DNA from: Oceanicaulis sp. HTCC2633
GTDB lineage: Bacteria > Pseudomonadota > Alphaproteobacteria > Caulobacterales > Maricaulaceae
Assembly (NCBI RefSeq): GCF_000152745.1
Contig: NZ_CH672428.1
Span: forward strand, 1,443,251 to 1,507,250
DNA: 64,000 nt
Reading direction: 5' to 3'
Below are positions 1 to 64,000 of this stretch, piece after piece. The translations under genes and the position numbers were made by a program. A model generated the notes under the pieces. The model did not search any database and had not been told where the DNA came from. It was given only the letters and a program-made list of their open reading frames with translations. Position 1 is the stretch's first letter, and every line of letters starts with the position of its first letter.

Positions 1-47
1 AGGTGGTCGAGGCCTATCAGATCCTCAAAAGCTGCGGCATGGGTTAG
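1..47 (+). CDS. 3' end of a gene, probably a J-domain (DnaJ-like) protein; cut by window start
   Basis: The only open frame entering the window from the left reads VVEAYQILKSCGMG and then stops with TAG at 45-47. The 'EAYQILK' segment resembles helix IV of a J domain, which ends the protein in the small J-domain genes often found just before cobS in alphaproteobacteria. That neighbourhood (J-domain protein, then cobS and cobT) is known from the group and fits the genes that follow. With only 14 residues visible the call rests mainly on context, so it could be another protein. Confidence 0.4.
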   Translation, partial: VVEAYQILKSCGMG

Positions 48-129
48 CCTGTCCAAAGTTTAATGCCTCAGACAGAATCCAGAAAGATGACCCCGGTCAC
101 CTTCCCTCCTCCATACTGGGGAGGACCAC

Positions 130-1137
130 ATGTTTCTATCATCACTGGCGCTGTCGCTGGCCTTATCAAGCTGCCCTGCAAACGCCCACTGCCTTGAAGA
201 CGACAACCTTCTGGCCGTTTCCACGAGCGCGGAGCGCGCCGAACTGATCCTGTCCGCCATGCAGGACGCGGAAACGCGGTTTGCTGACGTCTTCAATCGC
301 ATGCCGGGCCTGACCGCCGTTGTTGAGGACAGTTCCGAGTTTCCAGGCTTCACCGGTGAGCTGGATGAGGCCGGCTATGTCGTCAAACCCTGGGTCTCCC
401 CTCAAGCCATGCGCGCCCAGCTGGAAGCCCAGGTGCGCCCGGCGGTCGAGGCCCAGATGGCGGGCTCTCCGCAAGCGGTGATCGACGCCACGATCGAGGC
501 GGCCCTCTCAGGCCGGGTCGAGAACAACAACAAGGTCCGCCACGCCGATGCGATCATTGCCCACGAGCTGGGGCATATGTGGGTGAAGGATCTTTATGAC
601 TGGCCGCAAGTCGATACGGGCGACGCCCGCGCCTATGGCGCAGCCGCCGCGCCGGACTGGTTTGATGAAACCGCCGCCGTGCTGATGGAAAGCGACGCTC
701 TGACACAGAGCCGGCGCGAAGCCCTGTGCGAAACCGCCTCGGATGATCTGCCGGACCAGTTCGAGCGCTATTTCAGCATGGAGCACCCGCTGTTGCAGCT
801 GGCCTCTCTGGCGGCCGATCGCGCGGCGGCGGCCGCAGCCGCGTCCGGCGACACCTCGAACGGTCCGCGCATCATGGTGATGTCTGGAGAAACGCTGACG
901 GCCCAGGGCGCCGACATGATCGGGGCCGAGCAGTTCTACAGCCTGACCCGGGCGCTGATTGACTATCTGACCGCCGAGACCGGCTCAGAGGCCGTCTTCA
1001 ATGACATGGCCGAAGCCTTATCGTCCGAGCAGTCCTTTGACGGCTGGCTGTCGTCGAACGAGGCGGATCTTCCCGAAAGCCGCGACGCCCTGATTGGAGC
1101 GCTGTCCGATCAGGTGGTGCGGACCTGCGAGGCCTGA
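130..1137 (+). CDS. secreted HEXXH-type putative zinc metallopeptidase
   Basis: 335 residues. The start is supported by a GGGGAGG ribosome site six bases upstream. The N-terminus is a hydrophobic signal peptide ([19 protein letters not shown], about residues 1-19), so the protein is probably exported. HELGH lies at residues 145-149 and is followed about 30 residues later by WFDETAA, which resembles the W-x2-E helix giving the third zinc ligand in gluzincin (clan MA) peptidases. No named family was recognised. It sits between the probable J-domain tail and cobS, a position where an inserted gene is unexpected. A zinc-dependent hydrolase of the periplasm or surface is the likely role; the substrate is unknown. 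Confidence 0.6.
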
Positions 1138-1255
1138 TCACGCAGACGCGACATTGTGTGCTGAGCTGGAGTGGCGACAGGGCTTGGACGGGCTATGTCT
1201 GAGGCTTATGGTTTGTCCCGACCCTGTCGCGCTGCAGCAAAGAGCCTTTCCGCGT

Positions 1256-2245
1256 ATGACCGACGATACCCTGATCAGCCTCACCCCCGACGCCAAAGCC
1301 GATTGCCAGACCCTGTTCGGATTTGACCCGGGGTTCGAGGTCGCCGCCTTTTCCCAGCGCGACGCCCATGTGCCGGACATCGACCCGACCTATGTGTTTG
1401 ATCCGGCCACCACACGCGCCATTCTGGCGGGCTTCGCCTTCAACCGGCGCGTCATGGTCCAGGGCTATCACGGCACGGGCAAGTCCACCCATGTGGAGCA
1501 GGTGGCCGCGCGGCTGAACTGGCCCATGATCCGGGTCAATCTCGACAGCCATGTCAGCCGGATCGACATGGTCGGCAAGGACGCCATCGTCCTGAAGGAC
1601 GGCCAGCAGATCACCGAGTTCCAGGAAGGCATCCTGCCCTGGGCCGTGCAGCGCCCGGTCGCGCTCCTGTTTGACGAATACGATGCAGGCCGCCCGGACG
1701 TGATGTTCGTGATCCAGCGCGTTCTGGAAGCCTCGGGCTCGCTGACGCTGCTGGACCAGAACCGCGTCATCCGCCCGAACCCGAACTTCCGCCTGTTCGC
1801 CACCACCAACACGGTGGGTCTCGGGGACACGACGGGCCTTTATCACGGCACCCAGCAGATCAACCAGGGTCAGATGGACCGCTGGTCGATCGTCTCCACC
1901 CTCAACTATCTGCCCGCCGAGACCGAGCGCGCCATCGTCGCCGCCAAGCTGGGCGAGTACGGCAAGACCGAAGCCGGCGCAAAGATGATTGCGGACATGG
2001 TGGCCGTCGCGGATCTCACCCGCGAAGCCTTCATCAATGGCGATCTGTCCACCGTGATGAGCCCGCGCACCGTGCTCACCTGGGCGGAGAACACCCAGAT
2101 CTTCGGTAATCCGGGCGTGGCCTTCCGCCTGACCTTCCTGAACAAGTGCGATGAGCTGGAACGCCCGATCGTGTCGGAATTCTACCAGCGCGTCTTCGGC
2201 GAGGATCTGCCCGAGAGCGCCCTGTCGTCCGGCGCTGCGGCCTAA
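1256..2245 (+). CDS. cobS: CobS, AAA+ ATPase subunit of cobaltochelatase-type complex
   Basis: 329 residues, the usual CobS length, when started at ATG 1256; an earlier in-frame start at 1094 would add an unlikely extension overlapping the preceding gene. Walker A is GYHGTGKST at residues 70-78 and Walker B is ALLFDE at 136-141; [10 protein letters not shown] lies where sensor 1 is expected. CobS forms the AAA+ motor of the CobNST cobaltochelatase, which inserts cobalt into hydrogenobyrinic acid diamide. No cobN or other cobalamin gene is present here, and CobS/CobT pairs in alphaproteobacteria often lie apart from cobalamin operons. cobT follows after 9 bases, so the two are co-transcribed. 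Confidence 0.9.
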
Positions 2246-2254
2246 GGGCACGGC

Positions 2255-4087
2255 ATGTCTGACGCCTCTTCTGCAGATCAGTTCCGGCGTGCGCTGAGCG
2301 CGGCCACGCGCGCGATCTCTCATGATCGCGAGCTGGACGTGAAGTTCGGCGGCGACGCGGCTCTGGCGCGCGGCAAGGTCGTGCTGCCGAACCCGCCCGA
2401 GAAGATGACGGCGGAGGATGCGGCGCGTCTGCGCGGCAAGGCGGACGCGCTGGCGCTCAGACTGCAGCTTCACAATTCCAAATCCCACCAGTCCGCCCTG
2501 CCGCCGGGCGCCCAGGCGCGCAAGATCTTTGACGCCGCCGAGCAGGCGCGTGTCGAGGCTCTGGGCGCGCGGGCCATGCGCGGGGTGGCGGACAATCTCG
2601 ACGCCGCCCTGGCCGACCGATGCCGCCGTGAAGGCTGGAACCATGCCGAGGACCGGCAGACCGCGCCGCTGGAAGACGCCATCTCCATGCTGGTGCGCGA
2701 GCGCATTACCGGGCGCCCGGCCCCTGACGACGCCAAGGGCCTGATGCAGGTCTGGCGCGAGGATCTGGAAAGTCATGCCGGAGGAGCGCTCGATGCTCTG
2801 GCGGGAGCCGCGGACGATCAAAGCGCCTATGCCGAGGCCCTCAGACAGGTGATCCGGGATCTCGACCTGACCGACGAGCTGGGCGAGCACGATCAGGACG
2901 AGGACGACACCGACGACAGCGAGGACGACGCCGGCGTCGAGCAGGAGCCCGAAGCGGGCGAGGACGACACTGACAGCGACCCGGATCAGGGCGAGGACGA
3001 GGACGACGCGGCGGACGCCAAGGGCACCGCGGCCGATACCGACGACATCCATTTCGCCGAGGACAGCCAGACCCGCGTCGAGGCCGATGACGAGCCCAGC
3101 GAGACCCAGCAATCGGCCAAGCCCAACTGGGTCAGCCCGCCAGGCGAGGATCCCAACGCCTACAAGGTGTTCACCACCAAGTTCGACGAGGTGATCCAGG
3201 CGTCGGACCTGTGCGATGTCAGCGAACTCAATCGTCTGCGCCGCACCCTCGACCAGCATCTCAAGGGGCTTGAAAGCGCGGTGGGGCGTCTCGCCAATCG
3301 CCTGCAGCGCCGCCTGATGGCGCAGCAACAACGCTCCTGGTCCTTCGATCTCGAGGAAGGCCAGCTCGATCCGGCGCGCCTGCCCCGCATCATCATGGAC
3401 CCGATGATGCCATTGAGCTTCAAGATGGAGAAGGACACCGACTTCCGCGATACGGTCGTTACGCTGCTTCTGGACAATTCCGGCTCCATGCGCGGTCGTC
3501 CGATCCTGGTGGCCGCCGCCTGCGCCGACATACTGGCGCGGACGCTGGAGCGGTGCGGCGTGAAGACCGAGATCCTGGGCTTCACCACCCGCGCCTGGAA
3601 GGGCGGGCGCTCCAAGGAGGAATGGCTGTCTCAGGGCAAGCCGCCCCATCCAGGCCGTCTGAACGATTTGCGCCATATCATCTACAAGGCGGCGGACGCC
3701 CCCTGGCGCAGATCCCGGTCCAATCTGGGGCTGATGCTGCGAGACGGCCTTCTGAAGGAAAACATCGACGGCGAAGCCCTGCTCTGGGCGCACAAGCGTC
3801 TGCTGGCCCGGCCCGAACAGCGCCGCATCATGATGGTGATCTCGGACGGCGCGCCGGTGGATGACGGCACCCAGTCGGCGAACTCGCCCGCCTATCTCGA
3901 AAAGCATTTGCGCGAAGTTATCACCATGATCGAGACAAAGTCCGATGTTGAGCTTCTCGCCATCGGCATTGGCCATGATGTGACGCGGTATTACCGCAAG
4001 GCCGTGACGATTGTGGATGTAGAGCAGCTCGCCGGCGCCATGACCGACCAGCTGGCGGCCCTGTTTGAAGAGGACAAACGCCGCTAG
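2255..4087 (+). CDS. cobT: CobT, VWA-domain subunit of cobaltochelatase-type complex
   Basis: 610 residues. The N-terminal part is helical; a very acidic linker (long D/E runs) spans roughly residues 205-290; the C-terminal third is a von Willebrand A domain whose metal-binding MIDAS motif reads [11 protein letters not shown] near residue 405, followed by [12 protein letters not shown]. This is the standard CobT layout. It pairs with CobS in a two-tiered AAA+/VWA chelatase like ChlI/ChlD of magnesium chelatase. Cobalt insertion is the family role; whether it acts on cobalt in this organism depends on whether cobN exists elsewhere in the genome. Confidence 0.9.
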
Positions 4088-4135
4088 GGCGTGCATAATC
4101 CACAACCAGTCCGAGAGCTTGAACTGGGGGTTCGC

Positions 4136-5155
4136 ATGCTTGTCCGTCTAGGCCTGTCTGTCTGTCTGTGCCCGTTTTTGATCGCGTGTGGCGGAGGGGG
4201 CGAGGCGCAGACCGCGTCCGAATCCGCCAGCTTGTCTTTGACGCCCCTGCCGCTTTTCCCGGACGATCCCGGGCGGACGCGGCTGGGCGATCTGCGCTAT
4301 CTGGGCGGGGTCGCGCTTGATCTCGACGAGGAGCGCTTTGGCGGCTGGTCCGCCCTCGATATTTCACCAGACGGCGGACGTTTGCTCGCGGTCTCAGACA
4401 GCGGCTACTGGATGACCGCCTCGCTGCAATATGACGGCGATGCGCTCGTCGGCCTCAGCGAACCGCATATCACGGTGATCCTCGACGAGGCCGGCGAGCC
4501 GGTGTCCGACGACTTCGCTGACTCCGAGGGCCTCGCGGATCTGGGCGATGGCGCCTATGCCGTCAGCTTCGAGCGTGAGCACCGCATCTGGCGCTATGAG
4601 CTGGGTGAAGACTGGAGCGGTGTGGACGACGCCCTGCCGACGCCTCTCGCCAATCCGCTCGGAACCGAAGCCCTGCCCAATAACGCCGGCATGGAGGGGA
4701 TCGCGGTGATCGGCGACTGGCTCTGGTCCGCGCAGGAGCACACGACGGGCAATGCCCCGGTGCACATCTTCTTCCGCACGCACCTGTTCGAGCCGGAGCA
4801 GACCGGGAATTCCTATCTGGTGGCGATGGAGCCTGAATTCGGCGTCACCGAACTGGAATCAGACGGCGCGGACGGGCTCTACATCCTGCAGCGTTTCTGG
4901 TCACGCGACGTGGGCAATCGCATCCACATCCTGCACCTGACCGCCGAACAGATCGCGGAGGCGCCCAATGTCACGGAACTCCACCCCACATTGCTGGCCG
5001 CCATCGAGCCTGATGAGATGAGCGTGGACAATTTCGAGGGCATGGCGGTCATCGAGCGCGAGGGCCAGACACGCCTCTTCCTGATCTCGGACGATAATTA
5101 CAACGACAGCCAGCGCACGCTGCTGTTCAGCTTCGTCCTCGAACTGCGTCAGTGA
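4136..5155 (+). CDS. lipoprotein with esterase-like activity of phytase (PF13449-type) domain
   Basis: 339 residues from ATG 4136, which has a GGGGG site just upstream and begins a clean lipoprotein signal ending in lipobox LIAC. A GTG at 4091 in the same frame would add 15 residues ahead of the signal and is unlikely. The mature part starts LGDLRYLGGVALD and contains FGGWSALDISPDG, AVSDSGYW and DSEGLADL, which resemble the beta-propeller-like 'esterase-like activity of phytase' family. It would be anchored on the membrane facing the periplasm. The substrate is unknown; the family name does not prove phytase activity. It follows cobT by 48 bases on the same strand. Confidence 0.75.
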   Translation: MLVRLGLSVCLCPFLIACGGGGEAQTASESASLSLTPLPLFPDDPGRTRLGDLRYLGGVALDLDEERFGGWSALDISPDGGRLLAVSDSGYWMTASLQYDGDALVGLSEPHITVILDEAGEPVSDDFADSEGLADLGDGAYAVSFEREHRIWRYELGEDWSGVDDALPTPLANPLGTEALPNNAGMEGIAVIGDWLWSAQEHTTGNAPVHIFFRTHLFEPEQTGNSYLVAMEPEFGVTELESDGADGLYILQRFWSRDVGNRIHILHLTAEQIAEAPNVTELHPTLLAAIEPDEMSVDNFEGMAVIEREGQTRLFLISDDNYNDSQRTLLFSFVLELRQ

Positions 5156-5175
5156 TCCTGGCGACAAACGCAACG

Positions 5176-5210
5176 AAAAACGCCCGCCGTTTCCGGCGGG
5201 CGTTGTTTCT
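5176..5210 (-). terminator. rho-independent terminator of rpmB, probably bidirectional
   Basis: An 11-bp perfect stem pairs 5179-5189 with 5194-5204 around a four-base loop. Read on the minus strand the loop is GAAA and the stem is followed by TTTTT, the classic form, 27 bases past the rpmB stop. On the plus strand it lies 21 bases after the preceding lipoprotein gene and is followed by GTTTCT, so it can serve both converging genes. Confidence 0.85.
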
Positions 5211-5230
5211 CGCGTCAAGACGTGAGCGGC

Positions 5231-5518
5231 TTAGGCGGCCGCCGCAGCTTTTTTCAGCTCGCGCTTGATTTTCAGCGCGTTGCCGGAAAGCTGCTCATCA
5301 CGAGCTTTCAGCAGGAATTGGTCCAGACCACCAACATGGTCGACGCTGCGCAGGGCCTTGGCGGCGATGCGCAGACGGAAGGAACGGCCCAGGGCCTCAG
5401 ACGCGAGCGTCACCTGACACAAATTCGGCAGGAAGCGACGCTTGGTCTTGTTGTTGGCGTGAGACACGTTGTTGCCCGAAACCGGACCCGTCCCAGTAAG
5501 TTCGCAGCGGCGCGACAT
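5231..5518 (-). CDS. rpmB: 50S ribosomal protein L28
   Basis: 95 residues beginning [20 protein letters not shown], the conserved L28 N-terminus, followed by [12 protein letters not shown]. The longer open frame upstream (to 5743) is rejected because the family starts exactly at this methionine. Length and sequence are typical of alphaproteobacterial L28, including the K/A-rich C-terminal tail. It is a single-gene unit ending in a strong hairpin and diverges from the DUF3108 gene. It is a structural protein of the large ribosomal subunit. Confidence 0.95.
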
Positions 5519-5722
5519 GGCTTCCACCTTGTTCCACAACAGTCGTAAAATTATATGCGACCGCGAGAGGGAAAACCCAAGGTGCGGCGCGAGAGCGGGC
5601 GATGTACCGGTCCGGACGGCCTGCGTCAAGGCGCAGCCGCACAGAAACTGGCGTTCATCTTGCAGCCAGACCGCGTTAGATAGGCTGAGCCCACCGGCTG
5701 GGGCCAGAGGAATAAGAGTTTC

Positions 5723-6532
5723 ATGCTGACAGTGTCCAAACACGCCCGCACCGCTTTCGCCGCACTGGCGATGGCCTCACTGCCCGCGGCGGCCCAGGCG
5801 CAGACCGTCGAACCGCCCGAGCAGGTCTATGTGCGCTATTCCGGCTCGGTGCTGATTCTGAAGGTCGCGGACATCTCCCTGAGCGCCGGTTTCAATGATG
5901 GCGTGTATTCAGCCGGCGCCACTTTTCAGAGCGGTGGATTGCTGCGCTGGTTTGACGACACCAATATCGAGGCGACCACGAACGGCTATCGTCAGCCGGA
6001 CGCCCTTCACCCCTATCGCTATGAGCATATCAATCACGCCAGCGACAAGGGACGCGTGGTCGGCATCGATTTCGAGAACAATGTGGCGATGCCTGATGTC
6101 CAGCCGCCCTTCGGATCCATGGGCGAGCCCCCGGCCAGTGACGCGGACCGGGCGGGCGCGCTTGATCCCATCTCGACCCTTCTGAGCCTGATGACCGCCC
6201 TGCCGACCGACGAGAACGGGGTTTGCGAAGGCCGGTTGCCAGTATTTGACGGCAAGGCGCGCTATGATCTGCGGCTCAACAATCTGGGCCTGGATGAAGT
6301 GCGCACGCGCGCGTGGACCGGGGACGCCATTCGATGCCAGGCGTTTATCGAACCGATCAGCGGCTATGATCCGGGCGATCGCCCCGATGAAGAGGAAACA
6401 AACCGCCCGGTGACGATCTGGCTCGCCCCTGTGGACGGGGTGCATGTCCCGGTGCGCTTCCGCGCCCAGACCCGGATCGGCGCGATCACCATCCAGGCCA
6501 CCCAGCTGTATGCAGGCGACGCTACGCAATAG
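5723..6532 (+). CDS. exported DUF3108-family protein
   Basis: 269 residues. The signal peptide ends at AAAQAQT (about residue 27). The mature region, with [21 protein letters not shown], the YRYEH segment, the paired [10 protein letters not shown] motif and [11 protein letters not shown], matches the DUF3108 pattern found beside rpmB in several Caulobacterales-type genomes (neighbourhood recalled, not checked). The start is supported by AGGAATAAGAG upstream. DUF3108 proteins are periplasmic and of unknown function. The gene diverges from rpmB across a gap of about 200 bases in which I see no clear motif. Confidence 0.75.
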
Positions 6533-6578
6533 GCCGCATCCCTTCTAAGGTTACGGCTCAATCTCGCTGGAGAGCGTC

Positions 6579-9392
6579 ATGTCACGCGCCCGCGCAGGCG
6601 ATCACCGTATCGCCGCGATCCTCGGCCCCACCAATACGGGCAAGACCCATCTCGCGCTCGAGCGGATGATGGCGCACGGGACCGGCGTATTCGGCCTGCC
6701 CCTGAGGCTCCTGGCGCGCGAACTTTACGACAAGGTGGTCAAGGCCAAGGGGCCGGCGTCGGTGGCGCTGATCACGGGCGAGGAGAAGATCGTGCCGCCC
6801 ACGGCGCGCTATTTCCTGTGCACTGTCGAGGCGATGCCGCTGAACATGCGGCCCGCCTTCCTGGCCGTGGACGAGATCCAGCTCGCGGCCGATCCCGAGC
6901 GGGGCCATATCTTCACCGACCGGCTGCTGCACGCCCGCGGCACTCAGGAAACACTGTTCCTGGGCGCGGCGACCATGCGGCCCATCTTGCGCCATCTGAT
7001 ACCCGAGGCCGAGATCGAGGAGCGCGAGCGCTTCTCCACCCTCAGCTATGCCGGCGCCAAGAAGCTGACCAAGCTGCCGCGCCGATCGGCTATTGTCGCC
7101 TTCAGCTCCGAGGATGTGTACTCCATCGCCGAGCTGGTGCGTCGACAACGGGGCGGAGCGGCGGTGGTGATGGGCGCGCTGAGCCCCCGCACCCGCAACG
7201 CCCAGGTCGAGCTCTATCAATCGGGCGAAGTGGACTTCCTGATTGCGACCGACGCCATCGGCATGGGTCTCAATATGGATGTCGATCACGTCGCCTTCGC
7301 GAGCTATTCCAAATTCGACGGCCGCAAGCGCCGCCGGCTGTTCCCCCAGGAGGTCGGCCAGATCGCCGGCCGGGCGGGCCGCTTCCGGTCTGACGGCACC
7401 TTCGGCGAAACCGCCGACGCCCGCCCCCTGGACCCTGACATCATCGAACGGGTCGAGGACCACGAGTTCGAACCCATCAAGAAGCTGACCTGGCGTGAAA
7501 GCCATCTCGATCTCAGCTCGCTCGACAGCCTGCGCCATTCCCTGAACGCGCCCTCTCCCGACCCCGTGCTGGAACGGGTGCGCAGCGCATCGGATGAAGA
7601 TGTGCTCGATCTTGTCTCCCGCGACCCCGACATTCGCGCCCGGGCCGCCGCGCGTGGCGGCACGGCGCGCCTGTGGGATGTGTGCCGGACTCCAGACTTC
7701 CGGAAGGCCAGCCCGGACGATCATGCGCGTCTGATTTCAACGCTCTACATGCATCTGACCAGTCCAAGCGGCTATTTGCCGGACGCCTGGCTGGATGCGC
7801 AGTTGAGCCGCCTGTCCAAGACCGCAGGAGATGTGGACGCCCTGGCCCAGAGACTGGCCTATGTGCGCACCTGGTCTTACGCGGCGCACCGGAAGGACTG
7901 GACAAAAGACCCTGAATATTGGACGAGCCGTACCCGAGAGGTTGAAGATCAGCTCTCCGATGCGCTTCATGAGCGCCTGACCGCCCGCTTCATTGACCGG
8001 CGCACCAGCGCGCTGATGAAGGGGCTGCGAGAGAAAACCGATTTGGAAGCCGGGCTGAACCGCCTGGGCGAGGTCACTGTGGAGGGCCATTTCGTGGGAC
8101 GATTGAACGGGCTGAGCTTTGAAGCCGACGCTGCGGGCGAACCGCTGGCGCGCCGGGCGGTGGCGAACGCCGCAATGAAAGCGGTCCGCCCCGAAGTGAA
8201 CCGCCTGCTCTCCCAGCTCTCCCAGGCTGAAGACAGCGCACTGGCGCTGGGCGAGGACGGCGTGCTGCGCTGGCAGGATGATCCGGTCGGTCGCCTGAAG
8301 GCGGGCAGTGACCCCTTCACCCCCGCCGTCGCTCTGATCGGCGGCGAGCTGGGATCGAGCGAGTTGATCGCCCAGGCTGAAAAGCGCCTCATGACTTTCG
8401 CGGCCAGCCAGGCCGAGACGCGACTGGAACCGCTTCTGGCCCTGCGCAAGGCGCTCAAGGAAGACGGCAAGCTTGATGGCCTGGCTCGCGGCGTCGCCTA
8501 TCAGCTGGTGGAAAGCTTCGGCGCCATGTCCCGCATCAAGCTCGCGGACGAGCTGGCGGCGCTGTCCGTTCCCGAACGCCAGTCCCTGCGCCGCGCGGGC
8601 GTGCGCATTGGCGAACACGCCGTCTTCATGCCCGCCCTGCTGAAACCAGGGGCCGCCCGCCTGCTGTCCATGCTCAAGGCGATTCATGAGGGCGATATCG
8701 AGCGCGCCGTGAACCCGCCGCCGGGCCTGACCAGCATTCCCAATGATCGCCGCCACACCCTGGCTGATTACGCCGCGGCCGGCTTCCAGCCGTGCGGGCC
8801 GCGCGCCGTTCGCCTTGATATGCTCGAGCGTCTGGCGGATCTCATCCGCGAACAGCGCTCTGAGAACAAGGAACGCCGTTTCGAGCCGAATGCGCCGATG
8901 ACCGCGCTTTTGGGCTGCTCGAACGAGGATCTGCGCGAAGTGCTCAAGGCGCTGGGCTATCGCCGCGTTCAGAAGGCGGCCGAGGATCAGCCTGAGCTGT
9001 GGTCCGGCCGGTCGCGCTCGACCCAACGCCCCGCCCAAACGGGTCAGAAACCGCACGCCAAGGGCAAGGGACAAGGCAAGGGCGGCCCGCGCAAGGACGC
9101 CCGGCCCCGCCCGGCTCCGGTGAAGGACAAGCCGATCGATCCGGATTCCCCCTTCGCCGCGCTCGCCGCGCTGGAGCTCGAACAGCCCAAGCCCGCCAAT
9201 CAGAAACGCCGCAAGCCGCGCAAGAAGTCAAAAGCCAAGCCCGCCGAGGCCAAGACGGACGCGTCTCCAGAACAGTCCGCTGCTGAGGCGCCGGAGACGC
9301 CCAAGGCCGAAGCGCCTGCAGACACGGCTCAAACGCCGGCCGACGCCCCTGTCGATTCTGATGCGGCAGGTCCTGAACAAGACCGCTCATGA
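6579..9392 (+). CDS. SUV3-type DEAD/DEAH-like RNA helicase with long basic tail
   Basis: 937 residues. Motif I is GPTNTGKTH (residues 15-23), motif II is DEIQ, and the helicase C domain contains ATDAIGMGLNMDVDHVAF and QIAGRAGR. Together these are the signature of SUV3, the mitochondrial degradosome helicase, whose relatives are common in alphaproteobacteria. An all-helical region follows, and the last 130 residues or so are a low-complexity tail rich in K, A, P and Q that probably binds RNA or is disordered. It overlaps the S4-protein gene by ATGA, suggesting translational coupling and a shared RNA role. A role in RNA decay or ribosome assembly is inferred from the family. Confidence 0.85.
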   Translation: MSRARAGDHRIAAILGPTNTGKTHLALERMMAHGTGVFGLPLRLLARELYDKVVKAKGPASVALITGEEKIVPPTARYFLCTVEAMPLNMRPAFLAVDEIQLAADPERGHIFTDRLLHARGTQETLFLGAATMRPILRHLIPEAEIEERERFSTLSYAGAKKLTKLPRRSAIVAFSSEDVYSIAELVRRQRGGAAVVMGALSPRTRNAQVELYQSGEVDFLIATDAIGMGLNMDVDHVAFASYSKFDGRKRRRLFPQEVGQIAGRAGRFRSDGTFGETADARPLDPDIIERVEDHEFEPIKKLTWRESHLDLSSLDSLRHSLNAPSPDPVLERVRSASDEDVLDLVSRDPDIRARAAARGGTARLWDVCRTPDFRKASPDDHARLISTLYMHLTSPSGYLPDAWLDAQLSRLSKTAGDVDALAQRLAYVRTWSYAAHRKDWTKDPEYWTSRTREVEDQLSDALHERLTARFIDRRTSALMKGLREKTDLEAGLNRLGEVTVEGHFVGRLNGLSFEADAAGEPLARRAVANAAMKAVRPEVNRLLSQLSQAEDSALALGEDGVLRWQDDPVGRLKAGSDPFTPAVALIGGELGSSELIAQAEKRLMTFAASQAETRLEPLLALRKALKEDGKLDGLARGVAYQLVESFGAMSRIKLADELAALSVPERQSLRRAGVRIGEHAVFMPALLKPGAARLLSMLKAIHEGDIERAVNPPPGLTSIPNDRRHTLADYAAAGFQPCGPRAVRLDMLERLADLIREQRSENKERRFEPNAPMTALLGCSNEDLREVLKALGYRRVQKAAEDQPELWSGRSRSTQRPAQTGQKPHAKGKGQGKGGPRKDARPRPAPVKDKPIDPDSPFAALAALELEQPKPANQKRRKPRKKSKAKPAEAKTDASPEQSAAEAPETPKAEAPADTAQTPADAPVDSDAAGPEQDRS

Positions 9393-9673
9393 GCGCGCAC
9401 GGCGAGTCCATGCGGTGTGATGTGTGGCTGTTTCGGGCCCGCCTCTACAAATCGCGCGGTCTTGCCGGACAAATGATTGAAAAAGGCGCTGTACGGATTG
9501 ATCGCAACGGACAGGTGACCCGCCTGACAAAGCCCGCCGCGCCGGTGCGGCCCGGCGACTGCCTTGTCATCCGGCGGGACGCAGACCCGCTACGGCTGAC
9601 GGTGCGGGCGCTGCCGGAACGGCGTGGACCCGCGCCCGAAGCGCAGTCATGCTACAGCCTTGAAACCGAGTAA
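9389..9673 (+). CDS. S4-domain RNA-binding protein (Hsp15-like)
   Basis: 94 residues overlapping the helicase stop by four bases. The sequence MRCDVWLFRARLYKSRGLA followed by KGAVRIDRNGQ and VRPGDCLVI is an S4 fold as in Hsp15, which rescues stalled 50S subunits carrying nascent chains. The protein is short and basic, consistent with a stand-alone S4 protein. Coupling to the SUV3-type helicase supports a role in RNA or ribosome handling. The precise function is inferred from the family only. Confidence 0.8.
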   Translation: MSAHGESMRCDVWLFRARLYKSRGLAGQMIEKGAVRIDRNGQVTRLTKPAAPVRPGDCLVIRRDADPLRLTVRALPERRGPAPEAQSCYSLETE

Positions 9674-9697
9674 TGCCTGTTCTTTTCTGGATCGATC

Positions 9698-10132
9698 ATG
9701 TTTGAGACCTTGAAACGCCTCTTTACCGGAGCCGAAACCGCTGAAGAGCGGTCGCTGAGCCCGGAACTCTCAACAGCTGTTCTACTGGTGGAAGCGGCCC
9801 TGTCGGACGGCATCTACGCCGAGGTCGAGGAGGCGGAGATCATTACGGTGCTCTGCGCCGGTTTCGACCTGGATGCAGCCCGCGCGGCGGAATTGCTGGA
9901 TGAAGCCGAAACCCTGGCCGAAGCGGCGGTGGACCATCACCGCTTCACCCATGTGGTCAAGCAATTGCCGCGCGAACAACGCCTGAGCATTCTCGAGGAC
10001 CTGTGGCGCGTGGTGCTGGCCGATGGCGAAAGGGATGCGCACGAAGACGCCCTGATCCGCCGTCTGGCGCCGCTGCTGGGTCTGTCAGATCGTGATCGGG
10101 CTGAAGCGCGACATGCCGCCTCGGGCCGTTGA
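9698..10132 (+). CDS. TerB-family protein
   Basis: 144 residues. The all-helical sequence has the paired acidic motifs of the TerB/DUF533 fold: AALSDGIYAEVEEAEI early and VVLADGERDAHEDALIRRL late, two pseudo-repeats that bind metal in TerB. Many alphaproteobacteria carry such a stand-alone TerB protein unrelated to a tellurite operon, and no other ter gene is present here. It is probably cytosolic; its role is unknown. It lies 24 bases after the S4 gene and is probably in the same transcript. Confidence 0.75.
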   Translation: MFETLKRLFTGAETAEERSLSPELSTAVLLVEAALSDGIYAEVEEAEIITVLCAGFDLDAARAAELLDEAETLAEAAVDHHRFTHVVKQLPREQRLSILEDLWRVVLADGERDAHEDALIRRLAPLLGLSDRDRAEARHAASGR

Positions 10133-10204
10133 CAAACGGGCGCGAGGGGGCCATGTCCCCGCCAACTTTCTGTCTAACAACATTGTTCCGAGGCCGCCTG
10201 CGCG

Positions 10205-10540
10205 ATGACCTATATCGTCACTGACGCCTGCATTCGCTGCAAGTTCACCGATTGCGTGGAAGTCTGTCCTGTGGACTGCTTCTATGAAGGCGAGAACATG
10301 CTCGTCATTCATCCCGACGAATGCATTGATTGCGGCGTGTGCGAGCCCGAATGCCCGATCGAGGCCATCAAGCCTGACACCGAGGACGATGCAGACGGCA
10401 AATGGCTGGCGCTCAATTCCAAATACGCGACCGAATGGCCGAACATCACGGTGCGCAAGGACCCGCCGGCGGACTACAAAGAGTTCGAAACCATCACGAA
10501 CAAGCTGGAGAAATACTTCTCCGAGAAGCCGGCTTCGTGA
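10205..10540 (+). CDS. fdxA: 7Fe-8S type ferredoxin FdxA
   Basis: 111 residues starting [29 protein letters not shown], the standard FdxA N-terminus. Cysteines C-x2-C-x4-C-x3-C and the later [12 protein letters not shown] give one 3Fe-4S and one 4Fe-4S cluster. The C-terminal extension of about 45 residues is the usual one for alphaproteobacterial FdxA. It is a cytosolic electron carrier. In this group it is commonly next to carD, as here. The partner reductase is unknown. Confidence 0.95.
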
Positions 10541-10617
10541 ATCCCTGAACGCCGTCAAAATCTTAGCATTCGGTTAACCGCCTTCCGGGGGCGGAATGCT
10601 TGTTGCTGCGCATCAAG

Positions 10618-10646
10618 TTGAGTTTTTGTAGTTTTTCTGTTATGGT
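10618..10646 (+). promoter_or_regulatory. candidate sigma-70-like promoter for carD
   Basis: TTGAGT at 10618-10623 and TATGGT at 10641-10646 are separated by 17 bases inside an unusually T-rich stretch of an otherwise GC-rich 282-base intergenic region. The spacing is ideal and the distance to carD leaves a leader of about 170 bases. It is read by eye and unproven. Confidence 0.4.
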
Positions 10647-10822
10647 CTTTGTCTTCGGTGAGCGCAGATGCGCATATTCCGGGACAGCAACCGCCTTGAT
10701 GTAACTGTTTCACAAAAAGCCCGGCCGCTGATCTTCACTCAAGATCAGAGCGGGGTTTTGCGCGGTCCATTAGACCTCGTACACAGGATCAGTTCGGCAG
10801 GCTTTGGACGAGAGGGCCTCGT

Positions 10823-11341
10823 ATGACCAAGAAATCCGCCAACGACAACAAGACGTTCAAGAAAAGCGACTATGTGGTCTATCCCGCCCATGGCGTGGGC
10901 CGCGTTGTGGGCGTCGAAAAAGAAAGCGTCGCCGGATTTGATATCGAGGTCTATGTCGTCTCCTTTGAACAGGACAAGATGACCCTGCGCGTGCCGACCG
11001 CGAAAGCGACCGCCGCCGGCATGCGTCCGCTGGCCAGCGATGACGTCCTGAAGGATGCGCTCAAGACCCTGAAGGGCAAGCCCAAGGTCAAGCGCACCAT
11101 GTGGAGCCGCCGCGCTCAGGAATACGAAGCGAAAATCAACTCTGGCGATCTGATCTCCATCGCGGAAGTCGTGCGCGACCTGCACCGCCAGGAAGACCAG
11201 CCCGAGCCGTCCTATTCCGAGCGTCAGCTTTATGAATCCGCGCTCGACCGCATGGTGCGCGAAGTCGCCGCCGTCGAGAAGGTCGACCGCGAAAAGGCTC
11301 TGGAAATGCTGACCACGACCCTGACCAAGAAAGCCGCCTGA
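10823..11341 (+). CDS. carD: CarD/CdnL-family RNA polymerase-binding regulator
   Basis: 172 residues. The N-terminal Tudor-like RNA polymerase interaction domain reads DYVVYPAHGVGRVVGVE; the helical C-terminal part contains the motif MWSRRAQEYEAKINSGDL, typical of CarD/CdnL proteins that stabilise open complexes at rRNA and other promoters. In Caulobacter CdnL is known to affect growth and metabolism. It is preceded by fdxA and followed by a strong terminator and rpoH, a common alphaproteobacterial order. Confidence 0.92.
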   Translation: MTKKSANDNKTFKKSDYVVYPAHGVGRVVGVEKESVAGFDIEVYVVSFEQDKMTLRVPTAKATAAGMRPLASDDVLKDALKTLKGKPKVKRTMWSRRAQEYEAKINSGDLISIAEVVRDLHRQEDQPEPSYSERQLYESALDRMVREVAAVEKVDREKALEMLTTTLTKKAA

Positions 11342-11374
11342 GGCGTCAAAACCTGTCAGCGCGTCATTTCAAGC

Positions 11375-11408
11375 CGCCCCGTCAGACATCGTCTGGCGGG
11401 GCGCTTTG
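11375..11408 (+). terminator. rho-independent terminator after carD
   Basis: A 13-bp stem pairs 11375-11387 with 11391-11403, with one G-U pair and a three-base loop, followed by CTTT. It lies 34 bases after the carD stop and separates carD from rpoH. Confidence 0.75.
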
Positions 11409-11522
11409 CATTCCACCCCAGCATTTCGTGAACTATCACACCATTGCGTGATCCAGCAGCGCCTGCGTTGCGTATAGGCTGATGAACTGATCAACGGCCC
11501 ATGCGAAACGAAAGCGACTGTG

Positions 11523-12428
11523 ATGTCACACTCTGCCCAGACTCGCTCCGCCCCGGCGCGCTCCGCCGACCCAGACCGCCGCTTCATGAAGCAGGCGATG
11601 GACGCCCCCCTGCTGGAGCGCGAGGAAGAGCTCAATCTTGCAACGGCCTGGAAGGAGAAGGGCGATGAGGAGGCGCTGCATGCGCTGACCACCGCCTATA
11701 TGCGACTGGTCATTTCGATCGCCGCCAAGTTTCGCCATTACGGCCTGCCGTTTCCCGATCTGGTTTCGGAAGGCAATATCGGCCTGATGCAGGCCGCCGC
11801 CCGCTTCGAGCCGGAACGGGAAGTGCGCTTTTCCACCTATGCCACCTGGTGGATCCGCGCCTCGATCCAGGACTATGTGCTGCGCAACTGGTCCATCGTG
11901 CGCACGGGCACAACGGCGGCTCAGAAATCGCTCTTCTTCAATCTTCGTCGCCTGCGCGCCCTGATCAAGGATACGAGTTCGGGCCAGCTGACGCCGGAGA
12001 ACCGCGCCTATGTCGCTCAGGCCCTGCGTGTGGGTGAAGACGATGTGGAGAAGATGGCCAGCCGCCTGGCCGCCGTCGACCGCTCCCTGAACGCGCCTTT
12101 CTCCGAGGATGGCGAAGGCGAATGGCAGGACCTCCTGGCGGATGAGAACCCGGATCCTGAGACCCAGGTGATGGAGGACCGCGACCAGGCCCAGCGCGCC
12201 CAGTGGCTGGGCGAGGCCCTGTCCCGATTGAGCGAACGCGAACAACTGATCATTCGCGAACGCCGTCTGGGCGAGGATAGCGTCACGCTCGAAAAACTGG
12301 GCGAACGCCTCGGCATCTCGAAGGAACGGGTTCGTCAGGTCGAGCATCAAGCGCTGAACAAGCTCAAGAAGTATCTCACCGAAGTGGTGGGCGATCCTGA
12401 AGAGGCTGGCCTTCTGCCCACGAGCTAG
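11523..12428 (+). CDS. rpoH: RNA polymerase sigma-32 factor
   Basis: 301 residues from ATG 11523; an adjacent GTG at 11520 would add one residue. Region 2 contains KFRHYGLPFPDLVSEGNIGL and RFSTYATWWIRASIQDYVLRN; region 4 has the helix-turn-helix LEKLGERLGISKERVRQVE. The RpoH box appears as AQKSLFFNLRRLR. Sigma-32 directs heat-shock transcription. Alphaproteobacteria often have two RpoH proteins and I cannot tell which this is. It converges with the SNase-like gene with only two bases between them. Confidence 0.92.
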   Translation: MSHSAQTRSAPARSADPDRRFMKQAMDAPLLEREEELNLATAWKEKGDEEALHALTTAYMRLVISIAAKFRHYGLPFPDLVSEGNIGLMQAAARFEPEREVRFSTYATWWIRASIQDYVLRNWSIVRTGTTAAQKSLFFNLRRLRALIKDTSSGQLTPENRAYVAQALRVGEDDVEKMASRLAAVDRSLNAPFSEDGEGEWQDLLADENPDPETQVMEDRDQAQRAQWLGEALSRLSEREQLIIRERRLGEDSVTLEKLGERLGISKERVRQVEHQALNKLKKYLTEVVGDPEEAGLLPTS

Positions 12429-12430
12429 TC

Positions 12431-13222
12431 TCAGGGCAGGGTCACTGGCTCTGGCGCATCGACAATCTCGATTTGCCACGGGCTCTGCACATGGATCATC
12501 GGGCCGTTTTCAGCATAGAGCCAACCACGCACCCGCACGCGGGCACCCTCGAGGCTCGCAGGGTCATAAAGCCCCGCGGCCTCAAACCGCTCACGATCCT
12601 CACGGTTCAGGCTCACGGTGAAATCGGTGCGCCAGTTCATCCCGAAATTGAGATAGAGGCGTCCATTGCGCGCCTCCCCGATGGCGACCACCCGGCCCTC
12701 CATGATCTGCGCGCTATCGAGATGCTGGGCGAGCGGGTCGGGATCGGGTGAGCGGATCGTGAAATGGCCCTCGCCCCAGGCGCCCGCGCCAGACATGCGG
12801 GCCTCTTCTTCAAGCGCCAGCAATACGCCTGCGCGTGCATCCGCTCCGGGACGCGGCCAGACCAAGGCCTGGCCCGACTTTACCATCTCTGCGTCCAGAT
12901 ACGCCGTCTCTCCGGCCCGATCGAAAACGGCAATGACAATCGGGCGATCATAGCGGTCACGACCGGCCTCGGTCTCCACAAGGCTCAGCCGCGGCCCGGC
13001 TTCATCGAGCAAGGCTTGCAGCGCCTCGCGGGACTGATCGGTGTCGGCCCCGCGGATTCCGGCCAGAAGGGCGTACTCGCGCACGCCCTCCCCGGTTTCA
13101 TAGAGAAAACCATGGCCCGTTCGGGCGCCTGCGGGCTCCACGACTTGTGGCGCGCCCTCTTCAACACCCTTGCAGGCTGACAGGCCAAACAGAACCAGCG
13201 CAAGCCACGCGATCCTTGTCAT
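12431..13222 (-). CDS. SNase-like (thermonuclease fold) lipoprotein
   Basis: 263 residues. The lipoprotein signal ends at lipobox LSAC (residues 13-16). The middle has DRYDRPIVIAVFD and GQALVWPRPG, followed by LALEEEARMSGAGAWGEG, which match the order of staphylococcal-nuclease-like domains (R-D-R-Y-x-R, the G-x-A-x-V strand and the EARxxxxGxWG helix). A second beta-rich region of about 90 residues follows. Whether all catalytic residues are present could not be confirmed by eye, so nuclease activity is not assured. It would be membrane-anchored on the periplasmic side. Confidence 0.65.
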   Translation of the reverse strand: MTRIAWLALVLFGLSACKGVEEGAPQVVEPAGARTGHGFLYETGEGVREYALLAGIRGADTDQSREALQALLDEAGPRLSLVETEAGRDRYDRPIVIAVFDRAGETAYLDAEMVKSGQALVWPRPGADARAGVLLALEEEARMSGAGAWGEGHFTIRSPDPDPLAQHLDSAQIMEGRVVAIGEARNGRLYLNFGMNWRTDFTVSLNREDRERFEAAGLYDPASLEGARVRVRGWLYAENGPMIHVQSPWQIEIVDAPEPVTLP

Positions 13223-13277
13223 CGCATACTCCCCCGACAGGGGAATATACTGCCCGTCAGCCTGAAAAGCGCAAAGC

Positions 13278-15380
13278 CTAGAAACGCGTATTCAGACGCA
13301 TCCAGACCCCGGCGCCGGCGCCCGGCACGCGCTCACCCATCGGCACACCCAGCCCGGCATTACGGTTATAGCCGCCCAGATGATCCCGATAGGGCTGATC
13401 CAGAAGGTTCTCGATCCCCGCCGACAGGCTGACCCGCTCGCTCACATCCCAGCGCCCATAGGCGTTCACAAGCACACGCCCCGGCGTCGCCTGTTCGCTG
13501 TTCTCGGTCGAGACCTTGTCCTGCTCGGCGACCATCAGGGTTTCAAGACTGGCCGACCACACTTTCTGCTCATAGGTCGCGCTCAGGCGCAAAGTTGCGG
13601 GCGTGATGCGGTAGAGATCATCATCCACATCCTCGCGCTCGCCGCGCACATAGGTCAGCACGCCGTCCGCGCGCCAGTTTTGGCTCAGCCGCAGGCCGAA
13701 ATCGGCGTCAAAGCCATAGAGCCGCGCATCCACATTGGAAAAGCGCAGAGGCGTCGGGTCGCCATTCATCGCCGAGACCATTTCCAGCGGCGTATCGACC
13801 ACGCCGGGCGTATCGGGCTCGGCGGGCACGCCCTGGATATAGTCCTCGATCCAGCTGACATAGGCGGTCGGGCGCAGATAGGCGCGCGGCGTTTCAAGAT
13901 CAAATCCCGCCTCGAGACTGGTTGCGACTTCGGGCTTGAGATCGAGCGAGCCGACATAGGTATTGCCGTCCGCCAGACCGCCCGACGCCGTGATCGGCAG
14001 CCAGCCATAGCGTTCGACCTGCCCGCCGACCCGCGATTTGCGCGCCAGCGCCCCGCGCAGGGTCAGCGCGTCGGACACCGGCCGGGCGATGCGCAGCAAG
14101 CCATCCACCGTCACATCATCCCAGGAGCGATCGGCATGGGCGAAGGCCATCGCCAGCATGCGCGGCCCTGCGGGCAGGGCTGCACCCAGGCGCGGGGTTC
14201 CCGCATCGGCGTCATGAGCATCCACGCGCAGGCCGGCGTAGACCTCATAGGCGGAGAGCGGCCCTTCCCATTCGGCATAGACGCCAGTGCGGCCCAGCTC
14301 CACATCCGGGAAGGGCGTGACGAAGAAGTCCGCATTCATCGGGTTGGTCACCGTCGTATCGTGACGGACATTCGCGCGATCAAGGCCCAACCGGATCACG
14401 CCGCCCTGGAAGGCATGCTCTGCATCCAGCCCAAAGCTGACGGTCTCGGAGCTGGCGAAGGTTTCACGCATCTGCATGGGCGCAGGGGACGGGCGCAGAT
14501 CGTAATTGTTCATGGCGTGGTCCACACGCGCATGACCGGCCTTGAAAGACAGGCTCCAGCCCCCAAGCTCGGTATTCAGCCCCACACGGCTTGAAGAGGT
14601 GTCCATGAAGCGGATGTCCATGGGGAAAGGCGGATTGCCGGTAAACCCGCCCTCCTGCCAGCGGAAATCAGCCGTCAGCTCGGTCGTCTCGGTCAGGCGC
14701 GCGCCATAGCCAAAGCCATAGACGTCGCGTGCATGTTCGGTCCCGACGAGCGTCCCATACGGCGTATCAAGGTCCTCGCCGCGCTCGGTTGAGGCCAGCA
14801 CTTCAAACCGCTGCCGCGCCGTGGCGAGACCCGCTACGCCGCCCACAGCCGTGCTTTCATCCACGCTGCGCACGATGGCGGTGAGGTCGGCATGAAGCTC
14901 CGGCGTCTCGCCCTGCGCGTAACCGAGATGCTTGAACACCGCATTCACGCCCGCGCTCAGGGATGGGCCCTGGCTGACAGGGGACGGGCCCCGTGTGACT
15001 TCAAGGCGTTCCAGCATGGGCGCGGGCGCGTAGTGGAGCGGCGGGTCCATCAGATTGGGGCCGCCCGAATGGAAGGCCTGCCCGTCCAGCCGCACCGCGA
15101 CGCGAGAGCCATAAAGGCCGCGATACTGCACCTGGCCCGACAGCGCGCCATTATCGATGAGCGCAGCACCGGGAAGGCGGGCGGCGAGACCGGCGGCGTC
15201 CGGGGCCGTCGCGGGCGCCAGATCAATCAGCACCGTGTCCTGATCGAGTGAGACCGGGGACTGACCGGTCACGGTGATCACGTCCACCCAGCGCGATTGC
15301 GGAGCGGGAGCAGCCTCATTGGCGAAAGCGGCAGAGGTCAGGGCCAGCGCAGACACGCCGGCGAACAGAATTTTGGTCAT
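13278..15380 (-). CDS. TonB-dependent outer-membrane receptor (possible copper type)
   Basis: 700 residues from ATG 15380; the 21 residues open upstream precede the signal peptide MTKILFAGVSALALTSAAFA and are left out. A plug domain (VITVTGQSPVSLD, then VQYRGLYGSRVAVRLDG and LEVTRGPSPVSQG) is followed by a 22-strand type barrel ending in the aromatic MRLNTRF. It lies 84 bases after a DUF2946-like gene. That pairing, known around copper receptors of the OprC/NosA type, suggests metal uptake. The substrate is inferred from context only. Confidence 0.8.
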   Translation of the reverse strand: MTKILFAGVSALALTSAAFANEAAPAPQSRWVDVITVTGQSPVSLDQDTVLIDLAPATAPDAAGLAARLPGAALIDNGALSGQVQYRGLYGSRVAVRLDGQAFHSGGPNLMDPPLHYAPAPMLERLEVTRGPSPVSQGPSLSAGVNAVFKHLGYAQGETPELHADLTAIVRSVDESTAVGGVAGLATARQRFEVLASTERGEDLDTPYGTLVGTEHARDVYGFGYGARLTETTELTADFRWQEGGFTGNPPFPMDIRFMDTSSSRVGLNTELGGWSLSFKAGHARVDHAMNNYDLRPSPAPMQMRETFASSETVSFGLDAEHAFQGGVIRLGLDRANVRHDTTVTNPMNADFFVTPFPDVELGRTGVYAEWEGPLSAYEVYAGLRVDAHDADAGTPRLGAALPAGPRMLAMAFAHADRSWDDVTVDGLLRIARPVSDALTLRGALARKSRVGGQVERYGWLPITASGGLADGNTYVGSLDLKPEVATSLEAGFDLETPRAYLRPTAYVSWIEDYIQGVPAEPDTPGVVDTPLEMVSAMNGDPTPLRFSNVDARLYGFDADFGLRLSQNWRADGVLTYVRGEREDVDDDLYRITPATLRLSATYEQKVWSASLETLMVAEQDKVSTENSEQATPGRVLVNAYGRWDVSERVSLSAGIENLLDQPYRDHLGGYNRNAGLGVPMGERVPGAGAGVWMRLNTRF

Positions 15381-15464
15381 GGAGTCTTGTTTCTCAGAAC
15401 AGATCACGCGCCCGGCGGGGCCGAGCGCCAACACGCGCTTCACAAAGCGCGACGCAAAGGGAGA

Positions 15465-15866
15465 TCAGTTCGTGAGGGGTGGTGCGCGAAGCCCGACGGG
15501 CGGACCTGCAGGCTGGCGCGGGCTCGCCCGATCGATCCGCAAGGGGCGCGGGTCGGCCGAAACAGGCGGAACGAGTGTCAGAGCCTGAACGTCGTCCGCC
15601 AGAGCAACCGCCTGGCCCAGCATGCAGGCGACGCAATCAGAAGCCTCATGATCAGGGGCAGGTTGCGGGTCTTCCAGCCCCGTCAAGGCCGCGAGTTCGG
15701 CAATGGCCGCGCGGGCTTCCGCATCGCGCACGACCTGACCGCACATGTATTTCGCAGCGTCAAACCCGGCGGCATAGGCCGTGGTCGCAGCCGGAGACCA
15801 AAGCGCCTGAAGGGCGATGAGGACCGCAGCGAGACGGATCAGGACCGGATGGGACGCACGAAACAT
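15465..15866 (-). CDS. small exported CxxC protein, DUF2946-like
   Basis: 133 residues. An N-terminal membrane or signal segment (about residues 9-33) is followed by a lone MCGQ cysteine, then DCVACMLGQA, a CxxC motif, and a proline-rich tail ending in LRAPPL. The short length, central CxxC and R-A-P-P end resemble DUF2946 proteins, which are found beside copper-related TonB receptors. It probably forms an operon with the receptor that follows. Assignment to the family is tentative. Confidence 0.5.
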   Translation of the reverse strand: MFRASHPVLIRLAAVLIALQALWSPAATTAYAAGFDAAKYMCGQVVRDAEARAAIAELAALTGLEDPQPAPDHEASDCVACMLGQAVALADDVQALTLVPPVSADPRPLRIDRASPRQPAGPPVGLRAPPLTN

Positions 15867-15963
15867 GATCGCGCTATAGGCCAGACAAGCGTGACTGGGA
15901 AGGCGCCGGAATGTCTCAGCCGGTCATCCCGTGCTCAAGCACAGAGACCGGGCGGAGCCATGT

Positions 15964-16578
15964 TCACGACAACTGTCGTAAAATCTGGGCCTCGATCTGG
16001 GCGAGCCGTTCCTTGCCGTAGAACATTTCCTCGCCCACGAAGATGGTGGGCATGCCGAAAACGCCCCGCCCGACCGCGTCCTGGGTGTTGGCGATGAGAT
16101 GCGCCTTCACCTCGGTGTCTGAAGTCCGGGCAAGCAGCCTGTCCGCGTCAAAGCCAGCGTCCGAGAAATGCGCCCTGATGACCTCGTCCTGCGTGAAATC
16201 ACGATCCAGTTCCCACATGCCGACGAACCCGGCGTCAAAGAAGGCGCGCAGCTGATCGGGCGCATCGAGCTCCACCGACGCCGCCATGCGCATCAGGGTC
16301 AGGGTGTTCATCGGAAAGTGGGAATTGAACTTGAAGGCGGTCAGATCGTGCGCGGCCACATAGCGGCGGACTTCCAGCATCTCGTAATCAAGCTTGTGCT
16401 TGATGTCGGCGAAGGCGAAGAAGGGCGACTGATTGCCCGTCTCCTTGAAGATTCCGCCCAGAAGGCAGGGGCGATAGCGAAACCGCGCCCCTGTGCGACT
16501 CTCGATCTGCGGCAGGACCTTGTGGACCAGATAGGCGTTCGGGCTGCCCAGATCGGTGATGAAATCGGGCTCGATCAT
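15964..16578 (-). CDS. DsbA-fold oxidoreductase, 2-hydroxychromene-2-carboxylate isomerase type
   Basis: 204 residues. The N-terminus FITDLGSPNAYL matches the F-x-D-x-x-S-P-Y-x-Y motif of the isomerase/glutathione-transferase kappa subgroup, with serine in place of the CxxC of true DsbA. The C-terminal VFGMPTIFVGEEMFYGKERL is the conserved cis-proline region. These enzymes use glutathione. Its start overlaps the HxlR regulator gene by four bases, so it is translated with the regulator. The true substrate is unknown; isomerase is a family name. Confidence 0.8.
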   Translation of the reverse strand: MIEPDFITDLGSPNAYLVHKVLPQIESRTGARFRYRPCLLGGIFKETGNQSPFFAFADIKHKLDYEMLEVRRYVAAHDLTAFKFNSHFPMNTLTLMRMAASVELDAPDQLRAFFDAGFVGMWELDRDFTQDEVIRAHFSDAGFDADRLLARTSDTEVKAHLIANTQDAVGRGVFGMPTIFVGEEMFYGKERLAQIEAQILRQLS

Positions 16579-17093
16579 GATTGCGCGTCCTTGTTGCGGT
16601 TCGCCCGCGCCTTGAGCGCGGCGTAGGATTGTCGGGTGATCTCAGGCGCGGCGTCGGTAGCGCTCATCTCAAGGTCTGACACCTCGACCTCACGACCCGA
16701 CGCCGTCTCAAGACGCACCGGCGCCAGCGCTTCACCGGTCTCGCGCACGCTGAGGCGCACTGGCGAGCGCCCCGGCTCGAAGGTCCAGCGCTCGCCCCAT
16801 TGCATGAGGGCGATCAATGCCGGGGCCAGCTCCCGGCCCTTCTCGGTCAGCTCATACTCAAAGCGCTGCTTGCCCGGCGATGTCGCCTGACGCACCAGCA
16901 CGCCCTGCTCCACAAGCGTGGTCAGACGATCCGTCAGGATTTTCGCCGACACGCCAAGGCGGGTCTTGAAGTCCGAGAACCGGCGCACGCCCGCGATGGC
17001 GTCCCGCAGAACCAGCAAGCTCCAAGGGTCGCCGATCACATCGACGGCTCGGGCGACCGGACACGGATAACGGGAGAGGGAGGTTCGGGTCAT
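16575..17093 (-). CDS. HxlR-family winged-helix transcriptional regulator
   Basis: 172 residues from ATG 17093. The motif CPVARAVDVIGDPWSLLVLRD, then FSDFKTRLGVSAKILTDRL and the wing YELTEKGREL, are diagnostic of HxlR regulators. An ATG at 17111 would abut a palindrome at 17112-17132 and leave no ribosome site, so the shorter start is preferred. The regulator heads a two-gene unit with the DsbA-fold enzyme. HxlR proteins often sense electrophiles or redox state through cysteine; the only N-terminal cysteine visible is in YPCP. Confidence 0.85.
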   Translation of the reverse strand: MTRTSLSRYPCPVARAVDVIGDPWSLLVLRDAIAGVRRFSDFKTRLGVSAKILTDRLTTLVEQGVLVRQATSPGKQRFEYELTEKGRELAPALIALMQWGERWTFEPGRSPVRLSVRETGEALAPVRLETASGREVEVSDLEMSATDAAPEITRQSYAALKARANRNKDAQS

Positions 17094-17111
17094 GCGGCGA
17101 GACTGACCCAT

Positions 17112-17132
17112 TTAGTTTCTTTAAGCAACTAA
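17112..17132 (-). promoter_or_regulatory. 21-bp near-perfect palindrome, probable HxlR operator
   Basis: TTAGTT at 17112-17117 and AACTAA at 17127-17132 frame a core that also pairs (CTT with AAG around a central T). Nine of ten base pairs match. It lies 18 bases upstream of the chosen HxlR start, the position expected for autoregulation, and its AT-rich composition stands out from the flanking DNA. Confidence 0.6.
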
Positions 17133-17175
17133 TTTAGCGCGGCGCTTCAAGAGGGCGGACGCAAGACTTTGCAAT

Positions 17176-17481
17176 TCAATCGGGTTTCCGGCCCACCATG
17201 GAATATAGCGCTTCCAGATAGGCATCGAACGCCTTGCGGCCTTCTGGCGTCAAGCGCGCTGTGGTCAGCGTCTTGCGTGAGACGATCTGCTTGTCGATCG
17301 AGACATAGCCCGCCTCCTCCAGCTTTCTGAGCTGGATGGAGAGATTGCCTTGGGTGGCTTTGAGCGCCTCTTTAAGCGCATTGAAGGTCTCTGCTTCTGA
17401 ATCAGCCAGCAAGGTCATGATCCCCAGCCGCAAGCGGCTGTGGATCACATCATCAAGCTTATCGATATCAAACGAACTCAT
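17176..17481 (-). CDS. small winged-helix DNA-binding regulator (ArsR/MarR-like)
   Basis: 101 residues. IHSRLRLGIMTLL, FNALKEALKATQGNLSIQLRKLEEAGYV and the wing TARLTPEGRKAFDAYL form the 'winged helix DNA-binding domain' of PF13601 type. Last gene of a three-gene minus-strand operon: it follows a membrane protein after 11 bases. Such regulators usually repress the membrane protein they are paired with. No sensing residue was recognised. Confidence 0.75.
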   Translation of the reverse strand: MSSFDIDKLDDVIHSRLRLGIMTLLADSEAETFNALKEALKATQGNLSIQLRKLEEAGYVSIDKQIVSRKTLTTARLTPEGRKAFDAYLEALYSMVGRKPD

Positions 17482-17492
17482 AAGCGATCAGA

Positions 17493-18101
17493 TTAAGGGT
17501 TGGACGCCGAGCGGATCAGGATCCAGCCAGGAAGCGCCATCAGCAGAAGCAGCACCGCCCCCAGAACCAGCATATAGGCCCAGACCATGCTGATCAGCAG
17601 GGCCAGAACCAGCACGCTGAGATACCAGCCGGCAGCGATCACCGCGGTCCAAAGACGGCGTGTGACCAGAGCGGCCAGAAACCAGCACGCGCCCTGAAAC
17701 GCCGCGACCACCATGGGAAAGAGAATCCAGACCTCTGCTCCCAATCCTGTGCGCTGAGCCAGGGAAAAGCCAAGGGCCGCCACCGCATTGGCGATCCCCA
17801 CACCGGCGAAACCGCCCGTCAGCGCGCGGTTGGCGACGCCTTCAGGGGTTTTGGCGCGCACGGACAGGACGATCACGCCGACACAGAACACGCCATTGGA
17901 CGCCAGCGTGCCGATCCAGAAGGTGGCATCGCCCAAGGGCGACCAGCCCAGCAATGCGAAACCGCACGCCAGCGCATAAAGCCCGTAGCACAGACCGGCC
18001 AGCCCATAGAGCTGGCCGGTGGTGCGGAGCTGCACGGGACGCTCTTTCAAGAGCGACCGGATAAAAGTCAGGTCATCACCCAAACCGGTTTCGGTTGTCA
18101 T
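17493..18101 (-). CDS. multipass membrane protein paired with the wHTH regulator
   Basis: 202 residues with about six hydrophobic segments (for example LYGLAGLCYGLYALACGFALL and VLALLISMVWAYMLVLGAVLL). The N-terminal 25 residues are cytosolic and charged. I do not recognise a family with certainty. Its tight spacing to the wHTH gene (11 bases) and to the acyltransferase (18 bases) shows an operon. Confidence 0.6.
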   Translation of the reverse strand: MTTETGLGDDLTFIRSLLKERPVQLRTTGQLYGLAGLCYGLYALACGFALLGWSPLGDATFWIGTLASNGVFCVGVIVLSVRAKTPEGVANRALTGGFAGVGIANAVAALGFSLAQRTGLGAEVWILFPMVVAAFQGACWFLAALVTRRLWTAVIAAGWYLSVLVLALLISMVWAYMLVLGAVLLLLMALPGWILIRSASNP

Positions 18102-18119
18102 GCGGCTCCACCGTTATGC

Positions 18120-19301
18120 TCATTTACGCCGGAAGACCGGCTTGGTGCGTCCGTTCAGGATCCATCCAATGAAGGTCCCACGAACCAGCAAATGATAGCT
18201 GACCAACAGGATCGGCATTGCGATCAGCAGGATCAGAACCAGTTTCACCTCCGCTGGCAGCACCCAGTCAAACATCCAGATCTGGAGCGTGACCACCAAA
18301 GGCAGGTGAACGAGATACACCCAGTACGAGGAGTCGGCCAGATAGCGCCAGACAGGGCTATGATGGTTCATGAGGGCCTGAAACAGACCGATAAAGCCAA
18401 AGATGAAGCCCCACATGGCGACCCCCAGGGCCAGACCGAACAGGGCTTTTTTCATTTCAGTCAGCGCCATCATCAAGTCCGGACTGAATCCGACCAAAAC
18501 AAAACACCCGGCCGTCGCCAGCGCAGCCAGGCCCAGATTGATGAACCAGACACCTTTGAGCTGGTCGAGCACGTGCATCTGACGCTGCATCATCCACCCC
18601 ATCCAGAACGCGAACGGGAAGGTCACCAGCGCAGGCGTATTCGGCAACAATCCCATATCGGGTGAACGCACGCCGAACCAGATCGGGCCGGAGCTGTCTG
18701 AAAACACCAGGGCAGCAACGAGAGCCGCCGGCGCAACCAGCAGGAACGGCGTACCGGCCAGCATGGCGATCAGCTTGTCGACGGCGCGCCCCAGCGCGTC
18801 GGCGCCCGGAATGATCCTGGCCGCCAGAGCCGTCAGGATCGCCGCCGGATAGATCAGCAGCAGCACATACAGAAACCACAAATGGCTCAGCGGCAGGGTG
18901 CGCCAGTTCAGTGGCGGCGCCTCGCCTTCGGGCAGCGGGCCGTACATGGCCGTCATGCCCCAGATGAACAGGGCGATGAAGGCCACGAACATGATCGGCC
19001 AGAGGCTTACAAATGGAAGCCCGATGCGCTTGAGACGGCTCAGAGCGAACCGGCCAGCGCCCATGCGCCGATACATCATGCGGCCGAAGAAGCCCGCCAG
19101 CAGGAAGAACAGGGGCATGCGGAAGGCATGGATCACGAAGAACAGGCCCGACATCAGCGAGGAGCGGTCCGTATCGGCGATCAGCCAGACCCCCGTCGTG
19201 GGGAAGAAGGACAAGGTCGCGTGCAACACGACCCCGAGCAAGAGGGCGCTGGCGCGCAAGGCGTCCAGCGCATGAAGCCGTTCTGGGGAGGAAGTGGTCA
19301 T
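18120..19301 (-). CDS. acyltransferase-3 family membrane protein (OpgC-like)
   Basis: 393 residues with about ten membrane segments. The N-terminal LHALDALRASALLLGVVLHATLSF contains the D-x-x-R-A and H of acyltransferase-3 proteins, and the LAGFFGRMMYRRMG stretch resembles the OpgC/MdoC subgroup that adds succinyl groups to periplasmic glucans. The start has an AAAGGAGA ribosome site. First gene of an operon with a membrane protein and a winged-helix regulator; the upstream region carries palindromes at 19331-19351. The acceptor sugar or lipid is unknown. Confidence 0.8.
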   Translation of the reverse strand: MTTSSPERLHALDALRASALLLGVVLHATLSFFPTTGVWLIADTDRSSLMSGLFFVIHAFRMPLFFLLAGFFGRMMYRRMGAGRFALSRLKRIGLPFVSLWPIMFVAFIALFIWGMTAMYGPLPEGEAPPLNWRTLPLSHLWFLYVLLLIYPAAILTALAARIIPGADALGRAVDKLIAMLAGTPFLLVAPAALVAALVFSDSSGPIWFGVRSPDMGLLPNTPALVTFPFAFWMGWMMQRQMHVLDQLKGVWFINLGLAALATAGCFVLVGFSPDLMMALTEMKKALFGLALGVAMWGFIFGFIGLFQALMNHHSPVWRYLADSSYWVYLVHLPLVVTLQIWMFDWVLPAEVKLVLILLIAMPILLVSYHLLVRGTFIGWILNGRTKPVFRRK

Positions 19302-19330
19302 TGAAATCTCCTTTCCCGCCCCATGTACAC

Positions 19331-19351
19331 AAACTAGTTTATTTTATAAAC
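19331..19351 (-). promoter_or_regulatory. overlapping AT-rich palindromes upstream of the acyltransferase operon
   Basis: AAACTAGTTT (19331-19340) is a perfect 10-bp palindrome. It overlaps GTTTAT-TTT-ATAAAC (19337-19351), a perfect inverted repeat with six-base arms. They lie 30-50 bases before the acyltransferase start in an AT-rich patch, where the operon's own winged-helix regulator could bind. Functional role is inferred. Confidence 0.45.
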
Positions 19352-19499
19352 CACTTTTATCGAAAAATGCGGATTTCCTTCGAGCACGCCTTCACCACGC
19401 ACGCCAGAGCGAGGCTCATGCCCTTGAAATAGTTGGGATTATAGAAGACGGCGAAAGAGGCCCGCGCCGCACCCCAGTCCTCACCGGGACGCCAGACAC

Positions 19500-19530
19500 T
19501 AAAAACCCCCGGAGCCTGGCCCCGGGGGTT
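19500..19530 (-). terminator. terminator of the interrupted TonB receptor gene
   Basis: A 9-bp perfect stem pairs 19504-19512 with 19522-19530. On the minus strand it is followed by a run of T (five A residues at 19501-19505 on the plus strand, partly inside the stem). It lies 21 bases past the receptor stop codon. Confidence 0.75.
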
Positions 19531-19551
19531 CTCACAGTCCTGATCTTTGAC

Positions 19552-22488
19552 CTAGCCGCCGAAGGTGTAGCGGAAGCCGAACTGGGCCTGCCAGCCATAC
19601 TCTTCGTATTGCGAGCTCAGCTCCCGACCGGCATCGCGGAAGGCGGCGCGGAACGGCTCGTCGAAGGCGTTCTTGTAGTCAAAGTAGAGGCGGAAATTCT
19701 CGGTCAGGTCATACTTGGCCGAGAAGTCGAACTGAGTGTGCTCGAGAATGATGCGATCCTCGGCTGCGCTGTCGCCCAGTTCATCGATATAGGCGTCGCG
19801 GTAGGAGACCGCAGCGCGAAGATCCAGACGGCCATCGTCATAGCCCAGGATCAGGTTCGCCACGTTCTGGGACTGCAGCGGCAAGGTGATCTCACGGCCA
19901 TCAGCCAGGGTCGCCTCGGAGTCCACATAGGTGTAGTTGGCGCCCACGATGGTGTGCTGGAGCAGACCGGGCAGCATGGTCAGCGCCTGCTGATAGTTCA
20001 GCTCGATGCCGGTCAGATCTGCCTCATCCAGGTTGATGAAAGTCGTGGCTTCTTCAAGCGCGACGCCGTTGATCACCGTGTCCTCATAGACGACCTGAGC
20101 GATGAAGTTGTCGATCGACTTGTAGAACACGCCGGCGGACAGAACGGCGTCCTCGGTCGGATAGAACTCGAAGGCGAGGTCAAAGTTCTGGGCTTCCTGA
20201 CGCTCGAGGTCAGGGTTGCCGGCCTCGGCTTCCACTTCGCCCTTGTCGTTTTCTTCAAAGGCGAGACGCGGCGCCGCCTGCGCCAGGTTCGGACGCGCGA
20301 TCGAGGCGTAATAGGCCGCGCGCACGATCAGGTTGTCCGACGCTTCATAGCGCAGGTTCAGACTGGGCAGCCAATCAGTGTAGGAGTTTTCAGCCGTTAC
20401 GCGGCGACGATAAACGCGATCACCCTCGATCACGGTCTCATCCGCACCCGCATCGTACTCAACGTCGAGATCGCTCGCCAGCAGCTCGGCGCCCGTCAGA
20501 GACGGGGCGATGAAGCTCTCGAAGGCGCCGGTGACGTCACCGGAGACCGCCGTCTCGATTTCCTGCTCGAGGATCTCGAAACCGTGCGCGTCATACTGGG
20601 TGTCTTCCACCCGAAGACCGCCGACCAGGCGCAGGCGATTGATATCCACCGAGCCCATCAGATAGGCGGAGAACACGTCTTCCTCTGCGCCGTAATTGTC
20701 GGCGTTGGACGCCACGGCGGTGTCGATGTCGTTGAGCTCGAAATCGCCGCGATTGGCGAAGAAGAAGTCACGCAGCGCGCCCGCATCCACAGCCGGGCCG
20801 AAATTGACGGCCAGCGGATAGTCGACCGTCGTCTGGAACTGGCTCAGCAGCAGGTCCGGACCGTCAAAGCCGTCATAGACGAGCGTCGTCGCATCATAGG
20901 ATTTCTCCCGCGTGCGATACTGAAGGCCGGACTGGATGAAGCCGTAGTAAGAGCCAAAGTTCATCTCGCGACGCGCGTTGAACTCGGCGGACCATTCATC
21001 ATCCTTGGCGACGCCGTCGAGGAATTCGAGATCATCAAATTCATAAGAGTCCGCGTCGAAATAGGCCTGCTCGGCCCCCGCATCACCAAAGATCACCTGC
21101 GGGATCTGGGCGTCAGTGACGTTCACCCCAAAAATGCCCTGGTCGAACTTGGCGCGGAAACCGGAGTCGATCCGGCTCGGCTCGGCTTCCTCGGCGTAGG
21201 CGTAGGCCAGCTGTTAGTCGAGGGTCCAGGGACCGGCGAAAGTCTCGCCGCCCACCGCGATGGCGTAGATGGTCTGTTCTTCCAGGCGATCCTTGATGTC
21301 GCGATCCACCTCGAACTCGTCACCGGTCGACGCATCAAAGAAAGCGCCATTGCCCGAGGACAGGGCGTCGGCATAGTCCGGATCCTCGAACTTGTTCTCG
21401 ATCCGGTTGCGGTACTCCTGGTCGGTGAAATCCGAATAGGTCGTGCGCAGGAAGACGTTGGTGCTCTCGCTCAGATCATAGTCGAGGTTAAACACCACGG
21501 AGGTGCGCTCACGGGTGATGTCGTAATTGCGATTCTCGAACTCCTCGGGGAACGGCACGCTCTCGTCGGTGTTCCAGGTCCCGTCAACCTCGGCGTTTTC
21601 AGAGCCGAAGGACCGCTCCTGATCGGAAATCGACAGCGCCACGCCCAGGCGGTCATTGAAGAACTTGTCGGCAAAGGTCAGCGAGCCGCGATAGCCGTAC
21701 TCTTCGACCACATCGGCATAGATGCCGCGCAGGCGGAACTGCAGCAGGCGCTCGTCCTGATCCAGACCGGACAGGGTCTCGATCTCGATATTGCCGCCAA
21801 TGGTGTCGCCCGGCATGTCCGGGGTCAGCGATTTGGAGATGACGATCGAGGACAGCACGTCCGAATCGATCACATCCAGCGGCACCTGACGGTTGTCCGC
21901 TTCCGGGGACGGCAGTCGCACGCCGTTCACCGTAGTGGTGTTGAGATTCGGGTCGATGCCGCGGATCGAGACGAAACGGCCCTCGCCCTGGTCGTTGAGC
22001 ACGTTGATGCCGGCGATCCGACGCGCGGCTTCAGCGACGTTCTCGTCAGGCAGGCGGTCCACCGCGTCAGCAGACAGGACGGAGATCAGTCCGTCCGCGG
22101 CGCGCTGGCGGTTCAGCGCACTGGTCAGCTGACCGCGCTGGCCGATGATGAGGATGTTGTCCTCGACCGCCACATCCGCGCCCAGGACGAAATTGGTCTC
22201 TACCATGGCGTCCGCGCTGGTCAGCGTCACTTCGCGGGTCTGCGCGTCAGCGCCGAGATAATCGACCACAAGGGTGAAATCGCCGGCCGGCACATTGCCG
22301 AGACGGAAGGAGCCGTCGCGCGATGTGCTCACGGTCTGACCGGTTTCGGAAATGCGCACGATCGCGCCTTGCAGGCCCACCGAACCGGTAGCTTCTGTCA
22401 CGCGGCCCGTGATCTCGCCCGCCTGGGCTGCGCCCGCAACCAGAGCAACGGCAGACACTGCGCCAAGCAATGTGGTGATACGCTTCAT
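19552..22488 (-). pseudogene. large TonB-dependent receptor interrupted by one in-frame TAA
   Basis: Two open frames in the same phase (22488-21217 and 21213-19552) are separated by a single TAA at 21214-21216. Without it the product is about 978 residues: signal peptide MKRITTLLGAVSAVALVAGAAQA, a carboxypeptidase-regulatory-like domain (GRVTEATGSVGLQGAIVRI), a plug (FVSIRGIDPNLNTTTVNG) and a full barrel ending in QFGFRYTF. The stop falls in W-T-L-D-stop-Q-L-A-Y-A-Y-A, where these receptors carry tyrosine, so one base (TAC or TAT to TAA) explains it. The rest shows no decay. It diverges from a phytase gene, suggesting phytate or inositol-phosphate uptake. Either a recent nonsense mutation or a sequencing error. 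Confidence 0.85.
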
Positions 22489-22520
22489 CTCGAAATCCCC
22501 CATGAACGTGCCGGAATTGA

Positions 22521-22707
22521 ATGCAGAGCGCTCTGATGCGCTCTCCCCGGGGGGCTTATGGAGAGTTGAAGCAACAGTTTCGTGTCGCGGCGAACACCGC
22601 TTTGTATCAACTGAATGTATTCAAGATGACACGCGCTGAAGGGCTCTTGTTCCCCCCCTTCAGATGCCGTTATGCAGAGCGAAATTTTCGCTGTTCCGGC
22701 TCTGCAT
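22521..22707. promoter_or_regulatory. divergent control region with three copies of ATGCAGAGC
   Basis: The 9-mer ATGCAGAGC occurs at 22521-22529 and 22672-22680 on the plus strand and as GCTCTGCAT at 22699-22707. The first copy is part of the palindrome CAGAGCGCTCTG (22524-22535), close to the receptor start. The second and third form an inverted repeat just before the phytase start, and a 15-bp palindrome AGCGAAATTTTCGCT lies between them (22678-22692). A further inverted repeat, CTGAAGGG/CCCTTCAG, is at 22636-22643 and 22656-22663. This looks like a shared operator region. Confidence 0.5.
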
Positions 22708-22720
22708 CTGGGGGTGCGTC

Positions 22721-23773
22721 ATGCGCGCAACACTATCGACGCTCTTTATTCTGTCACTGGCGAACGGGCTGTCCGCCTGCTCCGAGGCTGAAGGCCCGAC
22801 CCTGCCTCGCGTGTCGGTTCCGGCCAGTCTTGAAACCGCCGCTGTCGCCGGCGCCGGCGACGCCGCGGACGATCCCGCGTTCTGGCGCGCGCAGGCCCCG
22901 GCGCAATCGCGCATTCTGGGCACCGACAAGAAAAGCGGCCTTTATGTCTACACGCTCGACGGCGGCACGGCCCAATACCTGCCCGCAGGCCGCATGAACA
23001 ATGTCGATGTGCGCTATGGCTTTGAAGCGGGCGCTCAGACGGTGGACATCGCCGTCGCCTCGGACCGCACCAACATCGCCATCGCGGTGTTCTTCATTGA
23101 CCCCGCCACAGGCGAGGTCAGCCCGGCGCCGGGCGGGGTTCTGCCGCTCGATTTCGTCGATCCGTATGGACTGTGCCTCTATCAGCGACCGACCGACAAC
23201 GCCCTGTTCGCCTTCGTCACCGAAGACGACACCGGTCGACTGACCCAGGAACGACTCTGGTTCGAAGACGGCGCCATGCGCAGCGAGACCGTGCGCACCT
23301 TCGAAATCGGTTCGATCTCGGAAGGGTGCGCCGTCGATGATGCAACGGGAAGGGTCTATATCGCCGAGGAGAACACGGCGGTCTGGGTCTATGACGCGGA
23401 TCCGGCGACAGGTGACGCCCGCACCTTGCTGGCCGAGGTCAATTCCGACAGCCTCGTCGCCGATGCCGAAGGCGTGGCGCTGTGGCCGCAAGCAAACGCT
23501 GCGCCCTGGCTCGTCGTCTCCAGCCAGGGAGACAGCGCCTACGCGGTCTTTGACACCGCGGACAACAGCCTGATCGGGCGCTTCGAGGTGAATGGCGGGG
23601 ATATTGACCGCACCTCCGAGACGGACGGCATCGATGTTCACGCCCTGCCCCTGCCGGGCCATCCCGAAGGCGTCTTCCTGGCGCAGGACGATGAGGAAGA
23701 CAGTGGCGGTCAGAACTTCAAAGTCACCGACCTCGCCGCAATCCGGGCCGCGCTGACCCAGGCGCCGCAATAA
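22721..23773 (+). CDS. beta-propeller phytase lipoprotein
   Basis: 350 residues from ATG 22721 (GGGGG site upstream). A lipoprotein signal ends at GLSAC. The mature part has DDPAFW, GTDKKSGLYVYTLDG and GRMNNVDVRYGF, which are the conserved blocks of beta-propeller phytase; SEGCAVDD, VYIAEE, ADAEGVALW and SSQGDSAYAVF follow in the family order. The enzyme removes phosphate from phytate using calcium sites and would sit on the membrane facing the periplasm. A TonB-dependent receptor beside such a phytase is a known arrangement in aquatic bacteria; here the receptor is interrupted. Confidence 0.93.
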   Translation: MRATLSTLFILSLANGLSACSEAEGPTLPRVSVPASLETAAVAGAGDAADDPAFWRAQAPAQSRILGTDKKSGLYVYTLDGGTAQYLPAGRMNNVDVRYGFEAGAQTVDIAVASDRTNIAIAVFFIDPATGEVSPAPGGVLPLDFVDPYGLCLYQRPTDNALFAFVTEDDTGRLTQERLWFEDGAMRSETVRTFEIGSISEGCAVDDATGRVYIAEENTAVWVYDADPATGDARTLLAEVNSDSLVADAEGVALWPQANAAPWLVVSSQGDSAYAVFDTADNSLIGRFEVNGGDIDRTSETDGIDVHALPLPGHPEGVFLAQDDEEDSGGQNFKVTDLAAIRAALTQAPQ

Positions 23774-23823
23774 GCATCAGCCGGGGTGACGACCGCGTCA
23801 TCCCGGCGTATTTTGCGCTGCGT

Positions 23824-23900
23824 GTCCCCGTAGCTCAGCAGGATAGAGCATCAGATTCCTAATCTGAGGGCCACTGGTTCGAATCCAGTCGGGGACACCA
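23824..23900 (+). tRNA. tRNA-Arg (anticodon CCT)
   Basis: The acceptor stem GTCCCCG pairs with CGGGGAC and is followed by A and an encoded CCA. The D arm (TAGCTCAGCAGGATAGAGCA), the anticodon stem CAGAT/ATCTG with loop TCCTA, and the T arm CTGGTTCGAATCCAG all fold. The anticodon is CCT, reading AGG. It lies 50 bases after the phytase gene. Confidence 0.95.
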
Positions 23901-24260
23901 GTGATTCCTTCGACCTTCGGCGTTTCGAGGGGGCTCTCGCGCCACCAGGCGCACGCAATTGTCGTCTCGACCGGATCTATCGTGAACAAACATTGTCCTG
24001 GAGAGCGCGCTGAGCGCCATCTTTAGTTAAAAGTCGGCAATACATTGAGTCTTGTCTGTAATCAGCTGCACGGCAGGCCTATAAACCTCATTGCAACGCT
24101 CACCTGATCATTGACGCATACGGTGATCCATTTCCCGCTTTCTTGCGAACGTGTCGCAGCTACAGTGAAAATTCATCAAACCGTTAAATAGTGGCTTTTC
24201 AGGTAGACAGGCTCACTCTAGCCTTAGCATGGACAAAAGTTTAGAAACCGGGGGGGTAGA
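23901..24260. other. 360-base intergenic region between tRNA-Arg and the response regulator
   Basis: This stretch is richer in A and T than its surroundings, especially 24000-24240. TTGACG at 24111-24116 resembles a -35 box, but no matching -10 box lies at the right distance. No open frame with a ribosome site, no tRNA-end repeat and no strong hairpin was found. It presumably carries the promoter of the response regulator gene. Confidence 0.5.
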
Positions 24261-24677
24261 ATGGCGATGGGCAATCAAAAACCGGCCTTGCTGCTGGTTG
24301 AAGATGACGATCAGGAAGCCTTCCTCTTTGAAAAAATGCTTCGCGAAGAAGCTGGCGCCGCCTCCATTGATCGTGCAGTCAAAGGTGAACAGGCGCTCGA
24401 ACTGGTCCGCGCCAACCCTCATTACGACTGTGTGGTTCTCGACCTCAAACTGTCCGGTGAAGACGGCGTCTGGGTGCTTGAGCAATTGTCGCAGGATGAG
24501 GTGTTGTCTCACATCCCCGTGATCGTCTTCTCCGGCGACACCCAGCGCCTGCAGCAGGCCTGTTCCCGATACGACAACGTGGTTTCATCCGTTCGCAAGC
24601 CGGAAACCCTCGAACAGTATCGCGCGGCGCTGACCATTGTGATGGCCATTCTCCAGGCGGCCGTACACGTCGCCTGA
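24261..24677 (+). CDS. single-domain response regulator (Rcp1-like receiver)
   Basis: 138 residues consisting of one receiver domain. Acidic residues E14-D16, phospho-acceptor D61 in VVLDLKLSGEDG, S in VIVFSGD and K in VRKPE are all in place. There is no output domain, so it must act through a partner, as in Rcp1- or CheY-like proteins that receive phosphate from phytochrome-type or hybrid kinases. No kinase gene is nearby. A G-rich stretch upstream serves as ribosome site; a second ATG two codons later is possible. Confidence 0.88.
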   Translation: MAMGNQKPALLLVEDDDQEAFLFEKMLREEAGAASIDRAVKGEQALELVRANPHYDCVVLDLKLSGEDGVWVLEQLSQDEVLSHIPVIVFSGDTQRLQQACSRYDNVVSSVRKPETLEQYRAALTIVMAILQAAVHVA

Positions 24678-24754
24678 TCCTGAGCGATAGCGATGCTTGC
24701 CCCACGTCCTTAACTGTTTAAGCTTCCGGGAAAATCATCCGGGAGGACAGAGCA

Positions 24755-25549
24755 GTGGATCTCAACGGTAAAATCGCCATCGTCACCGGCGGAGCCAGCG
24801 GCATCGGCAAGGCCTGCGCCAGCGCGTTTCACGCCCAGGGCGCCAGGGTCGTCATCGCCGATCTCAACACAGACGCGGCCGCCAGGGCGGGTTCAGAGTT
24901 CGGCGGTTTCGGCCAGGGTGTCGACGTCACTGATGAAGCCGCGTTGGCGCGCCTGATCAATCGGGTCGAACGCGAACTGGGCCCGGTGGACATTTTCATG
25001 TCCAATGCCGGCATCGGGGTGTCTGACGGTCCGCTCTGGGGCGCAGGCGACGCTCCCACCCCCGCCTGGGACGCATGCTGGCAAGTCAATGTGATGGCGA
25101 GCGTCTACGCCGCCCGCATGCTGGCGAAATCCATGGCCAGCCGCCATGGACACTTCATCATCACAGCCTCCGCCGCCGGCCTTCTCAACCAGATCGGCGA
25201 CGCCCCCTATTCCGCCACTAAGGCTGCGGCGGTCTCTTTCGCCGAAAGCCTCGCCATCACCCATGGCGATGACGGCCTGAAGGTTCAGTGCCTGTGCCCG
25301 GAAGGGGTGAATACGCCGCTGGTGAAGGGCATAGAGGGCGGCGCCCAGGGGCTGAGCGGCTATCTCGAACCCGAGGACGTGGCGCAAACCCTTCTGAAGG
25401 CGATGGAAGAGAACCGCTTCATGGTCACCACCCATGAACAGACCGCCGGCTATGCGGCCATGAAGGGCGCTGAGCGTGATCGCTGGGTGGGCGGCATGCG
25501 CAAGCTGCGCCGCATGCTGGTCGAAGCCAATAACGGCCGTCCGCTTTAA
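24755..25549 (+). CDS. short-chain dehydrogenase/reductase
   Basis: 264 residues with a GTG start preceded by GGGAGGA. The nucleotide-binding motif is TGGASGIG (about residues 11-18), followed by ADLN, the structural motif NAG (in SNAGIG), catalytic serine in ITASAAG and Y-x3-K in YSATK. This is the classical SDR set using NAD(P)H. The substrate cannot be told from sequence. It stands alone and converges with pgeF. Confidence 0.88.
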   Translation: MDLNGKIAIVTGGASGIGKACASAFHAQGARVVIADLNTDAAARAGSEFGGFGQGVDVTDEAALARLINRVERELGPVDIFMSNAGIGVSDGPLWGAGDAPTPAWDACWQVNVMASVYAARMLAKSMASRHGHFIITASAAGLLNQIGDAPYSATKAAAVSFAESLAITHGDDGLKVQCLCPEGVNTPLVKGIEGGAQGLSGYLEPEDVAQTLLKAMEENRFMVTTHEQTAGYAAMKGAERDRWVGGMRKLRRMLVEANNGRPL

Positions 25550-25577
25550 GACCTTCAGGGGCGGCCTGAGGGCCGCC

Positions 25578-26357
25578 CTACTCGTTCAGCGCAATGACTC
25601 CGCACTGGCCGCCAAAATGACCGGCATGGCCCTGTTTGGCGGCGCGCCTGCAGGAGAAGAAACGGTCTTGCCCGGCAAAGGTGCAGGCCTGGATCCAGCT
25701 GATGTTTGCGGCGGGAACGCCGGCCGCCACCAGCTGACGTCGCGCGCCTTCAGACACGTTGAGGCCCGCCCCGCCCTCGGCATCACGCGGCAAGGCCATG
25801 CCTTCATCAAGCGGGCCGAACTGGGCTTCGAACTGGGCGAGCACTTCAGGTCCGACGCGATAGTTCTCGGCGCTCACGGCCGGGCCGATCACAGCCTGAA
25901 GCGTTTCGGGGCGTGCTCCGTAGGCCTCGGACAGAGCGCTTATGGCTGCCGGGACCACTTTCGCCACCACGCCGCGCCAGCCGGCATGTATGGCGGCGAT
26001 GGATCGGGTCTCGCGATCATACAGGAGCACCGGGGTGCAATCGGCGGTCTGCGCACACAACGCCAGCCCGGGACGATCGGTGATCAGGGCGTCGCCCTCG
26101 CCCGCAGCCCCGTCTTCGGGCGCCGCATCCACCCGGATCACCGTGTCGCCATGCACTTGCCGGGCAAACACAGGACGGGCGCCGATGGCGTCTCCCAGGC
26201 GGCGGCGGTTCTCTTGAACCCGCTCCTTCTCGTCGCCGCGCGACCAGGACAGGTTCAAGCTGGCGTACGGCCCCTCGCTCACACCGCCCGTGCGGGTGGT
26301 GAAGCCATGACTTACACGCTCATCGCCAAAGCCCTCTGCCCGCAGGATGTCCAGCAT
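25578..26357 (-). CDS. pgeF: PgeF/YfiH-type multicopper-like protein (peptidoglycan editing factor)
   Basis: 259 residues when started at ATG 26357, four bases after the selO stop; a longer frame reaches into selO and is not used. The motifs QVHGD, CAQTADCTPVLLYD and AAIHAGWRG hold the conserved histidines and cysteines of the DUF152/laccase-domain family. Members are reported both as purine nucleoside phosphorylases and as factors correcting wrong amino acids in muropeptides. It is probably co-transcribed with selO. Confidence 0.88.
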   Translation of the reverse strand: MLDILRAEGFGDERVSHGFTTRTGGVSEGPYASLNLSWSRGDEKERVQENRRRLGDAIGARPVFARQVHGDTVIRVDAAPEDGAAGEGDALITDRPGLALCAQTADCTPVLLYDRETRSIAAIHAGWRGVVAKVVPAAISALSEAYGARPETLQAVIGPAVSAENYRVGPEVLAQFEAQFGPLDEGMALPRDAEGGAGLNVSEGARRQLVAAGVPAANISWIQACTFAGQDRFFSCRRAAKQGHAGHFGGQCGVIALNE

Positions 26358-26361
26358 GGCG

Positions 26362-27804
26362 TTACTCCGCAAGAAAGCCGACCCGCCCCCGGCCCAGATC
26401 ATAGGCGGCGCGGGCCTCGGCCACATCGGTCAAAGTCTGCTCCAGGGCGAACCAGTCATCTCTGTCCGCGATCGGCGCCCAGACCGATTCCATGCGCTCA
26501 ATCGTCATGTGCACAGGCGCATCCTTGTTGAAATAGGGATGAGACAGGCGCTCCGGCCGCAGCGGCGTCCGCTCCGTCAGCTTGTTCAGGACTGACGCAA
26601 ACTGATCATCGCGATACAGGGCGCCGCGCTGGGACTGAAGCGCCCGCTCGCGTGAGGCGTCCCCACAGAACCAGTCGAAAAAGAGCGCCTCGAACGGGAT
26701 CTCGAGCGCGCGGCTGGCGTTCAGAAGGCCGCCCACCAATGCGCTGTCGCTGTCATCCCCCTTTGTCTCCAGCCCCAGGCGATGGTGAAAGGCCGTGACG
26801 ATCTCACGCTTGTAATGCTCGGGGTAGGTCTCCAACGCGGCGATCAGGGCCTCCCGGTCGCCCACCAGGCTAAGGGCGCCCGCCAGTTGCTGCAGAGCCC
26901 AGAACACGCTCTCGGGCTGACGGGCATAGGCGTATAGCCCCTGCTCATCAAAATAGGCGGCGGTGAACCCGGGCTCGAAATGCGGCAGGAAACGCCAAGG
27001 CCCATAGTCGAAGCTCTCTCCGGTCACCACCAGATTATCTGTGTTGAGCACGCCGTGCACAAAGCCGGCCGCCATCCATTGCGCGGCCAGGCGGGCCGAG
27101 CGCTCCGTCACCGCCCGCAACAGGGCGGCGGCGCGATCCTCGCCCATGTCCGCCGCCTCGGGGACAAGCCGAGTGATCGCGTATTCGACAAGTTCAGCGA
27201 TGAGATCCGGCCGTTCGAAATAGGCGTGACGCTGAAAGACGCCGAACCGCAGATGGGAATGCTGGAGCCGGGTCATGACGGCGGAGCGCGTCGGAGACGG
27301 CTCGTCGCCGCGATGCAGCTGCTCGCCAGTCTCGTAGATCGCGAAGGTCTTGGAGGTGTAAACGCCCAGCGCCTCCAGCATCTCGGACGCCAGCACCTCG
27401 CGCACGGCGCCCTTCAAGGTCAGGCGGCCATCGCCAGAGCGAGAATACGGCGTCTGTCCCGAGCCCTTGGTGCCCAAATCGAGCAAGCGATCCTGAGAGT
27501 CCCGGAGCTGGGCGAAGAGAAAGCCGCGCCCGTCGCCAATCTGGGGATTGTAGGTGCGGAACTGATGGCCGTGATAGCGAATGGCGCGCGGCTCGGACTG
27601 ATTGTCCGGCAAGGACTCGAAGCGATGGAAATGCGCCTTGCGCGCCTCTGCATCGAGCCCGTCCAGGCCGACCTCCTGCGCCCAGCGCCCGTTCCACCAG
27701 CGCAATTGGTCCTGCGGGAAATCGGCCGGCTGCACCGGATCGGAATACTCATCGCCCAAGGCTGCGAAACGCGGATCGGGACGGTATCGGGAAGTCATGC
27801 TCAT
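26362..27804 (-). CDS. selO: SelO protein adenylyltransferase (pseudokinase AMPylator)
   Basis: 480 residues. DGRGFLFAQLRDSQDRLLDLGTKGSGQTPYSR, split across the N-terminal lobe, and HGVLNTDNLVVTGESFDYGP in the C-lobe are the conserved SelO/YdiU blocks; the latter has the N-T-D-N and D-Y-G-P metal-binding motifs. SelO transfers AMP to proteins and is linked to redox control. The length is typical. Two methionines (27804 and 27798) are both possible starts. It is followed four bases later by pgeF. Confidence 0.92.
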   Translation of the reverse strand: MSMTSRYRPDPRFAALGDEYSDPVQPADFPQDQLRWWNGRWAQEVGLDGLDAEARKAHFHRFESLPDNQSEPRAIRYHGHQFRTYNPQIGDGRGFLFAQLRDSQDRLLDLGTKGSGQTPYSRSGDGRLTLKGAVREVLASEMLEALGVYTSKTFAIYETGEQLHRGDEPSPTRSAVMTRLQHSHLRFGVFQRHAYFERPDLIAELVEYAITRLVPEAADMGEDRAAALLRAVTERSARLAAQWMAAGFVHGVLNTDNLVVTGESFDYGPWRFLPHFEPGFTAAYFDEQGLYAYARQPESVFWALQQLAGALSLVGDREALIAALETYPEHYKREIVTAFHHRLGLETKGDDSDSALVGGLLNASRALEIPFEALFFDWFCGDASRERALQSQRGALYRDDQFASVLNKLTERTPLRPERLSHPYFNKDAPVHMTIERMESVWAPIADRDDWFALEQTLTDVAEARAAYDLGRGRVGFLAE

Positions 27805-27833
27805 GCTGCAGAGCTAAGCCGTGCCGCGGCGGC

Positions 27834-28769
27834 TCACAAGGGCCTGGCTTGAAACGCCCTGTCGAGCGCCTTCGCCGACGCCTCGATCGCGGTGACGCAA
27901 GCCGGGAACAGGCGCGACATGTTCAGGAATCCATGCGGCACCATGTTCCAGAGCCTGTACTCTACATGGACGCCCGAAGCGGTCAGACGATCACGATAGG
28001 CCGCCCCTTCATCCAGGAGCGGGTCCATCTCGGCCGCCAGGATATAGGCGGGCGGCAATCCTTTGAGGTCCTCCGCCAGCAAGGGAGAAATCCGCACATC
28101 CGCCGGATCAGCGTCGCGGATGTAATGCTTGCGGATTTCCTCGAGCGTGAATTCGGACAGAAGCGGCCCTTCCTGCCAGCGCGGGCGGTCCTTCTTTGTC
28201 TGCAAGAGCTGCATCAAGGGGTAAAGGAGAAGCTGATAGCTGAGCGCGTCACGACGCTCGCGCGCCACGGTCGCCGCAAGATTCCCCCCGGCTGAATCTC
28301 CGCCCACCGCAATGCGGTCAGGGTCGAACCCATATGCGGCGAGTTCGCCAGCCAGCGCCGCATCCATCGCGGCGAAAGCGTCATCAACCGCCGCCGGGAA
28401 AGGGTGCTCCGGCGCCAGGCGATAATCGACCGAGCAGATCCGCACGCCCGACACCGCCGCCAAACGCCGGCACAACGGGTCATGGGATTTCAGCGAGCCG
28501 ACCATGAAGCCGCCGCCATGATAGAAGATCAGACCGGGGCCGTGGTCCGGCTGAGCGCCATAGGGAATATAGATACGGGCGGGACGGGGCCCCTCGCCGC
28601 CCGCAAACTCTATATCGTGCACTTCCTCCACAGGCGGAGGGGCGACCTCGACCAGCTCTTCCATCCGGGCCATGGCGTCGCGCATGGCGGTGACGGTTTT
28701 GCGAGGGTTGAACAGATCGTTCAGCCCGGCCTGGTTAATCCACGTGTCAAATAGGGATAAATCGCTCAT
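27834..28769 (-). CDS. alpha/beta hydrolase, hormone-sensitive-lipase family
   Basis: 311 residues. The oxyanion motif FYHGGGFMVGS and the nucleophile elbow GDSAGG (serine) identify HSL-type esterases; catalytic aspartate lies in ILAAEMDPLLDEG and histidine in NMVPHGFLNM. Probably a cytosolic esterase or lipase of short-chain esters. It stands alone between selO and a small gene. Confidence 0.9.
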   Translation of the reverse strand: MSDLSLFDTWINQAGLNDLFNPRKTVTAMRDAMARMEELVEVAPPPVEEVHDIEFAGGEGPRPARIYIPYGAQPDHGPGLIFYHGGGFMVGSLKSHDPLCRRLAAVSGVRICSVDYRLAPEHPFPAAVDDAFAAMDAALAGELAAYGFDPDRIAVGGDSAGGNLAATVARERRDALSYQLLLYPLMQLLQTKKDRPRWQEGPLLSEFTLEEIRKHYIRDADPADVRISPLLAEDLKGLPPAYILAAEMDPLLDEGAAYRDRLTASGVHVEYRLWNMVPHGFLNMSRLFPACVTAIEASAKALDRAFQARPL

Positions 28770-28830
28770 CGCCTAAAGCTGGGTGAGCCGGAGCGTCAGC
28801 GCAAGACAAACTCCTGTGTCAGCCGCCTTG

Positions 28831-29061
28831 TTATTGCATCTGGATGGGGCTTTCACGTCCGATGACGCCGGCCAGCGCATCCTCAATCTCCCAGCGCAAC
28901 ACGCGCCAGGCGTTCGCGCTTTCATCCTCGCCCTTCTGTTCGAGCTCGGTGACCGCCATGTCGGCGTAGTTGAGCGCCATGTCTCCATGACGATCGACGA
29001 GCGTGAAGGCAATGGCGCGAATATCAAGCGGGGTGATGCGGGACGGACGTTGGGCAGGCAT
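28831..29061 (-). CDS. small hypothetical protein (DUF6961-like)
   Basis: 76 residues, supported by an AGGAG ribosome site 7 bases before ATG 29061. The sequence DIRAIAFTLVDRHGDMAL, then NAWRVLRWEIEDALA, resembles short helical alphaproteobacterial proteins of the DUF6961 kind (recalled pattern). No function is known. A longer overlapping frame on the same strand (28773-29129) has no ribosome site and is not used. Confidence 0.55.
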   Translation of the reverse strand: MPAQRPSRITPLDIRAIAFTLVDRHGDMALNYADMAVTELEQKGEDESANAWRVLRWEIEDALAGVIGRESPIQMQ

Positions 29062-29163
29062 TGGGCGCTCCTTGAGGGTTCACTCACCTCCTGCAAAGCC
29101 CTTGCCGGATTCCACGTCAAATAAATCAATCACTTAAGAAGAAGCGTGGGTATGCGGACCGAG

Positions 29164-29743
29164 TCAGGACTGCCCTTGGGTCGTTTTTGCCGGGCGCTTC
29201 GAGCCCGGGGCGTAACCGCCCTCCTCCAGATAGCGCTGCTCCGCCGGGCGCGGGGTCCGGCCCAAAACGGCGTTTCGATGCGGGAAGCGGCCGAAGCGCG
29301 CGATCACATCCATATGGGCTCGGGCATGCCGGGTATTGTCGCTGTCCGGACCCAGCCGCTCCTCGCACATCAGAACGGCCAGCGCCTGATCCTCGAGATC
29401 CTCGGAATGGGAGAAAGGCAGATAGACAAACGCTCGGCGATCCTTGGGCAGCGCCCAGTCAAACCCGGCCTCCAGCATGCTCATGGCCGCCTCACGCGCC
29501 AGCGGATCGAGCCTGAACGCCGCATTCGAGCCGCGCCAGACATTGCGGGGGGCCTGGTCGAGCAGAATCACCAACGCCAGGGCGGTGTCGGGCTCGACCA
29601 GCCAGGGATGGTCCAGCACGGACCGGGTCTGCAGAAAGCTGTGACAGGCCGGCCCCAGTTTTCGGCGCACCCGGGCGTCAAACGCCGCATCAACCGTGAA
29701 CCAGGCTTTCGGGCCAGCCTCCTCGAACCGGCATCAGCGTCAT
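29164..29743 (-). pseudogene. DUF924-family gene with disrupted 5' end
   Basis: The intact frame from GTG 29670 gives 168 residues of the helical DUF924 fold (DTALALVILLDQAPRNVWRG, FSHSEDLEDQALAV, FGRFPHRNAVLGR). However, the family's conserved start is encoded in frame upstream of it: FEEAGPKAWF and VDAAFDARV at 29671-29727, preceded by a stop codon at 29736-29734. The only ATG in place (29743) is one base out of phase with it. A small indel near 29728-29734 therefore seems to have broken the start. Sequencing error is possible. It directly follows the acyl-CoA synthetase gene. Confidence 0.65.
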
Positions 29744-29745
29744 GA

Positions 29746-31560
29746 TCAGACCCGCTTCTCGCCCGACAGGATCTGGGCGCGCATTTCCGCCGTCAGAGGC
29801 ACATAGCCGTCCTGATCAGGATCATCGAAGTAGACCGGATCGGCGATCAGCTCGGGATCCCAGCCCTGTTTGACGAGATCGGTTTTCTTCAGCTTGAAGG
29901 TCCCGGTCGTGTTCTCGTCCTGGGTCTCCTTGCTCAGCCGCAGGAAGAGCGGGCGGGCGTAATGAGGCAGCTCCTTGTGGACGTGCGCATGCAGGGCGTT
30001 GAGATCGAGCCCCTCCTCTGCGACCAGCGCCACCATGCCGGCCTTGCCCGAATAATCCGCCACTTCAACGCCATAAACATTGGCCTGGACGACTTTTTCA
30101 TGAGTGCCAAAGACTTCGGCGACTTCATTGGTGGACACGTTTTCCGACTTCCAGCGGAAGGTGTCGCCCACCCGGTCGATGAAGTAGAAATAGCCTTGGG
30201 CGTCGCGCTTCATCAGGTCGCCGGTGCGGAAGTACAGATCGCCTTCGCTGAACACGTCGCGCAGGATCTTCTTCTTTGTGGCTTCCTCATCGCCATAGCC
30301 GTCAAAGCGGTAGCGAGCGTCATCGGGACGGATTTCACCAATCGCCTCGCCCACTTCACCCGGCTTGCATTCGATGCAGCGCCCGTTGGCGTCGCGGATC
30401 GGCGCTTCCTCGTCCATGTCGAACTTGACGAGCTTGATGTTGAAGCGTTTGGACAGGTGCGGCGGCACCCGTCCGATCGCGCCCTGTTTGGAATCCAGAT
30501 TGATCAGGCCGACATTGCCTTCGGTCGCGCCATAGAATTCCATGATCCGCGGGATGCCGGAGCGCTCGACAAACCGCGGCCAGACATCCGGGCGCAGGCC
30601 ATTGCCGATGGCGATGCGGATCTTGTGCTTCTTCTCCCACTCGCTGGGTTCGGCAGCGACCAGAAAGCGGCACAGCTCGCCCACATACATCAGCATGGTC
30701 GCGCCCGTATCGGCGGCGTCCTTCCAGAAGCGGGTGGCGGAGAATTTCCGGCGCACGATCACCGCCCCGCCAAACGACAGCGCCGCGCCGACCCCGCACA
30801 GCCCGCCCGTGGCGTGGTACATGGGCAGCACCATCATCATGCGGTCATCCTTGTCGGCATGACCGGCGACGCCAAAGACCTGGAGATAATACAGCGCCCG
30901 GGTGTGCGCCACGATCGCCGCCTTGGGCAGACCGGTCGTGCCCGAGGTGTACATCTTCATGCACGGATCAGACGCCTTCAGATGCGCGCGATAGGAGCGG
31001 TCCGGACGCACATCGGACTGACCGGACAGAGCCGCATCGAAATCCTGGCCGCCTGGCGCCTTGGCCTGCTTGCCGTCGCTGACCCATGGGGTCAGTTTGC
31101 AATTGATGAGCGCGCAGGCGGTCTCATACTGCTCTGCGAGCTCCCCTTCCACGATGACATGGGCGGCTTCGGAGACGTCAATGCAATGGGCGAGGGATTG
31201 GCCGGTGATCTGGTTGTTGAGGAGGGCGCCCATGATGCCGACCTTGGACAGGCCGAACCAGATGGCGACGTATTCCCAGCGGTTGGCCATGTAGAGCGCG
31301 ACCGTGTCGCCCGGCTTCACGCCCTGCGCCAGCGCCCAATGGGCGACGCGGTTCGCATAGCGGTCAAACTGGGCGTAGCTGATCTCGACGCCGCTCTCGG
31401 TGATGAAGGCCGTGCGCTGAGCGTGCTTGTCGACGCTGTCTTCGAACAGGTCCGGGGTCAGATATTCTGAGTCAGGCGTGATCTTCTTGAGTGCGCCCAG
31501 CATGCGCACCAACTGCGTCGTGTAAAACCATTCGCGACGGATCGTCGACCACAAGCCCAT
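29746..31560 (-). CDS. FATP-type (very) long-chain acyl-CoA synthetase
   Basis: 604 residues from ATG 31560, which has GGGAGGA eight bases upstream; a longer open frame to 31668 lacks a ribosome site. The AMP-binding motif is MYTSGTTGLPKAAI, and EFYGATEGNVGLINLD and YFRTGDLMKRDAQGYFYFIDRVGDTFRWKSENVST are typical of fatty-acid transport protein synthetases rather than FadD; the latter stretch is given as key words only. It activates fatty acids with ATP and CoA. Its promoter region holds an 11-bp inverted repeat shared with the divergent XRE regulator. Confidence 0.9.
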   Translation of the reverse strand: MGLWSTIRREWFYTTQLVRMLGALKKITPDSEYLTPDLFEDSVDKHAQRTAFITESGVEISYAQFDRYANRVAHWALAQGVKPGDTVALYMANRWEYVAIWFGLSKVGIMGALLNNQITGQSLAHCIDVSEAAHVIVEGELAEQYETACALINCKLTPWVSDGKQAKAPGGQDFDAALSGQSDVRPDRSYRAHLKASDPCMKMYTSGTTGLPKAAIVAHTRALYYLQVFGVAGHADKDDRMMMVLPMYHATGGLCGVGAALSFGGAVIVRRKFSATRFWKDAADTGATMLMYVGELCRFLVAAEPSEWEKKHKIRIAIGNGLRPDVWPRFVERSGIPRIMEFYGATEGNVGLINLDSKQGAIGRVPPHLSKRFNIKLVKFDMDEEAPIRDANGRCIECKPGEVGEAIGEIRPDDARYRFDGYGDEEATKKKILRDVFSEGDLYFRTGDLMKRDAQGYFYFIDRVGDTFRWKSENVSTNEVAEVFGTHEKVVQANVYGVEVADYSGKAGMVALVAEEGLDLNALHAHVHKELPHYARPLFLRLSKETQDENTTGTFKLKKTDLVKQGWDPELIADPVYFDDPDQDGYVPLTAEMRAQILSGEKRV

Positions 31561-31584
31561 ATCAGTATCCTCCCTCGTATCCGC

Positions 31585-31677
31585 CATTGGCGGTTTAGTT
31601 GGGGCGACAGTACGGCTCGAAAACGTCCGGTCAAGTTCGGCTCGGCATGTGGCAGCCGCATTTTTCAACCGCCAATG
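31585..31677. promoter_or_regulatory. 11-bp inverted repeat in the acs/XRE divergent promoter region
   Basis: CATTGGCGGTT at 31585-31595 and its exact complement AACCGCCAATG at 31667-31677 lie 71 bases apart. The left copy is itself inside a 13-base palindrome, CCGCCATTGGCGG (31581-31593). Such paired sites between divergent genes suit binding by the adjacent XRE regulator. The left site lies only 21 bases before the acyl-CoA synthetase start, a repressing position. Confidence 0.5.
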
Positions 31678-31778
31678 CGTTGCAGTGCAGCACTATTGCG
31701 AATATGACCGGATAAGTGACTGAGTCAGATTCAATAAACGCCTTCCAACGCTCCGCACCTTTGAATGGGTCTAATATT

Positions 31779-32432
31779 ATGAATTGGGGAAAAGAGCTTA
31801 GAGCTTTTCGTCAGCGCACCGGCCTGAAACAGGAAGCGGCGGCGCATCTGCTTGGCGTGAGCCAGGCCTATGTGTCGCGCCTGGAAAATTCCACAGCCTC
31901 GCCCTCCTCGCAGCTGGAAGCGAAGCTCGAACGCCTGCTGCAGGAACCCGAGCATCGTCCGCTGTTTGAGCATTTCCGCACAACGATCAGCCATTCGCCC
32001 CACCTGATCAGCATGCTGGCTGAAGTGGACGGCAAGATCATTGTCGATACGGTCAGCGAGGCCCTGCGCGATCACGGGACGCCCTTCCATCGCCTGGCGC
32101 CTGGCGAGGTCCTTGAATCCTCGAATTCGGACGTGATCGAGATTCTCGACGCCTTTCTCGATCTCGGCGCGTTCTCGGGGCGGATCGCCTCCATGCAGGT
32201 GACCTGGACCTACAACAATGAGGGGGACCCGGTCTCTCATTGGCGGACCACGGAAATTCCGGTGCGCGATGATGCGGGACGCTGGTATCTGCATGGCGCG
32301 CACGTGGAGATCACGGCTGAGGAAAAGCAGCAGTTGCTGCGCGACTGGGACGGCCCGATCAAGGTGCGCACCTTCGCGGATGAAGACGAAGGCGCCGCGC
32401 CCAGCCCGGCCAATGACACCGAAGCCGCCTGA
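31779..32432 (+). CDS. XRE-family transcriptional regulator with unknown C-terminal sensor domain
   Basis: 217 residues from ATG 31779; 21 residues open upstream lack a ribosome site. An HTH covers residues 5-58 (LRAFRQRTGLKQEAAAHLLGVSQAYVSRLEN is the core, given across its length). The C-terminal 150 residues, with VTWTYNNEGDPVSHWRTTEIPV, look like a PAS-like or beta-rich sensor domain but match no family I can name. It diverges from a FATP-type acyl-CoA synthetase and is a plausible regulator of it. Confidence 0.8.
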   Translation: MNWGKELRAFRQRTGLKQEAAAHLLGVSQAYVSRLENSTASPSSQLEAKLERLLQEPEHRPLFEHFRTTISHSPHLISMLAEVDGKIIVDTVSEALRDHGTPFHRLAPGEVLESSNSDVIEILDAFLDLGAFSGRIASMQVTWTYNNEGDPVSHWRTTEIPVRDDAGRWYLHGAHVEITAEEKQQLLRDWDGPIKVRTFADEDEGAAPSPANDTEAA

Positions 32433-32453
32433 TCGCAGTATCGGCTTCATGCA

Positions 32454-32486
32454 AAACAGCCCGGACCTGAGGTCCGGGCTGTTCTG
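32454..32486. terminator. bidirectional terminator between XRE gene and cydX
   Basis: A 13-bp perfect stem pairs 32454-32466 with 32470-32482 around TGA. A run of A on the left gives TTTTG for the minus strand (end of cydABX); CTGTTT follows on the plus strand. It lies between the converging XRE and cydX genes. Confidence 0.85.
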
Positions 32487-32506
32487 TTTCTGGTCGTCGC
32501 CAAGGC

Positions 32507-32632
32507 TCAGAAAGCCTCGTCCGAGCTGCCGGTGTCTCCGGTGTCGCTCAGCGCCAGCTCATGCCACATGGCGTTGAGGATCGCGAAAGCGCAGGCCAGT
32601 CCAAGGCCCAGAATCCAGGTGAAATACCACAT
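32507..32632 (-). CDS. cydX: CydX, small subunit of cytochrome bd oxidase
   Basis: 41 residues, too short for most gene callers. It starts MWYFTWILGLGLACAFAILNAMW: one transmembrane helix with the conserved Y-F-x-W-I-L-G of CydX. A GGAGAAC ribosome site lies before ATG 32632. It follows cydB after 17 bases. CydX stabilises the heme d/b595 site of CydAB. Confidence 0.93.
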   Translation of the reverse strand: MWYFTWILGLGLACAFAILNAMWHELALSDTGDTGSSDEAF

Positions 32633-32649
32633 CGTCTGTTCTCCTTGTC

Positions 32650-33795
32650 CTAGTAGTAATCGCCGCTCTCGACCTGCTCGGTCGTGACCCGACCCCACAT
32701 CACCTTGAACGCCCAGGCGGTATAGGCCAGCACGATCGGCAACAGGATCGCCGTCACGATCAGCATGACGAAGAGGGTCGTGTGGCTGGAAGAGGCGTTC
32801 CACACGGTCAGTGAGGCGTTGGGATCGATGCTCGAAGGCAGGATGAACGGGAACATCGACAGCCCAACCGTCGAGATGATGCCCACCACCGACAGCTTGG
32901 AGCCGACAAAGGTCATCGCCTCGGAGTTCGAGCGCAGTCCGAACAGCGCCAGCGCCGCCCCGCCAAAGCCCAGCACCGGCGCCAGGATCATCCACGGATA
33001 GCGCCCGTAATTGGCGAGCCAGGCCCCGCCCTCCCGCACGGTTTCGGTCAGTCGCGGATTGGCCGGCCCGTCAGGGGCGACCGTATTGGTCACCTGATAG
33101 CCCAGATCCCCGAACGCCACCCACGCGCCGGCCAGGGCGAAGAGGATGATCGAAGCGAAGGCGAAGATCGGCGCGAAGGTCCGCGCGCGATCGCGCACCG
33201 GGCCGTACTCCGCCTTCATCGACAGCCAGGCCGCGCCATGCAGGAACAGCATGGTCACGCTCAACAGCCCGCACAGGAGCGCGAACGGATTGAGCAGGCC
33301 AAAGAAGTTGCCGTCCCAGAAAATGCGCATGTCGTCATTCATCCGGAAGGGCGCGCCAACCAGCACATTGCCCACGGCCACGCCAAAGATCAGCGCCGGC
33401 ACGAAGCCGCCGGTGAACAGCGCCCAGTCCCAGAAATTGCGCCAGCGCGGATCATCCCGCTTGGAGCGGTACTTGAAGCCCACCGGACGCAGGATCAGCG
33501 CCGCCAGCACCACGAACATCGCCAGATAGAAGGACGAGAAGGAGACGGCGTAGACCAGCGGCCAGGCCGCGAAGATCGCGCCGCCGCCCAGGATCAGCCA
33601 GACCTGATTGCCTTCCCAGGTCGGACCCACCGTGTTGATCGCGATGCGGCGTTCGGTATCGGTCCGGGCGACGAAGGGCAAAAGCCCCGCCACGCCGAGA
33701 TCAAAACCGTCGGTGATCGCAAAACCGATCAGCAGCACGCCCAGAAGCGCCCACCAGATCACCCGCAACAGCTCGTATGACAGAGGAATGTCCAT
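32650..33795 (-). CDS. cydB: cytochrome bd ubiquinol oxidase subunit II
   Basis: 381 residues with about nine membrane helices. LRVIWWALLGVLLIGFAITDGFDLGV at the N-terminus and PTWEGNQVWLILGGGAIFAAWP are the hallmark CydB motifs. It joins CydA and CydX in the inner membrane and reduces oxygen at low concentration without pumping protons. It sits 12 bases after cydA and before cydX in one operon. Confidence 0.95.
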   Translation of the reverse strand: MDIPLSYELLRVIWWALLGVLLIGFAITDGFDLGVAGLLPFVARTDTERRIAINTVGPTWEGNQVWLILGGGAIFAAWPLVYAVSFSSFYLAMFVVLAALILRPVGFKYRSKRDDPRWRNFWDWALFTGGFVPALIFGVAVGNVLVGAPFRMNDDMRIFWDGNFFGLLNPFALLCGLLSVTMLFLHGAAWLSMKAEYGPVRDRARTFAPIFAFASIILFALAGAWVAFGDLGYQVTNTVAPDGPANPRLTETVREGGAWLANYGRYPWMILAPVLGFGGAALALFGLRSNSEAMTFVGSKLSVVGIISTVGLSMFPFILPSSIDPNASLTVWNASSSHTTLFVMLIVTAILLPIVLAYTAWAFKVMWGRVTTEQVESGDYY

Positions 33796-33807
33796 GGTCT
33801 CTCCTCC

Positions 33808-35385
33808 CTATTCAGCCGGCAGCGGTTCGAAACCGCCCTGGCGTTTCAGGGATGATCCGCGGCTTGGTCCGTCAGGATAGGGCCCGCGGCGGATATACTT
33901 GATCATCAGGGTGACCTCGACCACGGCCAGCGCGCCATAAAGCGCGGTGAAACCGACAGTGGTCAGGATCATCTGGGTGGGGTGCAGGCTCGACACCCCT
34001 TCAAAGGTCGGCAGCACGCCTTCGATGATCCAGGGCTGGCGACCGTATTCGGCCAGCAGCCAGCCCAGCTCCGCGGCCACCCAGGGCAGCGGGAGCGAGA
34101 CCAGCGCCAGCTTCAGGAACCAGCGGGTTTCATGCTTGCGCAACGAGCTCAGCACGAACGCCGCGCCGAACAGTGCGATGAAGTAGAAACCCAGCCCGGC
34201 CATGAAGCGGAAACTCCAGAACATCACCGCCACATTGGGCACCGTATCCATGGCGGCCTGCGCAATGAGGTCCGGTCCGGCGTCGCGCGGATCGTCCACA
34301 TAGCGACGCAGCAGCATGGCGTAACCCAGATCAAACTTGGCTTCCTGGAACTGGGTCATCGCAACGGCGTCATCTGGATCTTCGCGTAGGCGCATCATCG
34401 CGTCATAGGCCCTGACCCCGTTCTCGATCCGGGTTTCGGCATGGGCGACCAGCGGCAGAATGCCTTCGACCTGGGTATCCAGAGAGCGGGTCGCGATCAG
34501 GCCCAGCACCCAGGGTATCTCGATGGCGTGCTCGGTCTCGTGGGTTTCACGGTTGGGGAAACCGACCAGGGTCAAGGGCGCCGGCGCCTCTTCGGTATGC
34601 CACATGGCCTCCAGCGCTGCGAGCTTCATCTTCTGGTTGTCGGTGAGCGCATATCCGCTCTCATCCCCCAGAACCACGGCCGACAGCGCGCCGGCCAGAC
34701 CGAAGGCGGCCGCAACCGTCATCGAGCGCTTGGCGAAGCCGACAAAGCGCCGGTTCAGCAGGAAGAAGGCGGATATGGCCAGAACAAAGAGCGCCCCGGT
34801 CACATAGCCTGCCGACACGGTGTGCACGAACTTCGCCTGGGCGACCGGGTTGAACAGCACGGCCATGAAGTCGGTGACTTCCATGCGCATGGTGTCGGGG
34901 TTGAACTCGGACCCGACCGGGTTCTGCATCCAGCCATTGGCGATCAGAATCCACAGGGCCGACAGGTTGGTGGCGATGGCCATGAACCAGGTGGCGGCCA
35001 GATGCCCCAGCTTGCTCATCCGGTCCCAGCCGAAGAAGAACAGGCCGACCAGCGTCGCCTCGAGGAAAAAGGCCATCAGGCCTTCAATGGCCAGCGGCGC
35101 GCCGAAAATGTCGCCCACATAGTGGGAGTAATAGGACCAGTTCATGCCGAACTGGAACTCCATCGTGATCCCGGTGGACACGCCCAGCACGAAATTGATG
35201 CCGAACAGCGTGCCCCAGAACTTCGTCATGTCCCGCCAGACCTGACGGCCCGTCATCACATAAACGCTCTCCATGATGGCGAGGATGATGGACAGTCCAA
35301 GTGTGAGCGGTACAAAGAGGAAGTGATACATGGCTGTCAGCGCGAATTGCCAGCGCGACAGCTCCACAACGGTCATGTCGACCAT
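33808..35385 (-). CDS. cydA: cytochrome bd ubiquinol oxidase subunit I
   Basis: 525 residues from ATG 35385, which has GGAGGGTGAC upstream. Conserved heme and quinol sites appear: RWQFALTAMYHFLFVPLTLG at the N-terminus, GTLFGINFVLGVSTGITMEFQFGMNW (key heme region) and the Q-loop GRQPW. The Q loop is of the short type by length. First gene of cydABX; it diverges from cydDC across 160 bases in which no good FNR-type box was found. Confidence 0.95.
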   Translation of the reverse strand: MVDMTVVELSRWQFALTAMYHFLFVPLTLGLSIILAIMESVYVMTGRQVWRDMTKFWGTLFGINFVLGVSTGITMEFQFGMNWSYYSHYVGDIFGAPLAIEGLMAFFLEATLVGLFFFGWDRMSKLGHLAATWFMAIATNLSALWILIANGWMQNPVGSEFNPDTMRMEVTDFMAVLFNPVAQAKFVHTVSAGYVTGALFVLAISAFFLLNRRFVGFAKRSMTVAAAFGLAGALSAVVLGDESGYALTDNQKMKLAALEAMWHTEEAPAPLTLVGFPNRETHETEHAIEIPWVLGLIATRSLDTQVEGILPLVAHAETRIENGVRAYDAMMRLREDPDDAVAMTQFQEAKFDLGYAMLLRRYVDDPRDAGPDLIAQAAMDTVPNVAVMFWSFRFMAGLGFYFIALFGAAFVLSSLRKHETRWFLKLALVSLPLPWVAAELGWLLAEYGRQPWIIEGVLPTFEGVSSLHPTQMILTTVGFTALYGALAVVEVTLMIKYIRRGPYPDGPSRGSSLKRQGGFEPLPAE

Positions 35386-35545
35386 GTCACCCTCCAATGC
35401 CTTGCGGCAGCGGTTAAAAGAATACGCCCTCGGGCGCAGCCGATGTCTTTATGATCCAAGCGCGTTAGTTTGTATCGTCTGCAAGGTGTCGCATGGGACG
35501 AGCGGTCGCACTTCAATCCGGACAAGGGCGTGTATGTCGGGGGTC

Positions 35546-37318
35546 ATGAGTAACACTGATTTGTCCGCTGCGGACATCAAGGCCGCCCAGAAAGCCCGCA
35601 AGGCCCGGCTGGCCGCCTATCTGAAAGCCTGGGGGGCGCCGGCGTCCGGCCTGACACGACTGGGCGCCGCTTTCGGCGCCGCGCAGTACGCCGTCTTCAT
35701 CGGGTTCGCCTGGGGCGCCGCGTGGGCGGTCAGCGCCCTCGTGAACGCTCAGCCTGTCTGGCCCGGACTGGGTCTGGCGCTGGTCTGCGCGGTCCTGCGC
35801 GCCGTTCTGCAGGCGGCCGAGACCCGCATGGGCGTTCTCGCCTCTCTCAAGGTTCGTAGCACGGTGCGCGCCCTGGCTGCACGCCGGCTGGTCGAGCGTG
35901 GTCCCTCCTATGTCGAGCGTGCGGATTCAGGTGCAACCGCCTCTTCCCTGATCGACGCCGTCGACAAGCTTGACGGTTTCTTCGGCCGCTATCGCCCGCT
36001 CATGGGCGTCGTCATGGCGGGCCCGCTCGTGATCATGGCGGCGGCCTTCTCGGCGAGCTATGTGGTGGGGTTGATCTTCCTGGTCACGGCGCCGCTGCTG
36101 ATCGTCTTCATGGCGCTGGTCGGCGCCGGCGCCGCTGCGGCGTCCAAGGATCAGCTGACCACGCTGCAGCGGCTCGCAGGCCGGTTCAATGACCGGCTGC
36201 GCGCCCTGGAAACCCTCAATGCGTTCAACGCCGCCGGGCGTGAACGCGATGGCCTGGCCGACGCCTCCGACGATTTCCGCCGCCGCACCATGAAAGTGCT
36301 GGCGATGGCGTTCCTGTCCTCCGGTGTCCTGGAATTCTTCGCCGCTGTCTCCGTCGCCGGATCCGCCATCTATATCGGCTTTTCGCTGCTGGGCGAGTTG
36401 CCCTTCGATGCGGGCGAAACAATCACGCTTCAGACGGGCCTGTTCTGTCTGATCCTGGCTCCTGAATTCTACATGCCTCTGCGTCGCCTTTCAGCGGCCT
36501 ATCATGATCGGGCGGATGCAGAAGCGGGGGCGGAGGCGCTCGCCCCCCTCTTTGACGGGCCGGAAGACTCCATGGCGGCGCTTGAGGCGCTGAACGCCGA
36601 GCGCGATCACATCCGCGACGCCGACCTGGCCGGCGAGAGCCCGGAAGCCCTGTTCCGCTCCCCGGGCTTCGAGACGGCGCCCGCGCTGACATTCCGGGAA
36701 GCAGGCTCGGTGTATGCGGATGGCAGGCGCGGCCTTGCCCCATTGAGTTTCGAGGCGCGTGCCGGACAGATCACCGCGCTGTGGGGACCTTCAGGCGTGG
36801 GCAAATCCACAGCCCTGAAAATGCTGCTGGGATATGCGCCCCTGACTGAGGGCGCGATCCTTGTGGATGGAGACGCGACCCGCACGCCCCTGATCGGCAA
36901 GGCCGCCTGGATTTCCCAGCGCCCACACGTGTTCTTCGGCGACCTCATCGAGAATATCAGCCTGTTTGACGAAAGTCTGCCTCTGGAGCGCATCACAGCG
37001 GCCGCAGAAACCGCCGGCGTCATGGATTTCGCCGCCAGCCTGCCAGACGGGCTGGAAACCCGAGTGGGGGAAAAGGGCTATGGCCTGTCGGGAGGGCAGG
37101 CGCAGCGCCTTGCTCTGGCGCGCGCCTGGGCGGTCGATATGAAGCTCGTTCTTCTGGATGAACCCACCGCCCATCTTGATGGCGAAGCCGAAGGGCGCTT
37201 CCTGGAGGCGCTCAAACGCATCAGCGCCGGACGCACCATTGTGATCGCCACGCACAGCCCCGCCGTTCGCGCCCTCGCGGACCAGGTGATCGAACTCCAG
37301 ATGGAGGACGCGGCATGA
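35546..37318 (+). CDS. cydD: CydD, ABC transporter subunit for cytochrome bd assembly
   Basis: 590 residues from ATG 35546, preceded by GGGGG; an ATG at 35534 is an alternative. The N-terminal half has six membrane helices; the C-terminal ATPase has Walker A GPSGVGKST, signature LSGGQAQRLALARAW and Walker B LVLLDEPTAHLD. With CydC it forms a heterodimer that exports cysteine or glutathione, or handles heme, and is needed for cytochrome bd maturation. It overlaps cydC by ATGA. Confidence 0.93.
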   Translation: MSNTDLSAADIKAAQKARKARLAAYLKAWGAPASGLTRLGAAFGAAQYAVFIGFAWGAAWAVSALVNAQPVWPGLGLALVCAVLRAVLQAAETRMGVLASLKVRSTVRALAARRLVERGPSYVERADSGATASSLIDAVDKLDGFFGRYRPLMGVVMAGPLVIMAAAFSASYVVGLIFLVTAPLLIVFMALVGAGAAAASKDQLTTLQRLAGRFNDRLRALETLNAFNAAGRERDGLADASDDFRRRTMKVLAMAFLSSGVLEFFAAVSVAGSAIYIGFSLLGELPFDAGETITLQTGLFCLILAPEFYMPLRRLSAAYHDRADAEAGAEALAPLFDGPEDSMAALEALNAERDHIRDADLAGESPEALFRSPGFETAPALTFREAGSVYADGRRGLAPLSFEARAGQITALWGPSGVGKSTALKMLLGYAPLTEGAILVDGDATRTPLIGKAAWISQRPHVFFGDLIENISLFDESLPLERITAAAETAGVMDFAASLPDGLETRVGEKGYGLSGGQAQRLALARAWAVDMKLVLLDEPTAHLDGEAEGRFLEALKRISAGRTIVIATHSPAVRALADQVIELQMEDAA

Positions 37319-39042
37319 GCGATCTGCGATTCTTCCTCGGTCTCGCCAGACCGGATCGCTGGTGGTTGCGCCTGGGCGCCGCTCTCGCCGCCCTGACCCT
37401 GCTCGCCGGCATCGGACTGTTGTCCCTGTCGGGCTGGTTCATCACGGCGTCCGCCGTCGCGGGACTGGCCGGCGCCGGTCGCGCCTTCAACTATCTGTTC
37501 GCTTCGGGCGGCGTGCGCGGCTTTGCGCTTGGGCGCACGGTCGGGCGCTATGCCGAACGCATGGTCACCCATGAAGCGACGTTCCGGATTCTGGCGCGCC
37601 TGCGGCTCTGGGTCTTCGATACGGTTGCTCCGCTGGCGCCGGCCCGGCTGGGACGCATGCGCGGCGGCGACCTCCTCTCGCGGGTCACACAGGATGTGGA
37701 CGCGCTCGACAGTCTCTATCTGCGCTTTGTCACGCCGGTGACCGCTGCTGTGACCGGCGCCGTGTTCGCGAGCGTCATCCTGGCCTTTCTCACCCCTGCC
37801 GCCCTGCCCGGCGTGCTGGGGACCTTCCTGCTGGCGAGCGTCATCCTGCCATACTGGGCGGCCCGGACCGCACGCCAAGCCGGTCAGGACCTGACAGGCG
37901 AGGCCAGCACATTGCGCGCCGAGGCGGGCGACCTCGTCTCCGGCCTTGCGGAGCTCAAGGCCTATGGCGCAACACACCGCATTATCGGCCGGATCGAGAC
38001 CGCCAATGCGGGTCTTGTCGACGCTCAGACCCGGTTATCGTCCGTCTCGATGATCAATGGCGCCATACTCGCCCTCGCCGCGCCCCTGAGTTTCGTGCTC
38101 GGCTTCGGACTCGCCGCCGCCTCCGGCGCCGCAGCCCCCGTTTCAGCCCTCGCCGGCTTCATCGCCTTCGCCCTCTTTGAAGCCGCTGCGCCCCTGGTTC
38201 AGGCCGCCGAGCTCTATGGCAAGACGACAGCCTCGGCGCGCCGCCTGAAGGCGCTCACGGAAATCACGCCGGCGGTCAGCGATCCTGCCCGCCCCGCCCC
38301 GCTGCCCGAGGGGTGGGACCTGTCCCTGAAAAACGTGACTTTCCGCTATCCCGAGACAGATACAGACATTCTCGACGGCATCGACCTGTCCCTGCCCGAA
38401 GGCGGACGACTGGCGCTGGTCGGCGCATCCGGCGCCGGCAAGTCGAGCGTGATCAAATTGCTGATGCGGTTCTACAGCGCGCAGGGGGGCGCTATCACCT
38501 TGGGCGGGGCAGCACTGGACGCTCTCGCCATCTCAGATGTTCGCAGCCGGTTCGCGCTGGTGGATCAGCGGGCCGAACTTCTCTCGACCACGCTGCGCGC
38601 CAATCTGCGCCTGGCCGATCCGGATGCCGAAGAGGACCGTCTGTGGGACGCGCTCGCACGCGCCGGAGCCGCCGATTTCGTCCGCCGTCTGCCCGAAGGC
38701 CTCAAGACCTGGACCGGGGAGCTGGGCGGGCTTGTCTCTGGCGGACAGGCGCGGCGGATCGCCCTGGCGCGCGCCTTCGTCAAGAACGCCCCGGTGCTCT
38801 TGCTCGACGAGCCGACAGAAGGGCTCGACGAGACGACCGAGGCGGACTTCCTGGATGCGCTGGACCTTTGGCTGGACGAGGACCCGCGTCGCAGCACCCT
38901 TATGGTCACGCATCGCGTCAGGCTTCTGGAACGCGCCCGGCAGATCGCGGTTCTTGAGAACGGGCGTATCGCGGCGGCCGGGCCGGCTGGCGATTTGCGC
39001 CAGTCCGACACAGCGCTGAAACGGCTGTTCCCGTCACTCTAG
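37315..39042 (+). CDS. cydC: CydC, ABC transporter subunit for cytochrome bd assembly
   Basis: 575 residues, starting within the cydD stop. The membrane half begins LRFFLGLARPDRWWLRLGAALA and contains GLLSLSGWFITASAVAGLAG and FNYLFASGGVRGFALGRT, a CydC hallmark. The ATPase has GASGAGKSS, VSGGQARRIALARAF and LLLDEPTEGLDE. Together with cydD and the divergent cydABX it makes a complete, self-contained cytochrome bd locus. Confidence 0.93.
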   Translation: MSDLRFFLGLARPDRWWLRLGAALAALTLLAGIGLLSLSGWFITASAVAGLAGAGRAFNYLFASGGVRGFALGRTVGRYAERMVTHEATFRILARLRLWVFDTVAPLAPARLGRMRGGDLLSRVTQDVDALDSLYLRFVTPVTAAVTGAVFASVILAFLTPAALPGVLGTFLLASVILPYWAARTARQAGQDLTGEASTLRAEAGDLVSGLAELKAYGATHRIIGRIETANAGLVDAQTRLSSVSMINGAILALAAPLSFVLGFGLAAASGAAAPVSALAGFIAFALFEAAAPLVQAAELYGKTTASARRLKALTEITPAVSDPARPAPLPEGWDLSLKNVTFRYPETDTDILDGIDLSLPEGGRLALVGASGAGKSSVIKLLMRFYSAQGGAITLGGAALDALAISDVRSRFALVDQRAELLSTTLRANLRLADPDAEEDRLWDALARAGAADFVRRLPEGLKTWTGELGGLVSGGQARRIALARAFVKNAPVLLLDEPTEGLDETTEADFLDALDLWLDEDPRRSTLMVTHRVRLLERARQIAVLENGRIAAAGPAGDLRQSDTALKRLFPSL

Positions 39043-39043
39043 C

Positions 39044-39505
39044 CTATGGCGGAGGCGGGTTCGGCGGTTCGCGATCGGTATTGCCGAAGCCCGGATCCAC
39101 GACAATGCGCTGACCGGTCTGTGAATTGCGCAGCACCACCTGGTAGCGATAGGTGAAAAAGCAATTGCACTTGTCGATCACGATCACGCTCTGGCGACCG
39201 TCATCCCCGAAGGCGACCTCGAAATCCTGGTCCGACGGCATGATGGCGATGCCGTCCCAGGTCCGGCCATCCAGTTCGAAGCGTTCGAACTCCCAGCCGC
39301 CGGTCATGATCACGAAAATCAGCTTGGTCGGAAAATTGATCGAGAAATTGCCTTCATTCTCACCAACATAGGCGGCAAACGTCTGGACGAGTTCATCCCC
39401 GACCTCGCGGACCGTCGGCTGAACATAAACCCCGATATGACGCACATCGAGACCGGGAAGTCCCAGCGCCTTGATGCGCTCGACCTGCTTGTCCACTCCG
39501 CTCAT
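39044..39505 (-). CDS. small hypothetical protein, possible DP-EP family, partner of the TIR-like gene
   Basis: 153 residues from ATG 39505, with AAGGGGGC upstream. The protein is beta-rich without a signal peptide, has CNCFF in the middle and ends VVDPGFGN followed by REPPNPPPP. The D-P near the end and overall size recall the DP-EP family of marine bacteria, but I cannot confirm it. It begins one base after the TIR-like/TPR gene ends, so the two are surely co-transcribed. The function is unknown. It converges with cydC with one base between the stops. Confidence 0.6.
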   Translation of the reverse strand: MSGVDKQVERIKALGLPGLDVRHIGVYVQPTVREVGDELVQTFAAYVGENEGNFSINFPTKLIFVIMTGGWEFERFELDGRTWDGIAIMPSDQDFEVAFGDDGRQSVIVIDKCNCFFTYRYQVVLRNSQTGQRIVVDPGFGNTDREPPNPPPP

Positions 39506-39506
39506 G

Positions 39507-41513
39507 TCAGCCCCCTTGATATGGCGCAGCCTGCGCCGTGTCCGCCTGATCAATCTCGTCCCAGAACTGCGTGAATCCCCGGCTCGCATAGCCGCGAGCC
39601 TCAAGTGCGCGCCGGACCTGCATAGCCTGCGCGATATCGCCAAGCCGCCAGTAAATGCGTGATTCCAGGTCAGCCGCAGCCAGACGCCGAGGCTCCGCGA
39701 TCATGCCCAGCTGGTTGAGCGCCGAGCGATACATGGTTTCAGCCTCGCCCTGACGCCCCAGCGCCGAGAGCGCCTGTCCCCGGACATAATACGCGTTCGC
39801 CAGGGCGCTTCGCGCGATTTCCTTGCCGTTTGCGATGGATTTCTCCCCGGCGCTAATCGCCTGGGTCGCTTCCACAATGGCTGTCTCATACGAGCCCGCC
39901 CTCAGCGCCAGCTCGCCTGCAAGCGTCATCGCCCAGGTCCGGGTCAGATACAGGGTGTCATTCTCGCCGGATTCATTCGTGCGCGCCGCCAGACGTCTCG
40001 CTTCGCCAATCAGCAATTGGGCGCGCACCATCTCACCCCGGCTCATCGCGAGCCGGGCCCGCTGGTAGATCAGCTGGACATAGATGCGACCATAGGAATC
40101 GTTCTCCGGCGATTGCGTAAAGAGGGCGTTGACGGTGTCGAGCGCCTCGTCCAGCAATTCCGCGCTGCGCTCGTCCTCACCCAGCTCTGTCGCGATGCCG
40201 GCGATTTCACCCTGGGTATGCGCCACGTTCAGCAGCAGGCGCGACACGCCCGGAGACTGTTCCAAGTCCTGGCGATAGAGCGACAGCTCGCGTTCGCGGG
40301 TCGCAAGCGCGTCTCGCAGCGCCCCGGCGTCACGCTGGGCGTCGGCCAGCCAGCCCAGCGTATTGCCAAGGTCTGACAGACCAATGACATGCGCCTCGAT
40401 CAATCCGTTTTCAAAGATGTCCACCGCTTCTTCAAACAGCGCGGTCGCGGACACCGGGTTGCCGGTATCAAGATCGATGACGCCCAGATTGAGCGCGGCG
40501 TAACCGCGCTCGGCCTGATAGCTGGGATTGTCAGGCTCGCGCGCGACCAGGGTCTCGGCCAGCTCGGCATAGATATCCATATAGTCGCCGGCGGTTGCTA
40601 TATCCCCGCTGCGATAGGCCTGGTTACCGACCCAGTAGGCCGATTGCGCGTGATCGTAGACACGTTGAAGATTGTTCGGCGCGCGGTTCAGCAGGGCCTC
40701 GGTCATCTCGAAAGCCGCCAGAAACGCCTCGCGGGCCTCTTCAGGCTGACCATGCACGTCGCGCGCTTCACCAATGAGATTGAACAGGCGCGCGCGGCGA
40801 CCCAGCTCGTCATCCGAAAGCCCGGCGACGGACGTCTCCAGATATGTGCGCGTCAACTCGTCAGCCAGTCGGATCAGGGTTTCCTGACTCGCCGCACGCG
40901 GCAGGTTCTCGGTGATGTCGGTCAGAAGGCGGCTGGTGAAAGCCTGCGCCTGCGCGGCTTCGTCCTGATAGGCGCTGATCTGGTCGGCCTGCCAGACCGT
41001 GACGCCCAGCAACAGGGCGCAGGCGGTTGCAAGCCCGGTCGCCAGAGGCCGATGCGCCACGCTGCTCGCCACGGTGCGCGCCAGCGTGATGCCGGCGTCA
41101 GAACTGCATTCATGCGCGATCTCGTCGGCAATGATCTCGACACTGGTCTCGTCATTGTAGAGCGCCCCGATCACCGGGGGCCTGGGCAGCGTCCAGAACG
41201 ATCCATTACTGCGCCGCTCGGCCCGCAAGGCCATGGGCAAAACGGGCCTTTCGGTCTCCACACCGACAATGTGGATGTGGCGCATCCCGTGGGACCATGT
41301 GAAATCTTCCAGAAAATTGTTGAGCGTCTGGCACTTGAGAGCCGCCGGAGAGGACAGGACGAAAAGCCGCGCCTTCTTCTCGGCCACGCCCACTTCCGCG
41401 GACAGAACAGCGCGCACGCCGCGATCCAGCAAAGCCTGTTTCAAACGCTCGGCGCGCGCCTCATCGGCGCTGGCTGCGGCGATGATCACCAGAGGCTGTT
41501 TTCTGGAGCTCAA
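39507..41513 (-). CDS. TIR-like domain - transmembrane - TPR protein
   Basis: 668 residues from TTG 41513, chosen because AGGAA lies eight bases upstream, the domain begins right after it, and the codons further upstream (ATG 41606) are AT-rich at third positions, unlike the gene. Residues 6-110 read as a TIR-like fold: strand LVIIAAAS, ARLFVLSSPAAL, then NNFLEDF, where E69 matches the position of the TIR catalytic glutamate. A membrane helix spans about 157-176. The remaining 480 residues are helical repeats (AEAREAFLAAFEMTEALL, QLLIGEARRL and others) of TPR type. The layout suggests a membrane-tethered receptor; direction of insertion is not certain. Confidence 0.65.
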   Translation of the reverse strand: MSSRKQPLVIIAAASADEARAERLKQALLDRGVRAVLSAEVGVAEKKARLFVLSSPAALKCQTLNNFLEDFTWSHGMRHIHIVGVETERPVLPMALRAERRSNGSFWTLPRPPVIGALYNDETSVEIIADEIAHECSSDAGITLARTVASSVAHRPLATGLATACALLLGVTVWQADQISAYQDEAAQAQAFTSRLLTDITENLPRAASQETLIRLADELTRTYLETSVAGLSDDELGRRARLFNLIGEARDVHGQPEEAREAFLAAFEMTEALLNRAPNNLQRVYDHAQSAYWVGNQAYRSGDIATAGDYMDIYAELAETLVAREPDNPSYQAERGYAALNLGVIDLDTGNPVSATALFEEAVDIFENGLIEAHVIGLSDLGNTLGWLADAQRDAGALRDALATRERELSLYRQDLEQSPGVSRLLLNVAHTQGEIAGIATELGEDERSAELLDEALDTVNALFTQSPENDSYGRIYVQLIYQRARLAMSRGEMVRAQLLIGEARRLAARTNESGENDTLYLTRTWAMTLAGELALRAGSYETAIVEATQAISAGEKSIANGKEIARSALANAYYVRGQALSALGRQGEAETMYRSALNQLGMIAEPRRLAAADLESRIYWRLGDIAQAMQVRRALEARGYASRGFTQFWDEIDQADTAQAAPYQGG

Positions 41514-41639
41514 TGATTCAGTTCCTGAAATGACGAAATGACCCCATGGCTTTGTATAGCGTCTTGAATGACATGGCTGCATCAGGATTAATGCAGCGTA
41601 GACCATCTTGCTCCTGTCAGCTCCAAAAATCTCTCTCAA

Positions 41640-41859
41640 GAGGCGAAAAGCCGCGGACGAAGCATTGCGGAAAAGCTTTGCACAAGCTGTTGAATTAGTT
41701 CAATTAATATAATTATCAGAAGATTGTTCAATTTCTTGAAGCGCTTGAGCTCACACAAGAAGCGCAGCGCCAACTCGCCAGAACACTCACATTTTTTCTT
41801 GTGGAAAGGTCGCGATTCTCCGGGCTCCGGCCCGCGGGGACAGGCTTGGCCGGCCGGAC
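41640..41859 (-). promoter_or_regulatory. AT-rich promoter region of the TIR-like gene
   Basis: Between 41680 and 41760 the DNA is markedly AT-rich. TTGAA-TTAG-TTCAA (41690-41703) is a perfect inverted repeat. On the minus strand TTGAAC (41731-41726) and TATTAA (41709-41704) are 16 bases apart and could be a promoter. GCTGCAT/ATGCAGC (41576-41582, 41591-41597) forms a hairpin in the leader before the TTG start. Nothing else was recognised between the gene and tRNA-Leu. Confidence 0.4.
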
Positions 41860-41946
41860 TGGTACGGGCGGTCGGACTCGAACCGACAAGGGCTTGCGCC
41901 CGGGGGATTTTGAGTCCCCTGCGTCTACCAATTCCGCCACGCCCGC
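41860..41946 (-). tRNA. tRNA-Leu (anticodon CAA)
   Basis: Read on the minus strand: acceptor GCGGGCG with CGCCCGT, discriminator A and encoded CCA at 41862-41860. The anticodon stem GGGGA/TCCCC carries loop CTCAAAA, giving anticodon CAA. A long variable arm (CCGGGCGCAAGCCCTTG) marks it as a class II tRNA, and the T arm has GGTTCGAGTCC. The 3' end points to the TIR-like gene. Confidence 0.95.
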
Positions 41947-42121
41947 ACGCATGTCGACGCAAGCGGTCTGTATGCCTTGAAATCCTCACCTGGTCGAGCC
42001 CGGTTGTTCAGTTCCCGCTCCGGTTTGGGCTGTTTGCGAATCACGCGGCGCTCTCACATGGACGGCTCGCCCCCATCGCACTAGAAGTGAAGCGGTTTCA
42101 GCCTGACATAAGGTGATGTTG

Positions 42122-42799
42122 ATGGCGCAGATAGAGCCTGACGAATCCCGGTCCGATCACCCCGAGCCCGGTGAAGATCTGGGGCTGACCGACGCGCTTG
42201 CCCGCATCGCCGAGACAGCGCCCGAGGACGGACTGACCCTGGGACAGTTCAGCGACGCCCTGGGCGAGCGCGTATTCGGCGCCTTGCTCTTTGCGCTCGC
42301 CATTCCGGTATGCATGCCCTTCCTTTATGGCGTGCCCCAGATTGTCGCCCTGCCGATGATGGCGATCGCCGCGCAAATGGCGGCGGGACGCGCCCATCCG
42401 TGGATGCCGAAAGGGTTTCGCGATCGCCCGCTGGACAAGCCCAGCCTTGTCCGCATCGCCCGCTGGTCCAAGAAATGGTTCGGCTGGCTGGAAGCTCTGG
42501 CGCGACCGCGTTTCAGCGCCCTCTCCGGCCCCACAGCGGAACGGGTGGTCGGCGCAGTCTTCGTTCTGTTCTGCACCTCGATCCTGATCCCCCTGCCCAC
42601 CACCAACACTGCGCCCGGCATCGGCATCGCCATCGCCTCGATCGGCCTGATCACCCGGGACGGACTTCTGGTGCTCGCTGGTCTCATTCTCGGGATTTTC
42701 TGGATCAGCCTGCTCATCATCGGCTTCACGTTCTTTGGAGCGGCGTTTATCGACCTGCTCAAAGAGTTCATTCTGGGCCTGATCGGTGCTGGCGGCTGA
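42122..42799 (+). CDS. ExoD-family membrane protein
   Basis: 225 residues from ATG 42122, eight bases after AAGG; GTG 42113 and ATG 42116 are alternatives. The sequence LGQFSDALGERVFGALLFALAIP followed by PFLYGVPQIVALPMMAIAAQM, then a cytosolic basic part and two more hydrophobic stretches with LIPLPTTNTAPG, is the ExoD pattern (exopolysaccharide synthesis protein of rhizobia). The biochemical role of ExoD is not established. It lies 50 bases before dsbB and may share its transcript. Confidence 0.85.
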   Translation: MAQIEPDESRSDHPEPGEDLGLTDALARIAETAPEDGLTLGQFSDALGERVFGALLFALAIPVCMPFLYGVPQIVALPMMAIAAQMAAGRAHPWMPKGFRDRPLDKPSLVRIARWSKKWFGWLEALARPRFSALSGPTAERVVGAVFVLFCTSILIPLPTTNTAPGIGIAIASIGLITRDGLLVLAGLILGIFWISLLIIGFTFFGAAFIDLLKEFILGLIGAGG

Positions 42800-42848
42800 G
42801 GCTGCGACGCCCTGTCCCTCGCTCTTCTCGCCACGCTGACCTAGGTTC

Positions 42849-43388
42849 ATGACCATGCCCGTACTTCCCCCCCTTCTGGACCGATGGACCCGTCCCGACA
42901 CCTGGCCGCTCATCGGAGCCCTCGTGTCCGCCAGCCTGTTGCTGGGCGCGTTCGGATTTGAAGTGATCGGGCGCTATGCGCCTTGCCCGCTATGCATCGA
43001 GCAACGCTGGGCGCACGCCTATCTGCTGTTCGCCGGACTGGTCCTGTTCATAGGCCTCAACGTCCTCAGGCCCATGAACGCCCTTGCTGCACGGGCGGCC
43101 ACGCTGGTTATCGCCGCCCTGGCCGGGTTCAGCGCCTGGCGCGCAGGTTACCATGCGGGCGGCGAATACGGATTCTGGCGGCTTGACTGTCTGGCCGCGG
43201 ACACCAGTTCCGTCAGCGTCGAGGATCTACTTTCCTCGCTGAGCACCGCGACCAATGTGGTGCTGTGCGATGAACCGGCCTGGACCCTTCTGGGCGTGTC
43301 CATGGCGGGGTACAACGCTCTCATCAGCGGCCTTCTGATGCTGGTCTCGATCCTCATCGTGTTCCGCGAACCCTATCGGAGCGAGTAA
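42849..43388 (+). CDS. dsbB: disulfide bond formation protein B
   Basis: 179 residues with four membrane helices. The first periplasmic cysteine pair is CPLC in RYAPCPLCIEQRWAH; the second pair (C in RLDCLA and VLCDEP) is about 35 residues apart, which is the DsbB layout for relaying electrons from DsbA to quinone. It overlaps the coq7 start by one base, a fixed neighbourhood in alphaproteobacteria. Confidence 0.9.
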   Translation: MTMPVLPPLLDRWTRPDTWPLIGALVSASLLLGAFGFEVIGRYAPCPLCIEQRWAHAYLLFAGLVLFIGLNVLRPMNALAARAATLVIAALAGFSAWRAGYHAGGEYGFWRLDCLAADTSSVSVEDLLSSLSTATNVVLCDEPAWTLLGVSMAGYNALISGLLMLVSILIVFREPYRSE

Positions 43389-43954
43389 TGGCGCAACGCA
43401 AGACCATCCGTCGTCCGGGCCGCAAGGCCGACGCCTCGCGCATCGAATCCATGGTGCGTGTGGACCATGCCGGCGAGTACGCCGCCGTGGCGATCTACCA
43501 GGGCCAGCGCGCCGTCTTCAAGGGGCGTCCGGAGAAGGCCAGAATCGCCAGCCAGCTGGTGCATATGGAAGCGGACGAGCAGCACCATCTGCAGGCCTTT
43601 GACGACCATATCCGCGACGGCAAGGCGCGCCCGACCCTGCTCTCGCCCATCGCCAATCTGGCAGGCTTTGCACTCGGCGCCGGCACCGCGCTTCTGGGCG
43701 AGAAAGCCGCCCACGCCTGCACCGAAGCGGTCGAAGCGGTGATCGAGGGCCATTACGATGATCAGGTGCAGGAGCTGCGTTGGGCGGGACGCGATGCGCT
43801 GGCCGATCAGTTCGCCCAGTTCCGGGACGAGGAAACCGCGCACAAGGATCTCGCGGTAGAGGAAGGCGCCAAGAGCGCGGCCGGGTATCCCGCCCTTTCG
43901 GCGCTCATCTCCACGGGCTGTCTCACCGCCATCGCCCTGTGTACGCGGATCTAG
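43388..43954 (+). CDS. coq7: demethoxyubiquinone hydroxylase Coq7
   Basis: 188 residues. MVRVDHAGEYAAVAIYQGQ, MEADEQHH and EAVIEGHYDDQ, then FRDEETAHKDLA supply the E-x-x-H ligands of the di-iron site. The enzyme adds the last hydroxyl group in ubiquinone synthesis. It starts inside the dsbB stop and converges with the HAD gene, the two stops overlapping by four bases. Confidence 0.95.
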   Translation: MAQRKTIRRPGRKADASRIESMVRVDHAGEYAAVAIYQGQRAVFKGRPEKARIASQLVHMEADEQHHLQAFDDHIRDGKARPTLLSPIANLAGFALGAGTALLGEKAAHACTEAVEAVIEGHYDDQVQELRWAGRDALADQFAQFRDEETAHKDLAVEEGAKSAAGYPALSALISTGCLTAIALCTRI

Positions 43955-44787
43955 CGCTCGAGCGCCTTGAGCCGCTCCACCGCCGCCATCTTGTCGATGG
44001 CCGCCTTCACATAGACATCAAGCGCTGCGCCATCTGAATAGTCCGCGTCGGCGGTGAAGTGTACGCGGCGGTCGGCCTTGAGCTTGGCGGTCTTTTCCGC
44101 GCCCTTGGCGTCACCCGCGGGATGAACCGCGATGGACACCCCGCCCTGCTCCTTGACCGTGCGCATGCAGGGCACATCGGTGTCGCCGTCACCCACATAG
44201 ATCATGTTCCGGAAGGGCACCGGGCGGTCATCCTCGGGCACATAGGCGTTGACCTCGGCATGGTCGGAGAGGTCCAGCGCGCCCTTGTTGATGCGGAACA
44301 GGAACTGGGTCTTGTTGGTGTAGTTCACAGCCGACGCCGCCCAGACCGGCACGTCATCGGCATTGTACTTGAATTCGCTGGCGAAGATCGCGTCGAACTC
44401 CTTGCCCACCGCGCTCGCCGCGATCATCTCCTTGAGCCCGGACGAGATGATGTAGTGCTGCACCCTGACGCCACGCGCTTCGCCGTAATCGCGCAGGCGC
44501 TGGAACCAGCCTTCGGCGACACCGGGAAAGAAGCTGACGGACTGGCCGTGACGTTCGATATCCTCGCGGCGGAAGCGCACATCCTCACGCTGGGCGGCTT
44601 TCACCATCTCGTGCATGTAGATGAGGATATTGTCCGCACCGAGACGGGCCGCCTCGCCATTCACCCGTCCCCAGAACGCGCCGATCTCCTCACCGATCTC
44701 GGGTATGAAGGAATGCTCTTGCATGGAGCCGGGGCTCAGCGTGCCGTCAAAATCATAGGCGATGGCGATGGTGGGCGCGTGTGTCAT
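43951..44787 (-). CDS. HAD-family phosphatase (phosphoserine-phosphatase-like)
   Basis: 278 residues from ATG 44787. HAD motif I is AYDFDGTLSPG, motif II lies in YIISSGLKEM, motif III is a lysine in NKGALD, and motif IV is VGDGDTDVPCM. A helical cap of about 80 residues lies between I and II. The substrate is not evident; the sequence looks like the 'haloacid dehalogenase-like hydrolase' group of soluble enzymes that act on small phosphates. Confidence 0.85.
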   Translation of the reverse strand: MTHAPTIAIAYDFDGTLSPGSMQEHSFIPEIGEEIGAFWGRVNGEAARLGADNILIYMHEMVKAAQREDVRFRREDIERHGQSVSFFPGVAEGWFQRLRDYGEARGVRVQHYIISSGLKEMIAASAVGKEFDAIFASEFKYNADDVPVWAASAVNYTNKTQFLFRINKGALDLSDHAEVNAYVPEDDRPVPFRNMIYVGDGDTDVPCMRTVKEQGGVSIAVHPAGDAKGAEKTAKLKADRRVHFTADADYSDGAALDVYVKAAIDKMAAVERLKALER

Positions 44788-44835
44788 GGATCGCGATGAA
44801 GCCTGTTTCGGATCGGCGTGCAAGCAGGCCTTTCC

Positions 44836-45402
44836 CTAGGCCTCCAGCTCCACATCCCAGTAGAGATAATCGAGCCAGCTTTCGTGCAGGTATTTGGGCG
44901 GAAAGCGCCGCCCCTGGGACTGCAGCTGATGCTGGCTGGGACGATCCGCATCGCGCAGCAGCGGCATCTTGGCCTCACGCGGCGTACGCCCGCCCTTCTT
45001 AAGGTTACACGGCGCACAGGCGGCGACGATATTGTCCCAGGTGGTCCGGCCGCCATAGGCGCGCGGCACCACATGATCAAAGGTCAGCTGGTCGAGCTTA
45101 TCCGTGCCGCAATACTGGCAGCGGAAACCGTCGCGCAGAAAGACGTTGAAGCGCGTGAAGGCCGGCGGACGATCCTGGCTGACATAGTCGCGCAGGGCGA
45201 CGACCGAGGGCGCGCGGATCGAGCGCGACGGGCTACGGATCTCGGTGTTGTATTCGGAGACAATGTCCACACGCTCAAGGAAGGCCGCCTTGATGGCTTC
45301 CTGCCAGGGCCAGGTGGACAGGGGGTAATAGGACAGCGGTTGATAGTCCGCGTTCAGGACAAGGCATCTCAGGTCATCAGGCGCAGCCTTAAAGACCCGC
45401 AT
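44836..45402 (-). CDS. HNH endonuclease
   Basis: 188 residues. The HNH/zinc site reads CQYCG, DHVVPRAYGG, NIVAACAPCNLKKGGRTP: two CxxC zinc knuckles around the catalytic D-H and N. The N-terminal region (VLNADYQPLSYYPLSTWPWQEA) is that of a widespread stand-alone HNH protein in alphaproteobacteria, not a toxin or intron nuclease. Its biological role is not known. A gap of 210 bases without clear features separates it from the esterase gene. Confidence 0.88.
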   Translation of the reverse strand: MRVFKAAPDDLRCLVLNADYQPLSYYPLSTWPWQEAIKAAFLERVDIVSEYNTEIRSPSRSIRAPSVVALRDYVSQDRPPAFTRFNVFLRDGFRCQYCGTDKLDQLTFDHVVPRAYGGRTTWDNIVAACAPCNLKKGGRTPREAKMPLLRDADRPSQHQLQSQGRRFPPKYLHESWLDYLYWDVELEA

Positions 45403-45612
45403 GACCGCCCCCGCACCTCAGCGCCGGGCGGCGCGTTTGAAGGAGGATGGCCCCCTGATATGCAAGCGTCGTCTTGAAGACGCGCCTCCCTCTTAGCCAT
45501 CGGGCTGATCCATCCAGCGAATCAACAACCCGGTCCTTGAGACAGGCGCACAATACGCCTGTTCGCATGACATGGCTATGACACAGGCTCGACGCTTGTT
45601 TGACAGTCGCGC

Positions 45613-46275
45613 CTAGCCGCGCAGACGCCCTGATAGCGCCGCCTCGATGAACTGCTGACCGAGCTCCAGCCCGTCCGGACCGATGGAGTGGGGAATGCCG
45701 CGCGAGATGTGGAACTGCGCGCCATGGCCGGCTTCGGCGAGCCCCTGGGCCGCCATGAAGGTCATGCCCACAGGCAGCACGTCATCACTGTCGCCATGGA
45801 TCAGCATGATGGGCGGCTTGGCGGTCATTTCAGACTTCAGCCGCTCGGGCCCCGGCAGCGCGCCGGAATAGCCGATGACGCCCGCCGGCGCGACCTCGCG
45901 CCGGAGCGCGGTGTGCAGCGCCATCATCGTGCCTTGCGAGAAGCCGATCAGGACGAGGTTTTCCGGGGCGACCTCCCAACGGCGCAATTCGGACGCGACG
46001 AATTGTTCCGCCGTCGCGTGGGCCGATCGCACCCCCTGTTCCATGGCGACCGGATCCAGGCGGGAGATCGGGAACCATTGATAGCCGCCCGGCGCGCCGG
46101 GCACGGATTCGGGCGCATCGGGCGACGCCCAGGCCACGTCGGGAAAATGCGGCGCCCAGTGCTGGGCGAGACCTGCGAGATCCGCGCCATTGGAGCCATA
46201 GCCATGAAACAGGATGACCAGCTTTTTCGCCTGCCCGGATTTGGGTGCGATGCGCGGACCGTCGATCAGGATCAT
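45613..46275 (-). CDS. carboxylesterase/phospholipase-type alpha/beta hydrolase
   Basis: 220 residues. The opening LVILFHGYGSNGADL, nucleophile GFSQGTMMAL, aspartate in HGDSDDVLP and histidine in GIPHSI form the catalytic set of the bacterial carboxylesterase family (EstB and lysophospholipase-like). It is cytosolic, with no signal peptide. The substrate is unknown. Confidence 0.9.
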   Translation of the reverse strand: MILIDGPRIAPKSGQAKKLVILFHGYGSNGADLAGLAQHWAPHFPDVAWASPDAPESVPGAPGGYQWFPISRLDPVAMEQGVRSAHATAEQFVASELRRWEVAPENLVLIGFSQGTMMALHTALRREVAPAGVIGYSGALPGPERLKSEMTAKPPIMLIHGDSDDVLPVGMTFMAAQGLAEAGHGAQFHISRGIPHSIGPDGLELGQQFIEAALSGRLRG

Positions 46276-46376
46276 GGGTGTGCCCTTCCATTGTGTGCGC
46301 GGCGATCATAGAGCGCTGACCGGACAGGAAAACCCCAAGTCTCGCACTCGCTTCAGCGCGATGATATGCAAGCGCC

Positions 46377-47249
46377 ATGAGCGCCTTCAGAACCCGTTTC
46401 GCCCCCTCGCCCACGGGCTATCTGCATCTGGGGCACGCCTTCTCGGCCCTGACCGCGTTTGACGCGGCGCGGGAGGCGGACGGCGCGTGCTTGCTGCGGA
46501 TCGAGGATATCGACACGAACCGCTGCAAGCCCGACTTCGAAGCCGCGGCGCTGGAGGATCTGGACTGGCTGGGCTGCAACTGGCCTGAACCGGTCCGTCG
46601 CCAGAGCGAGCATTTCCCCGAGTATCATGCAGCGCTTGAAACCCTCGCTGCGCGAGGCCTCGTCTATCGGTGTTTCAAGACCCGGCGGGAGATTGCCGAG
46701 GACATCGCCCGCGCGCCGCACCATCCCGGCGAAGGGCCCGAAGGCGTGATCTATCCCGGCCCGCCAGAGCCGATGAGCGCGGACGAGGAGGCCGAACGGC
46801 TGGAACGAGGCGAGGCGTTTTCATGGCGGCTCTCCATCAATGCGTGCCGCGATCATCTCGGCGCCGCCTTTGACCGTCTGTGCTTTGTCGAAACCGGCGA
46901 AGGCCCCGAAGGCGAGACCGGCGAGGTGCGGGCGCGTCCCGAAACGCTGGGAGACGTGATCCTGGGCCGCAAGGATGTGGGCACGAGCTATCACCTCGCC
47001 TGCACCCATGATGATGCGCTGCAGGGCGTCACCCATGTGATCCGGGGCGTGGACCTGTATTTCGCCACCCATCTGCATCGGCTGTTGCAGGAGCTGATGG
47101 GCTGGCCGGTCCCGATCTATCGCCATCACCGGCTGATGCTGGATGAAAGCGGCAAGCGCTTCGCCAAGCGCGACCGCTCGCTCTCCCTGCGCGCCCTGCG
47201 GGAGGCGGGCGAGACGCCCGAAACCCTGCGCGAACGGGTCGGGCTCTAG
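46377..47249 (+). CDS. gluQ: glutamyl-Q tRNA(Asp) synthetase
   Basis: 290 residues, the catalytic half of a GluRS without the anticodon-binding domain. FAPSPTGYLHLGHA is the HIGH-type motif, RIEDID follows, and FAKRDRSLS takes the place of KMSKS. There are few zinc-site cysteines (CF-x-TRRE), as in many GluQ proteins. It attaches glutamate to queuosine in tRNA-Asp. It stops inside the MFS gene's stop region (convergent, overlapping by four bases). Confidence 0.93.
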   Translation: MSAFRTRFAPSPTGYLHLGHAFSALTAFDAAREADGACLLRIEDIDTNRCKPDFEAAALEDLDWLGCNWPEPVRRQSEHFPEYHAALETLAARGLVYRCFKTRREIAEDIARAPHHPGEGPEGVIYPGPPEPMSADEEAERLERGEAFSWRLSINACRDHLGAAFDRLCFVETGEGPEGETGEVRARPETLGDVILGRKDVGTSYHLACTHDDALQGVTHVIRGVDLYFATHLHRLLQELMGWPVPIYRHHRLMLDESGKRFAKRDRSLSLRALREAGETPETLRERVGL

Positions 47250-48493
47250 GCGCTCGTCTGGCGCTTTCTCATCACGAACAGGGCGAGCGCGATGACGTTG
47301 AACACCGCCGCCATCACGAAGGGCGCGCCCGGAAACACAACGCCGCCCACGCCGTTCTGGAAGGCGAAGAAAAGCTGTGTGTAGATGAGCGGGCTGAGGA
47401 TCAGCACGATGGCGCCCAGCCCGGACAGGCCGCCCTGCAGTTCGCCCTGGGCGTCCGGCGGGGTCCGCTCGGTCATCACCTTCTGAAGCGCCGGCCCCTC
47501 CATCCCCGTGAACAGGGCCGGCAGAAGCCACAGATAGAGCACCAGGGTCGTCGGCGCTGTCGCCAGACCAATCAGCGCCACGGCTTCAAGCGCAAAAGCG
47601 ATCCAGATAACGCGCCGCTCGCCAATGCGCGGCATCAGGAAAGGGGTCACAACCGCCTGGCAGATCACGAACAGAACGCCATAGGCGGCGAGCGAAATGC
47701 CGATCTCGCCTTCGGTCCAGCCAAACTTGGCGATAGCGATATAGGACCAGACCGCCGGATATACGAAACCGGCCAGCTGGGACAGGAAATAGACCCAGAC
47801 CAGCACGCCCAGCCCCTCGGCCCGGCGCAGGCGCAACAGGGTGGCGATGGAATTGGACCGCTTCCAGGAAAAGGGTCGGCGGTGCTCGGGCTTGAGGGAT
47901 TCAGGCACCACGAACCAGCCATAAAGCGCATTCACGCCCGCAAGCGCAGCGGCGGCGAAGAAGGGCGCGCGTGGGGTCAATTCGCCCAGAAGCCCGCCCA
48001 GCGCCGGCCCCAGGACGAACCCCGCCCCCATCGCTGCGCCCAGAAGGCCAAAACGTCGGGCGCGTTCTTCGGGCGTGGAAATGTCGGCGATATAGGCGTT
48101 GGCGGTAGAGTGCGTGGCGGCGAAAACGCCTGAGAGCAAGCGCGCGATGAAGAACACGACCAGCGCGTGGGCGAGCCCCATCAGCAGGAAGTCCACCATC
48201 AGGGCGGTCAGTGACAATAATAGCACCGGGCGGCACCCGAACCGGTCCGACAGCCCGCCGATGATGGGCGAGAAGACGAACTGCATCAGCGCGAACACGA
48301 AGGTGGCGATGCCGCCCCAGCGCGCCGCCTCCCCGACCCCGCCGCCCGTGAGCTCCATCAGGAGGCTGGGCAGGACCGGAATGATGAGCGCAAAGCCCAG
48401 AGCATCGATCGCCACCGTGCCCGTGATGAAGACGGTGGCGGCGGCGCGGGGGGCGGGCTTCACGGCGGCTGGATCGGGCGAGTTCTGGATCAT
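47246..48493 (-). CDS. MFS drug efflux transporter, TetA-like
   Basis: 415 residues with twelve membrane helices. IDALGFALIIPVLPSLL at the start, GGLSDRFGCRPVLL (the MFS motif A, G-x-x-x-D-R-x-G-R-R/K) and STPEERARRFGLLGAAMGAGFVLGPALGG (motif C region) place it with the tetracycline/multidrug DHA1 group. Substrate is unknown and the name does not mean resistance. Its start overlaps the preceding small secreted gene by ATGA, implying coupling. Confidence 0.85.
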   Translation of the reverse strand: MIQNSPDPAAVKPAPRAAATVFITGTVAIDALGFALIIPVLPSLLMELTGGGVGEAARWGGIATFVFALMQFVFSPIIGGLSDRFGCRPVLLLSLTALMVDFLLMGLAHALVVFFIARLLSGVFAATHSTANAYIADISTPEERARRFGLLGAAMGAGFVLGPALGGLLGELTPRAPFFAAAALAGVNALYGWFVVPESLKPEHRRPFSWKRSNSIATLLRLRRAEGLGVLVWVYFLSQLAGFVYPAVWSYIAIAKFGWTEGEIGISLAAYGVLFVICQAVVTPFLMPRIGERRVIWIAFALEAVALIGLATAPTTLVLYLWLLPALFTGMEGPALQKVMTERTPPDAQGELQGGLSGLGAIVLILSPLIYTQLFFAFQNGVGGVVFPGAPFVMAAVFNVIALALFVMRKRQTSA

Positions 48494-48963
48494 GCCTGTC
48501 TATGCGCAGACCCGAGAACAACCAGCAAGCCCGGATCTGGGGCGCGTCTTATTGCGTCCGCGTCACATAAGCATAGCGCTGCGCTCTCGATCTCGACCTG
48601 GCTTAGGAAACCGTCCATGACGCAGCGCGCCAGCACGCCTTCCCCGACAGGGATGTCCGGCCAGGGATCGCACCGGGTCTGACGGTCCCCGAGATCGCCG
48701 CCGCGCTCAAAGGTCAGCGTGATCGCGCTGCCTTCACGCTCCCAAGTCACTGGCGCGCTATTGCGGCCGCCGTTCTCGCCCAGCTGTCCGGCGCCCGACA
48801 TGGCGCCCGCTTCAGCCGGCTCGAAGACCAGCGGCAGATCATCAAGATCGACACTAACCGTGTAGCTTTTCCCCGCCGGGGTGAGCACGTCATCCTGCCC
48901 CACGGCCGGGCTGGCCAGACACGTTGCAACCGCCGCTGTAACGGCAAGGGTCATGCGCTTCAT
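48490..48963 (-). CDS. small exported two-cysteine protein, copy A of a local family
   Basis: 157 residues. The signal peptide is MKRMTLAVTAAVATCLASPAVG. The mature part carries AGKSYTVSVDLD, VTWEREGSAITLTF and the motif C-D-P-W-P-D-I-P-V-G-E-x5-C, shared with genes at 52397, 53665 and 54557. A C-terminal extension with LCLC is unique to this copy. ATG has GGGAGAGAC upstream. It overlaps the MFS gene by four bases. The family is not one I can name; it may be undescribed. Confidence 0.65.
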   Translation of the reverse strand: MKRMTLAVTAAVATCLASPAVGQDDVLTPAGKSYTVSVDLDDLPLVFEPAEAGAMSGAGQLGENGGRNSAPVTWEREGSAITLTFERGGDLGDRQTRCDPWPDIPVGEGVLARCVMDGFLSQVEIESAALCLCDADAIRRAPDPGLLVVLGSAHRQA

Positions 48964-49044
48964 CAGGTCTCTCCCGCTGTGTGTGAAGAGAGTCTGATCC
49001 CATGAGGTTAAGATATCGACCTGTCTCTTCTCGCCCCTGGGAGC

Positions 49045-49194
49045 TCACCGTGTAAAAGCCCCTCGTCGAGATGGGCGCATCTCCTCCGCCAGGGCCGAGG
49101 CGACCTGTTCCGCAATCCAGTCGGAAGAACGCGACACATCCGAGCGCTCTGCGCCGCTGCAACCGCCCGCCATCACGACATGCGTTGTCAGCAT
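49045..49194 (-). CDS. possible tiny lipoprotein, doubtful
   Basis: 49 codons beginning MLTTHVVMAGGCSG, which could be a lipobox (AGGC), but the hydrophobic stretch is short and no ribosome site is visible. It fills a 274-base gap between the S9 peptidase and the small exported gene in which nothing else was found. It is listed only because the lipobox-like start is suggestive. Confidence 0.15.
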   Translation of the reverse strand: MLTTHVVMAGGCSGAERSDVSRSSDWIAEQVASALAEEMRPSRRGAFTR

Positions 49195-49237
49195 GACCAG
49201 AAGTTTTGCGGTCGTGGCCCTTACCCGGGGCCAATGG

Positions 49238-51214
49238 CTACTGGTCGGTTTCCAGCCCCAGAACCTCTTCCAGGAACTCGGCCTGACGACGGTAATAGAA
49301 GAGCTGGTTGGACAGCTTGCGCCAGCCATGGCCCTCATCCGGGATCCGGATGAAGTCCGCCCGGACGCCGTTCTCGCGCAGGGTGCGCACCATCACTTCG
49401 GTCTCTGCAATATCAATGCGCGGATCCATGACGCCATGCGAGTAGAGCACGGGCACATTGATCTGGTCCGCCTGACGAATGGGCGAATTCTCGGTGTAGT
49501 AATCGCGCCAGCGCTGCTCGGTGATGTCGCCGTACTCGATGCGATCAGACGCCTTGAGCGCGGGCGAGGCGATATCGAGCGCCGTCACCCAGTCCGCCAC
49601 GCCATAAAGGGACGCGCCCGCCTTGAAATGCCCCGGGAAGTTCGCCAGCACGGCGTTCACGGCATAGCCGCCATAGGACCCGCCGACCACAGCGGCGCGA
49701 TCCGCATCCACTCGGCCGTCCTCGCCCAGCCAGTTGAGCATGTCCACCAGATCGGCGATGGATTCCAGGCGGTTCTCCTGGTCATCGAGCGTCACATAGG
49801 TATGCCCGAAACCGGTCGAGCCGCGCACATTGGGTTCAAACACCGCCATGCCCCGATCCACGTGATACTGGACGATGGCGTCAAAGGTCGGACGCGACTG
49901 GGAGGTCGGCCCGCCATGGACAAAGAACACCACCGGCGGCAGGCGGTCATCGGTGCGGGAGCTGTCATCAGGCAAATAGAGAAGCCCTTGCAGCTCCACC
50001 CCGTCACGCGCGGTGATCCGCACATCCTCGGGCCGCACGAGACGCTCTGCATCCAGCCCCGCCATGGAGGCGGAGAAGGTGTCGAACACCTCGCCGGTCT
50101 GCATGTCCCAGAGCTGGAAGCCGCCCGGCGTGCGCCAACCGTTCACATTGATCAGAACGCGGCTGGAATGATCCGTGCAGCTGATCCCGTAGACGCCTTC
50201 GGCCAGCGCCGGCGTGGGTAGCGTTTCTCCCGTCGACAGATCCCGGGCGTGAAGCCGGGAATAGCCGCCCTCATTCACGCTCCAGACCAGATAACGATCG
50301 TTCTCCCCGCACAGATCGACGCTCTCGATGTCATGCGGCGCGCTTTCCACCAGGCTGAAGCTGTTGGTGAAGACATCATATCTCATGAGAGCGCTGTATT
50401 CGCGCCCGCGATTTGAGACGAGATAGAAGCCTGAGGAATCGTCCTGCCACGCAATGGAACCTTGCGCGGCGCGGCGCTCGGGCGCGGAAATCGGGGTGAA
50501 GGCCCCGGTCTCCAGACTCAGAAGCCCCAGATCATCGGAATCCTCGCCCCGGGACTGGCTGACGGTCACGAAGCGCCCGTCAGGCGAGATCGCGCCGGGA
50601 TAGTTGGCGTACGACCCCTCATAGACCATGGACCGTTCGCCGGTTTCGAGATCCGCCGTGTAGATGTCGAAATCGAGATTATTGCGGGCGGTCGAGGCGA
50701 AAACGATGGTCTGGCCGTCCGCGCCGAAATCCCCGAACACCCGGAAGGCGCCGTCTTCCGCGGGGAAGACCTGGTCCTCGTGCAATCCGACAGCAGAGAT
50801 GCGGTAATAGGCTTCCTGCTCATTCCCGTCATTGTCCGCGCCGTAGATCAGGCTGTCGCCATCCGGCGTCCAACGGAAGAAGGTGATGCCATTGCCATAG
50901 GTCAGACGCGTGGGCTGCCCGCCCTCGGCGTCCATGATCCACAATTGCGGCTCTCCCGTGATCGACCAGCGGAACGCGGCCCTGGAGCCGTCAGGCGAGA
51001 GCTGCGCTCCGCCGGCGGCGCCGTTGGCGGCCAGCAGATAACGGGCGATGTCGGCGGGGTCTTCGCCCGCCAGGCCAATGCTGACCGCTTCATCGCTCGG
51101 TGAAATCGCGTCGAGGCTCTCGTCATAACCGGACTGACCGCCGGCGGTCTGGGCGAACGCCGAAGCGCCCATGAGCGTGGATCCTGCCAGCAGGATGGAA
51201 AGCAGCCGTGTCAT
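49238..51214 (-). CDS. exported S9-family prolyl oligopeptidase-like peptidase
   Basis: 658 residues from ATG 51214 (AGGGGAC upstream). A signal peptide ends at SAFAQT. A beta-propeller with WD40-like repeats (LSPDGSRAAF, ISPDGRFVTVS) is followed by an alpha/beta hydrolase with PVVFFVHGGP, nucleophile GGSYGGYA, aspartate in MDPRIDIAE and histidine in DEGHGWRK. It is a periplasmic serine peptidase acting on short peptides. Confidence 0.92.
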   Translation of the reverse strand: MTRLLSILLAGSTLMGASAFAQTAGGQSGYDESLDAISPSDEAVSIGLAGEDPADIARYLLAANGAAGGAQLSPDGSRAAFRWSITGEPQLWIMDAEGGQPTRLTYGNGITFFRWTPDGDSLIYGADNDGNEQEAYYRISAVGLHEDQVFPAEDGAFRVFGDFGADGQTIVFASTARNNLDFDIYTADLETGERSMVYEGSYANYPGAISPDGRFVTVSQSRGEDSDDLGLLSLETGAFTPISAPERRAAQGSIAWQDDSSGFYLVSNRGREYSALMRYDVFTNSFSLVESAPHDIESVDLCGENDRYLVWSVNEGGYSRLHARDLSTGETLPTPALAEGVYGISCTDHSSRVLINVNGWRTPGGFQLWDMQTGEVFDTFSASMAGLDAERLVRPEDVRITARDGVELQGLLYLPDDSSRTDDRLPPVVFFVHGGPTSQSRPTFDAIVQYHVDRGMAVFEPNVRGSTGFGHTYVTLDDQENRLESIADLVDMLNWLGEDGRVDADRAAVVGGSYGGYAVNAVLANFPGHFKAGASLYGVADWVTALDIASPALKASDRIEYGDITEQRWRDYYTENSPIRQADQINVPVLYSHGVMDPRIDIAETEVMVRTLRENGVRADFIRIPDEGHGWRKLSNQLFYYRRQAEFLEEVLGLETDQ

Positions 51215-51296
51215 GTGCGTCCCCTGGTGTCTTTGCACGTTTCGCAAAGATTAAGGGCAAACGCGGACCAGTGATAGTTGTCTCGTATAACAGTGC

Positions 51297-52325
51297 TCAG
51301 AAGCCGTAGAGCAAAGACACGTCGAGACGGGTGTCGGTGGGTTCGAAACCCGGTTCTGTCTCGAACTCGTGTTCGATGTGCAGACCGGTCTGGACCGCCC
51401 AGTGCCCGAACAGGCGATTGGTCAGCGTAAAGCGCTGATCCACCCGGGACCCGCCGCCGCCATAGACCGTCGTCTTGGATTCAAACCGGCTGGTGTCGTT
51501 GATCTGGAAACTGAAATCAGACGCCGCCTCCGCCACCCAGTCATCCAGCATCTGCCCGCTGCCGGCGCGTTCGCGCCAACGATGGCCGACACCGGCGCGC
51601 AGTTCCAGATCCATGCGCTCGCGATCAATCGCATGCCAGACCCCGCCCGCTGTTGCGAAGGCGGACTGCTCATAGGCGCCCACGAGATCGCGTTCATAGG
51701 AGCCGCCCGCGTAGTAGCCGAAGCCTGAGTCCAGTTCGCGAGACAGGCGGCTTTCGACCAGCCAGTTGTCCCGGCTCGTGCGGTCTCCGTTCTCGGTGAG
51801 GAAATACTCGAACTGATTGTCGACCCGCCAGCCGCGGGGCAGCTCCCGGTCCAGCTCGAACGCAAACGAGAAGTCCACAAGGTCGGTATTGCCATCCTCG
51901 ACCTGAACCCCCGCGCGGATCTGCCCGGACCATTTCTCGCCCTGCAAGGCGCGGATCGGCGCGGCGAGCCAGCCGCCCGACCCGTCTGGCGCTTCGGCGA
52001 GATCCACGGGCGCGGCGCCGATGGAACGGTGTTCAGGCACAGATTCGGGGGCAGCGGCAGGCTCTGGCTGGGGCTCTGGCAGGGGCCAGTCACTAAGGGC
52101 GCCCGCGCGGTCAGGCAGATGCGCGATCACATCCGCATGCACCGCCGCCCGGCCGCCATCAACCAGTACCGCAACCATGTCCGCCGTTTCCGCGAAGCGG
52201 TCATCATCGATCCCGCGCCGGTCGGCCTCGGCCAGAAGATTGCGATATTCGGGGGGTATGTCAGCGAAGGCCGGAGGCGAGAACACGGCCAGACTGAGGG
52301 CCAGAGCGCAGCTGCGAAAGGTCAT
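51297..52325 (-). CDS. DUF481-type outer-membrane beta-barrel protein
   Basis: 342 residues. A signal peptide ends at PAFA. A linker of 80-90 residues is rich in proline and glutamate (PEPQPEPAAAPE). The rest alternates like barrel strands and contains GQIRAGVQVEDGNTD and RLDVSLLYGF with a C-terminal phenylalanine, as in DUF481 proteins. The role of the family is unknown. It probably forms a unit with the S9 gene, 82 bases downstream. Confidence 0.75.
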   Translation of the reverse strand: MTFRSCALALSLAVFSPPAFADIPPEYRNLLAEADRRGIDDDRFAETADMVAVLVDGGRAAVHADVIAHLPDRAGALSDWPLPEPQPEPAAAPESVPEHRSIGAAPVDLAEAPDGSGGWLAAPIRALQGEKWSGQIRAGVQVEDGNTDLVDFSFAFELDRELPRGWRVDNQFEYFLTENGDRTSRDNWLVESRLSRELDSGFGYYAGGSYERDLVGAYEQSAFATAGGVWHAIDRERMDLELRAGVGHRWRERAGSGQMLDDWVAEAASDFSFQINDTSRFESKTTVYGGGGSRVDQRFTLTNRLFGHWAVQTGLHIEHEFETEPGFEPTDTRLDVSLLYGF

Positions 52326-52396
52326 AAGTCATCCTGATCACGGCGAGTGATTTACCGTGTTTGTGAGCTAGACGCCTTTAGATTTCGTTCAACCGT

Positions 52397-52794
52397 TCAT
52401 TCGATCCGCCCGAACCAGCCATCGGGCTCTTCTCCGGTCCACCAGCAAGGCAATTGATCGTAATAATCACCAACCTCAAGTGCAGGCCAGCGCTCACAGC
52501 GCGCGCTGTCCGTCCCCGGCGCCAGAAGCGGCAGGTCTTCGCCCGTGATTGTCATCGCGCTTAAGACTCCATCACCCATTGGCCATCCTCCCCCTGCGAG
52601 AAAGGCGGGTGCAAGCCGTTGAAGCTGACGCTCAGCGAGCCATCCGGGTCAAAACTCACCCGATAGCCTTCATCCCCGCCCGGAGAGCCCATCTGATAGA
52701 CCTGACCCGCCGGGGAGGGCGCGTCCTCGGCCATGGCGATGGAAGACGCGACCATCACCAGGGCGGGCGCAAGACTCAACAGGGCGAGCTTCAT
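52397..52794 (-). pseudogene. small exported two-cysteine protein, copy B, frameshifted
   Basis: The first part, from ATG 52794 (GAGGAA upstream), encodes a signal peptide ending at SIAMA and QVYQMGSPGG, then stops at 52561 after QWVMES. The remaining half lies in the -1 frame (SAMTITGEDLPLLAPG, then C-E-R-W-P-A-L-E-V-G-D-x6-C-W) and ends at 52397. One base missing near 52562 in a T run would fuse them into about 132 residues, the size of copies C and D. Pseudogene, sequencing error or, less likely, a programmed shift. Confidence 0.6.
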
Positions 52795-52796
52795 GA

Positions 52797-53654
52797 TCAG
52801 CGTTCCTCGTGTCCGGCAGCATCACCCGCCATGGCGGCGCGCGTCTCTTCGGTCTGGGCTTCAAACCGGGCGATCAGGTCGAACTCGATCTCGTCCGCCC
52901 GCGCTTGCACGGCCTCGCTCAGATCCTCTGATGGCGTCACGCCGAGCGCGTCTAGATCGGCGCTGTCAGCAATAGCAATGCCTTGCGCCTCAGCTTCCTG
53001 ACCCATGCCATACCGGGCGATGGAGCGGGCCATGCCATTGATGAAGACGCTGTAGGCCACGCCGTCATCCGGGCCAAGCTCGCCCGCCTCCATCCGGCGG
53101 GTCAGCTCAGCCACGGCGGCCTGGTAGGGCGGCCAGCTTTCCGCAATCGCGCCCAGATCGGCGCTGGCGACGGGAGAGCCATCCCAGTCCGCCCCGCCAT
53201 AATGGCTGAGATAGGCGGCGATATCGGACGGCGCAGCGTTATAGGCGGTGCGCCAGTCATGGGCGGTCATGCCGTTGAGCGCATAGCCCTCCCCGGATGC
53301 AATGACGACGGTGGGCGTTCCGAAAGTCCCCTCAAGACCGAAGCGGTGCAGCTGGTCCTGATTGCGGTGGCGATGGCCCACATCCACGCGGGCAAGCACG
53401 TAATGCTCGCGCACAAGGCTGGCGAGCCGATCATTCTCTTCCAGCGTTTCGGCCAGCCCGACGCTGTCATGGCACCAATCGCCGCCAAAGACGATCAGCG
53501 CCTGTTTACCCTCATCGCGGGCCTGGGCCAGAGCCGCGTCGATGACAGCGCTTGCGTCTACGTCCTCAGGGTAGAGCTGAGCCTCTTGCGCCTGCGCCGC
53601 GCCGCTCAGGAACAGCACGAGCGCCACACTGGCGTTCAAAATCAAGCGGGTCAT
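52797..53654 (-). CDS. exported thioredoxin-fold protein with C-x-x-S site
   Basis: 285 residues from ATG 53654. A signal peptide ends at GAAQAQ. The thioredoxin-fold active site is GGDWCHDS (C61, S64), monothiol rather than CxxC; the cis-proline is in GTPTVV. A helical C-terminal half of 150 residues has no recognised domain. It is 10 bases after copy C of the two-cysteine family and 2 bases before copy B, so all three are one operon, suggesting that it handles those exported cysteine proteins. Confidence 0.75.
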   Translation of the reverse strand: MTRLILNASVALVLFLSGAAQAQEAQLYPEDVDASAVIDAALAQARDEGKQALIVFGGDWCHDSVGLAETLEENDRLASLVREHYVLARVDVGHRHRNQDQLHRFGLEGTFGTPTVVIASGEGYALNGMTAHDWRTAYNAAPSDIAAYLSHYGGADWDGSPVASADLGAIAESWPPYQAAVAELTRRMEAGELGPDDGVAYSVFINGMARSIARYGMGQEAEAQGIAIADSADLDALGVTPSEDLSEAVQARADEIEFDLIARFEAQTEETRAAMAGDAAGHEER

Positions 53655-53664
53655 CAGGGCGCCT

Positions 53665-54051
53665 CTATCGAGTTCGTGTGACGCGGACCGGCGCACCCCG
53701 CAGCGAGGTCATCCAGCACGGGTCCGTCACGATTTGTCCTTCTTCGATAATCGGCCACTCCTCGCAGCCATCGCGCCACAGCTCAGGCTCGCCCAGGGGT
53801 TCGATATGGATGTAGAAATCCTCGCGCTGCGTGAACTCCCACATGCCCCGCGTGCTGTCGCCATTGTCGCACGACATGGAAATGTCACCGCGATCCCCGC
53901 CGTACACATAGGACTGGAAATCAACCTCGCACGCGCCCAGCCCATCAATCTCGACGGCATACGCCTCGCCAACGGATGAGGGCCGATCCTGCGCGACAGC
54001 CCCCGAACTGATCGCGGCCAGCATGGTCAGAACGGATATTGCGGTTTTCAT
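53665..54051 (-). CDS. small exported two-cysteine protein, copy C
   Basis: 128 residues from ATG 54051, which has GGGGGAGAC upstream; 9 residues open further upstream precede the signal peptide. The signal ends at SGAVAQ. The mature part has GEAYAVEIDG, MSCDNGD, then C-E-E-W-P-I-I-E-E-G-Q-x5-C-W, the local family motif. Further cysteines (ACEVDF, MSC) could make a second disulfide. First gene of an operon with the thioredoxin-fold protein and copy B. The function is unknown. Confidence 0.7.
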   Translation of the reverse strand: MKTAISVLTMLAAISSGAVAQDRPSSVGEAYAVEIDGLGACEVDFQSYVYGGDRGDISMSCDNGDSTRGMWEFTQREDFYIHIEPLGEPELWRDGCEEWPIIEEGQIVTDPCWMTSLRGAPVRVTRTR

Positions 54052-54221
54052 GAGTCTCCCCCTCTTTGTACCCAGCACAGCATGCCCCGCCTTAACGGGG
54101 GATGAGCGCGATTTCGCCCCTTCAAGATTCCTGATGCGCGCCCGCTCGTTTTGCTCTAAATGCCGCTCGCCGCGGGCCGGGACGGGAGGCCGTCCACGCG
54201 CGGTGGGTCTTGCATCACACG

Positions 54222-54548
54222 ATGTCCAATACGGCGTTTGACTGCGTCGCCTGCGGAGCCTGCTGTTTCAGCAAGCATCCGCGTTATCTGGTCCTGCTGC
54301 CCGAAGATCGGGACCGCAAGCTGCCGCCTGAAAGCCTGTTTCAGGAGGGCGAGCGCAGCTTTGTGGATTTTTCCTGCGGGCATTGCACCCATCTCAAACT
54401 CGAGACCGGCCAGGCCATCTGCGCGGTCTATGAGGAGCGTCCCGAAGCCTGCCGCGCCTTCCGGGCGGGCAGCTTTGAATGCCAGCGCGCCATCCGCGCC
54501 AACGGCATTATGGGCGAGAAGGTGCGCCAGACCGAACAGGTGGCCTAG
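54222..54548 (+). CDS. YkgJ-family cysteine cluster protein
   Basis: 108 residues from ATG 54222; the frame is open upstream to a TTG at 54210. Cysteines in CVACGACC, CGHC-x3, CAVYEERPEACRAF and C in FECQ form the zinc- or iron-cluster-binding pattern of YkgJ/Flagellin N-methylase-like proteins. It is cytosolic and of unknown role. It converges with copy D of the exported family with eight bases between. Confidence 0.85.
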   Translation: MSNTAFDCVACGACCFSKHPRYLVLLPEDRDRKLPPESLFQEGERSFVDFSCGHCTHLKLETGQAICAVYEERPEACRAFRAGSFECQRAIRANGIMGEKVRQTEQVA

Positions 54549-54556
54549 CCGCTGGC

Positions 54557-54970
54557 CTACTCCACTCGTGTGGCGGAATCGAGCTCCAGCCCCTCGCCCG
54601 CGCCATGGCCCAGCCAGCACAGCTCGCCCGCATCCAGGGACTCGCCCACTGCATAGCCCGGCCAGTCGCCGCAAATATAAGTCAGCTCGCCCTGATCGCC
54701 GGTATAGGTGAAGGTTATCTCCCCCTCGCCCGTGCGCACCCAGTTGCCCCAGCCCACGCCCGAGGGCGGCCAGCTGATCCCGAAAATTTCGCTGGCAAGC
54801 GCCGCATCCAGATCCATCGAGCCATCGGAATGGATAGTCAGATAGCCATCCATTTCCGCTGAAATGCGAAACCGCCCTTCCGGGTCAGCCGCCAGCGCGC
54901 TGGCGCTCGCCCCGAAAGTGAGAATGCCCAGCGCCAGACCGACCGCTGCGGCTTTCAGGATTACTCTCAT
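54557..54970 (-). CDS. small exported two-cysteine protein, copy D
   Basis: 137 residues. A signal peptide ends at SALAAD; AGGGGGC precedes ATG 54970. The mature part carries EGRFRISAEMDG, ISWPPSG, EITFTYTGD and C-G-D-W-P-G-Y-A-V-G-E-x7-C-W. Only these two cysteines are present, so they probably form one disulfide. It diverges from the XRE-2TM gene. No function is known. Confidence 0.7.
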   Translation of the reverse strand: MRVILKAAAVGLALGILTFGASASALAADPEGRFRISAEMDGYLTIHSDGSMDLDAALASEIFGISWPPSGVGWGNWVRTGEGEITFTYTGDQGELTYICGDWPGYAVGESLDAGELCWLGHGAGEGLELDSATRVE

Positions 54971-55157
54971 GGCTGCCCCCCTTTGCCAGTTTCGCAGAGC
55001 CTGCGCGATGAGGGATGAAGGGGGCGTGAATGGGGGCCCGCCTTGTGCCTGCAGCCCGGCCTTGGCATCCTGCTGTCGCCTTCCTGTCGTGGGCGACAGG
55101 GCGCCGAAACGCTAGGTCATCCAGGCCTTTGGGCGAGAACAGACAGGACTGCCGACG

Positions 55158-55607
55158 ATGAATCACACTCACGGCCTGCGCGCGCTGCGCCTGGACAAGG
55201 GCTGGTCACAGGAACAACTCGCTGCGATCAGCGGGTTGAGTGAACGCACCATCCAGCGCGCCGAACGCGGGGATACGCCCAGCCTTGAGACCGTCGGGGC
55301 CCTGGCCGCCAGTTTTGACCTGTCCTCCGCCCAGATGCGCGACATCATCCAAGCGCCCCGGGAGGCCTCTCACATGACCGAAACCTCTTCATCCGCCTCA
55401 TCTACTCCCCTTGTGCTGACCGCCCCGCGCAAACGGGTCCTGCTCTGGTCCGCGATCTATGTGGGCGTGCTGACCTGGCTGGGCCTGATGGTCGCCTTCT
55501 TGGGCTGGGATCCCGAACTGATCGGCTTTGTCGCCCTGGTCGGCGGCGGCCTTCTTGTCCCCTTCGCCGCCATGCAACTCATGCAGACTGGCGACAGTGA
55601 CACCTAG
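55158..55607 (+). CDS. XRE-type HTH protein with two C-terminal membrane helices
   Basis: 149 residues. The HTH covers residues 5-58 (LRALRLDKGWSQEQLAAISGLSERTIQRAERG is the core region). A linker rich in serine is followed by two hydrophobic helices (VLLWSAIYVGVLTWLGLMVAF and LIGFVALVGGGLLVPFAAM), as in membrane-bound HTH proteins. The membrane anchoring suggests regulation by envelope state or simple binding near the membrane. It diverges from copy D of the exported family; the 187 bases between hold no clear motif. Confidence 0.8.
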   Translation: MNHTHGLRALRLDKGWSQEQLAAISGLSERTIQRAERGDTPSLETVGALAASFDLSSAQMRDIIQAPREASHMTETSSSASSTPLVLTAPRKRVLLWSAIYVGVLTWLGLMVAFLGWDPELIGFVALVGGGLLVPFAAMQLMQTGDSDT

Positions 55608-55682
55608 CGAAGGCGGGACAACCTGACGCCATGGATATGCGCTCGCGTCGAGGCTTTGGCGCGTGCAATGCAAAGAGCTCAC

Positions 55683-55714
55683 AAAAAAGGCCGGGCATCT
55701 GCCCGGCCTTTTCC
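55683..55714 (-). terminator. strong rho-independent terminator, thiC side, probably bidirectional
   Basis: An 11-bp stem pairs 55687-55697 with 55700-55710. On the minus strand it is followed by TTTTTT (A run at 55683-55688) and lies 26 bases after the thiC stop. On the plus strand TTTTCCC follows. Confidence 0.85.
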
Positions 55715-55735
55715 CTTCCAACAAACGCCAGCCCC

Positions 55736-57667
<1,932 letters not shown>

Positions 57668-58057
57668 CTAGAGATCCAGCAAGCCAAGTTCGGTGCGTCG
57701 CTTCTTCGTCAGCCCTTGCGCGGCAAGGGCATGCGAAGCGCGCAAATGGTCGGAGAGTTCCGCATCGGAGACGGCGGCGTCGGTCAGACGCTGGATCCAG
57801 GTCATCCCGCGACTGGCGAGATAGGGCGCGGGGCGACAGCCTTCGGCGTCGCGCAGCACTTCATAGACGATCTCGGAGCATTTGAAGGTGATGGCGAGCG
57901 CGGGCTCGTCGCTATCCTTGTCCGGCCATCCGCCTATGGCGAAGACCTTGCCGGCCTCAAGCCCGCCCACTTTCCAGACATGGGCGCCGCCCCATTGGAC
58001 CACATGGGCCGCATGGGGAAGAGACGAACAGAATTGGTTATACTCTTCGAGCGTCAT
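57668..58057 (-). CDS. MmcQ/YjbR-family protein, first gene of the thiC operon
   Basis: 129 residues from ATG 58057; the open frame continuing to 58330 runs through the riboswitch and is not coding. TLEEYNQFCSSLPHA, VWKVGGLEAGKVFAIGGW and FKCSEIVYEVLRDAEGCRPAPYLASRGMTWI show the YjbR double-wing fold (CyaY-like). These proteins are sometimes called DNA-binding, without firm evidence. Its translation should be under the TPP riboswitch, since GGAG sits at the 3' edge of the aptamer. A thiamine-linked role is inferred. Confidence 0.85.
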   Translation of the reverse strand: MTLEEYNQFCSSLPHAAHVVQWGGAHVWKVGGLEAGKVFAIGGWPDKDSDEPALAITFKCSEIVYEVLRDAEGCRPAPYLASRGMTWIQRLTDAAVSDAELSDHLRASHALAAQGLTKKRRTELGLLDL

Positions 58058-58066
58058 CGCGCTGCT

Positions 58067-58152
58067 CCATCCCGCCGCCGGCATGACCCGGATCCGGTCC
58101 TGAGGGTGACGTCTCAGCCCCGTACGACCACCGCACGGGACACCCCTTGGAA
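58067..58152 (-). promoter_or_regulatory. TPP (thiamine pyrophosphate) riboswitch
   Basis: Read on the minus strand the aptamer begins CCAAGGGGTGTCC, has GGGGCTGAGACGTCACCC (the conserved CTGAGA with its ACCC) then GGACCGGATCCGGGTCATGCC and ends GGCGGCGGGATGG, in the order known from THI elements (CTGAGA, ACCC, CTGATC-like, GGGTAATACC-like, GGGA). P1 pairs the first and last parts. The ribosome site GGAG of the mmcQ gene is at its 3' edge, so control is probably by blocking translation. Confidence 0.92.
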
Positions 58153-58249
58153 CTGACGCCACACTGAAGACGACCGGCGCGCTTGGCAAGGGCTTGCGTT
58201 CAGGCGGGGCTGGGCAATGGGAGCGGGCTCGGCTATATTCAGCGCAGAT

Positions 58250-58322
58250 AAAAAAGACCCGCCCGGGGGGCCGGAGCGGGTCTGAAGTCCAAAGCCAGGC
58301 CGACGGGAGCAATCTCGTCGGC
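58250..58322 (-). terminator. tandem hairpins ending the R-body operon
   Basis: On the minus strand a first hairpin pairs 58316-58322 with 58299-58305, and a second pairs AGACCCGC (58276-58283 on the other strand) with GCGGGTCT around a GC-rich loop, followed by TTTTTT (A run 58250-58255). The second has the full rho-independent form. They lie 12-80 bases past the last Reb gene. Confidence 0.75.
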
Positions 58323-58333
58323 TTTTTCACGTC

Positions 58334-58624
58334 TTAGGTGGACGAGAAGTTGGCCGAGATCATCCGGGCGACGGCGATGGCGTCGGAGATGGTGTCCACA
58401 GAATAGATCTGCATCACGCCCTGGGTGGAGGCGGCCTGCGCATTGGTGAAGGCGTGCGACTGTGCGTTCACCGCGTTCTCGAACATCAGGCCGTGCGAGT
58501 GCGCCAGCGCCTGATAGACGTTGCCCATGGCCATGGCCGGGGCTTCGCCGACCACCTTGACGTTGGACTGGGTCACGGCGTCGGTGACCTGGGAATTCAC
58601 TTGCTCGTTAGCTTGCGTCGTCAT
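58334..58624 (-). CDS. RebB-family R-body structural protein
   Basis: 96 residues. VNSQVTDAVTQSNVKVVGEA, PAMAMGNVYQALAHSHG, NAVNAQSHAF, NAQAASTQGVMQIYSVDT are the conserved blocks of RebB ('killing trait' family, PF11747). RebB-type subunits polymerise into R-bodies, long protein ribbons that unroll at low pH, known from Caedibacter, Azorhizobium and Pseudomonas. It is the last gene of a six-gene minus-strand operon (61132 to 58334). A GGACAG ribosome site precedes the start. Confidence 0.9.
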   Translation of the reverse strand: MTTQANEQVNSQVTDAVTQSNVKVVGEAPAMAMGNVYQALAHSHGLMFENAVNAQSHAFTNAQAASTQGVMQIYSVDTISDAIAVARMISANFSST

Positions 58625-58725
58625 GTTCTGTCCTCATTGGTTTTCGTGGTGAAGGGCAGACCCGAGGCCCTGTGAGCCGGATCCGCCGGGTTTTCTGGGG
58701 CGCTGACGCCTTCAGAAACTTGGGA

Positions 58726-58980
58726 TCAGTCCTGCTGGACGTTGACCGACGGGCCGCCGATCGGATTCCAGATGCTTTCCGCGCTGCGGCCCAGCGTCAG
58801 GATGTAGGCGACGCAGGTCGCCGTGGTGGCCGCTGCGGTCTGGTTGTTGAGAAGCTGGGACTGGACATTGCCTTCAAACAGCTTGGCCAGAGAGCTGGCG
58901 CTGGCGTTGGTGGCGATGTTCTCATTGCTGACAACCGACAGCTCGTCGATGGTCAGGGTAATCTGCTTGTCGTCACTCAT
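58726..58980 (-). CDS. small hypothetical protein of the R-body operon
   Basis: 84 residues with AAAGGAGA before ATG 58980. The mix of short polar residues and SLAKLFEGNVQSQLLNNQTAAATTATCVAYILTLG recalls Reb proteins in composition (A, T, N, Q rich, one helix pair) but the RebB blocks are not present. It may be a divergent Reb subunit or an assembly factor. Spacing to its neighbours is short: 12 bases after the proline-rich protein gene, 101 bases before rebB. Confidence 0.55.
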   Translation of the reverse strand: MSDDKQITLTIDELSVVSNENIATNASASSLAKLFEGNVQSQLLNNQTAAATTATCVAYILTLGRSAESIWNPIGGPSVNVQQD

Positions 58981-58992
58981 GGTGGGTCTCCT

Positions 58993-59391
58993 TTAGCGTT
59001 GGAAGGCGTTCAGTTTCCGGGCGATGCGGGCCTGGATCATCGCGGTGCGACGGGCGATGGCGGCGGACTGCTCCTGCTGGCGGGCCTGGGTCGCCCGTTC
59101 GAGCTGCTGGCGGATCTCCGCCTCGTTCTGAGACGTTGACGGCCTTGCTCCGCCCGGCCCCGACTGCGCCCCCAGACCGGGAATGGGCGGCAGGTCGATC
59201 GGCGTGTCCGGTATGGGCGTTTGCGGAATGGAGGGATCCGGGATCGACGGGTCGGGTATGGGCGGGTCCGGGATCGGAGGACTGGGCACGTCCGCCTCCG
59301 CCTGCATCTGCGCCCAGATCTGGTTCAGCACCTCGTTGAGCGGGGCGATCTGGCGGGCGACTTCCCGGGCGATCCTGTCTTCAAGGGTCAT
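58993..59391 (-). CDS. R-body operon protein with proline-rich pentapeptide repeats
   Basis: 132 residues. An N-terminal helix (IAREVARQIAPLNEVLNQIWAQM) is followed by about six repeats of the form I-P-D-[PT]-[SPI] between residues 38 and 70, then a helical C-terminal part rich in Q, R and A (QQLERATQARQQEQSAAIARR). The N- and C-terminal helices could be coiled coils and the repeats a stiff linker. I know no family. GGAGG precedes ATG. Its place in the operon suggests a role in assembly or tethering of R-bodies. Confidence 0.6.
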   Translation of the reverse strand: MTLEDRIAREVARQIAPLNEVLNQIWAQMQAEADVPSPPIPDPPIPDPSIPDPSIPQTPIPDTPIDLPPIPGLGAQSGPGGARPSTSQNEAEIRQQLERATQARQQEQSAAIARRTAMIQARIARKLNAFQR

Positions 59392-59421
59392 GTCTGCCTC
59401 CTGCCTGGCCGCACACCGGCG

Positions 59422-60300
59422 CTAGGCGTCTTCCGGTTCCAGGAAGGCGCCGACCATGCCTGCGGCGCCGCGGCACAAACCGCCCAGCGTGGACAGTCCG
59501 ATGCCCCAGTACTTCATGGCGTTATTGTTATCGTGCAGGCCTTTGGCCCCGAGGATCCCGCCCCCCAGAGTGGCCAGCGCCCCGACAATCTGAAGCCCGC
59601 CGATGATCCAGGTCTTGCCCAGTTCGGTCACCCGCAACGCCTCCCCGACCGAAAGCCGGGTCGGAGCGGCGACCATCAGGTTCGCCGCGATCGCCGCCAC
59701 AAGATCCGAAGTCTCGCCTTCAAGCCGCTGCATCAGGTCCGCGATTTCCGAGTTGGATAATGTGCTGAACGCCACCGTGCTGGACTGGGTCGTGTACTCA
59801 TAATCGCCGAGCACATTGGCCTGCAGCGTCATCGTCGTGGACAGGATGTCCTGCGTCGGCGGCATGATCTGCAGGATGCCGTTGTGATCCCCCTGGGAGA
59901 TGTCGCTCACCGTGGCGTAGGGGGCGATCGTCAGGATCAGGGTCACCTGCCCCGCTGTTGCGGTCTGGGCGCAGCTGATCAGCACCAGGCCGCGCTCATT
60001 GGCGCCGCCTTCAATCAGAAGGCTGGCATAGCTTGACAGATCCGGGACGAAGACCGGCCGCATCAGCGGACTCATCTGGCAGCCGGCCAGCGTGATCTGA
60101 ACCACGCCATTGCCATCGCTCTCGGCCGTCCTCGCTCCATAGTGAAGGCGCGGCGCGCCCTGCGCGGTATAGCTCTCCCCCACGGCCTGGACATAGGCCA
60201 GCGATGAGGCCTCAGCGATCGTCTTCAGCCCCGGCGCAAACACCGGCTTGGCGAAGGTCGACCCCGAGGTGGTCAGCGAATTCTGGGCAGTGCACGACAT
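59422..60300 (-). CDS. hypothetical protein of the R-body operon with C-terminal membrane helices
   Basis: 292 residues from ATG 60300, preceded by GGAAAGGGAA; the longer frame upstream is arginine-rich and non-coding. The first 200 residues are beta-rich, without signal peptide. The end has two hydrophobic helices (WIIGGLQIVGALATLGGGILG and YWGIGLSTLGGLCRGAAGMVGAFL). The hydrophobic, glycine-rich hairpin resembles the membrane-active ends of some toxins, which is only a suggestion. No family recognised. It lies 30 bases before the proline-repeat gene. Confidence 0.55.
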   Translation of the reverse strand: MSCTAQNSLTTSGSTFAKPVFAPGLKTIAEASSLAYVQAVGESYTAQGAPRLHYGARTAESDGNGVVQITLAGCQMSPLMRPVFVPDLSSYASLLIEGGANERGLVLISCAQTATAGQVTLILTIAPYATVSDISQGDHNGILQIMPPTQDILSTTMTLQANVLGDYEYTTQSSTVAFSTLSNSEIADLMQRLEGETSDLVAAIAANLMVAAPTRLSVGEALRVTELGKTWIIGGLQIVGALATLGGGILGAKGLHDNNNAMKYWGIGLSTLGGLCRGAAGMVGAFLEPEDA

Positions 60301-60380
60301 GGGGGTTCCCTTTCCGGATGGGTTGGATCGGTTCTGGGCGAGGCCGCGCGCGGGCGTCCTGCGACGGGGCGGGGCGCGTC

Positions 60381-60890
60381 TCATCCCGAAAAGTCGGTCT
60401 TGATGGTGCTGGCGGTGCTGGTCACCGAGCCTGAGAAGGTGATCAGCGAGCTTTGCCAGGTCGCCAGCTCCTGCAGCGCCTTCTTGCCGGTGTCCTGCGT
60501 GGCCGGATCGAGCAGCAGCGCCATGGCCTGACCGGAAGCGGCGAGCACCAGTTGCTCGGAGCCCTGCATGTAGCCGCGCAGATCCTCGAGCATCATGACC
60601 GCCGCCTGATCGGCGAGCGGGCTTTCCAGTGCGCCCAGCACTTCGCCCGTCTGCGCCGTGAGCTGCGCCTGATTGAAGCTCGCCGCCTTCTGAATATCGG
60701 TTGTGGCGGTTGGCAGACTAGCGCTCTCCAGAGCGTCCCTTTCGGCGGAGACCGCATCGTCCGCGAGCGTCTGGCCATCGCGGGCAGCGTCCTTCAGGGC
60801 GGCGTCTTCAGCCGCCTGAGCCGCTGAGGGACCGGGTTTGTCCGCCTTCAACCGGGACCGCGGCGTTCGGGGAGTGGGTTGTCTGGCCAT
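60381..60890 (-). CDS. hypothetical helical protein of the R-body operon
   Basis: 169 residues. A basic N-terminus (RQPTPRTPRSRLKADKPG) is followed by alpha-helical, A, Q and D rich sequence (FNQAQLTAQTGEVLGALESPLAD, YMQGSEQLVLAASGQAMALLLD). It ends with a short S/T-rich tail. CCGGAGA lies before the start. The alanine-rich, small-residue character is shared with the Reb proteins, but the RebB blocks are absent. It begins 17 bases after the first Reb gene. Confidence 0.55.
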   Translation of the reverse strand: MARQPTPRTPRSRLKADKPGPSAAQAAEDAALKDAARDGQTLADDAVSAERDALESASLPTATTDIQKAASFNQAQLTAQTGEVLGALESPLADQAAVMMLEDLRGYMQGSEQLVLAASGQAMALLLDPATQDTGKKALQELATWQSSLITFSGSVTSTASTIKTDFSG

Positions 60891-60907
60891 GTCATGCGTC
60901 TCCGGGC

Positions 60908-61132
60908 CTAGCCGCCGTTAATCTTGGCGATCGCCTGAGCGACGATCGACGGATTGAGCTGATTGAGGTTCTGCTGGTTGGAGACCGAGTTCGACAGCGC
61001 CAGGCCATTGGCGTTCGCCAGACTCTGATACAGCGCGCCAATCGCGACAGCTGGCGCTTCGGCCAACACGCCGACCGCGGTTTGCGACACCGCATCGGTG
61101 ATTTTCCCGTTGACCTCTTCGTTCGTCGCCAT
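60908..61132 (-). CDS. second RebB-family protein, first gene of the operon
   Basis: 74 residues with a strong AGGAGG ribosome site before ATG 61132. VNGKITDAVSQTAVGVLAEAPAVAIGALYQSLANANGLALSNSVSNQ, cited here as blocks ITDAVSQ, EAPAVAIGALYQSLA and NANGLALSNSV, lines up with the RebB at 58334. It lacks the C-terminal AQAASTQGV-IYSVDT block, so it is a shorter variant. It is the likely promoter-proximal gene. Confidence 0.82.
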   Translation of the reverse strand: MATNEEVNGKITDAVSQTAVGVLAEAPAVAIGALYQSLANANGLALSNSVSNQQNLNQLNPSIVAQAIAKINGG

Positions 61133-61178
61133 GTTTCGCCTCCTGGGTACCAGTTAACTAAAAACAACCAGCACGAGA

Positions 61179-61192
61179 GTCGCCATGGCGAC
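61179..61192. promoter_or_regulatory. 14-bp perfect palindrome between the Reb operon and its divergent regulator
   Basis: GTCGCCATGGCGAC reads the same on both strands. It lies 47 bases upstream of the first Reb gene start and about 100 bases before the HTH gene start. It stands in the only region where the operon promoter can be, so it is a good operator candidate. Confidence 0.5.
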
Positions 61193-61293
61193 AATGTCCC
61201 TTGCGTTGCAGATTGACTTCGCGCTTAAATTGAAGCCGAACAAAGATGGAACCGCACTCTCGCGGAGAGCTTCAAGCCCAGAGGAGAGACAGG

Positions 61294-61806
61294 GTGACTT
61301 CTTACTGCCTTCCAGACAGCCAGGGCGACACCTTGGCCAATCCAATAGAAACCACTGATAAACCATACACATTGATAGCGCCCCGATTGAGCGCGACTCA
61401 GGACCCCACCCTGATCCAGTTCATCGAGACGCATTTTGACGCGCTTTGCCCGCACCTGAACTGGTTCACCGTAGAGTTGTTTTTTCAATGTGGCGTCGCC
61501 CGCGGCCTGGCCTATCTTGATCGGCACGCTTCGCGCCGGATCAGTACGCAGAAGATCCTTGAAGACATTCCCGGATCTGCGCGTTTCACCTCGGTCGTCA
61601 TGAACAACGCCGGTCAGACCGGATATGTGGAGATCCAGTCAAAGTCAGGATTTATCGAAAACATTCGACGATTTATCGCCGTCGAGGCGCTCAGCGCCGG
61701 CGCCTCGACGGCCGAGGTCGCCCATTTGTGCGGGATCAGCCTGCGCACGGTTCAGAGGTTGCAAAGGGTCAGCGCTCAGTCGCGCAGCCCTGAACCCGCA
61801 CCCTGA
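61294..61806 (+). CDS. HTH transcriptional regulator divergent from the R-body operon
   Basis: 170 residues from GTG 61294, chosen because GAGGAG lies seven bases upstream; an ATG at 61246 would add 16 residues with no ribosome site. The first 120 residues (FIETHFDALCPHLNWFTVELFF, GLAYLDRHASRRISTQKIL) match no family I know. The C-terminal ALSAGASTAEVAHLCGISLRTVQRLQR is a helix-turn-helix, possibly of the resolvase/Xre-like type. It is a plausible regulator of Reb expression, as RebR is in Azorhizobium, but homology to RebR is not shown. Confidence 0.7.
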   Translation: MTSYCLPDSQGDTLANPIETTDKPYTLIAPRLSATQDPTLIQFIETHFDALCPHLNWFTVELFFQCGVARGLAYLDRHASRRISTQKILEDIPGSARFTSVVMNNAGQTGYVEIQSKSGFIENIRRFIAVEALSAGASTAEVAHLCGISLRTVQRLQRVSAQSRSPEPAP

Positions 61807-61823
61807 ACACATCCAGACACGAC

Positions 61824-61851
61824 AACGCCGACGCCTTCCGGCGCCGGCGTT
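61824..61851. terminator. terminator-like hairpin between the HTH gene and the dipeptidase
   Basis: A 12-bp stem with one mismatch pairs 61824-61835 with 61840-61851 around TTCC. It lies between converging genes, 17 bases after the regulator's stop and 25 bases past the dipeptidase's stop. There is no clear T run. Confidence 0.55.
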
Positions 61852-61876
61852 GAAGACCGAACGTCACTCCAGCGGA

Positions 61877-63151
61877 CTATCGCGCCGCCGCTTCCACTTC
61901 GCGCATGACCCGAAGCAGATTGCCGCCCCAGATCTTGGCGATATCGCTTTCGGAATAGCCGCGACGGATCAGCTCCGCCGTCACCGCCGGCGTGGTGCTG
62001 GCGTCATCCCAGCCGCCAACGCCTCCGCCTCCGTCAAAGTCGGATGCGATACCCACATGATCGATGCCGGCCACCTGAACGGCGTGATCGATATGGTCCG
62101 CAAGGGTGGAGATCGTAATGTCGTTCATCGACGCCCGCAGCGCTCTCAAACGCGCCTGATACGCGTCGCGTTCACTGTCGCTCGCCTGGGCGAAAGCCTG
62201 TCGGCTGGTGAAGCCCATTTCCTCGGCGAGGGCGCGCTCGGCCTCGGCCAGCTCGGGATCCACCTCGCCGATATACCGACGGAAGGCGACCATCTGGGCG
62301 ACGCCCCCATTGTCGCGAATGGCGCGTAATTGCTCGTCATCGAGATTGCGCGGATGATCATAAACGCCGCGCGCGCCCGAATGGCTGGCGAGCACCGGCG
62401 CCCGGCTCAACGCAATCGCTTCGAGCATGGTGCGCTTGCCGACATGCGAAACGTCGACCATGACGCCATGGTCGTTCAGCTCACGCACAAGACCCAGTCC
62501 CAGCTCGGTCAGCCCCGGATCCTCGGCAGGGTCACCCTGGGCGAGATTGGGGTTGGAGCTGCCGCCGAACTGGTTGTTGCCGAAATGGGTGATGGAGACA
62601 TAGCGCACGCCGCGCTCCGCCCACATCGCCACATTGGACAGATCCTCGCCCAGCGGCCAGGAATTCTCCATGCCGATGAGCGCGACAAGGCGACCGGACT
62701 CATGGATCGCCTCGACCTCGTCCGCGGTGGTCGCCAGGGCGATCTGATCGGGATAGCCGCGGATCATCCGCATGATGGCCTGGTATTTCTCCTCGGCCTG
62801 CCCCGCAGCGTCCTCATACCCGATCGGGCTGATCGTGCCCTGGCCGACATAGACGATGAAGAAGGCGGCATCGAGCCCGCCATCGCGCATCTTCGGAAGG
62901 TCGACCTGAGCGCGGGTGAAGCCGCCCGGATCGAGCGCCGCCGTGGCGTAGCCCTGCCCGATGTCCACATGGGTGTCCATGGTCAGAACCCGGTCGTGCA
63001 GCGACCGATCGGTGGCGCCCAGCGCCTCCGCGCCGCGCAGAGCGTCACGGCCCTCCTCAGCAAAAGGGGCGTACCCCGCCTCTTCGGAATAATCCACGCT
63101 CACGCATCCTGTGAGCGCCAGCGCCGCAGCGCCCGCGAGCCAAGCCTTCAT
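61877..63151 (-). CDS. membrane dipeptidase (M19 family) lipoprotein
   Basis: 424 residues. The lipoprotein signal ends at ALTGC. MDTHVDIGQG gives the H-x-D metal ligands, then MIGMENSWPLG (glutamate ligand region), YVSITHFGNN, MVDVSHVGKRTMLEA and ASHSGARGVYDHPRNLDDEQL, the two later histidine sites; HVGIASDFDGGGG is near the end. This is the complete renal-dipeptidase set. It hydrolyses dipeptides, including D-residue ones, in the periplasm. Confidence 0.93.
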   Translation of the reverse strand: MKAWLAGAAALALTGCVSVDYSEEAGYAPFAEEGRDALRGAEALGATDRSLHDRVLTMDTHVDIGQGYATAALDPGGFTRAQVDLPKMRDGGLDAAFFIVYVGQGTISPIGYEDAAGQAEEKYQAIMRMIRGYPDQIALATTADEVEAIHESGRLVALIGMENSWPLGEDLSNVAMWAERGVRYVSITHFGNNQFGGSSNPNLAQGDPAEDPGLTELGLGLVRELNDHGVMVDVSHVGKRTMLEAIALSRAPVLASHSGARGVYDHPRNLDDEQLRAIRDNGGVAQMVAFRRYIGEVDPELAEAERALAEEMGFTSRQAFAQASDSERDAYQARLRALRASMNDITISTLADHIDHAVQVAGIDHVGIASDFDGGGGVGGWDDASTTPAVTAELIRRGYSESDIAKIWGGNLLRVMREVEAAAR

Positions 63152-63249
63152 CGCCCTCTCCCCTGTTCTTATCTAGGACGATGAAGGCTAGTCCCCGAAC
63201 GGGGAGAGGAGCAAGGCCGGGACGCCGCGGCGCATAAAGACATTCGCGA

Positions 63250-64000
63250 TTAGCGGCGTTCGAAGCGCGTTTCCTCATAAGTCAGCGCGATGATCTCGCC
63301 CGCGCCATTGCGCTCGAATTCCAGCGGCAGCAGATCATCCAGCGGATGCTGCTGCAGTCCGAACACGTCTTCACGGGCCGGCGCACCCGTAAAGGCGTAA
63401 TCTCCCCACGCCGCGTGCAGACGCCCCTCCATGATCCGGACCGTCACCGGGGCGTACATCACCGGGTTTTCATAGACGCCCGCATACTCGGACAGCGCCG
63501 CATCATCCGGGGCCCAGCTCCAATCGCCGAAAGCGGCATTGGCGCGATGCGCCTCAACGCTCTCCAGGCGGGCCTCCAGGAGGCGCGCGACGCGCTCTGG
63601 ATATTGCCGCTGGCGCTCGGCCATCCACATGTCGGCGTCCTCGTGGTCAATCACGAACTGGAGGAACTGGATCATGGTGCGGCTGGTCAGCCAGCCGGTC
63701 ATGTTGTCGGAGTTGGAGAACACCCCGATCCCCACGCCCAGATCGGGCGAGAACGCCATCATGGTGCGCGCGCCGGTATAGCCGCCGCCATGGGCGTAGA
63801 GCGTATGCCCTTCAAAGTCGCAGACATTCCAGCCCAGCGCATAGCCGTAACAGGGCAGCTCATAGGCGTTGCGCGCGTCCCGGCTGACCTCGGCGGCGAT
63901 GGCATGGGCCTCGTTGAGGACGGCGGCGGTCAGACCGCTGCCCGAAGGCCCCTCGCCGCGCAAGTTCATCTGCAGCCAGACGATCATGTCATCGGGGGCG
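63250..64000 (-). CDS. beta-lactamase-fold serine hydrolase, 5' end beyond window
   Basis: The frame runs into the right edge, so only the C-terminal 250 residues are seen. YGYALGWNVCDFEGHTLYAHGGGYTGARTMMAFSPDLGVGIGVFSNSDN is given as blocks: Y-G-x-A-L-G-W, A-H-G-G-G (the K/H-T/S-G-like third motif) and F-S-P-D-L-G-V-G-I-G-V-F-S-N, typical of class-C-like serine hydrolases. A C-terminal beta-rich DUF3471-like region (AAFGDWSWAP, YAGVYENPVMY, FERNGAGEI) follows. The catalytic S-x-x-K lies outside the window. Confidence 0.85.
   Translation of the reverse strand, partial: APDDMIVWLQMNLRGEGPSGSGLTAAVLNEAHAIAAEVSRDARNAYELPCYGYALGWNVCDFEGHTLYAHGGGYTGARTMMAFSPDLGVGIGVFSNSDNMTGWLTSRTMIQFLQFVIDHEDADMWMAERQRQYPERVARLLEARLESVEAHRANAAFGDWSWAPDDAALSEYAGVYENPVMYAPVTVRIMEGRLHAAWGDYAFTGAPAREDVFGLQQHPLDDLLPLEFERNGAGEIIALTYEETRFERR

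Follow-up and report, generated by a model that had tools for sequence, protein, structure and literature searches.

Known reb systems

R-bodies are spring-like protein ribbons, best known from protist-killing bacteria. In the plant symbiont Azorhizobium caulinodans, three Rebs are needed for R-body formation, and within the reb operon (AZC_3781-AZC_3788) deletion of the non-Reb gene AZC_3784 abolishes R-bodies while AZC_3785 is dispensable (PMC5527310). Homologues of AZC_3784 in Oceanicaulis sp. HTCC2633 and O. alexandrii DSM 11625 were already reported in that study. In the Pseudomonas aeruginosa PA14 cluster (rcgA-fecI2-rebD-rapA-...-rebP1P2), the accessory genes PA14_27650, 27660 and 27675 are described as not conserved in other pseudomonads; the same source describes acid-triggered R-body extension for Caedibacter (PMC8322103). 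In the Group 1 synteny, Rebs are accompanied by four accessory proteins, HP1.1-HP1.4, of which two are said to be distantly related to Reb (Raymann 2013, PMC3583457). A 2026 paper still describes the toxin freed by R-bodies as unknown (PMC13430693). Oceanicaulis is a marine genus found with algae (PMC6079179).

A six-gene reb operon in Oceanicaulis

The window, i.e. the whole stretch of 64,000 nucleotides of Oceanicaulis sp. HTCC2633 DNA that was analysed, carries six genes on the minus strand between 58334 and 61132, in the 5′ to 3′ order RebB1, HP169, HP292, HP132, HP84 and RebB2. The ORFs are present where an earlier note had placed them, and a purine-rich ribosome site was seen by eye before all six starts, provided that HP292 begins at 60300. 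The range given in that note, 58250..61851, also includes a divergent, regulator-like plus-strand gene, REG.

Both end genes belong to the RebB family, as had been proposed, and score far over the PF11747 cut-off of 24 bits. RebB1 (60908..61132, minus strand), the first gene, encodes a short RebD-type R-body protein of 74 aa (67.6 bits, E=9.9e-19) and RebB2 (58334..58624, minus strand), the last, a RebP-type protein of 96 aa (97.4 bits, E=5.1e-28). They are the only PF11747 matches at E<=0.001 in the genome. Together with a probable half-Reb (HP84, see below), the two full Rebs cluster on one strand within 2.8 kb. The reading as an R-body operon is well supported; neither of the two results named beforehand as contrary to it, an end gene without a PF11747 match or middle genes belonging to another well-known system with no Reb association, was found.

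The six-gene set occurs in identical order and place in two further Oceanicaulis genomes, G007 and G014, so that the arrangement is not due to chance. All six ORFs are likewise open there. RebB1 is 92% identical in G007 and 88% in G014, RebB2 99% and 89%, respectively, and the pN/pS of both Rebs is 0.02-0.23 across the three genomes. Reb genes were found in 4 of the 15 Oceanicaulis genomes examined. The synonymous rate along the operon was dropped as evidence: it is not interpretable because the dS values of REG and of a dipeptidase gene are high too.

HP169 and the Azorhizobium gene order

The four middle genes all stay below the Pfam, NCBIfam and PADLOC cut-offs, in line with their earlier description as unrecognised. 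This description does not stand for HP169 (60381..60890, minus strand), which has a studied homologue; HP84 is probably Reb-related, HP132 may have a counterpart in Azorhizobium and HP292 alone stays wholly unplaced. By sequence, HP169 is homologous to the protein that occupies the AZC_3784 position (L074:4787-5155, assigned by position and gene order). BLASTP aligned the two at 42% identity over 74 aa (E=4e-15), profiles matched in both directions with E-values of 1.1e-14 and 4.5e-16, reached by none of 500 shuffles, and hhalign gave 98%. HP169 is therefore likely an R-body assembly factor.

An AZC_3784-type gene is also present in a second genome of the Azorhizobium genus (L075) and in an uncultured alphaproteobacterium (L028), followed in both by an AZC_3785-like gene (35% identity to AZC_3785 in the former, a weak match in the latter). 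In another genome, G005, the locus consists of RebB-HP169-RebB: HP169 is kept and the remaining operon genes are absent. A scan of genome contigs for HP169 returned 3 loci from 154 pattern matches; it was probably not exhaustive, since Azorhizobium was not returned. A sample of 385 from the class yielded two matches to HP169, each in a genome with Rebs. HP169 had no plasmid match (E<=1), and a search of IMG/VR gave no confirmed match for HP169, HP84 or RebB2.

The Reb tree places the two end genes consistently with this. RebB1 groups with AZC_reb1/reb3 and with the Rebs that come first in L075 and L028 (support 91/88), and RebB2 with AZC_reb2/reb4 (96/95). The order reb3-AZC_3784-AZC_3785-reb4 is collinear with RebB1-HP169-HP132-RebB2. 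Taken together, these results make it very probable that the locus is an Azorhizobium-type R-body operon.

HP132 and HP84

HP132 (58993..59391, minus strand) consists of an N-terminal helix-like part, a proline-rich repeat and a basic C-terminal part. It lies where AZC_3785 does, after the AZC_3784-type gene and before the last Reb. A three-sequence AZC_3785-type profile detected HP132 with E 0.0066 and its orthologues with 8e-4 and 0.031 (0 of 500 shuffles each), while the score with a two-sequence profile was reached by 329 of 500 shuffles and the reverse direction was not significant. HP132 may be a counterpart of AZC_3785. Both proteins diverge fast: HP132 is 61% identical in G007 and 33% in G014, and AZC_3785 is 35% identical within its genus.

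HP84 (58726..58980, minus strand) matches the C-terminal half of a Reb. A RebB-core HMM gave 15.0-16.9 bits with the three orthologues, and none of 300 shuffles of each attained its score. In a search of 2281 ORFs, E was 7e-4 for the G007 copy and above 1e-3 for the G014 copy, and hhalign against Reb gave 13.5% only. An iterated HP84 search reached the whole Reb family but, because iteration can drift, it was set aside and the non-iterated RebB-core profile with shuffles was used instead. HP84 was found in 3 of 30 genomes tried, all three with the six-gene operon. On these profile scores, HP84 is probably a divergent half-Reb.

HP292 is hypervariable

HP292 (59422..60300, minus strand) preferably starts at 60300 (292 aa); an ATG upstream at 60384 (320 aa) has no ribosome site. 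It is only 34% identical in G007 and 35% in G014, while the Rebs of these relatives are 88-99% identical to those of the window. Among matched ORFs it is the least conserved of 54 in G007 and the second-least of 60 in G014. HP292 was found in 3 of 136 genomes of the family, all three with the operon, and gave 3 matches among 61 relatives. No family above cut-off was found in Pfam, NCBIfam or PADLOC, no PDB sequence match at E<=1 and no plasmid match at E<=0.01. A toxin fold, a catalytic motif and a secretion signal were looked for in HP292, and none was found.

The earlier note had given this protein two C-terminal membrane helices, which could connect ribbon unrolling to membrane damage. With a hydropathy criterion of 1.6 or more over 19 residues, we obtained one segment in the window protein (232-250), two in that of G014 (98-117 and the C-terminal 227-245) and none in that of G007 (maximum 1.56). 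Two long C-terminal helices (226-257 and 260-285) do appear when the window protein is modelled with AlphaFold, but the G007 model has one only, and both are of low confidence (mean pLDDT 44.8 and 41.6, respectively). Since the helix pair is not conserved in HP292 orthologues, the proposed link to membrane damage is weakened. These low-confidence models suggest a strand-rich region near residues 36-177 followed by helices; Foldseek with the window model gave no PDB match at E<=0.001. The better ground for interest in HP292 is its divergence, not the helix pair.

Two explanations of this divergence have to be weighed. HP292 could be a candidate payload or target-facing part of the R-body. Alternatively, within the same R-body operon, it could serve as a weakly constrained accessory with a structural, anchoring or chaperone-like role, and its divergence would then reflect tolerance of sequence change and not target contact. 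The pN/pS of HP292 is 0.75-0.88, compared with the much lower values of the Rebs, which speaks for the former. Yet it stays below 1 in all three pairs, and the three sequences share 52 invariant alignment columns, indicating that a fold is being kept; these two observations are in keeping with an accessory role. So is the fast divergence of HP132 and AZC_3785. Moreover, another genus has four reb loci in which ORFs of 32-36% identity occur close to Rebs of up to 93%, although part of these ORFs may not be real genes and Reb identity there goes down to 43%. Fast-changing accessory ORFs are thus not special to Oceanicaulis. On the other hand, HP292 is far more changed in G007 than any other operon product, the next being HP132 at 61%. 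It also has no match at the Azorhizobium, L028 or G005 loci, from which it follows that Azorhizobium ribbons form without need of HP292. As the comparison consists of three sequences at 31-36% aligned identity with dS >1, selection, relaxed constraint and replacement by old alleles are not separable. We regard the accessory role as quite possible, somewhat short of even odds, and hold a payload or recognition step for HP292 with similar reserve. The further proposal, that HP292 is the target-facing R-body part long sought, a lineage-specific hypervariable payload or recognition protein inserted into a conserved four-gene core for ribbon building and diverging under an arms race against grazing protists or host algae, is rather unlikely as it stands. 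If true, other reb operons would carry different, unrelated payload genes round one shared core.

Other reb types and the control region

The locus could instead be a divergent Group 2 cluster of the P. aeruginosa PA14 type, with HP169 as RapA. The overall order is alike (first a short RebD-type gene, then an accessory protein and further genes, and a RebP-type gene last), one single sequence, L033_249, matched an HP169 orthologue (E=5.6e-5), and the AZC_3785-type protein of L028 scored 9.1 against 8.8 bits with an HP2.2-like profile, above 300 of 300 shuffles. However, the scores of five HP169 copies with a RapA-like profile, built from proteins at the RapA position and not from PA14 RapA itself, were reached by 26, 4, 40, 95 and 180 of 300 shuffles, and those of HP132 with the HP2.2-like profile by 25, 37 and 103 of 300. 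Comparison of the RapA-like profile with HP169 by hhalign gave 0.4-1.7%, and HP169 matches its Azorhizobium counterpart much more strongly. Neither a sigma factor nor a Crp gene occurs among the genes scanned inside and flanking the operon. The identification of HP169 as RapA, made from position and one weak match, was unsupported after shuffles and dropped, and a PA14-type cluster is improbable. Group 1 identity, suggested by gene number and sizes, was set aside as well: HP1.1 and HP1.2 profiles (3 and 4 loci) matched no middle protein consistently above shuffles, though hhalign leaves a weak hint of a relation between HP169 and HP1.2 (P=0.004 to 0.05; 8.6% at P=0.004).

The intergenic control region between RebB1 and REG (61133..61245) contains an extended run of sequence that is almost the same in all three aligned Oceanicaulis genomes. 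The region includes a 14-base palindrome, GTCGCCATGGCGAC (61179..61192), which may be a regulator site; one base differs in G007 and G014. The palindrome pattern is absent from the Azorhizobium stretch examined, which may not include the promoter. REG (61246..61806, plus strand) encodes a protein with a C-terminal helix-turn-helix and is likely a regulator (HTH_23, 24.7 bits for a cut-off of 24.6). Its HTH matches are weak, with no Crp/Fnr or cNMP-binding match, and its true start is uncertain. In G007 and G014 it occupies the corresponding place and is 80% and 83% identical, respectively. After RebB2, a hairpin followed by a T run (58256..58275, minus strand) resembles a terminator by consensus match only; 7 terminator-like sites were found in the region against 2.5 expected from shuffles.

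The presence of two full Rebs only (three being needed in Azorhizobium) and the occurrence of Reb genes in only 4 of 15 Oceanicaulis genomes might suggest a remnant, decaying or silent, that has ceased to form ribbons. This is very improbable given the six intact frames with ribosome sites, their open state in both relatives, the low Reb pN/pS and the conserved control region.

Proposed model and comparison with known systems

With Reb membership, HP169 homology, the Azorhizobium gene order and HP292 divergence established by the analysis, we give a probability of roughly 0.4 to the whole explanation, an Azorhizobium-type R-body operon with HP292 as the target-meeting part. In this model, RebB1 and RebB2 would be the ribbon proteins and HP169 the assembly factor without which no ribbon would form. 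HP132 would be a rod-like accessory, maybe dispensable for assembly, and the half-Reb HP84 may replace the third Reb required in Azorhizobium. HP292, outside the conserved core and diverging far faster than its neighbours, would most likely serve as payload or for recognition, being set free or carried along as the ribbon extends after uptake of the cell by a grazer or host. Ribbon formation and acid-triggered extension in Oceanicaulis, like the roles of HP84, HP132 and HP292, are inferred. Whether killing is separable from ribbon building becomes a simple deletion question.

The Oceanicaulis operon resembles the PA14 cluster (PMC8322103) in having a RebD-type gene, then accessory proteins, then a RebP-type gene, but differs in that HP169 has no demonstrable homology to RapA-position proteins, that no sigma factor was found among the genes scanned and that the regulator is different. 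It shares with Group 1 the presence of four accessory proteins with Rebs, but neither gene order nor gene sizes. The closest system is the A. caulinodans operon (PMC5527310), with the same grouping of RebD- and RebP-type Rebs, an HP169 homologue, a gene at the AZC_3785 position that may be HP132-like, and an identical four-gene order. Unlike Azorhizobium, which has four full Rebs, Oceanicaulis has two; it lacks an AZC_3787-sized gene (the HP292 profile does not match AZC_3787), and its divergent HTH protein REG shows none of the Crp/Fnr matches of RebR (in Azorhizobium, HTH_Crp_2 and cNMP_binding both match the gene found where RebR is expected). The inserts HP292 and HP84 also set the Oceanicaulis operon apart: the Azorhizobium-type operon with both occurs in three Oceanicaulis genomes and nowhere else in the genomes searched. 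The comparison thus places a homologue of AZC_3784 in a marine, algae-linked genus, splits a shared building core (RebD-type, AZC_3784-type, probably AZC_3785-type, and RebP-type) from lineage-specific additions, and singles out HP292 among the latter by a divergence out of line with its neighbours.

Organization of the Oceanicaulis reb operon

The reb locus consists of six minus-strand ORFs forming a single run, in agreement with the one-strand operon described in an earlier note. In transcription order these are RebB1 (61132-60908, 74 aa), HP169 (60890-60381), HP292 (60300-59422), HP132 (59391-58993), HP84 (58980-58726) and RebB2 (58624-58334), HP proteins being named by their length in aa. 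The PF11747 search for which that note had called confirmed a RebB at both ends, with 67.6 bits for RebB1 and 97.4 bits for RebB2, the only matches in this genome at E<=0.001. Ribosome sites, as judged by eye, precede 6/6 genes, and the site before HP292 favours its start at 60300.

Upstream is a divergent regulator-like gene, REG (61246-61806, plus strand), for which the helix-turn-helix match is weak. A long part of the RebB1-REG intergenic stretch is nearly identical in three genomes and holds a 14-base palindrome (61179-61192, GTCGCCATGGCGAC). The latter has the GTNNC-N4-GNNAC layout of the reported Azorhizobium RebR site, with different inner letters. Both Rebs (58334-58624 and 60908-61132) also match PHROG 32040 (unknown function), which suggests that Reb-like proteins may occur in phage genomes; none was confirmed in an IMG/VR scan with RebB2.

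Relationship to the Azorhizobium operon

The operon of G553, taken by its gene order as that of A. caulinodans ORS571, reads reb, reb, reb, X, Y, reb, Z, Crp-type regulator, the order described for AZC_3781-3788 in passages of PMC5527310. HP169 aligned with protein X (AZC_3784 position) at 42% identity across 74 residues (E=4e-15). X was matched by a profile of four Oceanicaulis HP169 copies (4.5e-16) and HP169 by the reverse profile (1.1e-14); the score of the pair was attained by 0/500 shuffles, and hhalign gave 98%. The initial view that the four middle genes match nothing is therefore abandoned for HP169 and stands for HP292, for which, its Oceanicaulis copies apart, no convincing match was observed in family, relative-genome, plasmid, PDB sequence or Azorhizobium-locus searches. 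The PMC5527310 passages describe AZC_3784 as essential for R-body formation and AZC_3785 and AZC_3787 as dispensable, and report AZC_3784 homologues in two Oceanicaulis strains, the gene not being specified there; this link is thus already in print in outline. HP132 is similar in layout to protein Y (AZC_3785 position); its match to an AZC_3785-type profile was weak, in one direction, and lost without the protein from L028, an uncultured alphaproteobacterium reb locus (329/500 shuffles).

In the later Reb tree (30 chosen sequences), RebB1 clustered with AZC_reb1/reb3 and the first Rebs of L028 and of L075, the locus of a second Azorhizobium-genus genome (support 91/88), and RebB2 with AZC_reb2/reb4, the last L075 Reb and two L028 Rebs (96/95). 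The earlier tree (33 sequences) placed RebB1 with a short Caedibacter Reb, taken as RebD by its length, sigma-factor-following Rebs and an Azospirillum HP1.4-type row (91/93). The sequences in both trees are short, with several long branches, and a split that sets apart the rows of the RebD-type class appears in 1% and 0% of bootstrap trees, so that the RebD class in its entirety is not shown to form a single clade.

In three copies, HP84 aligned to part of the RebB-core profile, its C-terminal half (0/300 shuffles each); hhalign was weak (13.5%). Since Oceanicaulis has two full Rebs and Azorhizobium needs three (rebAZC3, rebAZC4 and one of rebAZC1/2, as stated in passages of PMC5527310), HP84 may take the third place.

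RebD-type, AZC_3784-type, probably AZC_3785-type and RebP-type genes thus occur as a set in Oceanicaulis, the two Azorhizobium-genus genomes and L028. As far as this core is concerned, an Azorhizobium-type R-body operon is very probable.

Distribution and genomic site

Reb genes were found in 4/15 Oceanicaulis genomes, 11/137 genomes of the family and 14/385 of the class sample, and in 6/391 genomes of the G417 family, taken to hold Azorhizobium. Synteny comparison, also proposed at the outset, located all six genes and REG in identical order and site in two relatives, G007 and G014, flanked by an M19 dipeptidase gene on one side and, on the other, by a YjbR gene adjoining thiC. In G009, which is without Reb genes, about 4.3 kb take in the dipeptidase, thiC and, as a short match, YjbR; for the other ten Reb-less genomes, the stretches taken yielded no dipeptidase, those of G013 and G004 being only ~3 kb. 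A three-gene version, RebB-HP169-RebB, lies between YjbR and thiC in G005 (L019:6984-7963), across YjbR from the position of the six-gene operon. By its position, it could represent either an independent insertion or a local rearrangement near thiC.

Searches for HP292 in 136 genomes and for HP84 in 30 each matched just three, all of them Oceanicaulis. L028 (38-2064 of a 3.6-kb Kiruna MAG contig) carries a short first Reb, an AZC_3784-type gene, a weakly AZC_3785-like gene and three Rebs; neither HP292 nor HP84 was matched on this contig. Elsewhere in the window, 16575-19301 (HxlR-type regulator, winged-helix regulator, unknown gene, acyltransferase) is unmatched in the syntenic stretches taken from G007 and G014.

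Divergence of HP292

We ranked 68 non-overlapping window ORFs (ten hand-set, the rest chosen by length) against G007 and G014 syntenic DNA, counting those matched across half their length (54 and 60, with 14 and 8 omitted, respectively). HP292 was the least conserved ORF against G007 (34% identity, median 79%) and the second-least against G014 (35%, median 84%), where HP132 was lowest (33%). Identities in G007 and G014 were 99% and 89% for RebB2, 92% and 88% for RebB1, 82% and 75% for HP169, and 88% and 51% for HP84. Values of pN/pS for HP292 (0.75-0.88), HP132 (0.58-0.86), HP84 (0.24-0.73), HP169 (0.24-0.51) and the Rebs (0.02-0.23) are rough, the dS of HP292 being over 1. HP292 has an ordinary GC content, at third positions too, which gives no sign of recent foreign origin. 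Another fast-changing ORF without Pfam match (42098-42913, minus strand, 271 aa; its choice as ORF could be wrong) shows 50-53% identity in the same genomes.

The Oceanicaulis-only distribution and divergence of HP292 fit, rather than show, a payload or target-facing part. A control counts against this reading: when four reb loci from another genus were compared, identities of 32-36% were likewise seen for several accessory ORFs (for example, a 146-aa ORF with 36% and 46%), the Rebs alongside having 43-93%. Rapid change in accessory genes may therefore be common among reb operons, a pattern that would fit both a general payload slot and weak constraint. Among the open-access matches listed, we recognised no report that a reb accessory gene diverges within a genus. 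Because of the four loci in the other genus, we slightly lowered our estimate for HP292 as a hypervariable, lineage-specific payload or recognition protein, inserted in a conserved core and diverging by arms race, which we consider unlikely. An Azorhizobium-type R-body operon, payload step included, is the best explanation of the whole, with a probability of about 0.4.

The AZC_3787-position protein (L074:5981-7807, in G553) and its L075 relative (7125-9083) are 53% identical, without family match, and have in common a conserved HAE ... PCYMC pair, which we take to be reminiscent of zinc deaminases. The former is a possible payload of its own operon. In place of HP292 and HP84, Azorhizobium has AZC_3787, which ribbons do not require.
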